Shown here one piece after another: positions 1 to 64,000 of a stretch of 64,000 bases of DNA. The position numbers and the translations under genes were made by a program. Under the pieces are notes generated by a model. It searched no databases. It was not told the DNA's origin and saw only the letters and a list, made by a program, of their open reading frames with translations. Source of the DNA: Candidatus Alcium sp. F082 (GTDB lineage: Bacteria > Bacteroidota > Bacteroidia > Bacteroidales > F082); NCBI GenBank assembly GCA_001543395.1, contig LPNG01000003.1, positions 26,027-90,026 of the forward strand, given 5' to 3'. Position 1 is the stretch's first letter. Every line of letters begins with the position of its first letter.

Positions 1-419
1 GGCTGGAGTAGGGTGTTGTAGTTGGCCTTTTTGATTTCCTCCTTGCCGACCAAGAAGCGGAAGTTGATGTTGCTGAGCGAGGAGATGAACGACAGAATGG
101 CCACGTGTGCGACCAAGTCGGGCGCCAGCTTCGGATAAAACAGCCAAATGGCGAAGCCCATGATCACCGCGATAAGGGCCGCCCATATTGTGGAGGCTAC
201 CAAGATCTTTTTGAACGAATGGCGCGGGGCGAGATAGATGATGCTTGCGCCACAAATGATGTCGGAGAAGATAAGGATAAAGGAGATGGTGGTCAGTAGA
301 AGTGCCTGTGTACCTTTGCCCGTATCACCCAAGGTCTGGGAGATGATAATGGCTATGGCGAAATTGAAGATTGCCGCCAGTATCTTGGTTCCAAAGGTAT
401 TTAGGATTTTCTTGAACAC
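1..419 (-). CDS. Oligosaccharide flippase / polysaccharide biosynthesis membrane protein, N-terminal part (truncated by window edge)
   Basis: Manual minus-strand translation gives VFKKILNTFGTKILAAIFNFAIAIIISQTLGDTGKGTQALLLTTISFILIFSDIICGASIIYLAPRHSF..., a multi-TM flippase-like N-terminus. GTG start at 417-419. Not in the ORF track because it runs off the window. Confidence 0.6.
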   Translation of the reverse strand, partial: MFKKILNTFGTKILAAIFNFAIAIIISQTLGDTGKGTQALLLTTISFILIFSDIICGASIIYLAPRHSFKKILVASTIWAALIAVIMGFAIWLFYPKLAPDLVAHVAILSFISSLSNINFRFLVGKEEIKKANYNTLLQ

Positions 420-441
420 TGGATTGTTCCTTATAATTTTG

Positions 442-449
442 CAAAAATA
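442..449 (-). promoter_or_regulatory. Bacteroidota-type -7 promoter box (TATTTTTG) for the flippase-like gene
   Basis: TATTTTTG on the minus strand about 22 nt upstream of the GTG start, matching the TAnnTTTG consensus. Confidence 0.5.
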
Positions 450-507
450 GCAAATCTCTATCTTATAACGGCATCCCAATCCATAAATTGCGGCAAATTT
501 CTTGTAG

Positions 508-605
508 AGTCCCGAAGGGACGACAGCAAATAGGCGGGGGCGTGAACCCTCGCCTAAAGAAAAAAGCCGTCCGATTTTGTTAAGCCCCGAAGGGGCGACA
601 GAAAA
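508..605. repeat. Two imperfect copies of a CCGAAGGG(A/G)CGACAG repeat
   Basis: gagtcccgaagggacgacagcaaat (about 508-532) and agccccgaaggggcgacagaaaat (about 581-605), each with a small CCC-TTCG-GGG type hairpin. Confidence 0.55.
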
Positions 606-735
606 TCATCTCGCTACCACAATCCGGGAATATCCAATGCTTCCGTCCTCAAACTCAACCTTTAGGATATATGTCCCTTGGGCAAAGTCGTTGGTCGAAA
701 GGGATGCTTGGTCGTTGTTAGATATTGTGCCATGA
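606..735 (-). pseudogene. Remnant of a T9SS type A C-terminal sorting domain
   Basis: ISNNDQASLSTNDFAQGTYILKVEFEDGSIGYSRIVVAR resembles a T9SS type A CTD, but there is no intact upstream coding region. A long palindrome replaces the upstream part. Confidence 0.55.
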
Positions 736-738
736 AAG

Positions 739-811
739 TGCGGCTGCCACGATGTGACAGCCCTACAACCCCACGCCTGGGCTGTAGGGCTGTCGTAGCA
801 CGGCAGCCGCA
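739..811. repeat. 73-bp near-perfect palindrome (REP-like hairpin)
   Basis: Outer arms TGCGGCTGCC (739-748) / GGCAGCCGCA (802-811); inner arms GACAGCCCTACA (756-767) / TGTAGGGCTGTC (783-794). Confidence 0.8.
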
Positions 812-851
812 TTTGTTTTCGCATTGCAAATGTTGATATTCAGACTGTAAA

Positions 852-3233
852 TCAATTGGCAGGGCAAACGAGACGGACAGATAGACCGTAGTCCCGACTA
901 TAAGATTGAAATGTACTAATATAACCATCCATAAATAAAAGTTCCATAGCCCAATAAATTCCACCTGATGTGGAAGACCAATATGAACCGCTATTACCCA
1001 CCGAGCCATAGAGTAAAGTACCTGTACGATTACCTGCGGCAGGCAAAAACACAGCACCATGAGCTTCGAAGGAGTAATCCCATGTCGTGGAACTAATCAC
1101 ATTACTACTAAAATTTGACCCCGATTGGTTAGTATTATTCAACGAATAGTAACTACTATTCCAATTATCAGGGAGCAATATCATACCATTCACGCCATTT
1201 ACAATCGCTCTTGCATAGCGTATACCAGAGGCTGTACTTCGTAAGAAGAAAACATATTCCCATTCGTCCTTGGTTAATGTACGCCATGTATGGGAGGCGT
1301 TGCCGCCGTTGCTTATTGCGTTGTAGGAGCCCCAATCGCTGTTGGCATAGTTGCCCGTCAGATTGTAGTTTCCTGGAGGGCCATAGCACTCGTCACACGA
1401 AGTGTTGGAATCCCAAGGATGATAATAGGTGTTGCCGCTGTTCCAGCCGCTCGTTCCCCATCCGAAAAGGTCAATCCACCCATCATAGCTTGGCGAAATA
1501 TTACTATTAGCCTCACCTATATAATCATATTGGTTGTTGGGAAATCGCCAGGTTCCATTAGATGGTTTGTATTGCAAATTACCTTTGGAGAAGTATACTC
1601 GTTGTGTGTCACTTACAGAAAACTCACCATTTATTATACCTTGTGGAAGACCGTTATAGTTAAAAACAGCAATCAGTGTATGATTATCTGTCACCGTAAA
1701 TGTGTAATTAGCATTGGTCGACACCACATTGCCATTCTCAGTCCAATTGATAAACGAATATCCTGTGTTGGCCACAGCATGTACCGTGCATGGCTGCCCA
1801 GAATAATATATGCCTCCACCAGAAACAGAACCTCCATTGCTCGGGCTTGCCGACAAGCTAATATTGTATGATTGCTGGTCGAAATGCGCGACATACGAAG
1901 CCGACTCCGAAACCGTAAACGTGTAGGTTGCATTGGCGGAAACTTGAGTGCCGTTCTTCGCCCATTTCTGGAAAACATAGCCGGAGGCTGCGGTAGCGGT
2001 CAAGGTGCAACTTTGTCCTTCCTGATATGTTCCGCCACCTGTCACAGTGCCACCTTCGGTCGGGTTGGCTGAAACGTTAATCGTGTATTGGTTCGGGGCA
2101 GTTGCAGTGAAGTTCGCCACAAGAGTCCGATTAGAGGTCACCGTGAATGTGTAATTGGCATTGGTCGACACCTCGTTTCCATTCTCAGTCCAATTGGTGA
2201 ACGTGTAGCCTTCGTTTGCCGTGGCTGTAACGGTTCGCGAAGTGCCGGAGTTGAACGTTCCTCCACCACTCACAGTGCCTCCTTCGGCCGGATTGGCTGA
2301 AACGTTAATCGTGTACTGGTTTGGGGCATTGGCTGTGAAGTTAGCCACCAAGGTCCGATTAGCGGTCACCGTGAATGTGTAGTTGGCACTGGTTGAGACC
2401 ACATTGCCGTTCTCTGTCCAATTCGTGAAGGAGTAGCCTTCGTTTGCTGTGGCCGTCACCGTATGCGAAGTGCCAGCATCAAACGCGCCTCCTCCGCTCA
2501 CCGTGCCACCTTCGGTCGGGTTGGCGGAAACATTGACTGTATACTCTTCTTCATGGGACTGATCTGTGGCGAATTGCACTTCGTTGCCGTAAGCCGTACC
2601 TTTAGCGTTGATGGCGTAAGCGCGCACATAATAAGTAGTGCCGCCTGCGAGGTCAGTCATAGCGCATGAGAACTCTCCCAATCCTTCGCCAGCTGCCACA
2701 TGGCTTCCCATAGCCAAGGGGTTATGGCTTGTGCTCCAACACACACCTCTTTCGATGACATCGCTGTCGCCATCGCTTGTGACTTTGCCACCACACGACG
2801 CGGAATTGATGGTGATGTCGCCCACCTCATTGGTCTCCACGGTCGGCAGGTGGAAGTCGCGGGTGGTAAAGGTCACCTTGCCGCTCGTACCAATGCCGCC
2901 AGCGTTTTTGGCGAAAGCCTCGTAAACGTACATAGTATTGGGTTGCAAGTTGTTCAAGTCAGCGGAATAAACGCCTATTCCGCTTCCGCAATAGACCGTG
3001 TCGAGGCTACCGCCAGAAAGACCATACACAAAGCCTCTTGACTTCACCTCGGCACCACCTTGGTCGGTCACTTCGGCTGAAACACCAGCTGAAGTACTGT
3101 TCAAGGTACTTGGCTCGTCGCCAAACAACCTCACCGTTGGTGGGGCAATGGTCTCCTTTTTGCATGTGGTCATGCCCAAAGCCAAAACAGTCATCATTAC
3201 GCTGACTGTAAATCTATAACGATTCCTCCGCAT
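852..3233 (-). CDS. Surface lipoprotein with four tandem InlB B-repeat-like domains and a C-terminal FISUMP-like domain
   Basis: Lipobox-like MTTCKK; four ~74-aa repeats of the type INVSANPAEGGTVSGGGTFNSGTSRTVTATANEGYTFTNWTENGNEVSTNANYTFTVTSNRTLVANF; C-terminus FSVSDTQRVYFSKGNLQYKPSNGTWRF...SVRLVCPAN. Confidence 0.8.
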   Translation of the reverse strand: MRRNRYRFTVSVMMTVLALGMTTCKKETIAPPTVRLFGDEPSTLNSTSAGVSAEVTDQGGAEVKSRGFVYGLSGGSLDTVYCGSGIGVYSADLNNLQPNTMYVYEAFAKNAGGIGTSGKVTFTTRDFHLPTVETNEVGDITINSASCGGKVTSDGDSDVIERGVCWSTSHNPLAMGSHVAAGEGLGEFSCAMTDLAGGTTYYVRAYAINAKGTAYGNEVQFATDQSHEEEYTVNVSANPTEGGTVSGGGAFDAGTSHTVTATANEGYSFTNWTENGNVVSTSANYTFTVTANRTLVANFTANAPNQYTINVSANPAEGGTVSGGGTFNSGTSRTVTATANEGYTFTNWTENGNEVSTNANYTFTVTSNRTLVANFTATAPNQYTINVSANPTEGGTVTGGGTYQEGQSCTLTATAASGYVFQKWAKNGTQVSANATYTFTVSESASYVAHFDQQSYNISLSASPSNGGSVSGGGIYYSGQPCTVHAVANTGYSFINWTENGNVVSTNANYTFTVTDNHTLIAVFNYNGLPQGIINGEFSVSDTQRVYFSKGNLQYKPSNGTWRFPNNQYDYIGEANSNISPSYDGWIDLFGWGTSGWNSGNTYYHPWDSNTSCDECYGPPGNYNLTGNYANSDWGSYNAISNGGNASHTWRTLTKDEWEYVFFLRSTASGIRYARAIVNGVNGMILLPDNWNSSYYSLNNTNQSGSNFSSNVISSTTWDYSFEAHGAVFLPAAGNRTGTLLYGSVGNSGSYWSSTSGGIYWAMELLFMDGYISTFQSYSRDYGLSVRLVCPAN
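1660..2548 (-). repeat. Tandem ~220-bp coding repeats (InlB B-repeat-like)
   Basis: Four tandem copies within the 793-aa ORF; NWTENGN.VST.ANYTFTVT recurs in three copies and the third copy is more divergent. Confidence 0.8.
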
Positions 3234-3245
3234 GGCTTATCTCAT

Positions 3246-4430
3246 TTAATTGGTTTTTAAAATGTCAACAAACTCCATAGCAGCATCTTGAAGTTGGCCA
3301 AATGCATTATTACCTAAAGATAACGAACAATCCAGGTTTAATATAATTAGAGAACTATAATACTCATTGTTAACTTGAGTGTTTCCTGAACTATGCCATT
3401 CAGAGTTGTGCACCCAAGTGTCATTATTAAGACGTGTCCACTTCTTAACATTCGTAATGTTACTGTCGGAAAAGTTGTTTCCGTTAGCGTCTTTCATGCC
3501 TTCAAACTTGAATTCCACTTTGACATCCCCGGTTGAACTTGCCGTTACTGTTCCTCCGCTCGAACTACTCAATCCAACATAGCGCACATTGGTGAGTACT
3601 CCATTACCATCACTACCCATTACAAAAACACCTTCTATGTATTGTTGGGACTGTGACACATCTTCAACGGGGTCGAAAGTAAAACGTAGTCTAGTATTGG
3701 TATTGTTGGGGACAGGGAAACGCATAGTTAAGATTGAATTCGTGGATGTCTGGTGAAGATTCTCTGCGATTTCCCTGAAATAAGCTTGAACTTCAGAAAA
3801 ATCGTTGACTTTATGCACATATTTGCTATACGGCAGAGAAGAGATTCCATTAATGGTAGTTTCAAAAAGTTGTTCGTCATAAACATCAGCACCTTTGAAA
3901 GCAATAGTATGTGCTTCAATGGGTATTTCTGCAATTTTTTCGGTAAGGATACGTTGTGTCAACACTTGGAGGTACTGGGACTCATTAGTATAATGAGTAC
4001 CATGATGGTTATTTGAATAATTGCAAGAGCCCTCATCCATACCATCGGTGAAATTGAGTATAGAAACGTTTATCAAATCCCTCGGAATGTCACTTGATGT
4101 AAGCATATCCAAAGAAGTATTCACGGATTCAAGAAGCAAGGTAGCATCATCCATTTCCAAGCTCCTAATAAAGGATTTAACTTCACTGATGTGTTCATTA
4201 AGATCGGTAATTGGGAAAGTGTGTAATGTGGTATTAAAACCAATTACACCAAGATACATTCCAGTCGTCATCTCAGTGCCATTTCCACTACCACCGTTTC
4301 CGCCGCCATTTCCTCCGCTTCCACCATTACCATTGTTGTTTCCCCCATTCTCAGGGTCTTTCGTGCAGGCGGCGCAAACCACCGCCACCGTTAGCATTAG
4401 GGCTGCTATGGCCTTCATGAATCTTTTCAT
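3246..4430 (-). CDS. Lipoprotein with probable von Willebrand factor A-like domain
   Basis: Signal plus lipobox VVCAAC; Gly/Asn-rich linker; YLGVIGFNTTLHTF...NVSILNFTDGMDEGS pattern resembles a vWA fold. Confidence 0.5.
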   Translation of the reverse strand: MKRFMKAIAALMLTVAVVCAACTKDPENGGNNNGNGGSGGNGGGNGGSGNGTEMTTGMYLGVIGFNTTLHTFPITDLNEHISEVKSFIRSLEMDDATLLLESVNTSLDMLTSSDIPRDLINVSILNFTDGMDEGSCNYSNNHHGTHYTNESQYLQVLTQRILTEKIAEIPIEAHTIAFKGADVYDEQLFETTINGISSLPYSKYVHKVNDFSEVQAYFREIAENLHQTSTNSILTMRFPVPNNTNTRLRFTFDPVEDVSQSQQYIEGVFVMGSDGNGVLTNVRYVGLSSSSGGTVTASSTGDVKVEFKFEGMKDANGNNFSDSNITNVKKWTRLNNDTWVHNSEWHSSGNTQVNNEYYSSLIILNLDCSLSLGNNAFGQLQDAAMEFVDILKTN

Positions 4431-4484
4431 ATTTGGACTTGTTTTAATGTTGATTTCTCTTCATTTTCGTTAGCTTGACTCCTT

Positions 4485-4790
4485 CGGCCAACCTGATTCG
4501 ACCAGCATTAAAACACAAAAGAAAACGCGGGAGCCAAAACTATTGCTCATCCCGCATACCAAGGCTCTCGCATTGCCCATCGTCCGAAGATAAGCAATGC
4601 CGAGCCCCCGCTATCCGTTATACTATAAATAATAAGGTATATACGAATAAAGGGACGTCAAGCCTTGCCTTACCGTGCGGACGATTTGAATTTGCGAGAT
4701 TCGGTATGCCGCAGATAAAACGTCAGTTCAACGTCTTTCCATTATGTCTGCCATCCACTCTATTGTGGATGACGAGGCAAAGGTAAGAAG
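4485..4790. other. Long intergenic region with several stem-loops, candidate structured RNA or REP-like element
   Basis: Hairpins: GCGGGA (4527-4532)/TCCCGC (4550-4555); GGCTCTCGCATTGC (4563-4576)/GCAATGCCGAGCC (4594-4606); CATCCAC (4752-4758)/GTGGATG (4765-4771). No convincing ORF. Confidence 0.35.
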
Positions 4791-4824
4791 AATTTGGATA
4801 AAGTGTATGTTTTTAGTGCTTTTT

Positions 4825-5775
4825 TCACTTCACCATCCCCAAAATCTTCTCCGGCGTAATGCTCATTTCAGTAACCGCACAAAGCCCAGCCCCCATATCC
4901 TTCAAGCTTGCTCCCAACAGGTAGACTTTTTCATCGATAATCAGGAAACGGTCATGGTTGCGGTGGGGCAGTTGGATGAACTTTATTTCGGGATATTGGG
5001 CGTTGTGCTTTTTTAGGTCGGTGAGGAATTGCTCATTATGCCGAGTGTATATGGTCGCTGAAACGCCGTCTTCCCGCTTTGTGAACATGGAGAGTACTCG
5101 GTCGTCAACGTAATTGTCAATCAAGACAATCCTTTGTCGAGCACTTCTAACGAGATCTGAAATATAAGTCCACGCATCCCAAACGCAGCCGGTAGGGAAG
5201 ACTTGCTCGGGAAGAAGCTTGGGGCTAACGTCCTCGATCCTATCAAGAATGACCTTAATCGTTTTGTCTGTCTCTTGTTGATGCTGCTCTATGTTGAAGA
5301 TACGCTCAATAATCTGCGTGTTGTGATTGACGAGTTGGGGAATCATGGTAAATGCGCGCATGATACGGATGTTGACTTCAACGGCGGTGTCAGACCTTAA
5401 TACGCTGCTGAGCATGGCGATGCCATTGCGGGTGAAGGCATAAGGCAGTTTTCGATTGCCTCCCCAACTTGATGTCACAAATTGTGATTTCAAGTTGGCT
5501 TCTTTGTTGTTCAAGATCACAATTTGTGACCTTGAATGATTGGCTTCCTCCTTGGTTAGTTGAAACATGAAATCCTCTGGGAAACGATTGATATTACGTT
5601 TAACAGCTTGGTTAAGCGTCCTTGTTTCAACGCCATACAGCATCGCCAAATCAGAGTCAAGCATTACCTGTTGGTCTCTAATTACGCATATCAAAGATTC
5701 TATATTGATACAGTCAATGCCTTTGATGTCGCAAATTGCGACTTCAAGTTTTGTGTTGGTTTCTTTCTTTGCCAT
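4825..5775 (-). CDS. ORF6N domain-containing DNA-binding protein with C-terminal PLD-like region
   Basis: LICVIRDQQVMLDSDLAMLYGVETRTLNQAVKRNINRFPEDFMFQLT...YAFTRNGIAMLSSVLRS is ORF6N-like; C-terminal NHDRFLIIDEKVYLLGASLKDMG. Confidence 0.8.
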   Translation of the reverse strand: MAKKETNTKLEVAICDIKGIDCINIESLICVIRDQQVMLDSDLAMLYGVETRTLNQAVKRNINRFPEDFMFQLTKEEANHSRSQIVILNNKEANLKSQFVTSSWGGNRKLPYAFTRNGIAMLSSVLRSDTAVEVNIRIMRAFTMIPQLVNHNTQIIERIFNIEQHQQETDKTIKVILDRIEDVSPKLLPEQVFPTGCVWDAWTYISDLVRSARQRIVLIDNYVDDRVLSMFTKREDGVSATIYTRHNEQFLTDLKKHNAQYPEIKFIQLPHRNHDRFLIIDEKVYLLGASLKDMGAGLCAVTEMSITPEKILGMVK

Positions 5776-5905
5776 ATTCCTATTAGTTTTAATACCGCAA
5801 AGAAATACCTTTTGTCAAGACAAAGCCGTTGAACAAACGTTTGTAGTCGACAGCAGTCGTTTGTTGTCGGATATGTTATTGTAAATGAATGAAAAACGAG
5901 ATGCT

Positions 5906-6961
5906 TTAGCAGGGTTCCCAAATCCGCCCACTGCAACTATCACTCTCAGCACCAGTCACCGAAGACAGCACATTGGTCTTTCCCTCCAGTCTCAAAAGTC
6001 CGAGGAAAGCAAAGACCAAAGCCTCCTTGTAGTCGATAATCATCTTATCGGGGATGATGACTTCATGTGAGCTGCGGGCTTGCAAGCGTTCCATAAGGAA
6101 CTTATTCCTCGCACCGCCACCGGTGACGAGAATCTTTCCCTTGGGTAGATGGCTCACTCCCAATGCGATTTGCAAGGCGATGTGCTCTACAAAAGTGGCC
6201 AACAAATCTGGCACGGAGAGGCCTTGCAAGAGCTCTTTCTGATTCGCTTCGAAGAACTCTCTGCCCAACGACTTGGGCGGGTACAGCCCATAGAAAGGAT
6301 GCCTGTTCAGCTGTTTCAGCAGCGTAATGTCGACCTCACCGCTACGGGCCAACTCGCCATCGCGGTCGTAGGGTAGGCCTTTCATCTGGGCGAGATAATT
6401 GAGGGCTTGGTTGGCGATGCAGAGATCGAAGGCGATGCGCTTGCCGCCTTCATCGTAGGAGACGTTGGCGATGCCACCGATATTGAGGCAGATCTCGTAG
6501 TCGCCAAAAAGCAATTTGTCGCCAATGGGAACGAGCGGCGCGCCCTGCCCGCCCTTGCTGACGTCCTCGCTTCGGAAGTCATTAATGACGGTGAAACCAC
6601 AGGCCTTGGCCAACTCTTGTCCGTCACCTATTTGAAGCGTGTAATGCTCCTCGGGACGGTGGAAGATGGTGTGGCCGTGCGAAGCAACAAATTCGGGCGT
6701 AGCTTTGTGTTTCTTGGCAAAAGCCAACACTTGCTCGCCTAAGTATTTGCCGTAGTCCTTGTCTAGCTGCATCAACTCTTCGGGCTGTTTGTGGAAGGCT
6801 TCTGAGAGTTGCTCGGTCCAGTATTCGGGATAGGGTAGGGTCTCGGCCTGCAAGATTTGGAAGTGATATTTGCCGTCCTCTTCTTGGAAGCGCACAAGGG
6901 CGATATCCAGCCCGTCTAACGAGCTGCCCGACATTAATCCTATGGCTGTGGACTCTTTCAT
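5906..6961 (-). CDS. anmK: Anhydro-N-acetylmuramic acid kinase
   Basis: MKESTAIGLMSGSSLDGLDIALVRF N-terminus; NIGGIANVS, VTGGGARNKFLMERL motifs. Confidence 0.9.
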   Translation of the reverse strand: MKESTAIGLMSGSSLDGLDIALVRFQEEDGKYHFQILQAETLPYPEYWTEQLSEAFHKQPEELMQLDKDYGKYLGEQVLAFAKKHKATPEFVASHGHTIFHRPEEHYTLQIGDGQELAKACGFTVINDFRSEDVSKGGQGAPLVPIGDKLLFGDYEICLNIGGIANVSYDEGGKRIAFDLCIANQALNYLAQMKGLPYDRDGELARSGEVDITLLKQLNRHPFYGLYPPKSLGREFFEANQKELLQGLSVPDLLATFVEHIALQIALGVSHLPKGKILVTGGGARNKFLMERLQARSSHEVIIPDKMIIDYKEALVFAFLGLLRLEGKTNVLSSVTGAESDSCSGRIWEPC

Positions 6962-6984
6962 AGCTCATTTTTTATGGTCGGCGT

Positions 6985-7034
6985 TTCGACAGGCTCAACG
7001 ACCTTAGCCTTTGCAGGTCCCTGAGCTTGTCGAA
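6985..7034. repeat. REP-like inverted repeat (TTCGACAGGCTCAACGACC ... GGTCCCTGAGCTTGTCGAA)
   Basis: Imperfect 19-bp arms at 6985-7003 and 7016-7034 in the anmK/murF intergenic gap. Confidence 0.75.
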
Positions 7035-7040
7035 GGGCCG

Positions 7041-8324
7041 TCACATTAATGGTAACACTTTCCCTAATTGTATGCTATTGGAGCCTTTAACGAGTATCGT
7101 TTTCCCGCTAACCGGACTGCTTTCAAGATATTGACACAGGCTCTGGACAATATCGAAGGTCTTCCAATCAGGATTATCGTTGTAGGCGCTGAAGTTCGAA
7201 CCGACCAACAAAGCCTCCTTGAATTTCAACTCCTTCATCAAGCCCAAGATGTTGCGGTGCTCTTCTTCGGAAGCCGTGCCCAACTCACGCATGTCGCCTA
7301 ATATCAAAAGACTGTTATCGCCGCAGATGCTGGCGAAGTTGATCAAGGCGGCGCGCATGGAGGTGGGGTTGGCGTTGTATGCATCCATGATGATGCGGTT
7401 CTTGCCGGTTTCAATCACCTGCGAACGGCTGTTGGTGGGTGTGTAAGCCTCCAAAGCTTCGATGATGGCGTTCTCATCCACCTCGAAATACTGACCTACG
7501 CCAATAGCGGCGGCCACATTCTCGAAGTTGTAGCTTCCCACGAGATGGGTCTGAATGAGGTGATCCCTCCAGCCGACACTCAAATACGGGTTGCAGGCAG
7601 CAGGCGCGACAGGGCAGAAGGCCGCGCAATGTCTGCCATAGCTGATGCGTTCCTGCCCCTCTGATTGCTCCCAAAGCAGCGGGTTGCCTTGGTTGACGAA
7701 GACGGCCTTGCCATTGGCTTTGATATGCCTATAGAGTTCGGTCTTGGTCTTGATGACGCCTTCGAAGCTACCGAAACCTTCCAGATGTGCTTTTCCGATG
7801 TTGGTGATGAGGCCATAGTCGGGGTCGGCGATCTTGCAGAGGAAGTCGATTTCCCCAGGGTGGTTGGCGCCCATCTCCACGACGGCAATCTCGGTCTCGG
7901 GCTTGATGCTCAGCAGGGTGAGCGGTACACCGATGTGGTTGTTGAGGTTACCCATCGTGTGGATGATGTTGTATTTCTTGGCCAGCACAGCCGAAACGAG
8001 TTCCTTGGTGGTCGTCTTGCCATTGGTGCCAGTGATGCTGAGCACCGTGGCCTTGCTCTGTTGACGGTGGTAGGCTGCGAGGTCTTGCAGTGTCTTCAGT
8101 GAATCGTCGACGATGAGGATGCGTTCGTGATGAGGCAGGTCCTTGCGGTCGGCGACGACGAGGCTGGCCACGCCTTGTTCCGCCACTTGCAAAGCGAAGT
8201 CGTTGGCATCGAAGTTCTCGCCTTTGAGGGCGAAGAAAACGGCGTCTTGTTCAATCTTGCGGCTGTCGGTTGATACCTTATAGGCCTTAATGTAGTGTTG
8301 GTATATGGTCTCGATAGGATTCAT
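7041..8324 (-). CDS. murF: UDP-N-acetylmuramoyl-tripeptide--D-alanyl-D-alanine ligase
   Basis: Mur ligase motifs VLSITGTNGKTTTKELV, VVEMGANHPGEID, NIGKAHLEGFGS; start chosen at MNPIETIYQHY. Confidence 0.9.
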   Translation of the reverse strand: MNPIETIYQHYIKAYKVSTDSRKIEQDAVFFALKGENFDANDFALQVAEQGVASLVVADRKDLPHHERILIVDDSLKTLQDLAAYHRQQSKATVLSITGTNGKTTTKELVSAVLAKKYNIIHTMGNLNNHIGVPLTLLSIKPETEIAVVEMGANHPGEIDFLCKIADPDYGLITNIGKAHLEGFGSFEGVIKTKTELYRHIKANGKAVFVNQGNPLLWEQSEGQERISYGRHCAAFCPVAPAACNPYLSVGWRDHLIQTHLVGSYNFENVAAAIGVGQYFEVDENAIIEALEAYTPTNSRSQVIETGKNRIIMDAYNANPTSMRAALINFASICGDNSLLILGDMRELGTASEEEHRNILGLMKELKFKEALLVGSNFSAYNDNPDWKTFDIVQSLCQYLESSPVSGKTILVKGSNSIQLGKVLPLM

Positions 8325-8341
8325 GGCTTGGGTTTTAATAA

Positions 8342-8373
8342 AAGAAGCCGCCTGACGGATCAAACGGCTTCTC
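8342..8373 (-). terminator. Rho-independent-like terminator downstream of the gldJ-like gene
   Basis: Minus strand AGAAGCCG-loop-CGGCTTCT followed by TTTATT. Confidence 0.6.
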
Positions 8374-8399
8374 AATTATCATGAAAAACTTATTTCTAT

Positions 8400-9890
8400 T
8401 TACTTGGCGAATGAGCTACCCACCTTGTTCATGGCGCAGCGGAAGCCAATAGTGGATGCCGACTGGTTTTGGTTGAGGTAACGGCGATTGCCGGGGCTCA
8501 GGTAGTATGGACCGTCGGCCCATGAACCGCCTTTGTACACTCTCGATTCGTCGCTGATGAGCGTGGTACCGGGGGTGTCGTTGGTGGCGTATTCATACAT
8601 TTCTTTGGTAAAGATGCTCTGGTCGTCTTGAGGATCGCTCCAGCGGTTACGGATGGCTGACATGTAGTCACCGTCGTCGTAGTTGGAGTTGAAGCTCGTA
8701 CGGTAGTTCTGACGCTTGGCAGCTTCTTCCTGAGGGATGGGCTCTCTGCGGATACGGCCGAGAGAGTCTTTCTGCAGCAGGAAGCCTTCGTCGTCGACGG
8801 CCTTGCGGGTGAACACGTTACCACGGAAGGGGCTATAGTCGGCCACGTCTTCGTGTGACAGCGGACGGTAGACGTCTTGGCACCACTCGGCGACATTGCC
8901 AGCCATGTTATACAGACCGTAGTCGTTGGGCCAGTAGGAGCCAACGGGAGCGGGCAGAGCGGCACCATCGTTCAGGTGGCCAGCAACACCCATGTAGTCA
9001 CCAGGGCCTCTCTTGAAGTTGGCCATGAAACTACCCATATATCTCTTGTTGTCGGTGCGGAGACCATCGCCGTTCCAAGGATAAACCTTGCGTTCGCTCA
9101 CGATCTCATTGGAGGTGTTACCCACCAGGCCGACAGCGGCATATTCCCATTCAGCTTCCGTAGGCAGACGGTAGGAGGGCAACAGGATGCCGTCGTCCAT
9201 ACGCACGTTACGCAGACCGTCGCCACCCTTGGAGAGGTCTTTCTTGCCGTTCTTCACCTTACCGGTGTACTGGCCAGCCAGATATGCGTCGGTGTTGAAG
9301 TTCTCTTCATCCTGTTGGGTGGGATCCCAGTCGAGGATACCGGCTTCAACGAGCATCAACTCGTTGACGCGGTCGGTACGCCAGGCGCAGTAGTCGTTGG
9401 CTTGCACCCAAGTCACGCCGACCACCGGGTAGTCATTATAGGAAGGATGACGGAAATAGATTTCAACCATGGGTTCGTTATACGACAAACGGTCACGCCA
9501 AACCAAGGTGTCGGGAGCGGCGTTGCGGACCACTTGAGGATAGTTCTGGCCATAAACACGGTTGAGCCAGTAGATGTACTCACGATAGTCCACATTGCTG
9601 ACCTCGGTGCGGTCCATAAGGAAGGAAGGCACGGTGACCTTGCGGGGCGAGTTGTCCCACGAATAGGTCAGATTGTCGGTGGTGGCGCCCATGACGAAGG
9701 TGCCGCCCTCGATGGCAATCAGGCCGGGACCGATTTCCTGGTCGTTGATTTCGGTAACTTCAAAGCCGCCGTTGTTGGCATCGTTGTAGGCCCATCCCGT
9801 CGTACGTGATGATTTCTTGGAACATGAAACAGAGAGCAGACCTGCCAATGCGATGATGGCGAATGTTTTGAATGCTTGTTTTCTATACAT
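8400..9890 (-). CDS. gldJ: Gliding motility/T9SS lipoprotein of the GldJ/GldK formylglycine-generating-enzyme-like family
   Basis: Lipobox LLSVSC; TGWAYNDANNGGFEVTE, IAIEGGTFVMG, YRLPTEAEWEYAA, GNVAEWCQDVY. Next to porU/porV and murF. GldJ is preferred over GldK by context. Confidence 0.65.
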   Translation of the reverse strand: MYRKQAFKTFAIIALAGLLSVSCSKKSSRTTGWAYNDANNGGFEVTEINDQEIGPGLIAIEGGTFVMGATTDNLTYSWDNSPRKVTVPSFLMDRTEVSNVDYREYIYWLNRVYGQNYPQVVRNAAPDTLVWRDRLSYNEPMVEIYFRHPSYNDYPVVGVTWVQANDYCAWRTDRVNELMLVEAGILDWDPTQQDEENFNTDAYLAGQYTGKVKNGKKDLSKGGDGLRNVRMDDGILLPSYRLPTEAEWEYAAVGLVGNTSNEIVSERKVYPWNGDGLRTDNKRYMGSFMANFKRGPGDYMGVAGHLNDGAALPAPVGSYWPNDYGLYNMAGNVAEWCQDVYRPLSHEDVADYSPFRGNVFTRKAVDDEGFLLQKDSLGRIRREPIPQEEAAKRQNYRTSFNSNYDDGDYMSAIRNRWSDPQDDQSIFTKEMYEYATNDTPGTTLISDESRVYKGGSWADGPYYLSPGNRRYLNQNQSASTIGFRCAMNKVGSSFAK

Positions 9891-10130
9891 TGTTGTTCAA
9901 ATTTGTTATCTAATAACTCTATTGAGAAACGATTATTGTATCGCCCCTCACTTTTTTTCAGAAAAATCACGCAAATTTAGGGACTTTTTTTGAATCCACT
10001 GCGTTTTTTGGAAAAAAAACTTTTTTCTGCCAAAAATGACCCTCTTATAATAAAAAAGTTGTATTTTCGTTCACTTTATATATAGGGTAAAAAAGGTTTT
10101 TGGCTTTTGATTTAATCAATTGATAATTAA

Positions 10131-13100
10131 ATGACTAGAAAAAATTTGTATGTTTATACAAGGGCGATGACGGCTCTACTAATGGCTTTTTTCGCTCTCA
10201 TTTACCCCGTTTCTCTCGTTGCACAAACGGCTCAAAACTATCCGGTGCAGCTGAAATGGCATGGTGTGGAGACGGAACGCTATGGTGATGATGTTTGGTC
10301 TTATATAGCTTTGGAGTCGGCAGAATACGATGGCTCCATGCCTGTTTTTTGCCAGTCGTTCCCCATTTATGACGATGCTGTGAAAGTCCGTGCCGAGCTC
10401 AAAAATGTAAAGACATCGCCTCTCTCGGATGCTGAGTTGGCACTCGCACAAGCATATGCTTTTGCTTCTGACTTTATGGTTGAGGCAGCCCCTTTGCGTT
10501 CGCGTGACGAATCGTTGCTTTCTCTACGTATCGTCCCTTTTCGTCAGGTGGGTGGAAGAATTGAGAAATTGACATCGGCTTCGATTTCTGTTACGCTAAC
10601 TCCTGATACTGAAATCAATAAGTCAAGAGCACCTTTTGTTACGGAGTCGGTGATGGCGCGTGGTAATTGGTACAAGATAGGCTTGCAAGAGACGGGCGTC
10701 TATAAACTCACGGCCTCGGATCTCTCGGCACTGGGCATCAATGTGTCGGCTGTCGATCCGCGGCAGATCCGTATCTATCATAATGGTGGCGGCACCTTGC
10801 CCGAGATGAATGCCGATCCGCGCCCCGCTGACTTGGTGGAGATTCCCATCTATGTGTCGGGCGAGTCGGATGGTCGGTTCGACAACAACGACTATATCCT
10901 TTTCTATGGCCGAGGCCCCGTTTGCTGGAAGCTCGACGATGTGAAGACGGCTTATGTCCATCAGCAGAATCCATATGATGATTATTCCTATGCCTTTGTC
11001 GTCACTGGGCTAGGCAACGGCAAGCGCATCGCTGAGGCATCGGCTCCAACGTCTTCAGCCGATGTGGTTGTGGACCAGTTCCTTGACTATCAGGTCCACG
11101 AGCTGGATGAGTTTAACCCCAACGGAACGGGACGATCCTTTTTCGGCGATAAGATGGAACTCACTTCGACCAAGAACTTCAATTTCAGTTTCCCCAATGT
11201 GATCACCACTAAGACCTGTTGGGTGAAGACGGCTATGGCTGGACGCAATTTCAGTCCGGCCAACTTTGAGGTTTCGATCGACCATGTGAAGAAAGCCACG
11301 TATTCCATACAGACGACTGCGGGCACCACCCAAGATCCGTACGCTAACGAAGTGGGCGGCTGGGTTAATGCCAATCCCACCGGCGAAACGGTTTGCATCA
11401 CGCTGAAACACGATGCGCTTGGCTACAGCACCACCTCCGAGGGCTATGTGGATTATATCCTCGTCAATGCATGGCGCAACCTGAAGATGGCGGGCGGCCA
11501 GATGCCTTTCCGTAATCCTGAAGCGCTCATTAATAATAAGGTATACGAATACAAACTCACTAATGCCTCGCAACAGTTGCAGGTTTGGGATGTCACCGAC
11601 CCCTTGTTCCCTCAAAAGGTGAAGGGACAACTCAACGGCTCGCAGTTCTCGTTTAAGGTAATGGGCGACCGCGACAATGCCTTCGTCGCCTTCAACGGCA
11701 GCTCGTATTGCACGGCAAAGACATTTGAGAAGATTGAAAACCAAAACCTTCATGGGGTTCGTGACGTGGACTTCCTCATCCTGACCTACGAAGGCTTCAT
11801 GTCGCAAGCCGAAAGGCTGAAAGAACTCCACGGTCGTCTTGACCCCGAGCTGAATGTGTTTATCACAACGCCTGAGTTGATTTACAACGAGTTTTCGTGT
11901 GGTGCAAAAGATGTTTCTGCCATACGCGACTTCTGCCGTATGCTTTATCTCGATAGTAATGCAGGGCATAAACTGAAGTATATGCTGCTCTTGGGCGATT
12001 GCTCCTATGACTACAAGAACAGAAACGGCGTGGTGGATTTTGTGCCTGCATTTGAGACCGTTCAGTCGCTTGATATGAAGAAGACCTACGTCACCGACGA
12101 TTATTTCGGTTTGATGGATGAGAACGAAGGAGACATCGGGCATTCTTTGGCTGATATTGGTATCGGTCGTTTCCCTGTGCAGACCTTGGAGCAGGCCTCG
12201 CAAATGGTGGATAAGATTGAACGTTACGTTGTCAAAGACGCCACCACTATGCAGCCTTGGCGCAACATGGTTACGTTCTTTACCGACGACGAAGGCGGTT
12301 TCGTTAGAAATGCCGAGACACTGTCCCGTTTGCTGAAGAATGTGGGTGGCGAAGGCACGGTCGTCGACAAAATCTATCTTGACGCTTATCAGCAGGTCAG
12401 CGCTCCTGGAGGTGAGATTGCACCCGAGGTGAATGCTGCCATCAACAATAGGATGGAGAAAGGTACGATGATACTCCATTATATCGGTCATGGCGGTGAG
12501 GTTCAACTGTCGGAGGAAAAGATTCTTCAAAGGAAGGATGTGGACTCCTGGCGCAATGCTCCTATGTATCCTCTGATGATCACTGGCACCTGTGAGTTCA
12601 GCCGTTATGACGACCACAAACGCACTTCTCTGGGCGAGTATTCCTTCCTCAACCAATATGGTGGCATGATTGCCATGTTTACCACTTCTAGGGTAACTGA
12701 CGGCGGAAGCAACCAGAATTTCGCCGAAGGGCTTTATAACAAGTTGTTCCGTATCAATGGCGGCGAGCACTACCGTTTGGGCGACATCTATCGTATGGGA
12801 AAAACCAACGGTGGCGTATATGAAAAACGCTATGTGTTCTTTGGCGACCCGGCTTTACGTTTGGCCTATCCCAAGTGGAAGGTGGAGACGCTGAGCATCA
12901 ACGGGCAGTATCCGGGTTATGTGCTCGACTCGGTCCAACTCGATGACTCGACATGGCAGACCTATCCTGTCTATGTGGATACCATCAGTGCTTTGCAGAG
13001 CGTCGAGATTGAAGGCGTCGTGAAAGACTTGGATGGTAATATCGCTACGGGATTTAATGGTGTGGTGAGCGTAATCGTCTACGATAAGGAAGCTGAGCTA

Positions 13101-14009
13101 TCCACACTCGGCTCTGCTGATGCCAATGGCTATGTGTATCAGTTTAATCTGCGTAATAGCATGATCTTCAATGGTAAGGCCGATGTCAAGAATGGAAAGT
13201 TCAAGATCAGTTTCATTGTGCCTCGCGACATCTCCTATCGTTATGGACAAGGCTTGATCAACTATTATGCTACCGATTACGTCGAGGAGGCCAATGGCAA
13301 CTGCGACTCGTTCATTATTGGTGGTTTCTATGACGAGGCCTTTGAAGACCAGAATCCGCCCGAGATACGTATGTTTATCGACGACACCTTGTTTGTGAAT
13401 GGTGGTATCACGAGTGAGAACCCGATATTGCTTGCTTTTGTCAATGATGAAAGCGGTATCAATACAACAGGTGCCGGCATCGGACACGATATCATGGCCA
13501 CTTTGACAGGTCCGTCAAAGAATGCCTATTGCCTGAACGATTATTTCGTGTCGGAAGTCGACCAGCCTGGCAAAGGTTCCATCACCTTCAAGATGCAGGA
13601 TCTTTCCGATGGCGACTACACACTGACTCTGAAGGTATGGGATGTCTATAACAATTCGGGTACGGCTACCATTGATTTCACGGTCGTCAACAGCGGCGCC
13701 ATGCATATTGAAAATGCCTATAATGTGCCTAATCCTGTGTTTGATGAGACCGGCTTCGTGTTCGACCATAACCAGGTGGGCAACAATCTCAATGTGGACA
13801 TCATCATCTATGACATCATGGGACGTTGGGTCACTACGCTTTCCGAAAAAGTGGCGGGTACCTCGACGCGTATCAACCCCATCCGCTGGAACGGTTGTGG
13901 CGCCCGTGGCGAGCGTCTCAGAAACGGCGTTTATATCTATCGCATTATTGCCACCAATGACAAGGGTGAAACGGATACCTTGGTCTCAAAATTGGTATTA
14001 AGTAAATGA
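10131..14009 (+). CDS. porU: T9SS C-terminal signal peptidase PorU-like (C25 family), copy 1
   Basis: 1292 aa; catalytic His context MILHYIGHGG, Cys context ITGTCEFSRYDD; C-terminal IDIMGR-type sorting domain. Confidence 0.85.
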   Translation: MTRKNLYVYTRAMTALLMAFFALIYPVSLVAQTAQNYPVQLKWHGVETERYGDDVWSYIALESAEYDGSMPVFCQSFPIYDDAVKVRAELKNVKTSPLSDAELALAQAYAFASDFMVEAAPLRSRDESLLSLRIVPFRQVGGRIEKLTSASISVTLTPDTEINKSRAPFVTESVMARGNWYKIGLQETGVYKLTASDLSALGINVSAVDPRQIRIYHNGGGTLPEMNADPRPADLVEIPIYVSGESDGRFDNNDYILFYGRGPVCWKLDDVKTAYVHQQNPYDDYSYAFVVTGLGNGKRIAEASAPTSSADVVVDQFLDYQVHELDEFNPNGTGRSFFGDKMELTSTKNFNFSFPNVITTKTCWVKTAMAGRNFSPANFEVSIDHVKKATYSIQTTAGTTQDPYANEVGGWVNANPTGETVCITLKHDALGYSTTSEGYVDYILVNAWRNLKMAGGQMPFRNPEALINNKVYEYKLTNASQQLQVWDVTDPLFPQKVKGQLNGSQFSFKVMGDRDNAFVAFNGSSYCTAKTFEKIENQNLHGVRDVDFLILTYEGFMSQAERLKELHGRLDPELNVFITTPELIYNEFSCGAKDVSAIRDFCRMLYLDSNAGHKLKYMLLLGDCSYDYKNRNGVVDFVPAFETVQSLDMKKTYVTDDYFGLMDENEGDIGHSLADIGIGRFPVQTLEQASQMVDKIERYVVKDATTMQPWRNMVTFFTDDEGGFVRNAETLSRLLKNVGGEGTVVDKIYLDAYQQVSAPGGEIAPEVNAAINNRMEKGTMILHYIGHGGEVQLSEEKILQRKDVDSWRNAPMYPLMITGTCEFSRYDDHKRTSLGEYSFLNQYGGMIAMFTTSRVTDGGSNQNFAEGLYNKLFRINGGEHYRLGDIYRMGKTNGGVYEKRYVFFGDPALRLAYPKWKVETLSINGQYPGYVLDSVQLDDSTWQTYPVYVDTISALQSVEIEGVVKDLDGNIATGFNGVVSVIVYDKEAELSTLGSADANGYVYQFNLRNSMIFNGKADVKNGKFKISFIVPRDISYRYGQGLINYYATDYVEEANGNCDSFIIGGFYDEAFEDQNPPEIRMFIDDTLFVNGGITSENPILLAFVNDESGINTTGAGIGHDIMATLTGPSKNAYCLNDYFVSEVDQPGKGSITFKMQDLSDGDYTLTLKVWDVYNNSGTATIDFTVVNSGAMHIENAYNVPNPVFDETGFVFDHNQVGNNLNVDIIIYDIMGRWVTTLSEKVAGTSTRINPIRWNGCGARGERLRNGVYIYRIIATNDKGETDTLVSKLVLSK

Positions 14010-17000
14010 AACTAAGTATGATGAAAAGAATATTTTCCATTGTCCTTTTTGCTGCGGCGGTTTTGTTGCTTCCGACGAAGTCGGCTGTCGCTCAAGTGAA
14101 CAACTATCATTCAGTCCTGAGTGAGCACACATGGCATAGGCTTTCGGTGACGCAAGAAGGTGTTTACCGGCTGGATTATGGCACGTTGCAAGCCATGGGC
14201 ATTGATATGGATCAATTGAATCCCGACCAGATACGCGTCTTCGGTAATCCTTCGGGGAAGTTGCCTGAGAAAAACTCTGAAATCCGTCCCGACGATTTGA
14301 CGGAGATGGCCATCGTGGTGGAAGGCGCTGAAGACGGCTCGTTCGATGAAGGCGACAAGGTGCTTTTCTATGGCCAAGAGCCGACGCGGTGGAAGCTGGT
14401 TGACCAAAACGGCAAAACCTATCAGAGAGAACGCAATTACTATTCTGACACTACCTATTATTATCTCTGCGTCGACAGTGGCGTTGATGGATTGAGGGTG
14501 GGAGAGAAGTCTAGCCTTCCCGTTGAGGACGCCACGACGGTCATTTCCGAGTTCCCTGATTGGGTATGGCACGAGGAGGAACTCTTCTCGCCTTATTTCA
14601 TTGGACAGAATTGGTTTGGCGAGGTGATTTCGGGAGATGAAACGCTTTCGATTCCCTTTGTATTTCCCAATCTAGTAAAGGAGAAAAACCTGCGAGTGGT
14701 AGGCACTGTTTATGGCCGTGTCTCTTCTGGCACCATGTCATACAACATCTGGGTCGACGACAATCATGTTGTGGAGAACAAGACCATTGACTATTACAAA
14801 CCGCATAAATACGCCAATCCTTCTGTTTTTGAGAAACAGATCGTATTGGATGGTGACACGGCTCTATTTGAGATGAGTTTCGTGCCCAACCCCAAAGCCT
14901 CTTTGTATCTTGACTATGTGGAGATCTATGGATGGCGTCATTTGAAATGTGTGGGCGGCGTCTTTCCTTTCCGTTTGATGCCAAGCCAGTTTGGAAACGA
15001 CAAGACTGCCATTTGGGTACAGAACACCAATGCCGACTATAGGCTTTGGGAGGTGACCGACCCGATGAGCCCCGTCATGCAGACAGGTGTGTTGAGTGGC
15101 GGTAATATGGTCTTCGCCACCAATGAAAAGACTGAGAAACGCTATGTGATGTTCAAGCCGTCGGCTGCGATGGATGTCGTCAGCTGGAAGGCTATTCCAA
15201 ACCAGAATCTTCATGGCATTGCCTTGGCCGACAACCTGATCTTGACCTCACCCATCTTTTTGGAACAGGCACAAGAGCTGGCCGACTACCATACCGAGTT
15301 GGATGGCTTGACTAGCGTAGTGGTCGACGTCAACGAGATTTACAACGAGTTTTCGACTGGCACGCCCGATCCTACCGGCATCCGCGATTTTGTGCGTATG
15401 GTGTATCGCCGCAGTTCGGGCCGACTCAAATACCTGACCCTCTTTGGACGTGCATCTGCCGATTTCCGTAATATCATGGGATATGGCCAGAACTTTGTGC
15501 CTTGTTATGAGACTTTTGCTGATCCGCACCATGAATTGAGCTTTTGCGCCGACGACTATTATGCTTTGATGGACAATAACGAGGGTTCCAACTGCGAAGG
15601 TAAGGTGGATATCGGTGTGGGCCGTATCTCGGTTTCGACGGTTGAGGAGGCTGAGACGGTGTTGCGTAAGATCCGCCATTTCAACGACCTGATAGCTTCA
15701 CATGGCGAATGGAAGAACGACGTCATCTTTTGCGCTGATGACGAAACGCTGAGTTATGTGGAGAATACGGAGACTATATACAGGATGCTGGATACGATCT
15801 GCCCGTCGCTTACGGCCAAGAAAGTGTATTGTGGCGCCTATCCCGTGGTCAATACCTCAAACGGCGTTGAGATTCCTGGCGCCAACCGCGATTTGATGGA
15901 TGCCTTTGACAAAGGAGCATTGGCCATGCTTTACACGGGTCATGGCGGTGTGAGAGGCCTGACGGGCGATAATGTGTTTACCAATGCCGACATCGCAGCG
16001 CTCAACAATTACGACAAGATGCCTTTCGTTTATACCGCCACTTGCGAGTTCACCAAATATGACAATCCTCTGTTGGTCTCTTCGGGCGAGTTGATGATGT
16101 TGAATCCGAACGGAGGATGTGTGGCCTTGTTCACGGCCTGCCGTCCCACCTATGGAAACCATAACATCTTGCACTCAAAGGCATTGGTGAAAGTGCTCAC
16201 CCAGCGGGATGAAGATGGGCTGCCGCTGCGGTTTGGTGACATCGTCAGGATGACAAAATGCAATCCTGATAACTATTCCAGCAATCCAATGGTTAATTTA
16301 AACATCCGTTTTGTGTTCATGGGCGACCCGGTGTTGCGTTTCCCCTTGCCTCATGAGGAAGTGGAAGTGAGAACAATCAACGGCGCGGCCATTGGAAGCA
16401 GCGATGACCTTCAATTGCATGCCATGAGCATGGTAACTGTGGAAGGTGTCGTCAAGAAGATTGACGGAACGGTTGATAACGGTTTCAATGGCACCTTATG
16501 GGCCCGATTCTTCGACAAGAAGGCTAAGGTCCAGGTGAAGTTCAATAGCGCCTCTCCGAGATATGTGTATTACCATAAGGATGTGCTCTACCAAGGGAAG
16601 GTCAGCGTGAACAACGGTAGGTTCAGCCTCTCGTTCCAGGTGCCCAAGGATATAGACCAAGAAGGCGGAGTGCCGAGATTCACCTTCTATGCCTATGATT
16701 CCATCAACAATGTCGATGCTATGGGCAAGTACGATAACTTGTCGCTGGGTGGTATCGATCCCTCGGCCGTGGCTGATGACGAAGGACCTAAGATTCATTT
16801 CTATTGGAATTCGCCCGAGTTTGTTGATGGCCAGTCGGTGGAACGCCAGGGCGTGCTTTGCGCCGACCTTTATGACGCCCAGGGCATCTATCACTACGGT
16901 TACAGCTTAGGTCGCGATATCGTGCTGAACAGCAATCTTATGGGTTACAATAGTATGGTGCTGAACGACAACTTTGAGCCTGCACTCAACGATTACAGAC

Positions 17001-17431
17001 GGGGTAGGGTGACACTCCCCATCTCCGATTTGAAGCCAGGCACCTACGATTTTAACCTCAAGGTTTGGGACACCCAAGACAACGCTTCGGAGGCCAGCCT
17101 TTGGTTTGTTGTCGACGAAGACCTCTTCCTCTCACAAGTGCACAACTATCCGAATCCTTTCTCAGAAGAGACTTATATCACCATGACCCATGTCGGCGAA
17201 GATGGTAACTTTGACGTCGACATCGAGATCTTTGATATCATGGGCCGTCAGGTGGCCCATGTCAATCGTAAGGTCAGTGCCACAAACGGCGTGATTGAGC
17301 CCTTGCGATGGGGTGGCTACGACCAATATGGTCAAGCCCTGCGTTCAGGTGTGTATCTCTATCGTCTCACCCTTACTGACGAGGATGGATACTTCCGGAC
17401 AGTGAGCCAGAAAATGATAATCGAAAGATGA
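14006..17431 (+). CDS. PorU-like C25 family protein, tandem copy 2
   Basis: 1141 aa; collinear with copy 1 (TQEGVYRLDYGTLQAMGI, KVLFYGQEPTRWKL); AMLYTGHGG and VYTATCEFTKYDN; C-terminal DIEIFDIMGRQV...LRSGVYLYRLTL. Overlaps the copy 1 stop (ATGA). Confidence 0.8.
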   Translation: MKLSMMKRIFSIVLFAAAVLLLPTKSAVAQVNNYHSVLSEHTWHRLSVTQEGVYRLDYGTLQAMGIDMDQLNPDQIRVFGNPSGKLPEKNSEIRPDDLTEMAIVVEGAEDGSFDEGDKVLFYGQEPTRWKLVDQNGKTYQRERNYYSDTTYYYLCVDSGVDGLRVGEKSSLPVEDATTVISEFPDWVWHEEELFSPYFIGQNWFGEVISGDETLSIPFVFPNLVKEKNLRVVGTVYGRVSSGTMSYNIWVDDNHVVENKTIDYYKPHKYANPSVFEKQIVLDGDTALFEMSFVPNPKASLYLDYVEIYGWRHLKCVGGVFPFRLMPSQFGNDKTAIWVQNTNADYRLWEVTDPMSPVMQTGVLSGGNMVFATNEKTEKRYVMFKPSAAMDVVSWKAIPNQNLHGIALADNLILTSPIFLEQAQELADYHTELDGLTSVVVDVNEIYNEFSTGTPDPTGIRDFVRMVYRRSSGRLKYLTLFGRASADFRNIMGYGQNFVPCYETFADPHHELSFCADDYYALMDNNEGSNCEGKVDIGVGRISVSTVEEAETVLRKIRHFNDLIASHGEWKNDVIFCADDETLSYVENTETIYRMLDTICPSLTAKKVYCGAYPVVNTSNGVEIPGANRDLMDAFDKGALAMLYTGHGGVRGLTGDNVFTNADIAALNNYDKMPFVYTATCEFTKYDNPLLVSSGELMMLNPNGGCVALFTACRPTYGNHNILHSKALVKVLTQRDEDGLPLRFGDIVRMTKCNPDNYSSNPMVNLNIRFVFMGDPVLRFPLPHEEVEVRTINGAAIGSSDDLQLHAMSMVTVEGVVKKIDGTVDNGFNGTLWARFFDKKAKVQVKFNSASPRYVYYHKDVLYQGKVSVNNGRFSLSFQVPKDIDQEGGVPRFTFYAYDSINNVDAMGKYDNLSLGGIDPSAVADDEGPKIHFYWNSPEFVDGQSVERQGVLCADLYDAQGIYHYGYSLGRDIVLNSNLMGYNSMVLNDNFEPALNDYRRGRVTLPISDLKPGTYDFNLKVWDTQDNASEASLWFVVDEDLFLSQVHNYPNPFSEETYITMTHVGEDGNFDVDIEIFDIMGRQVAHVNRKVSATNGVIEPLRWGGYDQYGQALRSGVYLYRLTLTDEDGYFRTVSQKMIIER

Positions 17432-17510
17432 ACTGAAAAAATTTTTTCAGTTGATACAATAAGACAATGGAAATAACGTTATTTTTGCAATTTTAAACAA
17501 AGTACCTGAT

Positions 17511-18764
17511 ATGAAAGTCAAGAAATTTCTTGTTGCCGCTTTGATGATGGTCGCGGCTACCTCTTTTGGACAAAACAACAATGTTATCGGACAGGATTAC
17601 AGCGTGTCGCCCAATGTCATTACGACCGCAGTGCCTTTCGTCTCTATCGCACCTGATGCCCGTGGCGGTTCAATGGGCGATTGTGGCGTGGCTACCAATC
17701 CCGATGTTTATTCCATGCATTATAACCCCGCCAAGTATGTCTATATGAAGGATAAGTTCAGCGCGGGTTTAGGTTTTAGCCCCTGGCTGATCAATCTGGT
17801 GCCTGATATGCACTTGGCATATCTGGCTGCCGCCTACAAAATCAACGAGCGTTCTGCCGTGGCAGGTACCTTGCGTTATTTTGACTGCGGTGAAATCAAT
17901 TTCAGGGACAGCTACAACCAGGATCAGGGTACCTATAGCCCCAATGAATGGGCTATCGATGCCACTTATTCCCGTATGCTGGGTGATTACCTGTCGGGCG
18001 CTGTCGCTGGCCGTTTCATCTATTCCAACTTGAATGCCCAAAATGGTAGCGACTACGGCCGTCCAGGCATTTCTGTTGCCGCCGACGTGGCTGTCTACTA
18101 CAAGAGACCCGTTGAATGGTTCAGCAACATGGATGCCGATTTCGCTTGGGGCGCCGCTATCACCAACATCGGTAGTAAGATCAGCTATAATGGCTCGTCA
18201 GACCGTCGTGATTTCATCCCGACCATGCTCCGTGCCGGTGCCTGCTTGGATCTTGAACTCGACGAATACAATTCGTTGGCTTTCACCGCCGAATTGACCA
18301 AACTGTTGGTGCCTACGCCTCCGGTCCTTTCCAGAGACTCCGTCGGTAATCCTATCATCAACGATGATGGCAGCTATCAGATCGCCTATGGTTACGACAA
18401 TAACGTTTCTACCGTGGCTGGTATGATTCAGTCGTTCTACGATGCTCCTGGCTGCGGCTACGACTCCTATACGGGCGAGCTGGTTCAATACGGCAAGGCT
18501 TATGAAGAGCTCTGCGAGATCAATGTCGGCGTGGGTGTTGAGTATTGGTACAACAACGTGTTTGCAGTGCGTGCCGGTTATTTCAACGAGACGGCCCTGA
18601 AAGGCAACCGTAAGTACGTCACTCTTGGTGCCGCCCTTCAGTACAATGTGTTTGGCCTGGATGTCTCCTACCTCGTTCCGGTGAACACCGTTGCAGGTAG
18701 CAATCCTCTGGAGAACACGGTGCGTTTCAATCTGACCTACAACATGGGTAGAAAGAAGGATTGA
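17511..18764 (+). CDS. porV: T9SS outer membrane protein PorV (LptO)
   Basis: TTAVPFVSIAPDARGGSMGDCGVATNPDVYSMHYNPAKY typical of PorV; directly downstream of the porU copies. Confidence 0.9.
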   Translation: MKVKKFLVAALMMVAATSFGQNNNVIGQDYSVSPNVITTAVPFVSIAPDARGGSMGDCGVATNPDVYSMHYNPAKYVYMKDKFSAGLGFSPWLINLVPDMHLAYLAAAYKINERSAVAGTLRYFDCGEINFRDSYNQDQGTYSPNEWAIDATYSRMLGDYLSGAVAGRFIYSNLNAQNGSDYGRPGISVAADVAVYYKRPVEWFSNMDADFAWGAAITNIGSKISYNGSSDRRDFIPTMLRAGACLDLELDEYNSLAFTAELTKLLVPTPPVLSRDSVGNPIINDDGSYQIAYGYDNNVSTVAGMIQSFYDAPGCGYDSYTGELVQYGKAYEELCEINVGVGVEYWYNNVFAVRAGYFNETALKGNRKYVTLGAALQYNVFGLDVSYLVPVNTVAGSNPLENTVRFNLTYNMGRKKD

Positions 18765-18781
18765 TCCTATCGTCATGAAAC

Positions 18782-18813
18782 AAAAAAGGCGGCTAATAGC
18801 CGCCTTTTTTTTG
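18782..18813 (+). terminator. Rho-independent-like terminator after porV
   Basis: AAAAAAGGCGGCTAATAGCCGCCTTTTTTTT. Confidence 0.85.
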
Positions 18814-18830
18814 TTTGTTAGAATATCTGT

Positions 18831-20072
18831 TTAGAAGATCAGTGCAAGTAACACGTACAACCAGTGGGCTGCGATGCCAGCGCAGAGGCCGCCGATGGTG
18901 TGTGCCCCGATGGCCTTGCCGATGAGCTTGCGGTAGCCAAGGCTGTCGAGCATGGCAGCATGGGTGCTGAGGAAACCACTCCAGCACATGCCGATGGCGG
19001 TAAACACGGCGATGGCGTTGTTGTCGATGATGCCCTCGGTGATGAAACGTGGCACCAGACCGATGGCGGCGCCCACAGCACCAAGAGCGGTCATGGGGAA
19101 GGAGATCAAGGCGCCGTCTTTGAAACCGAAGAGCCATTCGAAGATGAAGTTGACCTTGTTGGCTGCCCAGCTGATGACGGGTACACCTTCGTATGCTACG
19201 CCAAGGTACTCGCCGTTGCTGCCTGATGCGCCAAAGGTGAGCATCATCACTATGGTAGAGATGCAGAGCACACCTGGGATGATGGCGAAGCCGATACTGA
19301 CGCCGTCCTTGCCGCCGTCAAGCAACGAGTTGAGGAAACGCATGAACACGCCACCTTCGCTCTTGAAGGAGATCTGCTGCTCGTCGCCGCCAAACTCCTC
19401 GTCAACAGGTGTGTCCAGCTCAGGGTAGGCTTTCAAGGTAGAGCGTTGCATCAAACGGGTTGAGACGATACTGCCGATGACGGCACCTGCCACACCGACC
19501 AAGGCGCCTTTGCCGAAGCCCAGACCCGTCATGAAGGCCACGACGACCAAGCCCATGCCGAACGCTGTGCCGAAATTGGTCAGAGAGACGAGTTGGTACT
19601 TCTTGAAGTAACGGTTGAAGTTCTTGTCGTGTGCCAAGGTGATGATGGCGGGGTTGTCGCTCAAGAAGGTCATGATAGCACCCAGAGCGGCCACGCCAGG
19701 CAGGTTGTAAAGCGGCTTCATCAATGGGCGCAAGAGGTTCTCCAAAAGACGTACCACGCCGAACTCGGTGAGCAGCTTGCTGATGGCGCCCATAAGCACG
19801 CAAATGGCCATGATGTAGAACACGGTCTCCAACAGCAGGTGATAGGCCGTCTGCATGAAGGTGTTCAGCATCTTGGGCAGGGTCATCTTATAGGCCAACA
19901 GTCCAAAGAAGGCGAAGAAGATGATGAGGAAGACAATGGCTTCAAAGCTACGCTTGGTAGTGAAACGCAACGGCCTTTTCAGTTTCTCTTCAATTCTCTT
20001 GAAAAGTGTCTCCACCCTATCGTGATAGTTTAGGGTGTTACGCTTGATGGTGTTGTATTTTGTTTTTGCCAT
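18831..20072 (-). CDS. Nucleoside recognition (Gate) domain membrane protein
   Basis: Multi-TM; ICVLMGAISKLLTEFGVVRLLENLLRPLMKPLYNLPGVAALGAIMTFLSDNPAI pattern. Confidence 0.55.
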   Translation of the reverse strand: MAKTKYNTIKRNTLNYHDRVETLFKRIEEKLKRPLRFTTKRSFEAIVFLIIFFAFFGLLAYKMTLPKMLNTFMQTAYHLLLETVFYIMAICVLMGAISKLLTEFGVVRLLENLLRPLMKPLYNLPGVAALGAIMTFLSDNPAIITLAHDKNFNRYFKKYQLVSLTNFGTAFGMGLVVVAFMTGLGFGKGALVGVAGAVIGSIVSTRLMQRSTLKAYPELDTPVDEEFGGDEQQISFKSEGGVFMRFLNSLLDGGKDGVSIGFAIIPGVLCISTIVMMLTFGASGSNGEYLGVAYEGVPVISWAANKVNFIFEWLFGFKDGALISFPMTALGAVGAAIGLVPRFITEGIIDNNAIAVFTAIGMCWSGFLSTHAAMLDSLGYRKLIGKAIGAHTIGGLCAGIAAHWLYVLLALIF

Positions 20073-20078
20073 AGCGGA

Positions 20079-21119
20079 TTAGTTTTTCTTGATGTTGAGC
20101 AGGTTGATTTTCCAGGTGAGGCCAAGGTTGGCTTGGAACTTGCTGACACCGTCCACGCTGGTATGTGAGCCGCAGAGGTGGAGACGGATGTTGCGGTCGC
20201 CTAAGGGATAGTATTCAAAGCCGATGCTCTCGAAGTCAACCTTTTTACCAGGGGTCACATACTGGTCGTAAGCTTCAGTGTTGGGCAACTGGGCTTGGTT
20301 GAAGTCGTAACCGGCTTTAGCGAAGACGATCCATTTCTTTCCGATGTCGACACCGATGCCGTAGATGGCGGTGATGTCTTGGCCAAAGAACTTCTCTTGC
20401 TCAAACGATGCTCGGTTGATGACGTCGAGGTACATCTCCACGCCTTTGAATTGCAACTTGTTGCCCAAAGCAATGTAGTTGATGAACTTGCCAGGTTGGT
20501 ATTCAATCATGTTGACGGAATAGGCCGTCTTGAAGATACCGTAGTTGCCGTACCACATCAGGTTGTAGGCGTAGATGCTCTGCATGGCCTGGTTGATGAA
20601 GGGCGAGTTACACATCTGAACAAGGAAATGGTTCTTTCCCGAGTTGTCCTTGTAATTTAAGGAAGCGCCCACCTCGTAGCAGCATACGGTGTTCCAAAAC
20701 TCGGTGCCATAATAAATATCAATGGGGTTGGAATCGTATTCCCAGCCGCCAATGGCAACGACCTGCTTACCGGCCGATAGGAAGAGGTTGTCGGTAAAGT
20801 TCCAATTGAGATAGGCCCAGTCGGTACCTTGGAAGAAAGTGTTGGCAAAGCCGATGTTGGGTGCGTTGATGCGCTGACGCAGATGGTAGCTGAACTTGCT
20901 GCCGATGGTGCCGTCCAAGGCCACGACCAAGTATTTGCCCGCGAAGCCGTGGTCCCACGAGGGCGCAACAGTGTCGTGCTCAGGGTGGTAGTCGACGGTA
21001 AAGTCGGCACGGGTGTTCAGGTGCAGGTTGTCCAAGGTGACAAATGGCTTGTTCTCTTGTGAAAAGGCCTGCAGAAAGGCGAAAACGGATAAAAAGGTGA
21101 GGAGTAACGCTTTTCTCAT
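20079..21119 (-). CDS. Outer membrane porin (OprO/P-like)
   Basis: Signal peptide MRKALLLTFLSVFAFLQAFS; beta-barrel composition, LFLSAGKQVVAIGGWEYD..., C-terminal aromatic pattern. Start at the internal M (ORF track start is an alternative codon). Confidence 0.6.
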   Translation of the reverse strand: MRKALLLTFLSVFAFLQAFSQENKPFVTLDNLHLNTRADFTVDYHPEHDTVAPSWDHGFAGKYLVVALDGTIGSKFSYHLRQRINAPNIGFANTFFQGTDWAYLNWNFTDNLFLSAGKQVVAIGGWEYDSNPIDIYYGTEFWNTVCCYEVGASLNYKDNSGKNHFLVQMCNSPFINQAMQSIYAYNLMWYGNYGIFKTAYSVNMIEYQPGKFINYIALGNKLQFKGVEMYLDVINRASFEQEKFFGQDITAIYGIGVDIGKKWIVFAKAGYDFNQAQLPNTEAYDQYVTPGKKVDFESIGFEYYPLGDRNIRLHLCGSHTSVDGVSKFQANLGLTWKINLLNIKKN

Positions 21120-21181
21120 ACACAAATAAATTTGCTGCAAAGGTAAGAATTAAAAGTGTTGGGATTGGCGTTTGTGGCAAC

Positions 21182-21212
21182 AAAAAAAACGGGGCGGATG
21201 ACTCCGTCCCGT
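21182..21212 (-). terminator. Terminator downstream of hsp20
   Basis: Minus strand ACGGGACGGA-gtca-TCCGCCCCGT followed by TTTTTTT. Confidence 0.7.
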
Positions 21213-21278
21213 TGTGGGGTAGTATTGAAGGCATGTCATGCAGAGGCTTTGGCCGAGTGTATCTATGCCTTCGACGCC

Positions 21279-21695
21279 TTAGCAAACTTCGATGGTCTGC
21301 ATGGCCTGCTTCTTCTCTTCGACGGTCACCTTCGGGATGATGATGTCGAGGATGCCGTTTTCGACCTTGGCGCTGATCTGCTCCTTGTGGATGTCCTCAG
21401 GCAGCATCACCGTCTGGCGGAAGTGTTCGACCGAGAACTCGTGACGCAGGTAGCGCATTTCTTCCTTCTTCTCGTTCTTTGTTTCCTTGACCATCTCGAC
21501 GACGAGGTTGCCTTCGGCATCGATGCTCAACTTGACGTCTTCCTTGGTGAGACCAGGGATGCAGAGTTCAAGTTTGTAGTTGTCTTTCGTCTCCATGATG
21601 TTCATGCGGGGCGTTGAATACGTTATGTCGTTCCAGTTCATCAGTTCGTTGAACAGAGTAGGCATAAAGTCTTGATTTCTTCTAGTTACTAACAT
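21279..21695 (-). CDS. Hsp20/alpha-crystallin family small heat shock protein
   Basis: YKLELCIPGLTKEDVKLSIDAEGNLVVE...VMLPEDIHKEQISAKVENGILDIIIPK. Confidence 0.9.
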   Translation of the reverse strand: MLVTRRNQDFMPTLFNELMNWNDITYSTPRMNIMETKDNYKLELCIPGLTKEDVKLSIDAEGNLVVEMVKETKNEKKEEMRYLRHEFSVEHFRQTVMLPEDIHKEQISAKVENGILDIIIPKVTVEEKKQAMQTIEVC

Positions 21696-21941
21696 GGTTT
21701 TGATCTCCTATTTTTTAGTTGTTTATTTGATTTCGATTGACGACTCCATCTAGTCAAATTCTTTGCCAAGGCTAAAACTGGGTTAAAAACCGTGTTTTTG
21801 CTGACAAAATTTCCGATTATAGGTAATTATGTGCAAATAATTATGACAAAATTTCCGAAAATAGGGTAAAAACCTATCGTTTTATTCCGTACTTTTGCCG
21901 TCCGAAAACGAGCATTTAACCTTGTTAGATAAGTTGAGATC

Positions 21942-23135
21942 ATGGAAGAAAAACTGTTCAATAAGAATTATCTCTGCCTTTGTGCGGCTAATTTCCTGTT
22001 TTTCTTCTCGTTCTACCTCTTGCTGCCCGTGTTGCCTTTCTTTATAATGGAGAAATATCAGGCGGGCAATGCGATTATCGGAACGGTCATCTCTTGTTAC
22101 ACGCTGGCTACTTTGGTGGTACGTCCTTTCTCGGGCTATATGATGGACACTTTCAAACGTAAGCCTTTGTATTTGTTGGCATTGTCCATCTTTACGGCGG
22201 TGTTTGTCGGCTATCTCTTTGCCGCCACTATCACTATCTTGATTATCATCCGCATTGTTCACGGCTTGGCTTTCGGCCTCACCTCGGTGGGAGGCAATAC
22301 CTTGGTCATTGACGTGGTGCCGTCGGAGCATAGGGGAGAGGGTATCGGCTATTATGGTGTGGCCAACAACATCGCTATGGCTGTAGGTCCGATGACGGGC
22401 TTGTTTGTATATGAACATTTCAGCTTCAATGCTATCTTCATGGGTTGCATGGCTTGCAGTCTGTTGGCGGCTTTGTTTGCATCAAGGATTCAGACTAAGG
22501 TAAGACCGCCCGTCAAGCGTCCTCCGATCTCCTTGGACCGTTTCATCTTGTTGAAAGGTTTACTGGCGGGCATATCGTTTACCTTGTTGGCCTTCGCCTA
22601 TGGTCAGATCTCCAATTATATCGCTCTTTATGCCAAGGAAATGGGCCTGACGATCAGCAGCGGCTTATTCTTCTCGGTGTATGCCGTCGGCCTTATCGCC
22701 TCTCGGCTTTTTGCTGGCAAGATGGTTGATAAGGGCAAGGTGACGCAGACTATCGCCTTAGGTTTGGGTATCGTTGTGCTCGCCATGTTCGGACTAGGTA
22801 TGTGCCATCATTGTAATGCCTTGGGCTCGGAATACACGGCAACGGCATTCCTTTTGATTGCCTTGTGCTGCGGTTTGGGATTTGGTTTGGCCTTCCCGTC
22901 CTTTAATGCCTTGTTCATCAACCTGGGCACCAACGCGCAACGTGGCACCGCCACATCCACCTATCTCACCACTTGGGACCTAGGTCTTGGCATCGGCATC
23001 TTCTCGGGCGGCATGCTTGCTGAGCATTTCTCGTTCTCGGCGGCTTATCTGGTAGCCTCCGCCTCGGTGCTGGTGTCGCTCATCTTTTTTGTTGTTATTG
23101 TGACGCCTCATTATCATAGAAATAAACTCCGCTAA
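21942..23135 (+). CDS. MFS transporter
   Basis: 12-TM pattern; VVRPFSGYMMDTFKRKPLYLLAL, HGLAFGLTSVGGNTLVIDVVPSEHRGEGIGYYG. Confidence 0.85.
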   Translation: MEEKLFNKNYLCLCAANFLFFFSFYLLLPVLPFFIMEKYQAGNAIIGTVISCYTLATLVVRPFSGYMMDTFKRKPLYLLALSIFTAVFVGYLFAATITILIIIRIVHGLAFGLTSVGGNTLVIDVVPSEHRGEGIGYYGVANNIAMAVGPMTGLFVYEHFSFNAIFMGCMACSLLAALFASRIQTKVRPPVKRPPISLDRFILLKGLLAGISFTLLAFAYGQISNYIALYAKEMGLTISSGLFFSVYAVGLIASRLFAGKMVDKGKVTQTIALGLGIVVLAMFGLGMCHHCNALGSEYTATAFLLIALCCGLGFGLAFPSFNALFINLGTNAQRGTATSTYLTTWDLGLGIGIFSGGMLAEHFSFSAAYLVASASVLVSLIFFVVIVTPHYHRNKLR

Positions 23136-23722
23136 TGCAGCCCGTCCTTCCCATAGTCCTGCTTCGTGATGCCACATCAGATGACGCGCCTTTCATTGCA
23201 CGTGTGGTGTTGGCAGGTATCGATATGCTTGACATAGATGCTACCCTTCCTGATGAGCAGCATTCTATCTATGAGCACTTGATGGATATTTGCCGCATGA
23301 ACGACACCTTATATAGTTTCTGCAATACACGCATTGCCGAGATTGATGGCCATCCGGTGGGCGCATTAGTGGCTTACGACGGCGCTCGCTATGCTGCCTT
23401 GCGCGCCAAGACTTTCGGCCTCGTGCAACAGACTTCAGGCATGGACTTGAGCCGCAACGCGATGGAAACCGGTTCAGGTGAATTCTATCTTGACAGCATG
23501 GCGATTCTTTCCGATTACAGAGGCATCGGCATTGGAAAAAAGCTGATACGTGACCGCATGGATTATGCCTTGCGCAATGGTTTTCATAAGGTTACCTTGC
23601 TTGTCGACAAGGATAAACCGCGTTTGCAAAGTTATTATGAAAGCGAAGGGTTCGCTTTCGGTGAGGAAATGTTTGTGTTTGGGGCTTGGTATAATAAGTT
23701 GGAGAAAAATCGGGAGAAATAA
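23135..23722 (+). CDS. GNAT family N-acetyltransferase
   Basis: YLDSMAILSDYRGIGIGKKLIRDRMDYA acetyl-CoA loop. Confidence 0.85.
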   Translation: MQPVLPIVLLRDATSDDAPFIARVVLAGIDMLDIDATLPDEQHSIYEHLMDICRMNDTLYSFCNTRIAEIDGHPVGALVAYDGARYAALRAKTFGLVQQTSGMDLSRNAMETGSGEFYLDSMAILSDYRGIGIGKKLIRDRMDYALRNGFHKVTLLVDKDKPRLQSYYESEGFAFGEEMFVFGAWYNKLEKNREK

Positions 23723-23762
23723 GGATTTTTGTTACTTTTGTCCCAATTAAAACTGTTTTTCG

Positions 23763-24716
23763 ATGAAGAAACTCCTTCTCTTTGCCCTTATTCTGGCTTC
23801 TCTTCAGCTTTCCGCCCAGCAAATGCTTGTCGGATCATACAACATTCGCTACAAAAACGCCAACGACAGTATCCAAGGCGAGGTTTGGGCCAAGCGTTGT
23901 CAGGTTATCTGCGACCAGGTGAACTTTATGGCGCCCGATGTCTTTGGCACGCAGGAAGTGCTATGGTCGCAACTACAGGACATGAAACATGCCCTCGATG
24001 GCTATGATTATATCGGTGTCGGACGTGATGACGGAAAACGGGCTGGCGAGCATGAGGCCATCTTTTATAAGAAAAGAAAACTGCGCCTTCTTGACCATGG
24101 CGATTTCTGGCTGAGCGAGACACCTGACAAACCCGGCTTGGGCTGGGACGCGGTCTGCATCCGTATTTGCACATGGGGTAAATTTGTCGTAAAAACGCAG
24201 AAAGAACAACGAAACGGAATGTTCAATCGGAAGAAATCTGAGCCTGCCGTGGAGTTCTATTTTTTCAACCTCCATATGGACCATGTGGGTGTGGTCGCAC
24301 GTCGCGAAGCGGCTAAGCTTGTGGTGCAGCGCATACGCGAGATGGCGGAAGGGACCCCGGTCATTCTCACAGGTGACTTCAACGTTGACCAAAACGATGA
24401 AATCTATACCATCTTTACCGAGTCGGGCCTGCTGAAAGACACCTTCGATGCAGCCCGCATCCGTTTTGCAGAGAATGGCACATTCAACGCTTTCAAGACC
24501 AATTATTACACCACAAGCCGTATCGACCATGTCTTTGTGTCGCCTGCCACGACAGTAGAGGCCTATGGCGTCTTCACCAACAGCTATTGGACCCCTGATG
24601 AGGACCCGGACAACACCATAAAGGCCTCCGATGCGCCGCAGCAGATCTCATTCGACACCTACATTCGGCACAATCCCTCGGACCATTATCCGGTGTTTGT
24701 GAAAGTCAAGCTTTGA
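23763..24716 (+). CDS. Endonuclease/exonuclease/phosphatase family protein
   Basis: GSYNIRYKNAND, FGTQEVLWSQL, LTGDFNVDQND, RIDHVFVS, SDHYPVFVKV. Confidence 0.9.
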   Translation: MKKLLLFALILASLQLSAQQMLVGSYNIRYKNANDSIQGEVWAKRCQVICDQVNFMAPDVFGTQEVLWSQLQDMKHALDGYDYIGVGRDDGKRAGEHEAIFYKKRKLRLLDHGDFWLSETPDKPGLGWDAVCIRICTWGKFVVKTQKEQRNGMFNRKKSEPAVEFYFFNLHMDHVGVVARREAAKLVVQRIREMAEGTPVILTGDFNVDQNDEIYTIFTESGLLKDTFDAARIRFAENGTFNAFKTNYYTTSRIDHVFVSPATTVEAYGVFTNSYWTPDEDPDNTIKASDAPQQISFDTYIRHNPSDHYPVFVKVKL

Positions 24717-25584
24717 TTTTTCGCCTCCTGATCTCGCTCCATGTCTGTAGCACCACTGAGATGATAATCAGCGCGATGCCGATGCAGAACGAGAAATTCA
24801 ACTCCTTGTACTCACTGAAGATGAACATGGAGAGGATGATGCTATACACAGGCTCCAGGTTGTAAGTGAGATTGACCGTGAAGGCAGGAATCTTTTGCAA
24901 TACGATGATTTGCAGTAGGCATAGGCCGATGGTGCAAACGACGACCATGAAAGCGAGGTAGGGATAGTCCAAGCCAACGGGATAGAGTCGCCCGATGGGG
25001 ATGAACATATTATATAAAGGTATGAGGCAAGTCAAGCCGATGAGGCCACCGACCATCTCCCAAAGCAGCATGTTCTTGGCTTCGTAGTGCTTGCCTACGC
25101 GCTGGTTGGCGATGGCAAACAAGGCGTACAAGGCAGAAGAGACCACACCCAGGGCAATGCCTAGGCGGTAGCGTGCATCGAATTGGAAGATGAGGTAGAT
25201 GCCAAGTATGGTGAAAAGACTGAACAAAAACTCACGTCCCGAGAATCTATGCTTGTTGATGATGGGCTCAAACAGGGCTGTGAAAAACCCAACCAAGGAG
25301 AAACACACCACGCCGATGCTGACATTGGAGGCCTTGATTGAGGCATAGAAAAACACCCAATGTAGGCACAATAACATACCTACGCCCCCCATTTGCAGTT
25401 TGTCCATAATACGGTAACGGTTCAAATCCTTCCTGATGGCTAGGAAAGCCCACATCAACAAGGCTGCTGCAGCCATGCGCCACCATACCAAGATGGCGGA
25501 ATCCAAGGTGATGAGTCGCCCCAACACGCCTGTGAATCCGGCGATGAAGACAGAGAGATGCAGCAGCAGATAGTCCTTTTTCAT
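24706..25584 (-). CDS. EamA/DMT family transporter
   Basis: 10-TM; internal start MKKDYLLLHLSVFIAGFTGVLGRLI overlaps the stop of the next upstream gene. Confidence 0.8.
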   Translation of the reverse strand: MKKDYLLLHLSVFIAGFTGVLGRLITLDSAILVWWRMAAAALLMWAFLAIRKDLNRYRIMDKLQMGGVGMLLCLHWVFFYASIKASNVSIGVVCFSLVGFFTALFEPIINKHRFSGREFLFSLFTILGIYLIFQFDARYRLGIALGVVSSALYALFAIANQRVGKHYEAKNMLLWEMVGGLIGLTCLIPLYNMFIPIGRLYPVGLDYPYLAFMVVVCTIGLCLLQIIVLQKIPAFTVNLTYNLEPVYSIILSMFIFSEYKELNFSFCIGIALIIISVVLQTWSEIRRRKIKA

Positions 25585-26351
25585 GGCTTTCTCCTTTGAC
25601 GCACGGCCTCGAAGGTGACGATGGCGGTGGTCACCGACACGTTGAGCGAGTCGGCGATGCCGTTCATGGGGATGATGATATTTTGGTCGGCGGCTTCGAC
25701 CCAAGCATCGGAGATGCCGGTGGCCTCGGTGCCCATCACGAGTGCAGATGCCTTTCGGAAGTCGGCGTCAAGATAGTCGATGGAGGCCTTGAGGTAGGTG
25801 CAGTAGATGGTGATACCGTTCTTTTTCAGCCAGCTGATGCATTCTTCGGTTGAGCAGGCATAGACAGGCACGCTGAAGATGCAGCCGATGCTGGCACGGA
25901 TGGCATTGGGGTTATATAGGTCGGTTGCGGGGTCGGCCACGATGACGGCATCGACGCCTGCGGCATCGGCGGTACGCATCACGGCGCCGAGATTGCCCGG
26001 CTTTTCTACCGTTTCCAATACGATGATCAATGCGTCTTTTCTTGGCTTGAACTCGTTGAGGCTTTTGTATTTGGGTATGGCCACGGCCAGCAGCCCGTCG
26101 CTGCCTTCGCGGTAGGCGATCTTGTCGAACACCTCTTCAGTGACGGTCTCGATGAACTCGGCTTTGATGGCGAGCGGCCCACGCAGCAACGACTCGCAGA
26201 CATACAACTGCTCAATCACGAAGCCGCACTTTTGAGCGCGCTCAATCTCGCGCTGCCCTTCGATGAGGATGCGGTTCTGCTCGCGACGTTCTGCAGCTTT
26301 CTGTAGTTTGACGAGATTCTTGATTTTAGGGTTTGTCTTGCTGGTAATCAT
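25581..26351 (-). CDS. TrmH/SpoU family RNA methyltransferase
   Basis: VLETVEKPGNLGAVMRTADAAGVDAVIVAD, ALVMGTEATGISDAW, IPMNGIADSLNVSVTTAIVTFE. Confidence 0.9.
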   Translation of the reverse strand: MITSKTNPKIKNLVKLQKAAERREQNRILIEGQREIERAQKCGFVIEQLYVCESLLRGPLAIKAEFIETVTEEVFDKIAYREGSDGLLAVAIPKYKSLNEFKPRKDALIIVLETVEKPGNLGAVMRTADAAGVDAVIVADPATDLYNPNAIRASIGCIFSVPVYACSTEECISWLKKNGITIYCTYLKASIDYLDADFRKASALVMGTEATGISDAWVEAADQNIIIPMNGIADSLNVSVTTAIVTFEAVRQRRKP

Positions 26352-27235
26352 TGCTTTTTTCCTTTCATTTGCGACAACACCAATCCGAATACCACAAGCA
26401 GGATGCCTATGATTTTATTTGCCGTCAGTGCCTCGTGGATGATAAAGTAACTGAAGATGGCCGTGAAAACGGGGATCAGGTTGGAATAGACATTGGCTCG
26501 TGAAGCGCCCAGCCTGCTGAATGTGAATGCCCATAAAGAGTAAGCGACGGCGCTGCAAAACACACCCAAACAGATCAAGGGGACGATATAGCCTCCTATA
26601 TTGGCGAAGTTGGATGGCTCAAAACGCTCCATGATGACAACCATCGGTGCGAAATACAACATTCCGATGATGTTTTGCACCCAGGTGATGGTCAATGGCT
26701 TGTATAATTTCGTCAACTTGATGAGCGCGATGGAATAACCCACGGCCACCAAGACGGCACCGAAAAGCAAAAGGATGCCTTTCGGTGAGGCGATGAATTC
26801 AAGGTCTTTGTTGAGCAGCATGACGATGACACCGACGAAGGAGACGATGAAACCGACGATGTTCATTGGTGTCAGATGCTCTTTCAAGAAAATGCGTGCT
26901 GCTACAGGCGTGACTAAAGGTATCAATGCGATGATGCCGGATCCGATGACGGGGGAGGTGTTCTTCAGTCCGTAGCCTTCAAAGATGAAGTAGAGAAAAG
27001 GCTCAAACATGGCCGCCAAGGCAAAGAGCCCCAAGTGCTCCTTTTTGACGTTTTCGTTGAGGTGGAAGACGAAAAGTATGGCCGTGAAGAATATTGTTGC
27101 AATAAAAAGGCGCAAAAAGATTGTCGCTGTGGGGTTGAGGTTTTGGTAGACTTGTGTCGACCAAACAAACGACATTCCCCAGAAAATCATGGCGATAACG
27201 CCGGCGAGATGAACTATGTAGTTCCTGTTTTTCAT
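26348..27235 (-). CDS. EamA/DMT family transporter
   Basis: 10-TM; IFWGMSFVWSTQVYQNLNPTATIFLRL; SRLGASRANVYSNLIPVFTAIFSY. Confidence 0.85.
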   Translation of the reverse strand: MKNRNYIVHLAGVIAMIFWGMSFVWSTQVYQNLNPTATIFLRLFIATIFFTAILFVFHLNENVKKEHLGLFALAAMFEPFLYFIFEGYGLKNTSPVIGSGIIALIPLVTPVAARIFLKEHLTPMNIVGFIVSFVGVIVMLLNKDLEFIASPKGILLLFGAVLVAVGYSIALIKLTKLYKPLTITWVQNIIGMLYFAPMVVIMERFEPSNFANIGGYIVPLICLGVFCSAVAYSLWAFTFSRLGASRANVYSNLIPVFTAIFSYFIIHEALTANKIIGILLVVFGLVLSQMKGKKQ

Positions 27236-27357
27236 GCTGCAAAATTACAGTTTTTTGAGATTGTTTTTCAAAAGTGGAGTATTTCGGCAAGGTTTTTGTA
27301 GTTTTGCGGGGTGAAAATGAAAGTAAATTAAAGTCTAATAATTAAAAATCTAGTGAA

Positions 27358-27894
27358 ATGAAAAAGTTAAGTTTGATTTGCATGACGGTTCTGGCAGTAT
27401 TTGCAATGGCTTCTTGCCGTGGTCCCCGTGGTCCACAGGGTCCTGCCGGCAATGATGGCAACGCCAATGTGGTCTCTTCCACGGTGACGGTTCACTCCGA
27501 TGATTGGGAGTGGGTCAACAACTGCCAATGGATGGTTGAGATCGACTATCCCGCCATCAACAACAATGTCTACAACTATGGTGCGGTGCTCGTTTATATG
27601 AGCGTTGGCGATACTTGGTCGCAAGTGCCGTTGACCTACTACTATCAGGACACGTTTACCAACGATCAAGGTCAGCAAGAAGTCATCAACTGCGAGGCTT
27701 CCATCGAAGTGTCTACTTTGAAAGACGGTGGTGTGCGCCTCTTCTGGACTGAGAGCGACTTCTATGATGGCATGCGTCCCGGCAAGCACGATTTCAAGAT
27801 CGTGGCCATTGAAGCCTCGGTGTTTAGCAACCGCAGCGATGTCGACTACAGCAGCTACGAGGCCGTGAAGACCGCCTTCCAACTGGCTGACTGA
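27358..27894 (+). CDS. Lipoprotein with short collagen-like Gly-X-Y segment
   Basis: Lipobox MASC followed by RGPRGPQGPAGNDGN. Confidence 0.7.
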   Translation: MKKLSLICMTVLAVFAMASCRGPRGPQGPAGNDGNANVVSSTVTVHSDDWEWVNNCQWMVEIDYPAINNNVYNYGAVLVYMSVGDTWSQVPLTYYYQDTFTNDQGQQEVINCEASIEVSTLKDGGVRLFWTESDFYDGMRPGKHDFKIVAIEASVFSNRSDVDYSSYEAVKTAFQLAD

Positions 27895-27918
27895 TAAATT
27901 ATAACGGTGGTTAAAGAT

Positions 27919-27946
27919 GTAGAGACGTAGCGCGCTACGTCTCTAC
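27919..27946. terminator. Perfect 28-bp palindrome, probable bidirectional terminator
   Basis: GTAGAGACGTAGCG|CGCTACGTCTCTAC followed by TTTTTT; between convergent genes. Confidence 0.75.
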
Positions 27947-27950
27947 TTTT

Positions 27951-28907
27951 TTATTGCATGGCCAACGAGAACCACATGAAACCGATGTAGCCTAAGGTGA
28001 GGAAAGCGCCTTCCCAACGTGAGATCTTTCGTCCTTTGCCTGTGAAGACGAACAAAAGCATGAGAATGTTAGCTGCAAAGAGAATCATGAGTTGCTGGTT
28101 CATCATGGGCTCGAAAGGCAGCGGCGTGATGATGGAGCTGACACCTAACACCAAGAAGATATTCAAGATGTTTGAGCCTAATACATTGCCAATGGCGATG
28201 CCCGAATTTTTTTTCAAGGCAGCCACAATGGAGGTAATGAGCTCGGGTAACGAAGTGGCCGTGGCGACTACGGTGAGTCCGATGGTGCTATCGCTCATAC
28301 CCCAGTTGTGGGCAAGGATTTGGGCATTGCGAGAGACCAACTCGCCGCCTACATATAGTCCAACGATGCCTGTCACGAGAGCAAGGATGGTCTTGCCCCA
28401 TGGCATGGCTTCCTGCACGTTCTCTGTTTCTTCTTTTGGATCGTTTTTTAGCATGGTCAGCAGCAAATAGGCGAAGCCCATTAGCAAGAGGGCGATGCCT
28501 TCAATCCAGTTGATGGTACGGGCCTGTTTTGTGAAGAAATAATTCGCCATCAATGTGATGGCGAGTGTGGCGACAAATCCTGCTGGAATATCGCGACGGA
28601 TGGAGATGCGGTTCACGTCGATAGGCCAGATGAGGGCACTCACTCCAAGGATGAGGAGTATGTTCATCGTGTTGCTGCCGATGATATTGCCGATGGCAAG
28701 GCCGGGGTTGCCTTTCGCACACGAAAAAACGTTGACAATCATCTCGGGTAACGAGGTGCCGAAGGCCACAATAGTCAGTCCAATGATGAGCGGCGACAGC
28801 TTGGCACGGATGCCCACGCTGGTGGCTCCGTTGACAAGCCAGTTGGCGCCTAAAATCAAGGCGACAAAGCCGACGATGAGTAATAATAAAGGTATTAGCG
28901 ATGCCAT
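27951..28907 (-). CDS. CaCA family calcium/sodium antiporter
   Basis: Two alpha-repeats: IVAFGTSLPEMIVN...GNIIGSNTMNILLILGVSA and TVVATATSLPELITS...GNVLGSNILNIFLVLGVSS. Confidence 0.9.
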   Translation of the reverse strand: MASLIPLLLLIVGFVALILGANWLVNGATSVGIRAKLSPLIIGLTIVAFGTSLPEMIVNVFSCAKGNPGLAIGNIIGSNTMNILLILGVSALIWPIDVNRISIRRDIPAGFVATLAITLMANYFFTKQARTINWIEGIALLLMGFAYLLLTMLKNDPKEETENVQEAMPWGKTILALVTGIVGLYVGGELVSRNAQILAHNWGMSDSTIGLTVVATATSLPELITSIVAALKKNSGIAIGNVLGSNILNIFLVLGVSSIITPLPFEPMMNQQLMILFAANILMLLFVFTGKGRKISRWEGAFLTLGYIGFMWFSLAMQ

Positions 28908-28908
28908 C

Positions 28909-29580
28909 TTAAACGTTGTAATTTCTAGCTCCAAAAATCTTGCTTCCTACCCGCACCAAAGTTGCGCCTTCCTCCACGGCAATGGGATAGTCGTCCGACA
29001 TGCCCATCGAAATCTCTTTGAACTGTGGCTGGCCTGCGAAATACTTGGCCTTCAAGGTGTCGAAAATCTCTTTCAGGTGTTTGAATTCCTTGCGGACTTC
29101 ATCCATGTCTTCTGTGAAGGTGGCCATGCCCATCACACCACAAATGCGCACATTATCCATTTGTTTGAACTCATCCGACTCAAGCAGCTGTCGGGCTTCG
29201 TCCAAATCAAGGCCGAATTTGGTCTCTTCTTGGGCGATGTGGAATTGCAGCAGGCAATCCACCACGCGGTCGTGTTTCTTGGCTTCCTTGTTGACGGCCT
29301 CCAAGAGGTTGGCCGAGTCGATGCTGTGGATGAGCGTGACGAAGGGGATGATGTATTTGATTTTGTTGGTCTGCAAGTGGCCGATGAAGTGCCATTGGAT
29401 GTCGGCGGGCAGCACCTCATGTTTGTCGCGCATCTCAAGGGCGTGGTTTTCGCCAAAGATACGCTGTCCTGCGTCGTAGGCTTCCTGCAAGTCGCTGACG
29501 GGCTTGGTCTTGCTGACGGCCACCAAAGTCACTGACTTGGGTAGCGTCGCTCTGATTTTTTCCAAGTTTTCCTTAATCAT
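28909..29580 (-). CDS. YggS family pyridoxal phosphate-binding protein
   Basis: VTLVAVSKTKPVSDLQEAYDAGQRIFGEN, WHFIGHLQTNKIK, SMGMSDDYPIAVEEGATLVRVGSKIFG. Confidence 0.92.
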   Translation of the reverse strand: MIKENLEKIRATLPKSVTLVAVSKTKPVSDLQEAYDAGQRIFGENHALEMRDKHEVLPADIQWHFIGHLQTNKIKYIIPFVTLIHSIDSANLLEAVNKEAKKHDRVVDCLLQFHIAQEETKFGLDLDEARQLLESDEFKQMDNVRICGVMGMATFTEDMDEVRKEFKHLKEIFDTLKAKYFAGQPQFKEISMGMSDDYPIAVEEGATLVRVGSKIFGARNYNV

Positions 29581-29709
29581 TTTGTCATGAATTAAAATCG
29601 TGCAAAAATACTGAATTTCCTAAAATCAACAATTATTATATATACAGCACAATAATCTCGACCTTTTTAGGTTATTAATAGTGTAATTTCAATCTTAGAG
29701 TTAAACGAC

Positions 29710-30162
29710 ATGAAAAAATCAGTTTTTATCCTCGCGTTATTGTGCGTCATCACTTTGATGTCCGCCTGCAAAAAAGAACCATCAATCACACAAGGCGTGT
29801 ATGGCACTGTAATAGAACGTTACGGTGACTGGATGCCTGGCTCAACCGCCGACCATGGCGAGAGACCTATCGCTTGCGATGTGTATGTTTACGAATACAC
29901 TATGTTATCGGACTTCGGTGGCGCTGTTTCCGTTCATTATCCCATTGACGCTATGCCCAAGCCGTTTGTGGCCAAGACCACGTCGAACGCCAAAGGCTTT
30001 TACGAAATCAATCTCGCTCCTGGCACATACTCGATATTTTTATTAGAGGAAGGGAAACTGTATGCAAACGGAGGCGATGCCTACGGTGGCATCAATCCCA
30101 TAACAATCAATTCAGACGAAAAGTTGGAAAGACAACTTGTCCTCGATCACGCGGTATATTGA
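29710..30162 (+). CDS. Small lipoprotein with carboxypeptidase-regulatory-like beta-sandwich
   Basis: Lipobox LMSACKK; TTSNAKGFYEINLAPGTYSIFLLEEGKLY. Confidence 0.55.
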   Translation: MKKSVFILALLCVITLMSACKKEPSITQGVYGTVIERYGDWMPGSTADHGERPIACDVYVYEYTMLSDFGGAVSVHYPIDAMPKPFVAKTTSNAKGFYEINLAPGTYSIFLLEEGKLYANGGDAYGGINPITINSDEKLERQLVLDHAVY

Positions 30163-30184
30163 TAACACTGAATGAAAGAAAAAC

Positions 30185-30220
30185 CGAAGCCGCGCCCAAA
30201 CAGCGTGGCTTCGTTGTTTT
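30185..30220 (+). terminator. Terminator after the 150-aa lipoprotein gene
   Basis: CGAAGCCGCGC-loop-GCGTGGCTTCG followed by TTGTTTTT. Confidence 0.6.
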
Positions 30221-30316
30221 TATCAATTCAACGATTAAACATTTCAACAAATCGAAGATTCAACGAAAGTTAATTCAACATATTTTCCTATTTTTGCACC
30301 CAAATTTTTGGAAATT

Positions 30317-31651
30317 ATGTTTGAAGGATTAAGTGAAAAACTAGAACGCTCTTTTAAAGTCCTTCGAGGACAGGCTTTTATCACGGAAGTCAATATTGCC
30401 GACACGATGAAAGAGATCCGTCGCGCCCTCTTGGACGCTGACGTCAGCTATAAGATTGCCAAAGATGTCACCAACAACATCAAGGAGAAGGCCCTCGGCC
30501 AAGAGATCCTAACCTCGGTGAAGCCTGGTGAGATGATGGTCAAGATCGTCCACGACGAGTTGGCCGAACTGATGGGTGGCGAGGCTGTCGACATCAACCT
30601 GAAAGGTCAGCCGAGCATCATCTTGATAGCAGGTCTTCAGGGTTCTGGTAAGACCACTTTCTCAGCCAAGTTGGCCTCCTATCTGAAACGCAAGCGCAGC
30701 AAGCAAGTCTTGCTGGTGGCTGGTGACGTGTACCGTCCTGCCGCTATCGAGCAGCTGAAGGTTTTGGGTCAGCAGGTGGAGGTTGAAGTCTATAGCGAGG
30801 AAGGCAACAAGAACCCTGTGCAGATTGCGCAGAACGCCATCAACCACGCCAAGAGTCAAGGCAAGAACGTGGTCATCATCGATACCGCCGGTCGTCTGGC
30901 CGTCGATGAGGAGATGATGAACGAGATTGCCAACATCAAGGAGGCTGTGAAGCCGCATGAGACCTTGTTTGTGGTCGACTCGATGACGGGTCAGGATGCC
31001 GTGAACACGGCTAAGGCTTTTAATGACCGTCTCGACTTCGACGGCGTGGTGCTGACCAAGTTGGACGGCGACACCCGTGGCGGTGCGGCCCTCACCATTC
31101 GCACGGTGGTGGAGAAGCCCATCAAGTTCGTAGGTATCGGCGAGAAGATGGATGCCTTGGATGTGTTCCATCCCAAACGTATGGCCGACCGTATCCTCGG
31201 CATGGGCGACATCGTCTCTCTCGTGGAACGTGCCCAGGAGCAATTCGATGAGGAAGAAGCCCGCAAATTACAGAAGAAACTTGCTAAAAACGAGTTCAAC
31301 TATAACGACTTCCTGAAACAGATACAACAAATCAAGAAGATGGGTAACCTGAAGGATCTCGCTAGCATGATTCCCGGCATGGACAAGGCCATGAAGGGCG
31401 AAGAGATCGACGATGATGCCTTCAAGAGCATCGAGGCCATCATCTATTCGATGACCCCGCAGGAACGCGAGAACCCGAAGCTACTCAACGGCACGCGCCG
31501 CAAACGCATCGCCGATGGTAGTGGCACTAGCATCGTTGAGGTGAACCGTCTCGTTAAACAGTTTGAGGAGACCTCGAAGATGATGCGCATGATGACCACC
31601 GGTGGTGGTAAAAAGATGTTGCGCATGGCTGGAGCAATGAAACGCAGATAA
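30317..31651 (+). CDS. ffh: Signal recognition particle protein Ffh
   Basis: GLQGSGKTTFSAKLA, VAGDVYRPAAIEQL, DTAGRLAVDEEMM, TKLDGDTRGGAAL, GMGDIVSLVE. Confidence 0.95.
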   Translation: MFEGLSEKLERSFKVLRGQAFITEVNIADTMKEIRRALLDADVSYKIAKDVTNNIKEKALGQEILTSVKPGEMMVKIVHDELAELMGGEAVDINLKGQPSIILIAGLQGSGKTTFSAKLASYLKRKRSKQVLLVAGDVYRPAAIEQLKVLGQQVEVEVYSEEGNKNPVQIAQNAINHAKSQGKNVVIIDTAGRLAVDEEMMNEIANIKEAVKPHETLFVVDSMTGQDAVNTAKAFNDRLDFDGVVLTKLDGDTRGGAALTIRTVVEKPIKFVGIGEKMDALDVFHPKRMADRILGMGDIVSLVERAQEQFDEEEARKLQKKLAKNEFNYNDFLKQIQQIKKMGNLKDLASMIPGMDKAMKGEEIDDDAFKSIEAIIYSMTPQERENPKLLNGTRRKRIADGSGTSIVEVNRLVKQFEETSKMMRMMTTGGGKKMLRMAGAMKRR

Positions 31652-31664
31652 ACTTTAATACACT

Positions 31665-32549
31665 ATGGATAACAAGATAATCGACGGCAAAGCCGTTTCC
31701 GAACAGATTAAGAAAGAAATAGCCGCTGAAGTGGCAGATATGATCGACCATGGCATTGCAGCTCCGCATCTGGCGGCTGTCATCGTGGGCGAAGATGGAG
31801 CCAGCAAGACCTATGTGGCTTCGAAGGAGAAAGCCTGCCATTCGGTAGGTATGACTTCTTCGGTGTATCGTCTTCCTGAGAGCACGACCGAGAAAGAGAT
31901 GCTCGACATGGTGGAGTTCCTGAACAACGACTCCGAGATTGATGGCTACATCATCCAACTGCCCTTGCCGAAGCATATTGATGAGAACAAAGTCATCAAT
32001 GCTATCAAACCTTCAAAGGACGTGGATGGTTTCACCAGCGTCAACGCGGGTCGTATGCAACTGGGCCATCCTTGCTTTATTCCTGCCACGCCCAATGGCA
32101 TCATGGAGCTCATCAAGCGTTCTGGCGTCGAGACGGTGGGAAAGAACGTGGTGGTGCTGGGCCGTTCCAACATCGTGGGCACGCCTATGTCCATCCTGAT
32201 GTCGCGCAAGGGCATTGACGCTACCGTAACTATGTGCCACAGCCGCACCAAGAACCTGCCCGAGATTGCCCGTCAGGCTGATATCCTAATCGCCGCCATC
32301 GGAAAGCAGGGCTTCGTGACTGCCGATATGGTGAAACCTGGTGCTGTGGTCATCGACGTGGGTATCCACCGCATCGAAGACGCTTCCAGCCCGAAGGGTT
32401 ATAAGATTATGGGCGATGTGGACTATGACGAGGTCTACAAAGTGGCCTCCAAGATTACCCCCGTTCCAGGTGGCGTAGGTCCCATGACCATCGTGTCGCT
32501 GCTGCAAAACACCTTGAAAGCCGCCAAAGGCGAGGTCTATCCCAAATGA
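31665..32549 (+). CDS. folD: Bifunctional methylenetetrahydrofolate dehydrogenase/cyclohydrolase
   Basis: YIIQLPLPKHIDENKVINAIKPSKDVDGF, VVVLGRSNIVGTPMSILM, ITPVPGGVGPMTIVSLLQNT. Confidence 0.95.
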   Translation: MDNKIIDGKAVSEQIKKEIAAEVADMIDHGIAAPHLAAVIVGEDGASKTYVASKEKACHSVGMTSSVYRLPESTTEKEMLDMVEFLNNDSEIDGYIIQLPLPKHIDENKVINAIKPSKDVDGFTSVNAGRMQLGHPCFIPATPNGIMELIKRSGVETVGKNVVVLGRSNIVGTPMSILMSRKGIDATVTMCHSRTKNLPEIARQADILIAAIGKQGFVTADMVKPGAVVIDVGIHRIEDASSPKGYKIMGDVDYDEVYKVASKITPVPGGVGPMTIVSLLQNTLKAAKGEVYPK

Positions 32550-33469
32550 TGATGAGAAGGGCACTACTGGTCGGCTTGGTACTGCTTACCCTCCTCGTTC
32601 ATGCTCAAGAGGAAGGCAAGGCGGGCTTTACCCCATTGTTTACCCCTGTTCTGAAGTCGGAGTTGCCTGAAGAGGTGAAAGAGACCTCGGGACTCTTTTT
32701 CCATAACGGCCGCCTTTGGACCCACAACGACAGCGGTGGTAAGCCTATCCTGTTTGCCCTCGACACCACGTCTTTTGAGGTGGTACAGAGAATCACGCTC
32801 TCCCATGCCAAAAACAAGGACTGGGAAGATGTTTGCACCGATGGCGAGAATGTGTATGTCGGCGATTTCGGCAACAACAAGGGCAAAAGGAAAAACCTGA
32901 GAATCTACACTTTCCCGCTATCAACCCTCCCGGCAGAAGGCGACGCCACCATTGATGTTGACTCTATTACCTTCCGCTTTGGTGACCAGACGAATTTTGT
33001 CCATAAGAAACAAGAGCATGACTACGACTGCGAGACCATGTTTGCTACAGGGGATTGTATCTATCTCTTCAGCAAGGGTTGGGCTACGGGGACAACCCGT
33101 ATGTACCGCCTTCCGAAAACGCCTGGCGATTATGTGGCCGAAGTCGTCAATGGATTTGACTCACAGGGGCTGTTGACGGGCGCCGACTATGACAGGGAGA
33201 ATCATATTCTTGTGTTGGTGGGTTATGTGAAGAATGTCTGGAAGCCTTTCATGTATCTCATCTTCGACTTCGACGAAGCTGGCGTGAAACTTAACAACCG
33301 TAGGTTTGAGATGCCGCAATTAACTGGCGCCCAAACCGAAGGCATATGTTTCTTCGATGACGGACGTTGCTTTGTCACCGCTGAGACCTCTCCAACAATG
33401 ACTTCGAGGGTGTTTGTGGCTGATTTCCGCAAATGGATTGAGAAAGAGCTGAAAAACAAGAAACAGTGA
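32546..33469 (+). CDS. Exported protein, probable beta-propeller, unknown function
   Basis: Signal peptide; ETSGLFFHNGRLWTHNDSGGKPILFALD, NVYVGDFGNNKGKRKNLRIY. Confidence 0.55.
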   Translation: MMMRRALLVGLVLLTLLVHAQEEGKAGFTPLFTPVLKSELPEEVKETSGLFFHNGRLWTHNDSGGKPILFALDTTSFEVVQRITLSHAKNKDWEDVCTDGENVYVGDFGNNKGKRKNLRIYTFPLSTLPAEGDATIDVDSITFRFGDQTNFVHKKQEHDYDCETMFATGDCIYLFSKGWATGTTRMYRLPKTPGDYVAEVVNGFDSQGLLTGADYDRENHILVLVGYVKNVWKPFMYLIFDFDEAGVKLNNRRFEMPQLTGAQTEGICFFDDGRCFVTAETSPTMTSRVFVADFRKWIEKELKNKKQ

Positions 33470-35121
33470 AAAGGGTTATCCTCATAGTATTTGCTTTATT
33501 GTCGCTTGTATCCGTCGCTTTTTCGCAGCCGTCGAAGAAAGCTGTGAAAGCTTACGAGTCGGCAGAGGAGGCCTTTTTGAAACGTGACTACACAAAGGCT
33601 TACCAACACGTCCTCAAAGCCATCGTTGAAGACCCAAACTATGCCGAAGCCTGGCTGTTGGAAGGCGAGATTGGGATGGAAACCAAGGACTATGACATGG
33701 CCATACTGGGTTACGAGAAAGCATTGGCATGCGATTCGATGTTGTTTCCTCCTGCCGCCATCACCTTGGCTCGTCTATATGACGCCCAAGGAAACTACAA
33801 ACGCGAGGCGGTATTGTTGCGTTGGTATCAGTCGAGGGCTTCGGGCAATGCAGCTAATGATGTAACAGTGTCCGAGCTGCTTGAGTTGGCAAGGTTTCGC
33901 GATGAGGCCATCAGTCATCCTGTAGCGTTCGACCCCGAGAATCTAGGTTCCGAGATCAACAGTGCTGACGATGAGTATGTCAACGCCCTGACGTTTTATG
34001 GCGACCATCTGCTGTTTACGCGAAAGATGAACCGAGGAAACGGGTATTATGAGGAAGAGGTTTTTGTGTCGCAAAAGGCTGATGACGGATGGACTATACC
34101 AGAGCCATTGTCGTTTGAGTCCTTCCCCGATGCTATTGACCCGGGTGCGGCTTTCCTTTCCGCCGATGGCTCGAAACTGTATCTGACAGGTTGCGGCTGG
34201 GGTCGCGAAAGCGGTTGCGACCTCTATGTGTCGCATTGGAGTGTGGATCAATGGTCGATGCCACGTAAGATAGAGGGTAGCATCAACACCGGTAGTTGGG
34301 AGTCGCAGCCCTGCGTGAGTGCCGACGGCAAGGAACTATACTTCGTTTCGCGGCGCAACGGCAATGCCGACATCTATTGTAGCCGGCGCAATGCCGACCG
34401 TAGCTGGGGCGAGCCACAGAATCTTGGGGCACCAATCAATACCAAAGGTTCGGAGATGGCTCCTTTCCTGCATCCCGATGGTCGGACGCTTTATTTCTCT
34501 TCCGACAAGCACATCGGAATGGGCGGATTCGACCTGTTCATGAGCCGTAGGGGAGAGGATGGCAGGTGGCAAGAGCCCGTCAACCTTGGTTTCCCCATTA
34601 ATACCCAAGGCGACGAAATCAACTTCTTCGTGGCAGCAGATGGCAAAACGGCCTTCATCTCTTCGCAACGTGAAGGTGGTCAAGGCGGTTATGATATCTA
34701 CACGTTTGAACTGCCCGAAGAAATCCGTTCCGACTCGGCCAACTATTTCTCCAACGTGGATGTAACTGAACTTTCACCAGGTGATGCCATTGTGCTTCAA
34801 AACATACAGTTTGAGTTTAACAGCTCTGCTTTGACAGGAGACTCCCAATCAGGTATTGAGATCCTTTCGAGGTTCCTCAAGCGTAATCCGGAACTAAGAG
34901 TTGAACTGGCTGGCCATACCGACGATGTGGGTAATGCTAACTACAATCTGAAGCTTTCATCCGACCGTGCTGAGGTTGTCCGTCAGGCTTTGATTGCTAG
35001 TGGGATTGAGGAAAACCGACTGACCGCTAAAGGCTATGGCGCCACCAAATCGTTGTGGCCCAACGACAGCGATGAACACCGTGCTTTGAACCGTAGAACA
35101 GAAATGATAATAATAGATTGA
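33466..35121 (+). CDS. TPR + PD40 (WD40-like) + OmpA-family protein, PorE-like
   Basis: GTG start; TPR-like N-terminus; PD40 repeats (DGRTLYFSSDKHIGMGGFDLFMSRR); OmpA C-terminus (VELAGHTDDVGNANYNLKLSSDRAEVVRQAL). Confidence 0.75.
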   Translation: MKRVILIVFALLSLVSVAFSQPSKKAVKAYESAEEAFLKRDYTKAYQHVLKAIVEDPNYAEAWLLEGEIGMETKDYDMAILGYEKALACDSMLFPPAAITLARLYDAQGNYKREAVLLRWYQSRASGNAANDVTVSELLELARFRDEAISHPVAFDPENLGSEINSADDEYVNALTFYGDHLLFTRKMNRGNGYYEEEVFVSQKADDGWTIPEPLSFESFPDAIDPGAAFLSADGSKLYLTGCGWGRESGCDLYVSHWSVDQWSMPRKIEGSINTGSWESQPCVSADGKELYFVSRRNGNADIYCSRRNADRSWGEPQNLGAPINTKGSEMAPFLHPDGRTLYFSSDKHIGMGGFDLFMSRRGEDGRWQEPVNLGFPINTQGDEINFFVAADGKTAFISSQREGGQGGYDIYTFELPEEIRSDSANYFSNVDVTELSPGDAIVLQNIQFEFNSSALTGDSQSGIEILSRFLKRNPELRVELAGHTDDVGNANYNLKLSSDRAEVVRQALIASGIEENRLTAKGYGATKSLWPNDSDEHRALNRRTEMIIID

Positions 35122-35123
35122 AT

Positions 35124-35837
35124 ATGAAGAAACTAACTCTGCTAATTGCTACTGCTATCTTGATGTCGGCTTGTGTGAAGACTAAGGAACCAACCCGTTT
35201 TTCGATTTTGGGCGATAGCTATTCCGCTTTCGACGGTTATGTTGATCCTGACACCAACGACCCGTATATTCATTATCCTCAAATAGGTGTGACTGGTATT
35301 GAGCAGATGTGGTGGCGTCAAGTGGCCGATTCGTTGAATTGGGTACTTGACCATAATAATTCGTTTTCGGGCTCTTTGGTCTGCAACTACGCTGACTTTG
35401 ACGGTGGGAGTTATTATGCACCAAATTCCTTCATCCGTCGTATGAATAACCTGGGCAATCCTGATGTGATTTTCATCCTTGGCGCTACTAACGATGTGTG
35501 GAATGGAGCACCTTTCGGTGATTACGTTTATTCTGATTGGACCGAAGAACAACTTTGTTCTTTCCGTCCCGCATTGGCTTATATGCTTGACTTTCTGAAG
35601 AGGCAACATCCCCATGCCAAGCTGTATTACCTTCTTGAAACGAATCCTTGCCCGGGTGCCATCGATGCGGAAACGCGCTTGAATCTCATCGAATCGGTGC
35701 ACCGTGTCACCTATCATTACAATGTTGACTGCGTTGATTTGTACGACATCCACAAGGAGTGGTGGCATCCTGATGTCGAAGGACAAAAAGGTATTGCCGA
35801 CCAAGTGTTGGAGTATCTCTCAATGTCTGTGCTTTAA
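35124..35837 (+). CDS. SGNH/GDSL hydrolase family lipoprotein
   Basis: Lipobox MSACVK; FSILGDSYSAFDGY; FILGATNDVWNG. Confidence 0.75.
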   Translation: MKKLTLLIATAILMSACVKTKEPTRFSILGDSYSAFDGYVDPDTNDPYIHYPQIGVTGIEQMWWRQVADSLNWVLDHNNSFSGSLVCNYADFDGGSYYAPNSFIRRMNNLGNPDVIFILGATNDVWNGAPFGDYVYSDWTEEQLCSFRPALAYMLDFLKRQHPHAKLYYLLETNPCPGAIDAETRLNLIESVHRVTYHYNVDCVDLYDIHKEWWHPDVEGQKGIADQVLEYLSMSVL

Positions 35838-36571
35838 TGCCTGAAACGGTAACGTACCGTCAGCTCGTCATTTGATGGGGTGGGCACGTCCCAATACGGT
35901 TTCTCTGACGTTGCGTCTGTCGAATCATTAGAGGCTGAGCCATTCGAATCATCATCCTCTTCATCGTCTTCTTCCCAATGGTATACCTCTTTTTGAGGTC
36001 CTTCTTTCCTTAGGAATATGGCCAGCAGAATGCCTATGAGTGCTCCGCTGAGATGGCCTTCCCATGAGATGTTTTGGGGTATGGCCAAAGATGGTATCAT
36101 GCCCCAGATGAAGCTTCCGTAAAGGAACACCATGATGAGGGAGATGACAATGAGCATACGGTTGCCACGGATGAAGCCGCTGGTAATCAAGAACAAGTTG
36201 AGGCCATATACAAGGGCGCTTGCGCCGATATGTGTGGTACTTGGGTCGCCGATGCACCAAGTGAGCAGCCCGCTGCCCAAATAAGTGATGAGCATCACGC
36301 GGTTGGCGAGGCTGGGATAACAGTAGTATAAGGCTGTACCAAGAACAATGATGGGGATGGTATTGGAGAGCAAGTGCTCCCAGTTGCCGTGCAAGAAAGG
36401 CAGGGTGAAGATCCCGATCAACCCTCTTGCAGTGTGGGGCGTTATGCCGAAGCGCCCCAAATAGATCCCGAACGACCATTCGATCGTCTTCACTACCCAC
36501 ATTATTGTTACAATGATCAAGGGAATGACGAGGCTACCCAGAAACTTTTTTCTTTCTGCTTTGTTGTCCAT
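35834..36571 (-). CDS. Rhomboid family intramembrane serine protease
   Basis: HGNWEHLLSNTIPI, HIGASALVYGL (GxSx), WEGHLSGALIGILLA; acidic cytoplasmic tail. Internal start MDNKAERKK. Confidence 0.8.
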   Translation of the reverse strand: MDNKAERKKFLGSLVIPLIIVTIMWVVKTIEWSFGIYLGRFGITPHTARGLIGIFTLPFLHGNWEHLLSNTIPIIVLGTALYYCYPSLANRVMLITYLGSGLLTWCIGDPSTTHIGASALVYGLNLFLITSGFIRGNRMLIVISLIMVFLYGSFIWGMIPSLAIPQNISWEGHLSGALIGILLAIFLRKEGPQKEVYHWEEDDEEDDDSNGSASNDSTDATSEKPYWDVPTPSNDELTVRYRFRH

Positions 36572-36630
36572 GCCTATGGGTTCATCAAGAATCGTTCCGC
36601 TGCAAAGGTCGGAAATTTTGGCAGAGTAGC

Positions 36631-36664
36631 ATAAAAAAAGCGTCCCTAAAGGAACGCTTTTTTG
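36631..36664 (-). terminator. Terminator after gcvT
   Basis: AAAAAAAGCGTCCCTAAAGGAACGCTTTTTT. Confidence 0.75.
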
Positions 36665-36682
36665 TGTATAGACCACTTTCCA

Positions 36683-37798
36683 TTAAGGAAGGAACGGCAT
36701 CTTGACCACAACGGCCTTGATGAGTTTGTTGCGGATCTTGATGAAGATCTCGGTGTCCTTCTTGCTGAAGGCTTTCTTCACCAGGGCGGTGCCGATGTTC
36801 TTTCCGGTCGAAGGTGACGGACTGCCTGAGCGCACCATACCGATGCAATTGCCTTCGGCATCGCACACTTCATAGCCGTTACGCGGGATACCACGGTCGA
36901 TCATCTCGAAGCCGACAATCTTCTGGCTCACGCCATTGGCTTTCTGAGCGGCGAAGATTTCGCGGTTGAGGAAGTCGTTGCCGTCGACGAACTTGGTGAT
37001 CCAGCCGAGACCAGCCTCGATGGGGCTGATGGTGTCGTCGATTTCGTGGCCGTATAGGCAGAAGCCCTTCTCGAGACGGAGGGTGTCGCGGCAGCCCAGA
37101 CCTGCGGGCATGATGCCAAACTCCTTGCCAGCCTCAAAGACGGCGTCCCAAACCTCCTTGGCGTGGGCGACGGGGATGTAGATCTCGCAGCCGCCTGAGC
37201 CAGTGTAACCCGTGGTCGAGAAGATGATGTTGTCGACGCCGGCGAAGTTGATGATTTGGAAGGTGTAGTATTCCATATCCACCACGTTGGCCTTGGTGAG
37301 CTTCTGCATGGCCTTCAGGGCGTTGGGGCCTTGCACGGCCAGTTGAGCCCATTCTTCGCTCTCGTTCTTGAAGTCTTCACCGAGAGTCATGCCGAACTTC
37401 TCGGCAATCTGGCTCATCCAAGCCCAATCCTTGTCGATGTTGGCGGCGTTGGGCACCATGAAGTAGTGGTCGTCGGCGATGCGGTAGACGAGCATGTCGT
37501 CCACGATGCCGCCCTTGCCGTTCGGCAGGCAGGTGTATTGCACCTTGCCATCGCTCAAAGCGGCGACGTCGTTGACGGTGCAGTACTGCATGAACTGCTT
37601 GGCCAGGGGACCTTTGGCGCGGAACTCGCCCATGTGCGACACGTCGAACACGCCGACGTTGTTGCGGACGTTGTTATGCTCTTCGACGAGGCCGGTGTAT
37701 TGGATCGGCATGTCATAACCGGCGAATTCAGCCATCTTGGCGCCCAGGTCGTGATGGATCTGGTTGTAAGGGGTCTTCTTTAATTCGATGTTTTCCAT
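36683..37798 (-). CDS. gcvT: Glycine cleavage system aminomethyltransferase
   Basis: GVFDVSHMGEFRAKGP, STTGYTGSGGCEIYIP, CRDTLRLEKGFCLYGHEID; start MENIELKKTPYNQIH. Confidence 0.92.
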   Translation of the reverse strand: MENIELKKTPYNQIHHDLGAKMAEFAGYDMPIQYTGLVEEHNNVRNNVGVFDVSHMGEFRAKGPLAKQFMQYCTVNDVAALSDGKVQYTCLPNGKGGIVDDMLVYRIADDHYFMVPNAANIDKDWAWMSQIAEKFGMTLGEDFKNESEEWAQLAVQGPNALKAMQKLTKANVVDMEYYTFQIINFAGVDNIIFSTTGYTGSGGCEIYIPVAHAKEVWDAVFEAGKEFGIMPAGLGCRDTLRLEKGFCLYGHEIDDTISPIEAGLGWITKFVDGNDFLNREIFAAQKANGVSQKIVGFEMIDRGIPRNGYEVCDAEGNCIGMVRSGSPSPSTGKNIGTALVKKAFSKKDTEIFIKIRNKLIKAVVVKMPFLP

Positions 37799-37858
37799 TG
37801 GTGTATTTTTAATATTATAGTTTGTTCTAGTCGGCGGCAAAGATAGGGAAAAATGTCT

Positions 37859-38722
37859 TTATCTCGTCGTGTCGTGCAGCGATTTCTTAAAGCTAGGTCC
37901 GAAGTACAGTCTGGTGTAGTTGAGGTCGTAAACCGTGACCGCTCTCGGGGCGTCATTGTTCACCTGACGCTTCAGGGTACAGCCATTGGCGGGGTCGACC
38001 CAATACTGGATGGCTGAGCCGTCGGGCTGGTCGACGAAGAAATGCCAGCAGTCGATGTCGAGCACTTGCTCCATGCCGAGATAATACTTCGAGAGGTCGT
38101 CCTTCTCCACTTCGTTGGCAAAGGTGTTGAGCGGGAAGAAGCTCGTGCCAAGGGGTTCAAACTCCCAGTCGACATCGTCGGTCCATCCTTGTGCCTCGGG
38201 GCGATAGTACCAGTTCTTACCTGTCTTGAGGTTCCAGAAACGGTCGATGCCCTGTCCGTCGTTGTAGGCTTCGTTCTCACCCAGCTTCATGTAGGTCTCG
38301 CTGCAGTTGGAGGCGGGATTGAAGATGGTTACGAAGTAATGGTCGGTGGGCGGATTGAATTTGTAGGTGCCTGTGAAGGCCTGGGTAGCAGGCTTCTCCA
38401 TCTTTTCGATGACTGGGGCCACATACGGCTCGCTCACGATGATGGAGGCCACCACCTCAGCATTGTCTTCATGGCAGGTGGCTATAATATTGCATTCGCC
38501 AGCCTGTTTGGCGATGATTTCGATACGATCGCCATATTTGATCGGCTTTAAGCTGATGACTTTGGAGCCCGAAATGTTGTATCCATTCGAATGGCAGTTC
38601 TCAAAGGGTTTCCAAACGATGGTGTCGCCAATCGTCATCTTGAATTCGTTCTCGTTTGCCTCTTGAGCCATGACAAGGCCAGCGAAGCATAGAATCATTA
38701 AGGTAAGCAGTGCTTTTTTCAT
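37859..38722 (-). CDS. Exported protein of unknown function
   Basis: Signal peptide MKKALLTLMILCFAGLVMAQ; no family recognised. Confidence 0.45.
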   Translation of the reverse strand: MKKALLTLMILCFAGLVMAQEANENEFKMTIGDTIVWKPFENCHSNGYNISGSKVISLKPIKYGDRIEIIAKQAGECNIIATCHEDNAEVVASIIVSEPYVAPVIEKMEKPATQAFTGTYKFNPPTDHYFVTIFNPASNCSETYMKLGENEAYNDGQGIDRFWNLKTGKNWYYRPEAQGWTDDVDWEFEPLGTSFFPLNTFANEVEKDDLSKYYLGMEQVLDIDCWHFFVDQPDGSAIQYWVDPANGCTLKRQVNNDAPRAVTVYDLNYTRLYFGPSFKKSLHDTTR

Positions 38723-38768
38723 GGTAGGAAAGTTAATAATAGATTGCAAAGATACGAATTATTTGGAA

Positions 38769-39389
38769 TTATTTGGTTTTGTTGAATTCCTTTTCAAATG
38801 CTTCACGCATTTTATGTTCGTCACGGATGGTTTTCCTAAGCTCTTCCAATCGTGGCGCGTTCTCCGATTCGGGCAGCCATAGCTTGAGGTAGCCTGTGTC
38901 GGAATATTTCTCCATCAGGTGTTCGCGAAAACGTTGGAATTGCTGCTCCTTGTCGTAGTCGGGGAAGTGGTCTTGTGTGAATTGTATGGTGCGACGGATG
39001 ACTTTTTCAGGCGAGATGAGGCGGTCGGCTTCGGCCACGATCTTGCCATAGATGGAACGTGGCTCGTGCCCTGACGAGGCACGATGGTCCTCGGCGGCCT
39101 GCGCCATGGTCTCTATTTGGTCTTCGGTAAACCAGTCGCGAAGTTTCTTGTCTTCACGGATGATGCGCCCCGACACGAGATGATGTGTGTCGCGGCCTTC
39201 GCAAAGGCCCGTGTCGTGGTAGACGGCGATGGTGTAGACCATGTTTTCGTCCACATCATAATGCTTGGCCAAGGCCAGACTCCTTTCTATGACTTCATCG
39301 GCATGGTTGCGCTGATGGGCAGCATCGAAATGCTCGTAGCGGGGTAGGATCTCCTGTTCGACGTAGGCTATGATAGCGGGATTTACCAT
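38769..39389 (-). CDS. HD domain-containing protein
   Basis: MVNPAIIAYVEQEILPRYEHFDAAHQRNHADEVIERSL...AVYHDTGLCEGRDTHHLVSG; the N-terminal extension in the ORF track is frame overlap with the next gene. Confidence 0.75.
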   Translation of the reverse strand: MVNPAIIAYVEQEILPRYEHFDAAHQRNHADEVIERSLALAKHYDVDENMVYTIAVYHDTGLCEGRDTHHLVSGRIIREDKKLRDWFTEDQIETMAQAAEDHRASSGHEPRSIYGKIVAEADRLISPEKVIRRTIQFTQDHFPDYDKEQQFQRFREHLMEKYSDTGYLKLWLPESENAPRLEELRKTIRDEHKMREAFEKEFNKTK

Positions 39390-41815
39390 CCGCCACCTCC
39401 TGCACTTACCGTGGTGACCATCGAACTGATATTGACCGTAGTGCTTTGTCCGCCCGAGTAGGTGACGTTGCCCGTGTAGTAACCGTTCCAGTTGGTGCCA
39501 CCACTGATGGTGCCGTTGTATTTTACGGTGTATGACTGTCCTGTTTGTAGTTGTGGGTCGGTGAAGAGCATGACCATGCTGTTGCCGCCTCCTCCGGGCC
39601 CGCCACCGCCACCACCTCCGGTGAAGGTGGGACATTGGTAGGTGCAAATCACGGTGCCGTCTGACTTGAGGATTTGGATGGCGTAGCCCTGTTGCGTATT
39701 GATTTTCAGTGAAGGCTGGGTGCAGACATTCTGCGTGGGATTGCTGGTGCCGCCGCCCGTGCCGATGCTCGTGCCACCTGTGATCTTGAACTGGTTGTTG
39801 TCGCAGTCGAAGCCCTCCTCAGGTTGGCGGGCGCCATTGGAGATGTTGAGGCCACCGTTGAGGAACATGGTGCCGTTTGAGTCGGTGCCGTCGTTGTTGT
39901 CGCTGTGAGCGTAGTAGATACCACCATTGATGGTGAGGTTTTGGGCTGCATTGACAGCGTCGTCTTTCACGGAATAAGCCTCAATGTTGCCACCGTTGAT
40001 GGTCAACGTGGCCTTGCTTTCAATGCATTCTCCGCCTTCGTTTTGCGTCTGGGTGCAATTGACGGTGATGTTGCCGCTGTTGATGGTTAGGTTGCCTTGG
40101 GCTTTGATGCCTTTCGGGTTGGCGTAGTCGCCGCCACCACCGCCTGGCCAGCCACCTCCACCGCTGGAGACGGTGATGCGTTCGCCAGAAGTGGTCACGT
40201 TGAGGTTGAGGTCGTCGTTGTTGGCACCTTGCTGGCCGATGACCAAAGTGCCACCCACGTTGATGCCTTTGCCGCCCGTGCCAGAACTGGTTAAGGTGAA
40301 GTCGCCAGCCAAAATCTGCATGTTACCATCACACTTGAGGCACGATGAGGTGTAGGCATCTTTTGTGCTGCCACTGACAGTGTAGGAGGCGCCGTTGCCT
40401 TGTGTGGTGATGGAAAAGTCGCCGCCACTGATGGTCAGGTCGCTGTCGGCGCTGATGGACTTGCCACCGTGGTTGCTGGTGGGCAAGGTGATATGGAAGG
40501 TTCCTCCCGATATGTTGATGTCCGCATCACTCTTGATGGCGGTGCAATAGGCAGGCACATTCTGGTTATTGACATTTTCAAGTACAGTGCTTCCGGAGGC
40601 AGTGATGGTGATGTCGCCGCCAGTGATGTCGATGTCGCCCGTGGCACTGATGCCTTTGGAGATGTCGCCCGAGTGGGTAAGCTCTAAAGTGCCGCCATTG
40701 ATGTGGATGGTGCCGTCGCTCTTGATGCACTTTCCGTCTTGCGATGAGGAAACGACGGTAACGTCAGCCGTGCCGCCAATGACAACATCTGTGTCGGACG
40801 AAATGCCGTGCGAGCCTGTGCCAGATATTTGCACATCCACAGTGCCACCGCTGATATTGATATCGGCATCACCCTTAATGGCTTTGCAGTCGTTGCCATT
40901 GATGATGAGATGAAGTGCGCCTCCCATCATGGTGAAGGCGTTCGTCACTTTGATACATCTTTGGCTTTCTGCCGTTGTGTTGATGGTGAGAACGCCATCG
41001 TTGATGGTCATAGTACCCGAGAAGTCGAGACCGTCGGAACCAGCCGAAACGATATCGAGTGTGCCACCGTTCCATGTCAGGTTGCTGCTGCCGTGGATGC
41101 CGTCGCTGTCGGTGTCCAGGATAGTGATAGTGCCTGAATTGACCGTCATCGTACCTTCCATCGCTATGCCGTGCTTGGCGTTGCCTGTAATGCGCATTGT
41201 TCCAGAACCTCCAATAGTGAGGCTGCCTGCGGCATAAAGTGCTGCATTGAGGCTGCTGTTGGCACCGTCGGCGAGGGTGGAAGTGCCTCTCAAAGCAAGG
41301 GTTGTGTTGACATTGGAAGCCAAATTGATGGCAGCTGTGCTCGTGCTAGTCAGCGATAAAGAATTGAGTGCCAAAAAGAATGAGGAAGTGCTGTAAACTG
41401 TTAAGGAACCGTTGCTTGAGCTACCTGAAACCACATACGGAACGTTGGCCTTGGTAGAACTCACATTGACGTTGGCGCCATTGGTGCTCACCGTCACACC
41501 ATCGTTGGAGAATGGGTTGATCACCTCCACGCTGGAACCATTATAGGTGATATAGACCGTGTCGCCCGCAGGCGGCTCCTCTTGTTTCACGAAGGTGATG
41601 CTGTCGAAAGCGGTGAGGGGGAAAGTGGTGATACCGCATCCAGCTTGCATAATCATGCTGGCGGGCTGGCTGCCTTCGAAATGGATGTTGTGGATGTCGC
41701 TTATGCTGTTGTCGTATATCACCGAACCTTCATGATGTAGGTTGATGTGATACTCCTGTGCACTAAGGCCCATGCAAACCAGAAGAAGGGCCACTAATAA
41801 TTTGGTCTTTCTCAT
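39383..41815 (-). CDS. Carbohydrate-binding (Cthe_2159-like) beta-helix surface protein
   Basis: Signal peptide; repeated IKSDADINISGGT, DGIHGSSNLTWNGGTL, CIKSDGTIHINGGTLELTHS; Gly-rich segments. Confidence 0.75.
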   Translation of the reverse strand: MRKTKLLVALLLVCMGLSAQEYHINLHHEGSVIYDNSISDIHNIHFEGSQPASMIMQAGCGITTFPLTAFDSITFVKQEEPPAGDTVYITYNGSSVEVINPFSNDGVTVSTNGANVNVSSTKANVPYVVSGSSSNGSLTVYSTSSFFLALNSLSLTSTSTAAINLASNVNTTLALRGTSTLADGANSSLNAALYAAGSLTIGGSGTMRITGNAKHGIAMEGTMTVNSGTITILDTDSDGIHGSSNLTWNGGTLDIVSAGSDGLDFSGTMTINDGVLTINTTAESQRCIKVTNAFTMMGGALHLIINGNDCKAIKGDADINISGGTVDVQISGTGSHGISSDTDVVIGGTADVTVVSSSQDGKCIKSDGTIHINGGTLELTHSGDISKGISATGDIDITGGDITITASGSTVLENVNNQNVPAYCTAIKSDADINISGGTFHITLPTSNHGGKSISADSDLTISGGDFSITTQGNGASYTVSGSTKDAYTSSCLKCDGNMQILAGDFTLTSSGTGGKGINVGGTLVIGQQGANNDDLNLNVTTSGERITVSSGGGGWPGGGGGDYANPKGIKAQGNLTINSGNITVNCTQTQNEGGECIESKATLTINGGNIEAYSVKDDAVNAAQNLTINGGIYYAHSDNNDGTDSNGTMFLNGGLNISNGARQPEEGFDCDNNQFKITGGTSIGTGGGTSNPTQNVCTQPSLKINTQQGYAIQILKSDGTVICTYQCPTFTGGGGGGGPGGGGNSMVMLFTDPQLQTGQSYTVKYNGTISGGTNWNGYYTGNVTYSGGQSTTVNISSMVTTVSAGGGGW

Positions 41816-42297
41816 AGCTTGATCATTTTAAGGGTTTGACGCTCGGTTTTGACAAGATAGAGTCCGACGGGGAGGTCTGAGATGTCGATAAATTGGTCAG
41901 CGGTGACTTCCACCGACTTTACCATTCGTCCGTCGAGGGCGTAGATGCCGACAGGTTGAATGCCCGAGAGATTATGAAGCATGACCTTGTCGTGAACGGG
42001 GTTGGGGGAGAGGAAAACTGAAGCGTCGGCCTCTTCCGAAACACCTTCGGTCTCGTTGCACGTGATCTTGCGGATGTCGGCGAGGTTGTATCTTTCAGCT
42101 TTGGCGTTGACCGCGATTTCAACGACCAAGATGTCGTTGCCTTCAAAATAAACACGGTCGTCTTCCGACATATAATAGTTGCGTTCAGTGCCATCGTTCA
42201 TATGGATGGTCATAAGGGTAGATTGCGCCGAAAGATGGAACAACAGCCCTACCGTAAGGGCTAAAAGCAGCAATCCGCGTTGGAATAAATGTTTCAT
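41812..42297 (-). CDS. T9SS type A sorting domain-containing protein
   Basis: C-terminus LSPNPVHDKVMLHNLSGIQPVGIYALDGRMVKSVEVTADQFIDISDLPVGLYLVKTERQTLKMIKL. Confidence 0.8.
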   Translation of the reverse strand: MKHLFQRGLLLLALTVGLLFHLSAQSTLMTIHMNDGTERNYYMSEDDRVYFEGNDILVVEIAVNAKAERYNLADIRKITCNETEGVSEEADASVFLSPNPVHDKVMLHNLSGIQPVGIYALDGRMVKSVEVTADQFIDISDLPVGLYLVKTERQTLKMIKL

Positions 42298-42452
42298 TTT
42301 AAGTTGATTTGGTCTTCTTTTGAGAATTAAATGGCAAAAATACGTGTTTTTCTTTTATATATGTTTGCCTTGCAAAAGAAAAAAGGTGCATTTGATATGT
42401 GATGAGGTATTTTTGCAATCTAGATAAACGGATCTTCTTATGGCCTGTTTAT

Positions 42453-44726
42453 TCATCCATTTTGTCCGCTTACTGTTGCAAAATAAGGCCTTGTGACGGA
42501 GCTTTGGCATTGCATCATCTCCTTGGGTGTGCCACTAAAGATAACCTTGCCGCCCATGGCACCGCCGCCGGGACCGAGTTCGACGAGGTAGTCGCAATGT
42601 TTCAACATCTCCAGATTGTGTTCGATGAGGAAGATGGTGTTGCCCGCCTCCACCATGGAGTCGAAGAGGTCGAGGATTCGCTTGATGTCGTTGAGGTGGA
42701 GGCCATCTGAAGGCTCGTCCATGATGAAGATCTTGCCTGCGTCGCGAAGATAGGAAGCCAATTTGATGCGCTGCAGCTCACCGCCCGAGAGGGTCGAGAG
42801 TGACTGGTTCAGATGGAGGTAGCCCAATCCGACCTTACGCAAAGGCTCCAACTTCTCGGCGATGACGTTGCCGGCAAACATCTCGGAGGCTTTGTTAGCG
42901 GTCATGTCCATCACCTCGGCGATGTTCATGCCGTTGACCTTATAAGATAAGACTTCGTTGCTGTAACGCAGTCCGCCGCAGGCCTCGCAGGTGGTCTCAA
43001 TGGCGTCCATGAAGGCCATGTCGCTGACGATGACGCCCTTGCCTTGGCAGACGGGACAGCCTCCCTTGCCGTTGAAGGAGAACAAGTCGGCCTTGGTTTT
43101 GTTCGTCTTGGCAAAGAGTTTTCGGATATCGTCGGCCACTTCGAGATAGGTGGCAGGGGTGGAGCGCAGGCTGATGCCAATGTTTTTCTGGCTGATGTAA
43201 ACGATTTCCTCGGGCTGCGGATAAGCCTTACGGAAGCATTCCATCAGTGAACTCTTGCCTGAACCGGCGACGCCTGCGATGCCGCACATCACGCCCAATG
43301 GCAAATCCACGGTTAGGCTTTTGATGTTATGCAAGGTGGCATTTTCAAGGTGGAAAAAAGACTTGGGCTGACACACTTGCTCCTTTATGGAACTTGTTGC
43401 GCTGAGCGAAATGCCTGTTAGTGTTTGACTTCGCAATAGCTCGTCGTAACTGCCTTCGAAAACGATTTCACCGCCTTTCATGCCTGCGCCAGGTCCCATA
43501 TCGATGATGTGGTCGGCGATTTTGATCATATCCTTGTGGTGCTCGACGAGGATGACCGTGTTGCCGTGGTTTTTCAGTTTCTGCACCGACTTCTGCATAA
43601 GTAGGATGTCGTGGTTGTGCAGGCCCACGCTGGGCTCGTCGAGGATATACATCACGTCGGAGAGCGGCGAGTTGATGTATTTGGCAATCTTGCAGCGTTG
43701 CGCCTCGCCGCCCGATAGCGTACCTATGGCGCGGTCGAGGGTGAGGTAGCCTAGACCGATTTCCTCCAAGGCGGCCAACCTTTCGATGGTGGCATGCTTG
43801 ATGTCCTCGGCAAGGGGATTGTCGATGGTCTCCATCCATTGGCGGCAGTCGGCTATGCTCATGGCGGTCACCTCGGCGATGTTTATGCCTTTGATCTTGC
43901 ACGAGCGTATCTTCTCGTTGAGGCGGGTGCCGCCGCAGTCGGGACAGGTGCCCATGGTCAGCATGGGGTTTAGTACTGCGGCATGGAGCAGACCTTCCTC
44001 TGAGTTGATGATGCTGCGATACATGCGCGGGATGAGTCCTTCATATTTGGCACTCTTAGGCCAGTTCGACGGCGGATTCTTCAGCTTGATTTGCGGCGAG
44101 TTAAGGAATAGGTCAAGTTCTTCGGGCGTGTAGTCTTTGATTTTCTTGTCGAGGTCGAAAAGGCCGCTGTGGGCATAACGGATCCAGCGCCAGCCACCCT
44201 TGCCGAAGGCGATGTAGTGGATGGTGTCCTCGTCGTTGAGCGATTTGTCGAAGTCGACGAGCTTGTGGATGTCCAACTCGCGGATCTCACCCAAGCCTGC
44301 GCAGCGCGGACAACTGCCCGATGGGTGGTTGAAAGAGAAGGCGTCGGAATAGCCTACAAAAGGCTGGCCGATACGCGAAAACAACAGTCTCAACAAGGCA
44401 TATATATCAGTGTAGGTGCCTACGGTTGATCTAGAATTGGAAGTGGGTTTTCTTTGTTCGATGACGATGGCTATGGGTAGATTCTCGATGTCGCCGACGT
44501 GGGGACGACCATACTTGGGTAGATATTGCTGGGTAAAAGAAGGGAAGGTGTCATTCAACTCCCGGCGCGACTTGGCTGCGATGGTGTCTAACACCAAAGA
44601 CGACTTTCCCGATCCTGACACACCTGTCACCACGGTAATCTGCCGCTTCGGGATTTTGACGGTGACATGCTTTAGGTTGTTCTCGGTGGCGTCTTTGATG
44701 AGGATATAGTCAAAATCTTGGGACAT
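42453..44726 (-). CDS. Short UvrA-like ABC ATPase
   Basis: Two Walker A motifs (GVSGSGKSSL, GVAGSGKSSL), two LSGGE signatures, CPRC...CPDCGG and CPVC...CEACGG zinc-finger cysteines; 757 aa, shorter than canonical UvrA. Confidence 0.8.
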   Translation of the reverse strand: MSQDFDYILIKDATENNLKHVTVKIPKRQITVVTGVSGSGKSSLVLDTIAAKSRRELNDTFPSFTQQYLPKYGRPHVGDIENLPIAIVIEQRKPTSNSRSTVGTYTDIYALLRLLFSRIGQPFVGYSDAFSFNHPSGSCPRCAGLGEIRELDIHKLVDFDKSLNDEDTIHYIAFGKGGWRWIRYAHSGLFDLDKKIKDYTPEELDLFLNSPQIKLKNPPSNWPKSAKYEGLIPRMYRSIINSEEGLLHAAVLNPMLTMGTCPDCGGTRLNEKIRSCKIKGINIAEVTAMSIADCRQWMETIDNPLAEDIKHATIERLAALEEIGLGYLTLDRAIGTLSGGEAQRCKIAKYINSPLSDVMYILDEPSVGLHNHDILLMQKSVQKLKNHGNTVILVEHHKDMIKIADHIIDMGPGAGMKGGEIVFEGSYDELLRSQTLTGISLSATSSIKEQVCQPKSFFHLENATLHNIKSLTVDLPLGVMCGIAGVAGSGKSSLMECFRKAYPQPEEIVYISQKNIGISLRSTPATYLEVADDIRKLFAKTNKTKADLFSFNGKGGCPVCQGKGVIVSDMAFMDAIETTCEACGGLRYSNEVLSYKVNGMNIAEVMDMTANKASEMFAGNVIAEKLEPLRKVGLGYLHLNQSLSTLSGGELQRIKLASYLRDAGKIFIMDEPSDGLHLNDIKRILDLFDSMVEAGNTIFLIEHNLEMLKHCDYLVELGPGGGAMGGKVIFSGTPKEMMQCQSSVTRPYFATVSGQNG

Positions 44727-44779
44727 GGTCGCGCTTTTTTTTTACGCTGCAAAGGTAAAAAATAATATCTTTGTGCCCC

Positions 44780-45445
44780 ATGAGAGCCGATAAGCAGACA
44801 TATATATCAGCCGTCCCTTTTCTCCTCATGCTTCTGTCCTCGATGCTGATGGGCTGTAATGCAATCTCCAATCTGGTGCGTCGTGATGCCGCTCCAGGTA
44901 AGAGGGTGGAGGCAGCGAACGACACCATCCCAAGAATCAAGGAGCTGGAGTGTCATGATATCATTGAGCAAGCGAGAAAAGAACAATGGGATTCTATCCA
45001 GTTGACAAATTATGGTCAGCCGTATAGTTTTTCTTATCCTAATACATTGGCTGACAGTATTGTGGAGTATGCCAAGCTGTTTATAGGCACGCCTTACGTG
45101 TATGCAGGCAAAGGCCCCAACAAGTTCGACTGTTCGGGTTTTACCGCTTTTGTGTTTCGGCATTTCGGCTATGAGTTGAGGGCGTCGGCCAAGGGACAGT
45201 TGGATGACGGTTGGAAAGTGCTTACCAAACCCGACGAGCTTCGCCCTGGTGATTTGGTGTTTTATGGGGGTAGGGGTAAGACACGAGAGATCGGCCATGT
45301 CGGCATTGTGGTCAGCAACGACCCTGCGCGCCATCGCTTTTCTTTTATTCACGCTTCGGTAAGGCTAGGTGTGACCATCTCGTTTTCTACCGAATCTTAT
45401 TATTATCCTCGGTATATCACAGCCTGTAGGATATTGCCCGAATAG
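44780..45445 (+). CDS. NlpC/P60 family cysteine peptidase lipoprotein
   Basis: GTPYVYAGKGPNKFDCSGFTAFVFRHFG, LRPGDLVFYGGRG, IGHVGIVVSND; ATG at 44780. Confidence 0.9.
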   Translation: MRADKQTYISAVPFLLMLLSSMLMGCNAISNLVRRDAAPGKRVEAANDTIPRIKELECHDIIEQARKEQWDSIQLTNYGQPYSFSYPNTLADSIVEYAKLFIGTPYVYAGKGPNKFDCSGFTAFVFRHFGYELRASAKGQLDDGWKVLTKPDELRPGDLVFYGGRGKTREIGHVGIVVSNDPARHRFSFIHASVRLGVTISFSTESYYYPRYITACRILPE

Positions 45446-45457
45446 GACGCGGAGAGG

Positions 45458-47065
45458 TCAATGAATGTGGCAAAGTTTCACTTTGGCCTCAGGAATTTCG
45501 TTTTCGGCAACCGTCATTAGGTCTCTGTCGAGGATGACGAAATCAGCGTCTTTTCCGACTTCGATACTTCCTTTGCGACCTTCGATGAAGCAGCCTTTGG
45601 CAACCCAAATCGTGATGGAACGCAGGGCTTGCTCGCGGGTCAGGGCATTTTCCATCTGAAAACCTTCTGAGGGGGTGCCATCCAAGTGCTTGCGGGCTAC
45701 AGCAGCATAGAAGGTGTAAATTGGGCTGATGTCCTCGATGGGGAAGTCGGTGCCGTTGATGACCCATCCGTTTTGCCGCAGCAATTGTTGATAGGCGTAT
45801 GCGTTCTTGATGCGTTCGCCCAGACGCTCGTCGGCCCAGTCCATGTCGGAGGTGCAGTGCGTGGTTTGGATGGAGGGGATGACAGAGAATTCTCCAAAGC
45901 GTTGGAAGTCGGCATCGCTCACGGTTTGCGAGTGCTCGATGCGCCAACGGAGGTCGTTTTGGCCTTTCAGGTATTCGGAGTAAATGTCCAGGATATGGTG
46001 CACGCCGCCGTCACCGATGGCATGACAGCACACTTGATAACCTGCATCGTAAGCCTTTTGGCAGACGTGACGGTAGAACTCGTCGCTTTCGAGAATTAAG
46101 CCGTCGTTGGTCGGGTCGTCGGTGTATGGTTCAAGCAGTTTCGCACCGCGTGAGCCTAAGGCGCCGTCGGCGTAAATCTTCACGCTGCGGACGGTGAGCC
46201 TTTCCTTGTCGATGACGCCTTGTTGCATGAAATGGTCCATCGTCTCGTCATCGGGGTTGACCATCGCATTGACGTGCATCTTGAGTTGTCCCGCCTGTTG
46301 CAGACTGTCGATAAGCTCGATAGTGGCGATGTCCTGTCCCGCATCGGTGACGCTGGTCAGCCCGACCGCCATGCAGTTCTCTTGTGCCTTGAGCAGGGCT
46401 TGGATGCTTTGGGAGGTCTCCATTTTGGAAACCAAGGTCTTGGCGGCATCGGCGAGGTTGTCCAACAGCACGCCCGTGCATCGACTCTCTTTGATGATGG
46501 CCATGCCCCCGTCCATCTTCGTGTTCGCGTCGATGTTGGCTAATTCAAGAACCTCTTTGGATACCAGCACTGCATGACCGTCAACGCGAGTTAGCAGGAC
46601 TTTCTTGTCGGGGAAGGCTTCAGCGAGTTTCGTATTGTCGGGGAACTCGGCCACTTCCCAGAGGTTTTGGTCCCAGCCGCGACCCAAAAGCCATTCGGCA
46701 GGGTAGAGGCTGTCGTGCACTTTGAGGCGTTCGATGACTTCGTCGTAGGAACGGCAGCCTTTCAGGTCGGCCCAGCGGACGAGGTTCTCGCCGTAGCCCA
46801 TGAAATGGCTGTGTCCATCCATGAAGCCGGGATATACCGCGTCACCTTGGGCGTCGATGGTTTCCTTGGCGGTGTATTGGCGCATAATGCTCTCTTCATC
46901 GCCGACGGCGACAAACTTACCGTCTTTCACGGCAAAGGCTTGGGCTTTGGAGAAGTTGTCGTCAACGGTGTAGATGTTGGCGTTGTGAACGATGAGGTCG
47001 ACGGGCGTTTTTTGGTTACAAGCGGTCATAAAGGTCAAGATTAAAGAGAAAACTACTAAAGGCAT
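45458..47065 (-). CDS. YtcJ-like amidohydrolase lipoprotein
   Basis: DLIVHNANIYTVDDNFSKAQAFAVKDGKFVAVG, GFMDGHSHFMGYG, CHAIGDGGVHHILD; start set at MPLVVFSLILTFMTACNQK. Confidence 0.85.
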   Translation of the reverse strand: MPLVVFSLILTFMTACNQKTPVDLIVHNANIYTVDDNFSKAQAFAVKDGKFVAVGDEESIMRQYTAKETIDAQGDAVYPGFMDGHSHFMGYGENLVRWADLKGCRSYDEVIERLKVHDSLYPAEWLLGRGWDQNLWEVAEFPDNTKLAEAFPDKKVLLTRVDGHAVLVSKEVLELANIDANTKMDGGMAIIKESRCTGVLLDNLADAAKTLVSKMETSQSIQALLKAQENCMAVGLTSVTDAGQDIATIELIDSLQQAGQLKMHVNAMVNPDDETMDHFMQQGVIDKERLTVRSVKIYADGALGSRGAKLLEPYTDDPTNDGLILESDEFYRHVCQKAYDAGYQVCCHAIGDGGVHHILDIYSEYLKGQNDLRWRIEHSQTVSDADFQRFGEFSVIPSIQTTHCTSDMDWADERLGERIKNAYAYQQLLRQNGWVINGTDFPIEDISPIYTFYAAVARKHLDGTPSEGFQMENALTREQALRSITIWVAKGCFIEGRKGSIEVGKDADFVILDRDLMTVAENEIPEAKVKLCHIH

Positions 47066-47076
47066 AGATACGCTCA

Positions 47077-47140
47077 CCTTTCTGCCTATGTCATTTTGAG
47101 GCTGTAAGCCGAAGAAATCTATGGGCAGAAAGGTTCGGCA
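47077..47140. repeat. REP-like inverted repeat between the amidohydrolase and carbonic anhydrase genes
   Basis: CCTTTCTGCC (47077-47086) / GGCAGAAAGG (47124-47133) around tgtcattttgaggctgtaagccgaagaaatct. Confidence 0.7.
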
Positions 47141-47239
47141 TGACATGCGTGTGGCGATATTTTTGATGGTTTGTTTTACAAGTGTTTTCATTGTTTATTG
47201 TTTTCTATGAATGAGACGACAAAAATAGTGAAAACTGCG

Positions 47240-47782
47240 TTACAGCCATTCCACTTTTCCGCTTTGTAGGTTGTAGAAAGCCGCAACGACTTTGGCGCCA
47301 ACATGATGGACGATTTCATCTTCTTCAATCAACTGCGCCATCCTTTTGGCATGTTGCTTCGCATTGTCATCGACGCAGCAACTTTTGTTGATTGAAGGTT
47401 TGATGCGTTTGACCAAATCAAGGATGTGACCAGGCAAGTCACCGCCTTGACAGGTCGCTGTGACCGCACCACAGGCTGAGTGCCCCATGACGACCACCAA
47501 CGGCGTTTCCAAATGCTCGACGGCATACTCAATGGAGCCTAAAACTTCTTCATCCACTATGTTGCCTGCATTACGGATGACAAAGAGGTCACCAAGCTTT
47601 TGGTCGAAGATAATCTCGGGTGCCACGCGACTGTCGGAGCAGCACAGCACCACGGCGAAGGGATGCTGACCGGCGCTGAGTTGCTCCCGCAGTGTTGCAT
47701 AGTTGTCTTTCGGTGTCAAGGCTCCCGAAACGAAGCAGGCATTGCCGGATTTGAGCAGGTCTAAGGCTTGTTTTGTGTTCAT
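47240..47782 (-). CDS. Beta-class carbonic anhydrase
   Basis: AVVLCCSDSRVAPEIIFDQKLGDLFVIRNAGN, VVMGHSACGAV. Confidence 0.93.
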   Translation of the reverse strand: MNTKQALDLLKSGNACFVSGALTPKDNYATLREQLSAGQHPFAVVLCCSDSRVAPEIIFDQKLGDLFVIRNAGNIVDEEVLGSIEYAVEHLETPLVVVMGHSACGAVTATCQGGDLPGHILDLVKRIKPSINKSCCVDDNAKQHAKRMAQLIEEDEIVHHVGAKVVAAFYNLQSGKVEWL

Positions 47783-49044
47783 AATAATTCTCCCTTTAAA
47801 AACTGAAATAATCCTATATAAACTATACCTTTTGTATCGGTATAAGTGGCGATGTCGTCTCCAGTGATGACGATTTTTTTGAAACTGTCGTCCACTTTTT
47901 GCAGAGAGCGGATTTCATTTTCTTGCTTTTCGGCATTGTCCATCTTGAAGGCGGATTGGATATAGTACTTGTCCATCCCGTTTTGTGCGATGAAGTCGAT
48001 TTCGTATTGTATGTAGGCCATCTTGCCTTCACGCATTTCGCGACTTTCCACCAATCCCACATCTACGCTGAAACCTCTCATCCTCAATTCATTATATATG
48101 ACATTTTCCATGATGTGAGTGATTTCTTGCTGACGGAAATTGAGTTTGGCATTGCGTAGTCCTACATCGACGGCATAGTATTTCTTAATGCTTTCAAAAT
48201 ATTTGTTTCCCTTGATATTAAAGCGTTTTGCGCCTTCGAAAAGGAAGGCCTCCTCAAGGTAATCAATGTAGTTTCCGACAGTTTCTGGGTCGATTTTGTT
48301 TTTTTGAACACTTTGCATCACATTGCTGATGCGGTTGGGATTGGTCAAGGAACCGATAGATGAACACAGTGCATCGGCTAGCGCAGAAAGGGCCTCGCGG
48401 TTTTTCACATGGTTGCGTTCCACCACATCGTCAAGGTAGGTCTTGCTCCAAAGCCGTTGCAAGTAAGCCACTTTCTGCTCGGGAGTATGGTGGTTGAGCA
48501 ATCCAGGCATGCCTCCGTAGGTGTAGTATTCTTTCCAAAGTTCGTTAATAGGCTCGGTCCTGTTTGAACAAAACTCCTTGAATGAAAGTGGATAAACGCG
48601 CACTTCATCACCGCGACCGCGGAAGATGGTTCGGATGTCGGAAGAAAGGAAGTGTGAATTGCTCCCAGTGATGTAAACATCCACATTGTCCTTGGCATTC
48701 AGCCCGTTGACAATCTTTTCAAAACCCTCCACCTCTTGCACTTCATCTAGAATGACATAATAATTGGTTTTTGGCGAAGTGATGCGGCTGTAAAGGAACT
48801 CTTTCAGCGCTCCACGTACGGTGAGGTCGCCATACATTTCCTCTTCGTCATCCATGTCGAAGGAAACGATGATGATGTTGTTTTCGGCTACACCATTGGA
48901 GACCAGATAATCCTTGTAGATGCGCTTGAGGAGCCACGACTTTCCACATCGCCTTGGACCGGTGATAATTTTCACTTCGCCATTGTCCATTCGGTCGATG
49001 AGTTTTTGGAGGTAAGTCTCGCGCTTGATATAAGTTTGTTCCAT
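47779..49044 (-). CDS. AAA family ATPase with DUF4143-like C-terminus
   Basis: IITGPRRCGKSWLLKRIYKDYL; NYYVILDEVQEVEGFEKIVNGL; EFCSNRTEPINELWKEYYTYGGMPGL. Confidence 0.88.
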   Translation of the reverse strand: MEQTYIKRETYLQKLIDRMDNGEVKIITGPRRCGKSWLLKRIYKDYLVSNGVAENNIIIVSFDMDDEEEMYGDLTVRGALKEFLYSRITSPKTNYYVILDEVQEVEGFEKIVNGLNAKDNVDVYITGSNSHFLSSDIRTIFRGRGDEVRVYPLSFKEFCSNRTEPINELWKEYYTYGGMPGLLNHHTPEQKVAYLQRLWSKTYLDDVVERNHVKNREALSALADALCSSIGSLTNPNRISNVMQSVQKNKIDPETVGNYIDYLEEAFLFEGAKRFNIKGNKYFESIKKYYAVDVGLRNAKLNFRQQEITHIMENVIYNELRMRGFSVDVGLVESREMREGKMAYIQYEIDFIAQNGMDKYYIQSAFKMDNAEKQENEIRSLQKVDDSFKKIVITGDDIATYTDTKGIVYIGLFQFLKGELL

Positions 49045-49048
49045 TTTT

Positions 49049-49189
49049 ATTCGGAATTTTCTGCAAAATTACAATAAATTCCGAATTGAAACCAATTTTA
49101 TTCCAATTTTTCTGTAAAATTACAATAAATTCCGATTTTATGACCATTTCTATTCGGAATTTTCTGCAAAACTACAATAAATTCCGAAT
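49049..49189 (-). promoter_or_regulatory. Three tandem ~38-bp inverted-repeat/promoter units upstream of the AAA ATPase
   Basis: Units at 49049-49086, 49100-49137, 49152-49189 (period 51-52 bp). Minus-strand unit ATTCGGAATTTATTGTAATTTTGCAGAAAATTCCGAAT; each has terminal inverted repeats around a (T)AATTTTG-type -7 box. Confidence 0.8.
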
Positions 49190-49193
49190 GGAA

Positions 49194-49688
49194 TTACAAA
49201 ATCTCCCGTGCAATCCAAGCGCAGGCCTCGGCATCGGCCAAGGCATTATGGTGGTTGACCAAATCGTAGCCGCAGGCAGCCGCCACGGTGTGGAGTTGGT
49301 GGTTGGGTAGCAGTTTTCCAAAGTGTTTGCGCGCGGCGCGGCAGGTGCAGTAGAACTGATAGTCGGGGTAATCCATCTGGTAGCAGCGCATCACGGCCTT
49401 GAGGCAACCCTCGTCGAAGGGACTGTTGTGCGCCACGAGAGGCAGACCCTCGATAAGCGGCTCGATCTTTTGCCAGACGTATGGAAATACGGGTGCATCC
49501 TCGGTATCCTCCTTGGTAATGCCATGGATGAGCGTGTTCCAATAGAGGTAATAGTTTGGCTCGGGTTGGATTAGCGAATAGAACGAGTCCACAAACTCGC
49601 CTTCTTTCACAATCACCACGCCGACGCTACACACGCTGGTGCGCTCGTTGTTGGCGGTCTCGAAGTCTATGGCGGCGAAGGAGTTCAT
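49194..49688 (-). CDS. DnaQ-like 3'-5' exonuclease
   Basis: MNSFAAIDFETANNERTSVCSVGVVIV, LVAHNSPFDEGCL, HNALADAEACAWI. Confidence 0.88.
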   Translation of the reverse strand: MNSFAAIDFETANNERTSVCSVGVVIVKEGEFVDSFYSLIQPEPNYYLYWNTLIHGITKEDTEDAPVFPYVWQKIEPLIEGLPLVAHNSPFDEGCLKAVMRCYQMDYPDYQFYCTCRAARKHFGKLLPNHQLHTVAAACGYDLVNHHNALADAEACAWIAREIL

Positions 49689-50593
49689 TTCTTGTTGTAA
49701 TTGTTCCACATCCGTTTCACCATACCCGCCATTTCCTTTCGCAGCCAAAGCGGTTCCAACACTTCGAGCGCATCACCGTTCCAAAGGAGTTCTTGCTGGA
49801 AGTCGAAGGTGGGCCGCACCTCGACGGAGAAGATGCTGTATTCGCCTGTATGCACCAGCTCCTTTTGTGAAGGATGCAAGGGTAGGGAACGCAGGTAGTT
49901 GGCTTGGTCGGCGCTTACTTTCAGCTTCACGGTCTCGATGGGGCATTCCTCATCGCGAATGATGCCGAAACAGCCTTTGAAATAGTTTTCTGGGTTGAAT
50001 TTCTTGGGGTATTTGAAGGTCTCCTCCGATAGCCGGGCTTCCTGTACGCGGTCCAAGGAATAGATGCGGATCTTGTCTTCGTAGATGCTATTGCCCACCA
50101 TGTACCACCTCTGCCGGAACAGCTTCACGCAATAGGGTGCCACGGGAAAGGTGTGTTCGCTTTCGCTCCAAAAGCCTTTATAGGTGATTTCCAACAATCG
50201 GTTTTTCTTCATGGCTTCCATGACCGTGGCGAGGAAGTCTTGGCCTGAGGGGATGCTTTCCAAAAGGATACGGTCGCTGAGCGACTTGTTTTCCAACAGC
50301 GTGTTGTTGACCGACATGGTGCTGAGCAGCCAGCGTTGCAGGCCGTCGTCCTCAAACACCTCGCGGTTCTCGATATAATAGCGGTCGCCGTCGCTCTTGT
50401 CGCATAGAATGACGAGGCCGAACATCTCTTCCACCGCGTTTTTCCAGGAGTGGAACGTGCGGCGCGGAATCTCCAGCCCTTCGCTCAAATCCGTTTCGAG
50501 CCAACGCCGGTTGATTTCCTTCAGTGTGATTCTCTTGGCGCGGTAGAGCGTCTCAACGAGCCAGACGTATTTGTTGATTTGGTTTTTGGACAT
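49685..50593 (-). CDS. WYL domain-containing transcriptional regulator
   Basis: N-terminal HTH region; LLEITYKGFWSESEHTFPVAPYCVKLFRQRWYMVGNS, YSLDRVQEARL. Confidence 0.85.
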   Translation of the reverse strand: MSKNQINKYVWLVETLYRAKRITLKEINRRWLETDLSEGLEIPRRTFHSWKNAVEEMFGLVILCDKSDGDRYYIENREVFEDDGLQRWLLSTMSVNNTLLENKSLSDRILLESIPSGQDFLATVMEAMKKNRLLEITYKGFWSESEHTFPVAPYCVKLFRQRWYMVGNSIYEDKIRIYSLDRVQEARLSEETFKYPKKFNPENYFKGCFGIIRDEECPIETVKLKVSADQANYLRSLPLHPSQKELVHTGEYSIFSVEVRPTFDFQQELLWNGDALEVLEPLWLRKEMAGMVKRMWNNYNKK

Positions 50594-50597
50594 GGTA

Positions 50598-50729
50598 TTA
50601 GTTTTTCTGATTGATAAGGTTCACCACCCCTTTCACCATCCTTTTCCCTTCTGTTTGAACTTGTGCAATTTTTGCACAGGTTGCCTCTCGCTCTAACTTT
50701 TCATCCCAAGGATTGGTTTTATGAAGCAT
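50598..50729 (-). pseudogene. 43-codon ORF with a C-terminus paralogous to the RhuM-Fic gene at 52430
   Basis: MLHKTNPWDEKLEREATCAKIAQVQTEGKRMVKGVVNLINQKN*; compare MVKVVVNLINQKN* of the RhuM-Fic protein. 34/42 nt identical over the last 14 codons. Confidence 0.45.
50658..50682. repeat. Hairpin resembling a degenerate copy of the array element
   Basis: AACTTGTGCAA-ttt-TTGCACAGGTT. Confidence 0.45.
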
Positions 50730-50853
50730 AAATTGTGCAAGTATATGACACAGGCTATGTAAATGCTTAATTTGTTACGCGGAGTGGCATTTTGCTGGAA
50801 TGGTACTGACGAGCTTGACGTTTTTTTCCTGATTTAGTTTTTGCTATCAAAGT

Positions 50854-51747
50854 TTAATTGTTATTATAGTTTTCGTGGTTCCTGGTGCCAAGTTTCTTTT
50901 TGTATAAAGTTTCTCTATCAATAGCAATTGTGGGAATTACATTTATTGGCAATGTTTCCAAGATACTCCATTGAAAATTGAGTTCAGCATAATGCGGATT
51001 GTTATCACATTTTTCTTTTAATGTTTTATCATTGCCATGACCATTCGTCTTGACATATTCTGACCATCTATTCCAAATCCCACCTTTTTGTCCTTCTTGA
51101 CTATTCTTATATGTGACACCTACGTATTGCTTCCCGTTACTTTTATCCAAAATGAGATATACACAGTTGCAAGCTTCCAATACGGACTTCCATTCTGAGT
51201 CATTTGATTCAATGATTTTCTTTAACTCTGAAAAACTGAGTATTACATCTTCATAACGAGTAAAAAGAGGAATGTCTCTATCTATTAGACCCTCGTCAAT
51301 TCTTATTATTTCTTTTTTTGTTTCCCAGTTTTGAATCCACTGGCGAGTTCCTTTCCCCCAATCAATGACGATTTTGTCTTTAAGGTTTGAAAAAGCCAGT
51401 ATTTCTTGAAAATTAAAAATAGCACCATCACCATCAATCGTGTTTTTTATCCCTAGGTTTTGATATACACCAATTAATCTTGCCCTTGTTCCTTCTTCGC
51501 TTAAAAAAGAAACAATATAATCTACATTTTTAAAGTTCTTTATTTTTTGCTCGTTTTGGTAATTAACAAATCTTTGATAATCACGTCTATACATTTCGTA
51601 TAATGTACCATCAAAAATGATTTTATCTTGAACTCTAGGAGTTCTTAAACTGTCATGTCTTACTAGTTTAACTTTTTTAGCATCAAAATCAATACCTCTG
51701 TCTTTCAAGAGTTCTTGAATTGTAATAATCGAATTTTCTTGTTTCAT
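50854..51747 (-). CDS. GIY-YIG nuclease-like protein
   Basis: C-terminal CVYLILDKSNGKQYVGVTYKNSQ...GGIWNRWSEYVKTNGHGN...AELNFQWSILETLP; start MKQENSIITIQ. Confidence 0.65.
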   Translation of the reverse strand: MKQENSIITIQELLKDRGIDFDAKKVKLVRHDSLRTPRVQDKIIFDGTLYEMYRRDYQRFVNYQNEQKIKNFKNVDYIVSFLSEEGTRARLIGVYQNLGIKNTIDGDGAIFNFQEILAFSNLKDKIVIDWGKGTRQWIQNWETKKEIIRIDEGLIDRDIPLFTRYEDVILSFSELKKIIESNDSEWKSVLEACNCVYLILDKSNGKQYVGVTYKNSQEGQKGGIWNRWSEYVKTNGHGNDKTLKEKCDNNPHYAELNFQWSILETLPINVIPTIAIDRETLYKKKLGTRNHENYNNN

Positions 51748-51794
51748 TTTTTTAGAAGTTTTATTGCATTGCAAAAATAATAATTATCTCTATA

Positions 51795-52328
51795 TCACCA
51801 CCAACTATCCCCAATCCAAGTATGAGCTCTTTTCCTGACCTCCTCAACGCTTTCGTCGTGATGCGCCTGGCGATGCTCCTGTTCTATGGCAGTAAGTATT
51901 CCTTCGGCATCCAACCATCTTGTGTCAAGAACGCCGAAAGAGACCTGCCTTGAGGTGTATTTGTCGTACCTGAAATCTACGCCGATGCTCACTTTCAGCA
52001 TCTCGGAAAGCAGTTTTACCGCTTCTTCTTTTTCGAGTTTAAACAGACGAAGCTTGAGATTATCGACACGCTTGTTTGTAAGTGCTTCAAGATAACGCTC
52101 TATACAATGCTGAATCGTCACACGGTAGGTGTATTCCCTCCCTCCTGCATAGAGGGCAATCACACGGTTCAGGTCACCGCCTCTTTGCACGAATGTCCCT
52201 AATCGCACAAGTTTGTCTTCCATTTTTGAACACATTTCCCATTCGCCAGAAATGTTGTCCCAATACTCGCGGTTGGACAGGATTTGTTCGTATTCCTCTA
52301 AAGGGACGCTTCCGTAATAATCGTTCAT
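51795..52328 (-). CDS. Hypothetical protein (177 aa), array unit 1
   Basis: Long ORF 25 bp downstream of array element C1; no family recognised. Confidence 0.5.
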   Translation of the reverse strand: MNDYYGSVPLEEYEQILSNREYWDNISGEWEMCSKMEDKLVRLGTFVQRGGDLNRVIALYAGGREYTYRVTIQHCIERYLEALTNKRVDNLKLRLFKLEKEEAVKLLSEMLKVSIGVDFRYDKYTSRQVSFGVLDTRWLDAEGILTAIEQEHRQAHHDESVEEVRKRAHTWIGDSWW

Positions 52329-52352
52329 TGCATTTAGGTTTTGTTGTTTCTA

Positions 52353-52397
52353 CGCTGCAAAGAAAACAAAAGCCTGTGCCGAATTACAGCACATGCT
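52353..52397 (-). promoter_or_regulatory. Array element C1 (hairpin plus promoter-like box)
   Basis: cgctgcaaagaaaacaaaagcctgtgccgaattacagcacatgctt on + strand. Confidence 0.85.
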
Positions 52398-52429
52398 TGA
52401 AAAATTATGCAGTTATTATGCTCAATAAA

Positions 52430-53395
52430 TCAATTCTTCTGATTAATCAAGTTCACCACCACCTTCACCATTACATCCTTCTCCTCGGGCTTGCTCTCGG
52501 CGATCATCAAGGTCAATGCGACCAAGGTGTTGTCGGCTATGCGCTTGCTGCCGTCCTCGCGGTAGAGGATGCCGTTGTTGTTGAGGAACCACAGGAACAG
52601 CGTTGCGGCAATGCGTTTGTTGCCATCGCTGAACGAATGGTTCTTTGTGACAAGATAAAGCAACATGGCCGCTTTTTCCTCTACACTTGGATAAAGGTCT
52701 TCGCCGCCGAAGGTCTGGTAGATTTGACCGATGCTACTTTTGAAGGAATCGTCCTTCTCATTGCCGAAAAGAGAACTGCCGCCGAATTTTTCACGCAAGG
52801 CGGCAATGGCTTGCATGGCGTTATCGTAAGTCGCTTGGAATTTCTCCTCTTGGGTGGTTTCTTTTACACCCAAGCGTTGATAATCATAATCATCTAGCGT
52901 GTCGAGGGCATAGGTGTAGTCCACTACGATGTCGAACAAGGCTTGGTTTTCGTCGTTTTTCAGCAATGGCTGGTTTTGCAACGTCCGGCCCACCATTTGC
53001 ACCAATTGCCTTAGTTCCCCGATTTGGTTTCGGCGAATCTTCTCGTTCACGGCATAGCCTTTCAGCAGATAGTCTTTCAACACTTTATTGGCCCATTGGC
53101 GGAACTGCACACCATATTGGCTTTTCACACGATAGCCTACGGAGATGATGACATCGAGGCTATAGAAAGGTACAGGCTTCTTAACGCCAATAACGTGTAA
53201 AAAATGCACGTTATTCTCGCGATTCAATTCTCCTTCCTTAAACACATTGATTATGTGCCTCCTTAAATTTGACTCTTCTCTTTGAAATAATACAGCCATC
53301 TGACTAGTTGAAAGCCAAACAGTTTCATTCTCCAGCCTTACATCGATGGCAGTCTGGCCGTTGTCGGTTTGGTAGATGACAATTTGGTTTTCCAT
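52430..53395 (-). CDS. RhuM-like / Fic-DOC fusion protein, array unit 2
   Basis: VWLSTSQMAVLFQREESNLRRHIINVFKEGEL (RhuM-like) and HSFSDGNKRIAATLFLWFL (Fic/DOC core). Confidence 0.85.
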   Translation of the reverse strand: MENQIVIYQTDNGQTAIDVRLENETVWLSTSQMAVLFQREESNLRRHIINVFKEGELNRENNVHFLHVIGVKKPVPFYSLDVIISVGYRVKSQYGVQFRQWANKVLKDYLLKGYAVNEKIRRNQIGELRQLVQMVGRTLQNQPLLKNDENQALFDIVVDYTYALDTLDDYDYQRLGVKETTQEEKFQATYDNAMQAIAALREKFGGSSLFGNEKDDSFKSSIGQIYQTFGGEDLYPSVEEKAAMLLYLVTKNHSFSDGNKRIAATLFLWFLNNNGILYREDGSKRIADNTLVALTLMIAESKPEEKDVMVKVVVNLINQKN

Positions 53396-53410
53396 GGGGA
53401 AATGGTTTAA

Positions 53411-53456
53411 TGCAGCAAAGATAACAAAAAGATTGTGCCGAATTAATGCACAGGCA
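53411..53456 (-). promoter_or_regulatory. Array element C2
   Basis: tgcagcaaagataacaaaaagattgtgccgaattaatgcacaggca; overlaps the stop of the upstream gene (53443). Confidence 0.75.
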
Positions 53457-53868
53457 AAACTTTTGTAAACCAAATTCTTCTTTGAATGTATTGGGAATAT
53501 CCTGTCAGCTCTTTGCGAAGTTCAGGTTGCAGCGAAGTGTATCGGATGCAGGCGGCAAGCCAATCAAGAAGGACTTGGCGATAGACCTTACCTTTGTATT
53601 CAATGAGTGCAGGTATGGTACATTGATCGTTGAGAGTTAAACTAAGCCGATTATGCCTATGCTCAACGGCGATGCTTCTACCTTGTTTATCAACAATCAT
53701 CAAGTTGGGGTTTACTTGAGCGGATTCACAATCGAATGGGAATGGTCGTTTCTGCCGTATCACTTCATTAAGGAAGGCATACATGAAGACGCGCCCCATG
53801 CCGTGCTCGTCAACATGATTGAGCAGACGGGCGATGGCGGCTGTGTCAATGGTTTTGCTGTGCTTCAT
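53443..53868 (-). CDS. Hypothetical protein, array unit 3 gene 2
   Basis: ORF MKHSKTIDTAAIARLLNHVDEHGMGRVFMYAFLNEVIRQKRPF; overlaps the preceding ORF. Confidence 0.5.
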   Translation of the reverse strand: MKHSKTIDTAAIARLLNHVDEHGMGRVFMYAFLNEVIRQKRPFPFDCESAQVNPNLMIVDKQGRSIAVEHRHNRLSLTLNDQCTIPALIEYKGKVYRQVLLDWLAACIRYTSLQPELRKELTGYSQYIQRRIWFTKVLPVH

Positions 53869-54511
53869 TACGGAACCCAACTTTGATTTCGTAGTAAAAA
53901 TCACGGCAATAGATGAAGTCAGTGATGGCAAAATCAGTATGGTCGAACAAGTTGTGGAAGGCTTGTATCAGATGCAGGTCTTTGGTCAGTTCCTGGTCGA
54001 GGCCTTCGTTCCAGTTGGGCGGTGGACAATTCATCCCGATAAACTCGTCAAAGTCGTTGGAATCAGGATCGTCGTTCCCTCTCAATTGGAGAGGAAAGGA
54101 CACACCGTATTCATACAGCAGGTTCCATCCTGAATCCTGCAAAGCATTCCAAAGCTCTTGGCGGTTCTCGCCTTGCACGGGGTGCAATGCCGGATAGTCA
54201 TTGCTGAAGTAGCAGCAGGCCTCGACCTCCACATCTTCACCGAAGCCTTTGTTGGCTTCATACACGGCGTGGGCTTTGTCGAACATTTCGCGCAAGGCCT
54301 CCCGCATCGCGTCGTTGAAGGCTATGATGTCGGGCAGCAGCAAATCCTGATATTGCAATACACGATGGTTGATGATGGTTTTCCTTACTTCGATAAGACT
54401 GCGCTCGTCGGTGTAGTCGTGGTCTTTGCTCCAAAGCCCTTCAAACGACAGGATGATTTGGTCTTCAAGTGCCTTTAAGGCATCGTCTAGTAATAGGTCT
54501 TTGATGTTCAT
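53846..54511 (-). CDS. Hypothetical protein, array unit 3 gene 1
   Basis: ORF MNIKDLLLDDALKALEDQIILSFEG..., 20 bp downstream of element C3. Confidence 0.5.
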   Translation of the reverse strand: MNIKDLLLDDALKALEDQIILSFEGLWSKDHDYTDERSLIEVRKTIINHRVLQYQDLLLPDIIAFNDAMREALREMFDKAHAVYEANKGFGEDVEVEACCYFSNDYPALHPVQGENRQELWNALQDSGWNLLYEYGVSFPLQLRGNDDPDSNDFDEFIGMNCPPPNWNEGLDQELTKDLHLIQAFHNLFDHTDFAITDFIYCRDFYYEIKVGFRNEAQQNH

Positions 54512-54530
54512 AGTGCTTTGTTTTGAAATT

Positions 54531-54580
54531 CGTTGCAAAGAAAACAAAAGCCTGTGCCGAATTGAAGCACAGGCTTGAAA
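54531..54580 (-). promoter_or_regulatory. Array element C3
   Basis: cgttgcaaagaaaacaaaagcctgtgccgaattgaagcacaggcttgaaa; perfect stem AGCCTGTGC (54549-54557)/GCACAGGCT (54567-54575). Confidence 0.88.
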
Positions 54581-54595
54581 ACAATTGATTGTTTT

Positions 54596-54817
54596 TCAAT
54601 CCAATGCCTCATAATTGAAATCCGACGGATAGCAGTTGGCTTTCTGGTAGTCGAACTGGTAGATGCGCATGTAGGTTTCCTTGATCTCCTTGGCGCCATT
54701 GCTGAAGGGATTGGAGACATGCATTGGGATGGTCACGATGATGACCATTTCGGGTGTAAGTACCGTGCCGTTCACTCTTTTGACCCGCTTGGGCCATACT
54801 TTGAATACTTTGCTCAT
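54596..54817 (-). CDS. Small hypothetical protein (73 aa), array unit 4 gene 2
   Basis: MSKVFKVWPKRVKRVNGTVLTPEMVIIVTIPMHVSNPFSNG; 14 bp after the upstream ORF. Confidence 0.5.
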   Translation of the reverse strand: MSKVFKVWPKRVKRVNGTVLTPEMVIIVTIPMHVSNPFSNGAKEIKETYMRIYQFDYQKANCYPSDFNYEALD

Positions 54818-54831
54818 AATAAAACGATTTA

Positions 54832-55368
54832 TTAGTTGTCTTTCAACAGAATTTCTTTCTTTATTGCATTTTCCTCCTCTTCAACAACGGCATCCCATAA
54901 ACTGGAGTTTTCAAAAACTTCCATCGGGATGTATTGTGCATAGCGGTTGAAAAATTCGATGGAATAAAGGTCGCAACCGTTATTGTACCAACCTCGGTTA
55001 ATGAGTCTACCCCAATCCCAACGGCCAATGTATTTGTCGATGAGGTCGTATGTGAGTTTCAGGTCGGTGTTATCCGAAAGTTCGCTCCAGTCCCAACGGT
55101 CTATGTATTTCTCGATAAGTTCGGGAATCAGGATTTCCTCGTTGGCTCGTTCAGAGAATGTTTTCCAGTTCAGACGATTGCCCCAATAGTTAATCATTGC
55201 GGCTGTCCATTTGATGTTGCTGTTGCCCGACACTTCCTCCCAATCCAAATCGTTGCTGTATTTCATTAGCAACTCATCGTTCAGAGGATAATCGGAGGAG
55301 ATTCTCTTCATAGCTTCCTTTTGAATCATTTTCTTCATCAAGTAATCATTTACATTGTTGGTTTCCAT
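54832..55368 (-). CDS. Hypothetical repeat protein, array unit 4 gene 1
   Basis: Internal repeats DWEEVSGNSNIKWT..., NWKTFSERANEEILIPELIEKYIDRWDWSELSDNTDLKLTYDLIDKYIGRWDWGRL. Confidence 0.6.
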   Translation of the reverse strand: METNNVNDYLMKKMIQKEAMKRISSDYPLNDELLMKYSNDLDWEEVSGNSNIKWTAAMINYWGNRLNWKTFSERANEEILIPELIEKYIDRWDWSELSDNTDLKLTYDLIDKYIGRWDWGRLINRGWYNNGCDLYSIEFFNRYAQYIPMEVFENSSLWDAVVEEEENAIKKEILLKDN

Positions 55369-55409
55369 GACTTTTTACATTTAAAGTTAATACTACGTTT
55401 ACTGTTTTA

Positions 55410-55456
55410 CGCTGCAAAGAAAAAGAAAGCCTGTGCCGAATTGAAGCACAGGCTAA
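55410..55456 (-). promoter_or_regulatory. Array element C4
   Basis: cgctgcaaagaaaaagaaagcctgtgccgaattgaagcacaggctaa; stem 55428-55436/55446-55454. Confidence 0.88.
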
Positions 55457-55480
55457 TGGATTGACATCAAAAAAATATGA

Positions 55481-56704
55481 TTATTGCTTTGTCGAGTTTG
55501 CCTTAATTTTCTCGACAACTTCTTTCATGCATTGATATGCATCATTTTCCCCCTCTGCACTAAAGTATTTCCAAATCTTATCCCCTTGATAGTTTTGAGG
55601 AAGCCAAAGTATTTCTCTTATACCATATTTGTTTATCGTATCATTATTGATAACACGAGAATTGTCGGGTACGCTTTCATCAAATTGAAGCTGACAATAC
55701 CATCTATTATCTGCACTAAAATATAGAGCATACCTTGTTCCGTCCAAAACAAGATACACACCTCCATAACCGTATTCACAATACTGGAACTCGGGAAAAT
55801 CTTTGCTAATTTGGTCTTTCCACGCTCTCTTTTTTTCTTTAAAAATCTCATCATTAACTTCCGTGAGATATGCGGATAAATAATTAGAAGCGTTTTGAAG
55901 CTCAGAGATTTTCTTTTCTAAAGCCTTTGACCTATCTTCATTATTATAATTTGTAATACCCAAGATAGTATCCACGACTTGTTTTTCTTCGTTGTTCATA
56001 TTATTGGTATTTCTTGAAAATAAATAACCCTTTAAATAATCTATATATTGAGTAACTGCACTAAGCAACATTACATCTTTGTTCCTAATGTTAGGTAAAA
56101 CGTAATCCTCTAACCAAGGTAAGATATCTTCTTTATATGGAGTCTTGAAAAATCTATTTTCATAGTCCTTCTTTAATGTCGTCCCATTATGGCCTTCACC
56201 CCACGTATAATCTGATGGGTCACATTCCTTCGTTGGGGGAAGATATATGATGTAAATCTGATCATCAGAAAAGTCGAGTTTTTTGGTTTTTTCTATATAT
56301 CGACACAACTGCGTGTCCTGGTCGGTCGCACCGCACACTTTGTTTTCAAATATAATGGCGTATTTCCCTTTTTCTTTTACCCATAAATCGATGCGTTCAA
56401 CTTCTTGAGTTATGGTCGGATTATTAATGTGTACTTTAGAAAAGAAATCTTTGCTGTCGTCCCTTTGGTATTTTTCATTAATAAAAGAAAGTAATGATTG
56501 TAAAAATTCATAACAACCATTGTCAGCACGATACTGCAACAGTTTACACAAAATTCTGCTATGCGCATTTTCGTTAATATGCAATTCATCAATGATGTTA
56601 AGATGATAAGGATGCTTTATTTCCAACAACTCAACTTCTCTTAATAGCTTGTTTGAAAATCCCAAACTATTTACTACGGTTTCTTTGATTTCTTCTTGTG
56701 TCAT
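55481..56704 (-). CDS. PD-(D/E)XK nuclease superfamily protein (PDDEXK_4-like)
   Basis: EIKHPYHLNIIDELHINENAHSRILCKLL...VERIDLWVKEKGKYAIIFENKVCGATDQDTQLCRYIE. Confidence 0.8.
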   Translation of the reverse strand: MTQEEIKETVVNSLGFSNKLLREVELLEIKHPYHLNIIDELHINENAHSRILCKLLQYRADNGCYEFLQSLLSFINEKYQRDDSKDFFSKVHINNPTITQEVERIDLWVKEKGKYAIIFENKVCGATDQDTQLCRYIEKTKKLDFSDDQIYIIYLPPTKECDPSDYTWGEGHNGTTLKKDYENRFFKTPYKEDILPWLEDYVLPNIRNKDVMLLSAVTQYIDYLKGYLFSRNTNNMNNEEKQVVDTILGITNYNNEDRSKALEKKISELQNASNYLSAYLTEVNDEIFKEKKRAWKDQISKDFPEFQYCEYGYGGVYLVLDGTRYALYFSADNRWYCQLQFDESVPDNSRVINNDTINKYGIREILWLPQNYQGDKIWKYFSAEGENDAYQCMKEVVEKIKANSTKQ

Positions 56705-56744
56705 ATTATGAATGGCTTATGATTCGCAAAAATACACATTTCTG

Positions 56745-57293
56745 TTACATCGCAAACAGCTTTTCATCGGTCACATTTCCGGCATCCCCATCTTCTTCGC
56801 CACACCAAGCAAAAATAATCCTTTTCAATGTCGGCAACAATACTGTTTCATCAGCTGGTATTGAAATAGAGGCCTTGCCTGATTGATTGATTATGCCAAG
56901 TTTGTTTACAAGGTCTGGGAATGGTTTTTCAATGATGGACAAATTCGTCGTCACACTAATACTCCACGATTGTTCTTCTCCGACCAAACCACATTGGTTA
57001 AAACACAATGTTATCCAAGATTGAAGGCTGCCATTGCGCTTTAACAAATAGCCAGTGCCATCAAATTCAACCTTGTCTTCCCAATGCTTTTCAGCTAATA
57101 ACGATTGTATTGATTCGCTCAGTTTTTTCTCTGTCGATCCGCAATGCTCATCATTTATTGATTCACGCAAGCCGTCGACGTTCGATGCAAATTCATACAA
57201 TTCATCATTCAGTTTTTCAAGAAATTTGTTTTTTTCTTTGATGGTCATTTCTTTGATTTCATCCATCACTTCGTTAATGTCATACCTATACAT
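56745..57293 (-). CDS. Hypothetical protein (182 aa), array unit 5 gene 2
   Basis: Intact ORF, codon usage and position consistent with coding; no family recognised. Confidence 0.5.
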   Translation of the reverse strand: MYRYDINEVMDEIKEMTIKEKNKFLEKLNDELYEFASNVDGLRESINDEHCGSTEKKLSESIQSLLAEKHWEDKVEFDGTGYLLKRNGSLQSWITLCFNQCGLVGEEQSWSISVTTNLSIIEKPFPDLVNKLGIINQSGKASISIPADETVLLPTLKRIIFAWCGEEDGDAGNVTDEKLFAM

Positions 57294-57339
57294 TTATTCT
57301 GGTTTTAAGTTGTTGTTTCTTAATTATTTTCTTATACAA

Positions 57340-57777
57340 TCAATCCCACCATCCCCGCATCCGGCGTTCCAGATACAGAAACAACACATGCCAGGCTTTT
57401 TCTTTGCGCAGCCAATAGCAGGAATAAAACTGCTTTTCATAGCGTTTGTAGTTCTTCGTGTTGACGTATGGCGCGTCCTCGTCGTCGTCAAAGAAAGCAT
57501 CCTTACCTTGGGCAATGCTGATGAGTCGCATGGCAACCTCCATTTGCTTTGCAAATTTTTTGGCATCAGCACAATGCGTATGCTTGCCTAAGAAGAAGTC
57601 TCTCATGCTTTCAAGTTTATAGTAAATCATATCCAACAAATAGCCATAGTCGTAATCGACCAATTTGGCCACTTCTTCATCTGTGTATTGTGGCCTTTCA
57701 GAGCAGTCGGCCACGCGGCGCTTTTGCCCTTTTACCTTGGCTGCTTCTTGCAGCTTCATTTTGTGTCTGTATTTCAT
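57340..57777 (-). CDS. Hypothetical protein (145 aa), array unit 5 gene 1
   Basis: ORF 22 bp downstream of element C5. Confidence 0.5.
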   Translation of the reverse strand: MKYRHKMKLQEAAKVKGQKRRVADCSERPQYTDEEVAKLVDYDYGYLLDMIYYKLESMRDFFLGKHTHCADAKKFAKQMEVAMRLISIAQGKDAFFDDDEDAPYVNTKNYKRYEKQFYSCYWLRKEKAWHVLFLYLERRMRGWWD

Positions 57778-57798
57778 GGGAATTCCTTTTTGTTTTCA

Positions 57799-57858
57799 CG
57801 CCGCGAAGAAAACAAAAGCCTGTGCCGAATTAATGCACAGGCTGTGCAAATATTGCAC
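57799..57858 (-). promoter_or_regulatory. Array element C5
   Basis: cgccgcgaagaaaacaaaagcctgtgccgaattaatgcacaggct; stem 57817-57825/57835-57843, plus adjacent GTGCAA-ata-TTGCAC. Confidence 0.88.
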
Positions 57859-57905
57859 CTACCACTCGTAACACGCAAAAAGTGCGTGTTGCTCACATTG
57901 GACAC

Positions 57906-58418
57906 TCACCCAATCGGATCCCCGCAAAACGCTTTCCGTTTGCAGGCCTTGCAGTGCTTGCCCATCCAAACTTCATCGAATTGGTTCATGGCTTGCTCGA
58001 CCAATTCGGGGTTGTCGGTGAGGATTCCGGCCTCGAAGTTGCGCGTACCATCGCCTTTCATGCCGATACCTGCGCCAGTAAGGTTGGCGCTACCGATGTA
58101 GGCTGCCTGTCCGTCAAAGACCAAGATCTTGAAATGCACCCTCGGACAAAGCACCCTCTCCAAACCATCAAACAAGGCTGGATATTTGTCGAAGTCCTCA
58201 CGAAACGCTGGGCCTGGCTCCTTGGCATGGATGAGCCGCACTTCAATGCCCTTTTTGATGAGTCCTGCCAAAACCGCAAGAAATGGCTTCGTTTGAGAGC
58301 CTACCTTGACATACAGGTCTTTGATGTCGGCGGTGCCAATCCAGAGGCTGCGCTTGACCTTGGGGACTCGGGCAAGGACTTCGGTGTAATGGGCAGAATC
58401 GGTGATGAGTTTCAACAT
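57906..58418 (-). CDS. Phospholipase D-like domain protein (single HKD), array unit 6
   Basis: VHFKILVFDGQAAYIGSANLTGAGIG; C-terminal CKACKRKAFCGDP. Confidence 0.8.
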   Translation of the reverse strand: MLKLITDSAHYTEVLARVPKVKRSLWIGTADIKDLYVKVGSQTKPFLAVLAGLIKKGIEVRLIHAKEPGPAFREDFDKYPALFDGLERVLCPRVHFKILVFDGQAAYIGSANLTGAGIGMKGDGTRNFEAGILTDNPELVEQAMNQFDEVWMGKHCKACKRKAFCGDPIG

Positions 58419-58491
58419 GGAAGTGTTGTTTGTTTAGTAATGCAAAAATAGCATAAGTTTCTGGAATGTGTAGGTCGTGGTTGCTGTTTTC

Positions 58492-58536
58492 CGCTGCAAA
58501 GAAAAAGGAAGCCTGTGCCGAATCTCAGCACAAGTC
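58492..58536 (-). promoter_or_regulatory. Array element C6 (terminal copy)
   Basis: cgctgcaaagaaaaaggaagcctgtgccgaatctcagcacaagtct; the left arm is conserved, the other arm has diverged. Confidence 0.8.
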
Positions 58537-58593
58537 TGAAAAAGTGTGCTATTTTTATGTACAACCGAAAGTTTTCTATATTTGCAATGTATT

Positions 58594-60408
58594 ATGCACA
58601 AATCTTTATTATTCATATGGCTTCTGCTCTTCGCCACTGCCTGCGCTCGCGTGCCATCTGTAGAATGGACCGAAGGCGCAGCAGAGTCCGACGGTCGTGC
58701 CTTGCATACCCTTGTGCTGCACGATATGCCCGAAGGGTCGCGCGTGTGGTTCCAAGAGCTTTTCGACGGCAAGACCTCTATGGAGGGACCCACGATGAAC
58801 CATTATCAGGGAACCTCGTGGTACATCGACATCCCTGAAAGCGGAACGGTTACCTTGAAGTATTACGGTCGCCCGTTGCCAAGGCATTCCTGGGCCCCCG
58901 AGGCCTTTGTCCTGCAGCAACAGGGGCGAGCCGACATTCCGATGGAAGTGCGATATCATTTTTTGGAGCATCCTAAAACTGAAAACAACGAAGGAAGTTT
59001 TGTTAGTGACTATGTACTCCAGCCTGCCGACATCATCCCGCAAGTTAGTGCGGTGATATACGGTACCGAACCTATGGAAAGGATAGATATTCTTCCTTCA
59101 CGTCCTGAGGGTTGGTACCGAATCACGATAGGAGAGGAGGGTGAACCTCAAGTGGAATCCTACGACGCAGACGGTGCTTTTTATGCACAAGTCACACTAG
59201 AAAAGTTGCCACAACCTCTACAGCCCATGACCATCGAGGACTGGCCTGATTACGCTTACCGTGGCTTTATGCTTGATGTGGTGCGCGACTTCCGCACGGT
59301 GGACGAGGTGCTCGAAATCATCGATTTGATGGCTTCATGGAAACTCAACACACTGCATTTCCATATTGCCGATGACGAGTCCTGGTGCTTGGAAATCAAG
59401 GATTTTCCGGAACTGACCGATTTTGGTGCCCACCATGCGCTGCCAGATTGGAATTTGCAGGAAACCTGCGCGTTAAAGCCATCCGCCAATGGAAAAATTG
59501 GCAATACCTCTTTTTATACGGCGGAGGAATACAAGCGGATTCTCCGCTATGCTTGGGACCGCCGCATCCGTGTGATTCCCGAGTTCGACACGCCTGGCCA
59601 TTCCCGGGCTTCCATCAAGGCGATGCAGGCCTACGAGCGGCGCACGGGCGACAGCAGTTTCCGCCTGCAAGACCCTGCGGACACTTCGCGTTATTGGTCG
59701 GCACAAGACTTCACAGATAATGTGTTGAGCGTTTATTTGCCGAGTGTTTATAAGTTTTACGGTGCTGTTTTCGACGAGGTCATCCGTTTGCATAGGGAAG
59801 CAGGCGTGCCACTTCCTGCCATCCATATCGGTGGCGACGAGGTGCCAGAAGGGGCGTGGTCGGGTCGCGACCGCCACGAGATGAAAGAAATCTTTATTAA
59901 CGGCATGCTCGACCTTGCCGAAGCACGCGGCATCCGCCTGGCAGGCTGGGAAGACATCGCCAAAGGGTTGGAGCCTGAAACACAAGAGAGACTCAAAAAC
60001 TCACTCTATTTCATCAATGTATGGAACACCGAAGGCATCGAAGGTTTTCCCGTGGTGCTCTCTCCAGCAGCCTACACCTATCTGGATCTGGCCTATAGTG
60101 ATGCTCTCGAAGAAATCGGCCTGTCGTGGGCTGGCTATGTCGATGAGCGCAAGACTTTTGCTTTGAATCCCAATGATTACAAAGGCGACATCATCGGCGT
60201 GCAGGCGCAATTGTGGTCGTCGCAACTGCGCAGTTTTGAGGATGCCACTTACCAGATGCTTCCCAAGGGTCTTGGCGTGGCGGAAAGGGGATGGAACGCT
60301 GAGGAAAATGAACCTTTTGAAACCGCATTCAACCGTTTCTATAGCATCATCGTAGCTCGAGAAATGCCAGAGTGGGAGAGAAAGGGGTATGTCTTTAAGA
60401 AAAGATAG
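58594..60408 (+). CDS. Glycoside hydrolase family 20 beta-N-acetylhexosaminidase lipoprotein
   Basis: Lipobox FATACAR; RGFMLDVVRDFRTVDEVLEIIDLMASWKLNTLHFHIADDESW, IHIGGDEVPEGAW. Confidence 0.92.
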   Translation: MHKSLLFIWLLLFATACARVPSVEWTEGAAESDGRALHTLVLHDMPEGSRVWFQELFDGKTSMEGPTMNHYQGTSWYIDIPESGTVTLKYYGRPLPRHSWAPEAFVLQQQGRADIPMEVRYHFLEHPKTENNEGSFVSDYVLQPADIIPQVSAVIYGTEPMERIDILPSRPEGWYRITIGEEGEPQVESYDADGAFYAQVTLEKLPQPLQPMTIEDWPDYAYRGFMLDVVRDFRTVDEVLEIIDLMASWKLNTLHFHIADDESWCLEIKDFPELTDFGAHHALPDWNLQETCALKPSANGKIGNTSFYTAEEYKRILRYAWDRRIRVIPEFDTPGHSRASIKAMQAYERRTGDSSFRLQDPADTSRYWSAQDFTDNVLSVYLPSVYKFYGAVFDEVIRLHREAGVPLPAIHIGGDEVPEGAWSGRDRHEMKEIFINGMLDLAEARGIRLAGWEDIAKGLEPETQERLKNSLYFINVWNTEGIEGFPVVLSPAAYTYLDLAYSDALEEIGLSWAGYVDERKTFALNPNDYKGDIIGVQAQLWSSQLRSFEDATYQMLPKGLGVAERGWNAEENEPFETAFNRFYSIIVAREMPEWERKGYVFKKR

Positions 60409-60416
60409 CCTCGTTA

Positions 60417-61304
60417 TTACTCTTTATATCTAATCCGATAATAATCTAATACACCTTTGAAGCTGTCTTGCGCTGTGAGGCAAGTGTCACGCAAATAGCC
60501 GTTGATGTTGCCCCAATTTTGAATGCCACGGTAATAGAACAAGCGTAAATCATCAGTGATGATGAACGGCACGATATTCGACTGCAAGCATTGCCAAAAC
60601 ATTATTAGTCTACCGACACGTCCGTTGCCGTCTTGGAAGGGATGGATTCGCTCAAACCGTACGTGGAAATCCAAAATATCGTCAAACTGGATTTTCTGAA
60701 TGGCATGGTAAGTGGCAAGCAAGGCCTTCATCTTTTTGTGCACTTCTTCGGGTTGGGCGGTTTCTTCTTCTCCTACGGCATTGGCCAAACGTTTATAGTC
60801 ACCCACTGCAAACCATGGCTTATTGCTGTCGGAAGTGTTGGTTTTCAGTATCAGATGTAGTTGTTTGATGTGTGTTTCTGTGATCTTGTCGGTGGCGTGG
60901 TCAATGACATAGTCGATGCAACGGAAATGGTTGACGGTCTCCATGATATCGTCGATGCGCGTATTTTCGGAGGTGATGCCCAAGGTGTTGGTCTCGAAAA
61001 TGTAGCGTGTCTGTTCTTTGGTCAGGCGACTGCCCTCAATATGATTGGAATTGTAGGTCAGATCAATCTGGGTGCGATGATAGATGCCGCCTTTCATCCG
61101 CATTTCCTTTTGTTCACGCAAAGCTGCAAGCAAAGGCGGCATTTTCCTTTTGCTTCGTCGGGGCAAGTCGGCATCGGCAGGAATGTTCCATGTTTTTCCT
61201 GTCAGAAAAGCGCCTTCTATCTTTCCCGTAGCGCAATAGTTACGAGCAGTACGCTCACTAATGCCATATTTTTCGGCAAACTGATTGACTGAAATATAAT
61301 CCAT
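60417..61304 (-). CDS. HTH-Fic family protein
   Basis: N-terminal HTH FAEKYGISERTARNYCATGKIEGAF; Fic core HVRFERIHPFQDGNGRVGRLIMFW. Confidence 0.92.
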   Translation of the reverse strand: MDYISVNQFAEKYGISERTARNYCATGKIEGAFLTGKTWNIPADADLPRRSKRKMPPLLAALREQKEMRMKGGIYHRTQIDLTYNSNHIEGSRLTKEQTRYIFETNTLGITSENTRIDDIMETVNHFRCIDYVIDHATDKITETHIKQLHLILKTNTSDSNKPWFAVGDYKRLANAVGEEETAQPEEVHKKMKALLATYHAIQKIQFDDILDFHVRFERIHPFQDGNGRVGRLIMFWQCLQSNIVPFIITDDLRLFYYRGIQNWGNINGYLRDTCLTAQDSFKGVLDYYRIRYKE

Positions 61305-61406
61305 TTATCGGCAAGTTTTCTCTCAAATCCGCTGCAAAGATAGTGATTTTTGCCGATAACGGCAAGATTTATGCAAATAGCACTCAATTTTTGCCGTTAT
61401 CGGCAA
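61305..61406 (-). promoter_or_regulatory. Fic promoter with paired palindromic operators
   Basis: TTGCCGATAACGGCAA (61350-61365) and its reverse complement TTGCCGTTATCGGCAA (61391-61406); half-site TTATCGGCAA at 61305-61314; -7 region ATCTTTGCAGCGG. Confidence 0.8.
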
Positions 61407-61418
61407 ACTTTAAGAGTA

Positions 61419-61676
61419 TTATTCCCATTCGATAATCCATTTTTGGATTTCCTTCACCCGTTGCGCGTATTTCTCCAACTGTCCCTCGATGAAGTCGTCG
61501 CTGTATTTGCGGTCGCAGAAGCCGTTGCCACGGGCCACGTAGTCGTCGTCTTCGAGAGAACTGAAAACCTCTTCGTAGTTCTCCAAGTATTGCTTGTTGT
61601 CGGATAGGAGCCTTTGCAAGTCCTCAAGGTCGGCCTCAAAGTGCTCGCCGGTGGAAAAGGTGAATCGCTTTTTCAT
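61419..61676 (-). CDS. Small hypothetical acidic protein (85 aa)
   Basis: Intact ORF MKKRFTFSTGEHFEADLEDLQRLLSDNKQYLENYEEVF directly upstream of the ABC transporter stop. Confidence 0.5.
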   Translation of the reverse strand: MKKRFTFSTGEHFEADLEDLQRLLSDNKQYLENYEEVFSSLEDDDYVARGNGFCDRKYSDDFIEGQLEKYAQRVKEIQKWIIEWE

Positions 61677-61681
61677 GGCTT

Positions 61682-63514
61682 TTATCCAATCGATTGCAAG
61701 TCGGTAAGTTTCTTGTAGACGCCACCGAGGGCGATCAAGTCGTCGTGCTTGCCGCGCTCGATGATTTGGCCTTTCTGTAACACCACGATTTCATCGGCGT
61801 ATTGGATGGTCGACAGGCGGTGGGCGATGACAATGGAGGTGCGCTGGCTCATCACCTTCGACAAGGCGTCCTGCACCAATCGCTCGCTTTCGGTGTCCAA
61901 TGAAGAGGTGGCTTCATCCAAGATGAGGATGGGCGGGTTCTTCAACACGGCACGGGCAATGCTCAAGCGCTGGCGTTGGCCACCAGAGAGGTTCATGCCT
62001 CGGTCGCCGATACGGGTGTCGTAGCCGTGTTCTAACTCCATGATGAACTCATGCGCGTTGGCGATTTTGGCGGCTTCGATGACCTGTTCCTTAGAGACGT
62101 CCTTCATGCCAAAGGCAATGTTATTAAACACGGTGTCGTTGAAGAGGATGGCGTCTTGTGAGACGATGCCCATCAGGCCGCGCAGGTCGCTGATTTTGTA
62201 GTCGCGGATGTCATGGCCGTCGACGCGGACCGAGCCTTCATTGATATCATAGAAGCGTGGCAATAAGTCGGCCATGGTCGACTTGCCACCACCGCTCTCG
62301 CCGACGAGGGCGACGAATTTGCCTTTCGGAATCTTTAAGTCAATGCCCTTCAGAACCTCGTCCTTGCCATAGCTGAAATGCACGTCTTTGTATTCGATAC
62401 AATCCTTGAAGTCTTTGATCTCCAAAGCGTTGTCCTTTTCGGTGATGACTTCCTCGGCATCTAGGATCTCGAAGATGCGTTCCGCTGAAGCAATGCCTTT
62501 CTGCACGTTGTAGTAGCCTTGCGAGAACGACTTGGCCGGGGAGATGATTTGCGAGAACACCACCACGTAACTGATGAAACTGCCTGCGTCGATGTGGTTG
62601 CTGCCGCCCAAAATCAAGGTGCCGCCGAACCACAGCACGAGGATGACGACCATGGACGACAAAAACTCGCTCATTGGCGAACTCATGTCGCGTTTGCGGT
62701 GGATGCCACGCAGCACCTTGGTGTAGTCGCTGTTTTGTTCCTCGAATTTGTCCTCAGAATATTGTATTGCGTTGAAAGCCTTGATGATACGTAGTCCAGA
62801 GATGGTCTCTTCCACGGTGGAGATGATGCCCGCCAGTTTGGTCTGTCCCTCTTTCGACTCTTTCTTCAGCATCTTGCCGACCTTGCCGATGAGCAGTCCC
62901 GCGATGGGCAAAACGAGGATGACGAAGAGCGTCAACCTCGGGCTGAGTGTGACCATGAAGAGGAAGAAGAATAAGATGGTCAGCGGGTCTTTGATGAGCA
63001 TCTCCAAGTAGTTCAGAATCGAGACCTCGACTTCCTGCACATCCGTGGTGATGCGGGCTATGGTGTCGCCTTTCTGGCGGCTGTGGTAGAAGGAGAGGGG
63101 CAGGATGAGGATTTTGTTGTAGACATCGCGGCGCAGGTCGTGGACAGCGCCCACGCGCACGTTGGCCATGAAGAAACAGGCGAAGAAGCGTCCCAAGTTG
63201 CGGAAGAAGAAGGCCACGACAAGCAACAGGCACATGAATATCAAGGCTTGGTGTTTGCCTCCACTGGCGATGAGGTTGCTCATGAACCAGTTGAGATAGC
63301 CCATCAGCCACTCGGACGTGAGGGCGAACTCGGGCTTGGCCACGACTTCCACCGCGCCTTCCTTGAAGAGCAGGTTGAGGAAAGGCCCGACAAGTGCAAA
63401 GCTGAACAACGAGAAGAAAATGGCCATCAAGTTGAAGACCAGATTCAAGACGATGCTGCCCCAGTAGGGCTTGACGTAGGTGAGAACGCGGGAGAAAGTC
63501 TTTTGCTTGGCCAT
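61682..63514 (-). CDS. ABC transporter ATP-binding/permease protein (MsbA-like)
   Basis: TM domain plus LVGESGGGKSTMADLLPRFYD, NLSGGQRQRLSIARAVLKNPPILILDEATSSLD. Confidence 0.93.
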   Translation of the reverse strand: MAKQKTFSRVLTYVKPYWGSIVLNLVFNLMAIFFSLFSFALVGPFLNLLFKEGAVEVVAKPEFALTSEWLMGYLNWFMSNLIASGGKHQALIFMCLLLVVAFFFRNLGRFFACFFMANVRVGAVHDLRRDVYNKILILPLSFYHSRQKGDTIARITTDVQEVEVSILNYLEMLIKDPLTILFFFLFMVTLSPRLTLFVILVLPIAGLLIGKVGKMLKKESKEGQTKLAGIISTVEETISGLRIIKAFNAIQYSEDKFEEQNSDYTKVLRGIHRKRDMSSPMSEFLSSMVVILVLWFGGTLILGGSNHIDAGSFISYVVVFSQIISPAKSFSQGYYNVQKGIASAERIFEILDAEEVITEKDNALEIKDFKDCIEYKDVHFSYGKDEVLKGIDLKIPKGKFVALVGESGGGKSTMADLLPRFYDINEGSVRVDGHDIRDYKISDLRGLMGIVSQDAILFNDTVFNNIAFGMKDVSKEQVIEAAKIANAHEFIMELEHGYDTRIGDRGMNLSGGQRQRLSIARAVLKNPPILILDEATSSLDTESERLVQDALSKVMSQRTSIVIAHRLSTIQYADEIVVLQKGQIIERGKHDDLIALGGVYKKLTDLQSIG

Positions 63515-63552
63515 AGGCGTTGGTTTGCTCTTATCTCAAACGCGGTTTCCGC

Positions 63553-64000
63553 TCAATAATTGTATCCCGTGTAATTCTCCGGCGTGATGGCCGCCAGTTC
63601 CGCCTTGATTTTCTCGCTCACAGGCAATCCCTTGATGAACTCATCAATGGCGGCCTTGTCAATGTGCTTGTTGGTGCGGGTAAGGCCTTTCAGTAGTTCG
63701 TAGGCACCTTCCACCTGCTCGCGGCGGAGGATGGTCTGGATGGCTTCGGCCACCACGGCGTAGTTCTGCTGCAGGTCTTGGCGAATCTTGTCCTCGTTGA
63801 GCAGGAGTTTGTCTAAGCCCTTCATCAACGACTTGAGCGCAATCAAGGTATGTGCAATTGGCACGCCGATGTTGCGGGTGACGGTGGAGTCGGTGAGGTC
63901 GCGCTGCAGGCGGCTGATGGGCAGCTTGGTGCTGAGGAAGGTGAGCACGGCGTTGGCCATGCCGAGGTTGCCTTCGGCGTTCTCGAAGTCAATGGGGTTT
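63553..64000 (-). CDS. purB: Adenylosuccinate lyase, C-terminal part (truncated by window edge)
   Basis: NPIDFENAEGNLGMANAVLTFLSTKLPISRLQRDLTDSTVTRNIGVPIAHTLIALKSL. Confidence 0.9.
   Translation of the reverse strand, partial: NPIDFENAEGNLGMANAVLTFLSTKLPISRLQRDLTDSTVTRNIGVPIAHTLIALKSLMKGLDKLLLNEDKIRQDLQQNYAVVAEAIQTILRREQVEGAYELLKGLTRTNKHIDKAAIDEFIKGLPVSEKIKAELAAITPENYTGYNY

Follow-up and report, generated by a model that had tools for sequence, protein, structure and literature searches.

The window analysed here, a 64,000-nucleotide stretch of DNA from Candidatus Alcium sp. F082, carries two PorU genes in tandem on the + strand: PorU-A (copy 1; 10131..14009; 1292 aa, the long form) and PorU-B (copy 2; 14006..17431; 1141 aa, the short form). 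Both reading frames are open and overlap by 4 bases, the start of PorU-B sitting inside the stop of PorU-A (ATGA), as the original prediction had described. The next gene 3' of PorU-B encodes PorV (17511..18764, +; NF033710, 428 bits against a cut-off of 250), the shuttle protein of the outer membrane to which PorU binds in P. gingivalis, and the porU-A/porU-B/porV unit is closed by an intrinsic terminator (18782..18810, +; a 13-pair stem, a 3-base loop and a T run), which was the top site of the terminator scan. The divergent upstream neighbour of the unit codes for GldJ (8400..9890, -; TIGR03524, 459.9 bits against a cut-off of 458.2), and past gldJ come murF and a gene for anhydro-N-acetylmuramic acid kinase (7041-8375 (-) and 5906-6961 (-)).

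Both proteins are matched by the PorU sortase model NF033707 (1167 bits for PorU-A and 995 bits for PorU-B; cut-off 420), which they cover from position 1 to position 1094 of its 1095, and both match Peptidase_C25 (PF01364; 293 and 288 bits, respectively), with C25 domains at residues 548-911 of PorU-A and 411-778 of PorU-B. Each has its own C-terminal sorting domain (TIGR04183, 27 bits each; cut-off 23). In a BLASTP comparison the two copies are identical at 386 of 1146 positions (34%; 593 bits), and the collinear alignment runs from residue 172 of PorU-A and residue 35 of PorU-B to both ends. The dyad residues are H787 and C821 in PorU-A (codons at 12489 and 12591) and H646 and C680 in PorU-B (codons at 15941 and 16043), and these align with H657/C690 of P. 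gingivalis PorU. The expectation of two intact, collinear sortase candidates in a porU-porV locus, each with a C-terminal domain of its own, was therefore borne out by these data; loss of the dyad was looked for and seen in neither copy, and both His and Cys are kept in 105 of the 105 aligned PorUs, every A and every B included. The segment made up of the signal peptide and N-terminal extension (10131..10640, +) is found only in PorU-A of the two, where residues 19-153 match the N-domain model NF052318, ‘PorU, long form’ (48 bits); the window's PorU-B gives no match to it.

The closest solved relative of each copy by sequence is P. gingivalis PorU (6za2). This structure was also the best Foldseek match of both AlphaFold models (mean pLDDT 81.9 for PorU-B and 86.5 for PorU-A without its extension), followed by gingipains. 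TM-scores against 6za2 were only about 0.5 over the full length, with an rmsd of 17 Å, probably owing to a different placement of the domains, so that the models back the fold rather than fine geometry. The partner genes used to test PorU membership were also found, with porV adjacent and one porZ in the genome (G000). By family, both PorU-A and PorU-B are ordinary PorU proteins, with cleavage of cargo C-terminal domains and joining of cargo to lipopolysaccharide as their putative activities. Assignment of either copy to PorU2 (NF052324) was ruled out, each scoring 165.2 bits against a cut-off of 450.

The PorU model was then applied in a census of 60 genomes of the window's family, 149 of its order and 197 of its class. 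Within the family, at least two PorU sequences or pieces were present in 54 of 60 genomes and in 15 of 16 genera, the two mostly lying adjacent on one contig; the exceptions were a genus in which 4/4 genomes have one PorU (g3) and two species, G014 and G041, that belong to the same genus as the window. In the order, PorU was detected in 130 of the 149 genomes, with an adjacent pair in about 20 of those outside the family, and nearly all of the 197 genomes of the class have a single PorU. Tandem copies are therefore the rule in the window's family and occur in a good many other families of the order, but are seldom met outside it. An A+B pair was identified in 19 of the family-level groups sampled (f1, f6, f14, f41, f46, f47, f49, f51, f68, f74, f76, f77, f84, f99, f101, f102, f103, f110 and f119; in f47 the two copies are located on contig edges), and is shared by many uncultured Bacteroidales lineages. 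The gene order A-B is conserved, with porV next in most of the loci read. Since the same tandem recurs in independent metagenome-assembled genomes (MAGs), with copy 2 at 97-98% identity (L038, L039), it is no assembly artefact. The original prediction had allowed that such a tandem might already be described as the standard of its clade; it is indeed normal there, but no relevant description of a second or tandem PorU was found in the open papers that could be searched, and a published PorU phylogeny (PMC7323717) makes no mention of duplication or paralogues.

To place the copies in a phylogeny, coding regions were read for 39 adjacent pairs and 23 single genes, and a careful tree of 73 rows was built with P. 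gingivalis PorU added. All 25 copy-2 rows fell into one PorU-B clade (bootstrap 95, SH-aLRT 93; present in 95% of bootstrap trees), with copy 1 placed beside it; the joint A+B clade (100/100) includes neither P. gingivalis PorU nor any of 18 further single PorUs. Forcing the family's copies 1 and 2 into a joint clade cost 125 log-likelihood units, and a duplication within the window's family was rejected (AU p = 0.002). A and B are thus shown to be old paralogues that arose by one duplication predating the window's family; among the open papers accessible to the search, neither this split nor its breadth appears to have been described. Where genomes of the window's family have one PorU, it branches inside copy 1, which implies at least two losses of copy 2 in that family. 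Support for a single origin of PorU-B is moderate, and the quick trees split PorU-B and favour one origin less strongly. One copy-1 protein (L073_1) shifts between A and B, and two single-copy lineages, L084 and L087, group next to A at low support (86/59); these may predate the duplication or may have lost B.

Separate, independent PorU duplications were seen in G155, G202, G061 and G250 and in families f130 and f157. Those in G155, G202, G250 and f130 (L079, L081, L102-L105) are tandem, stand apart from A/B and in some cases lie outside the order; tandem duplication of the PorU gene is recurrent. One of the 39 pairs has a very divergent partner: in the Bacteroidales MAG Mgla_MAG_7-bin_23 (L041:7980-16155 (+)) a PorU of 1144 aa is followed by a C25-like protein of 1132 aa and then by PorV. 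This C25-like protein scores only 119-137 bits against the window's PorUs, and its sequences at the dyad positions are CGHGSS and ICACDI.

A and B are best told apart by four alignment columns, all of them within C25 (856/715, 855/714, 900/768 and 898/766, in PorU-A/PorU-B numbering). At the first, T856 is present in 40/40 A proteins and A715 in 30/38 B proteins, with V in 18 of 21 others; at 855/714, A mostly has Ala while B and the others mostly have Leu; and at 900/768, K900 is found in 33/40 A and N768 in 31/38 B. In a HMMER alignment to RgpB, residues 714 and 715 of copy 2 correspond to D281 and Q282, and Q282-Y283-W284 of RgpB is presumably part of the gingipain S1 pocket. Mean A/B divergence in the C25 domain is not above that of the rest of the protein, which limits the A/B signal to a few sites.

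The N-terminal extension, by contrast, was rejected as a mark that tells the copies apart, since both forms occur in both clades. The claim that copy 2 lacks the extension holds in the window (where the difference is about 140 aa, rather than the approximately 130 first proposed), but does not hold for copy 2 in general: in other genomes the majority of copies 2 have retained it, and it is absent from some copies 1. Among 36 pairs, the N-domain was found in both members in 25, only in A in 7, only in B in 4 and in neither in 0.

Both copies are shown to be under purifying selection: in close pairs, dN/dS spans 0.05-0.08 in A and 0.05-0.13 in B. The latter range, together with the kept dyad, ruled out a degenerate or dead copy 2. 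Of 378 genome comparisons, 373 show a higher evolutionary rate for B than for A. In the window's genus the B branch measures 1.03 versus 0.46 for A, B is short, having lost the N-domain, and two sister species are missing B; the window's PorU-B is a derived and possibly declining form.

A further PorU-like protein, the third, is about 990 aa long and combines a C-terminal sorting domain with a shorter body (L061:2050-5031 (+), L121-L133). It was observed in 13 of the 60 family genomes and in one genome of another family (G149), and was not found in the window's genome. Its catalytic Cys is lost in 14/14 cases (TCE being replaced by SGD, SGG, TAD, TSQ or the like), and in two the His is lost as well, so that the protein is predicted to be catalytically dead. 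Two representatives that were included in one of the quick trees form a long branch within PorU-B. The four tested score 676-1023 bits, far above the PorU cut-off of 420, and would therefore be named ‘sortase’, a warning for annotation, as one model names A, B and this Cys-less paralogue all ‘PorU sortase’.

Turning to partners and cargo, PorZ was found to be single in 17/17 genomes searched, whether these have one PorU or two, implying that one partner set serves both PorU enzymes; a search for duplicated partners likewise revealed that PorV/PorQ-family counts do not track PorU number. Within the family, candidate cargo of the type IX secretion system (T9SS) has a median of 21 per Mb (12-45) in 6 single-PorU genomes and of 43 per Mb (32-56) in 43 two-PorU genomes, a comparison whose p of 0.007 overstates the case, the six genomes representing only two losses and the counts being of first-look candidates. 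Outside the family, the trend of cargo with PorU number is not significant (p 0.16). Some single-PorU genomes there are the richest of all, with 345, 294 and 280 cargo candidates, so that a large cargo set does not require B.

Taken together, we favour a reading, to which we give a probability of roughly 0.58, in which the attachment complex holds two active sortases, PorU-B being the second, with a range of substrates that is divided or shifted. Both copies would be exported, keep their C-terminal domain and reside in an attachment complex with the single PorZ and PorV; each enzyme would form a thioester with cargo and release the C-terminal signal, and the cargo or acceptor sets of A and B would be partly divided. 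It is this division of substrates, which the original prediction had put forward beside a structural partner, that we infer. PorU-A would be the main enzyme and PorU-B a faster-evolving auxiliary, dispensable once the cargo set shrinks, as may have happened in parts of the window's genus. A second working enzyme is favoured over a structural partner by the dyad present in all B proteins and by the lineages in which B has gone but A remains; the long time for which the paralogues have been distinct makes plain redundancy less likely.

The main rival, which we consider rather unlikely though attractive, is an obligate A:B heterodimer, its protomers specialised after the duplication, in which B would mainly regulate or position A, with or without catalysis of its own. 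In P. gingivalis, PorU is reported to form a latent dimer, each protomer being blocked by a hairpin from its partner (PMC10202324), and its PorU:PorV subcomplexes appear to be 2:2 (PMC5562754), both of which fit such an arrangement, as do the tight coupling of the genes by the ATGA overlap and their conserved adjacency. A/B distances also correlate more than PorV accounts for (partial r 0.69, Mantel p 0.0005), a signal that is non-specific, shared rate changes in two similar proteins being sufficient to produce it, and the 0/36 pairs without the N-domain in both members point the same way, although chance alone predicts only about 1 such pair. A purely structural partner, however, would not need the dyad that every copy of B retains, and A persists where B has been lost.

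We judge it less likely still that B simply does the work of A and is kept only for sortase capacity in cargo-rich cells. The greater cargo of two-PorU family members and the like architecture and dyad of the two copies are consistent with such a dosage effect; against it, the paralogues have been distinct since before the family and carry group-specific C25 residues, where redundant gene copies are usually lost or homogenised, and very cargo-rich genomes outside the family have one PorU. Finally, while independent lineage-specific duplications do exist (the six cases given above), a recent duplication or assembly artefact of no wider meaning is hardly credible for the A/B pair, given 34% identity, a tandem present in independent assemblies and the AU rejection within the family.

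Beyond the favoured reading of B as a second working sortase, we raise more tentatively, as a proposal that is possible rather than probable, that many uncultured Bacteroidales have a two-sortase type IX system. In such a system, A and B would have diverged in a substrate-binding loop and either direct cargo to different fates (cleavage sites, anchoring versus release) or act as an obligate heterodimer at one PorV/PorZ platform, with the Cys-less, B-derived third PorU serving as a regulator in some lineages. The way in which PorU selects the cargo to be anchored or released has been stated to be open (PMC10202324), and PorU work so far has been built on one-PorU models. A natural pair of putatively active paralogues with shared partners, together with nearby species that have lost B, offers a direct approach to which step (site choice, acceptor choice or latency) is separable.

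Among known systems and models, NF052324, ‘putative PorU2’, describes a related C25 protein, and the window's proteins lie far below its cut-off. NF033707 covers both of them and NF052318 also covers copy 1, but these models do not separate A from B, both lengths being found in both clades. The P. gingivalis PorU (PG0026; 6za2) shares its full-length architecture, C25 domain and dyad with both copies. It is without the long N-domain and falls among the single-copy outgroups outside the A+B clade, and whereas it is described as one gene per genome, the window carries two paralogues.
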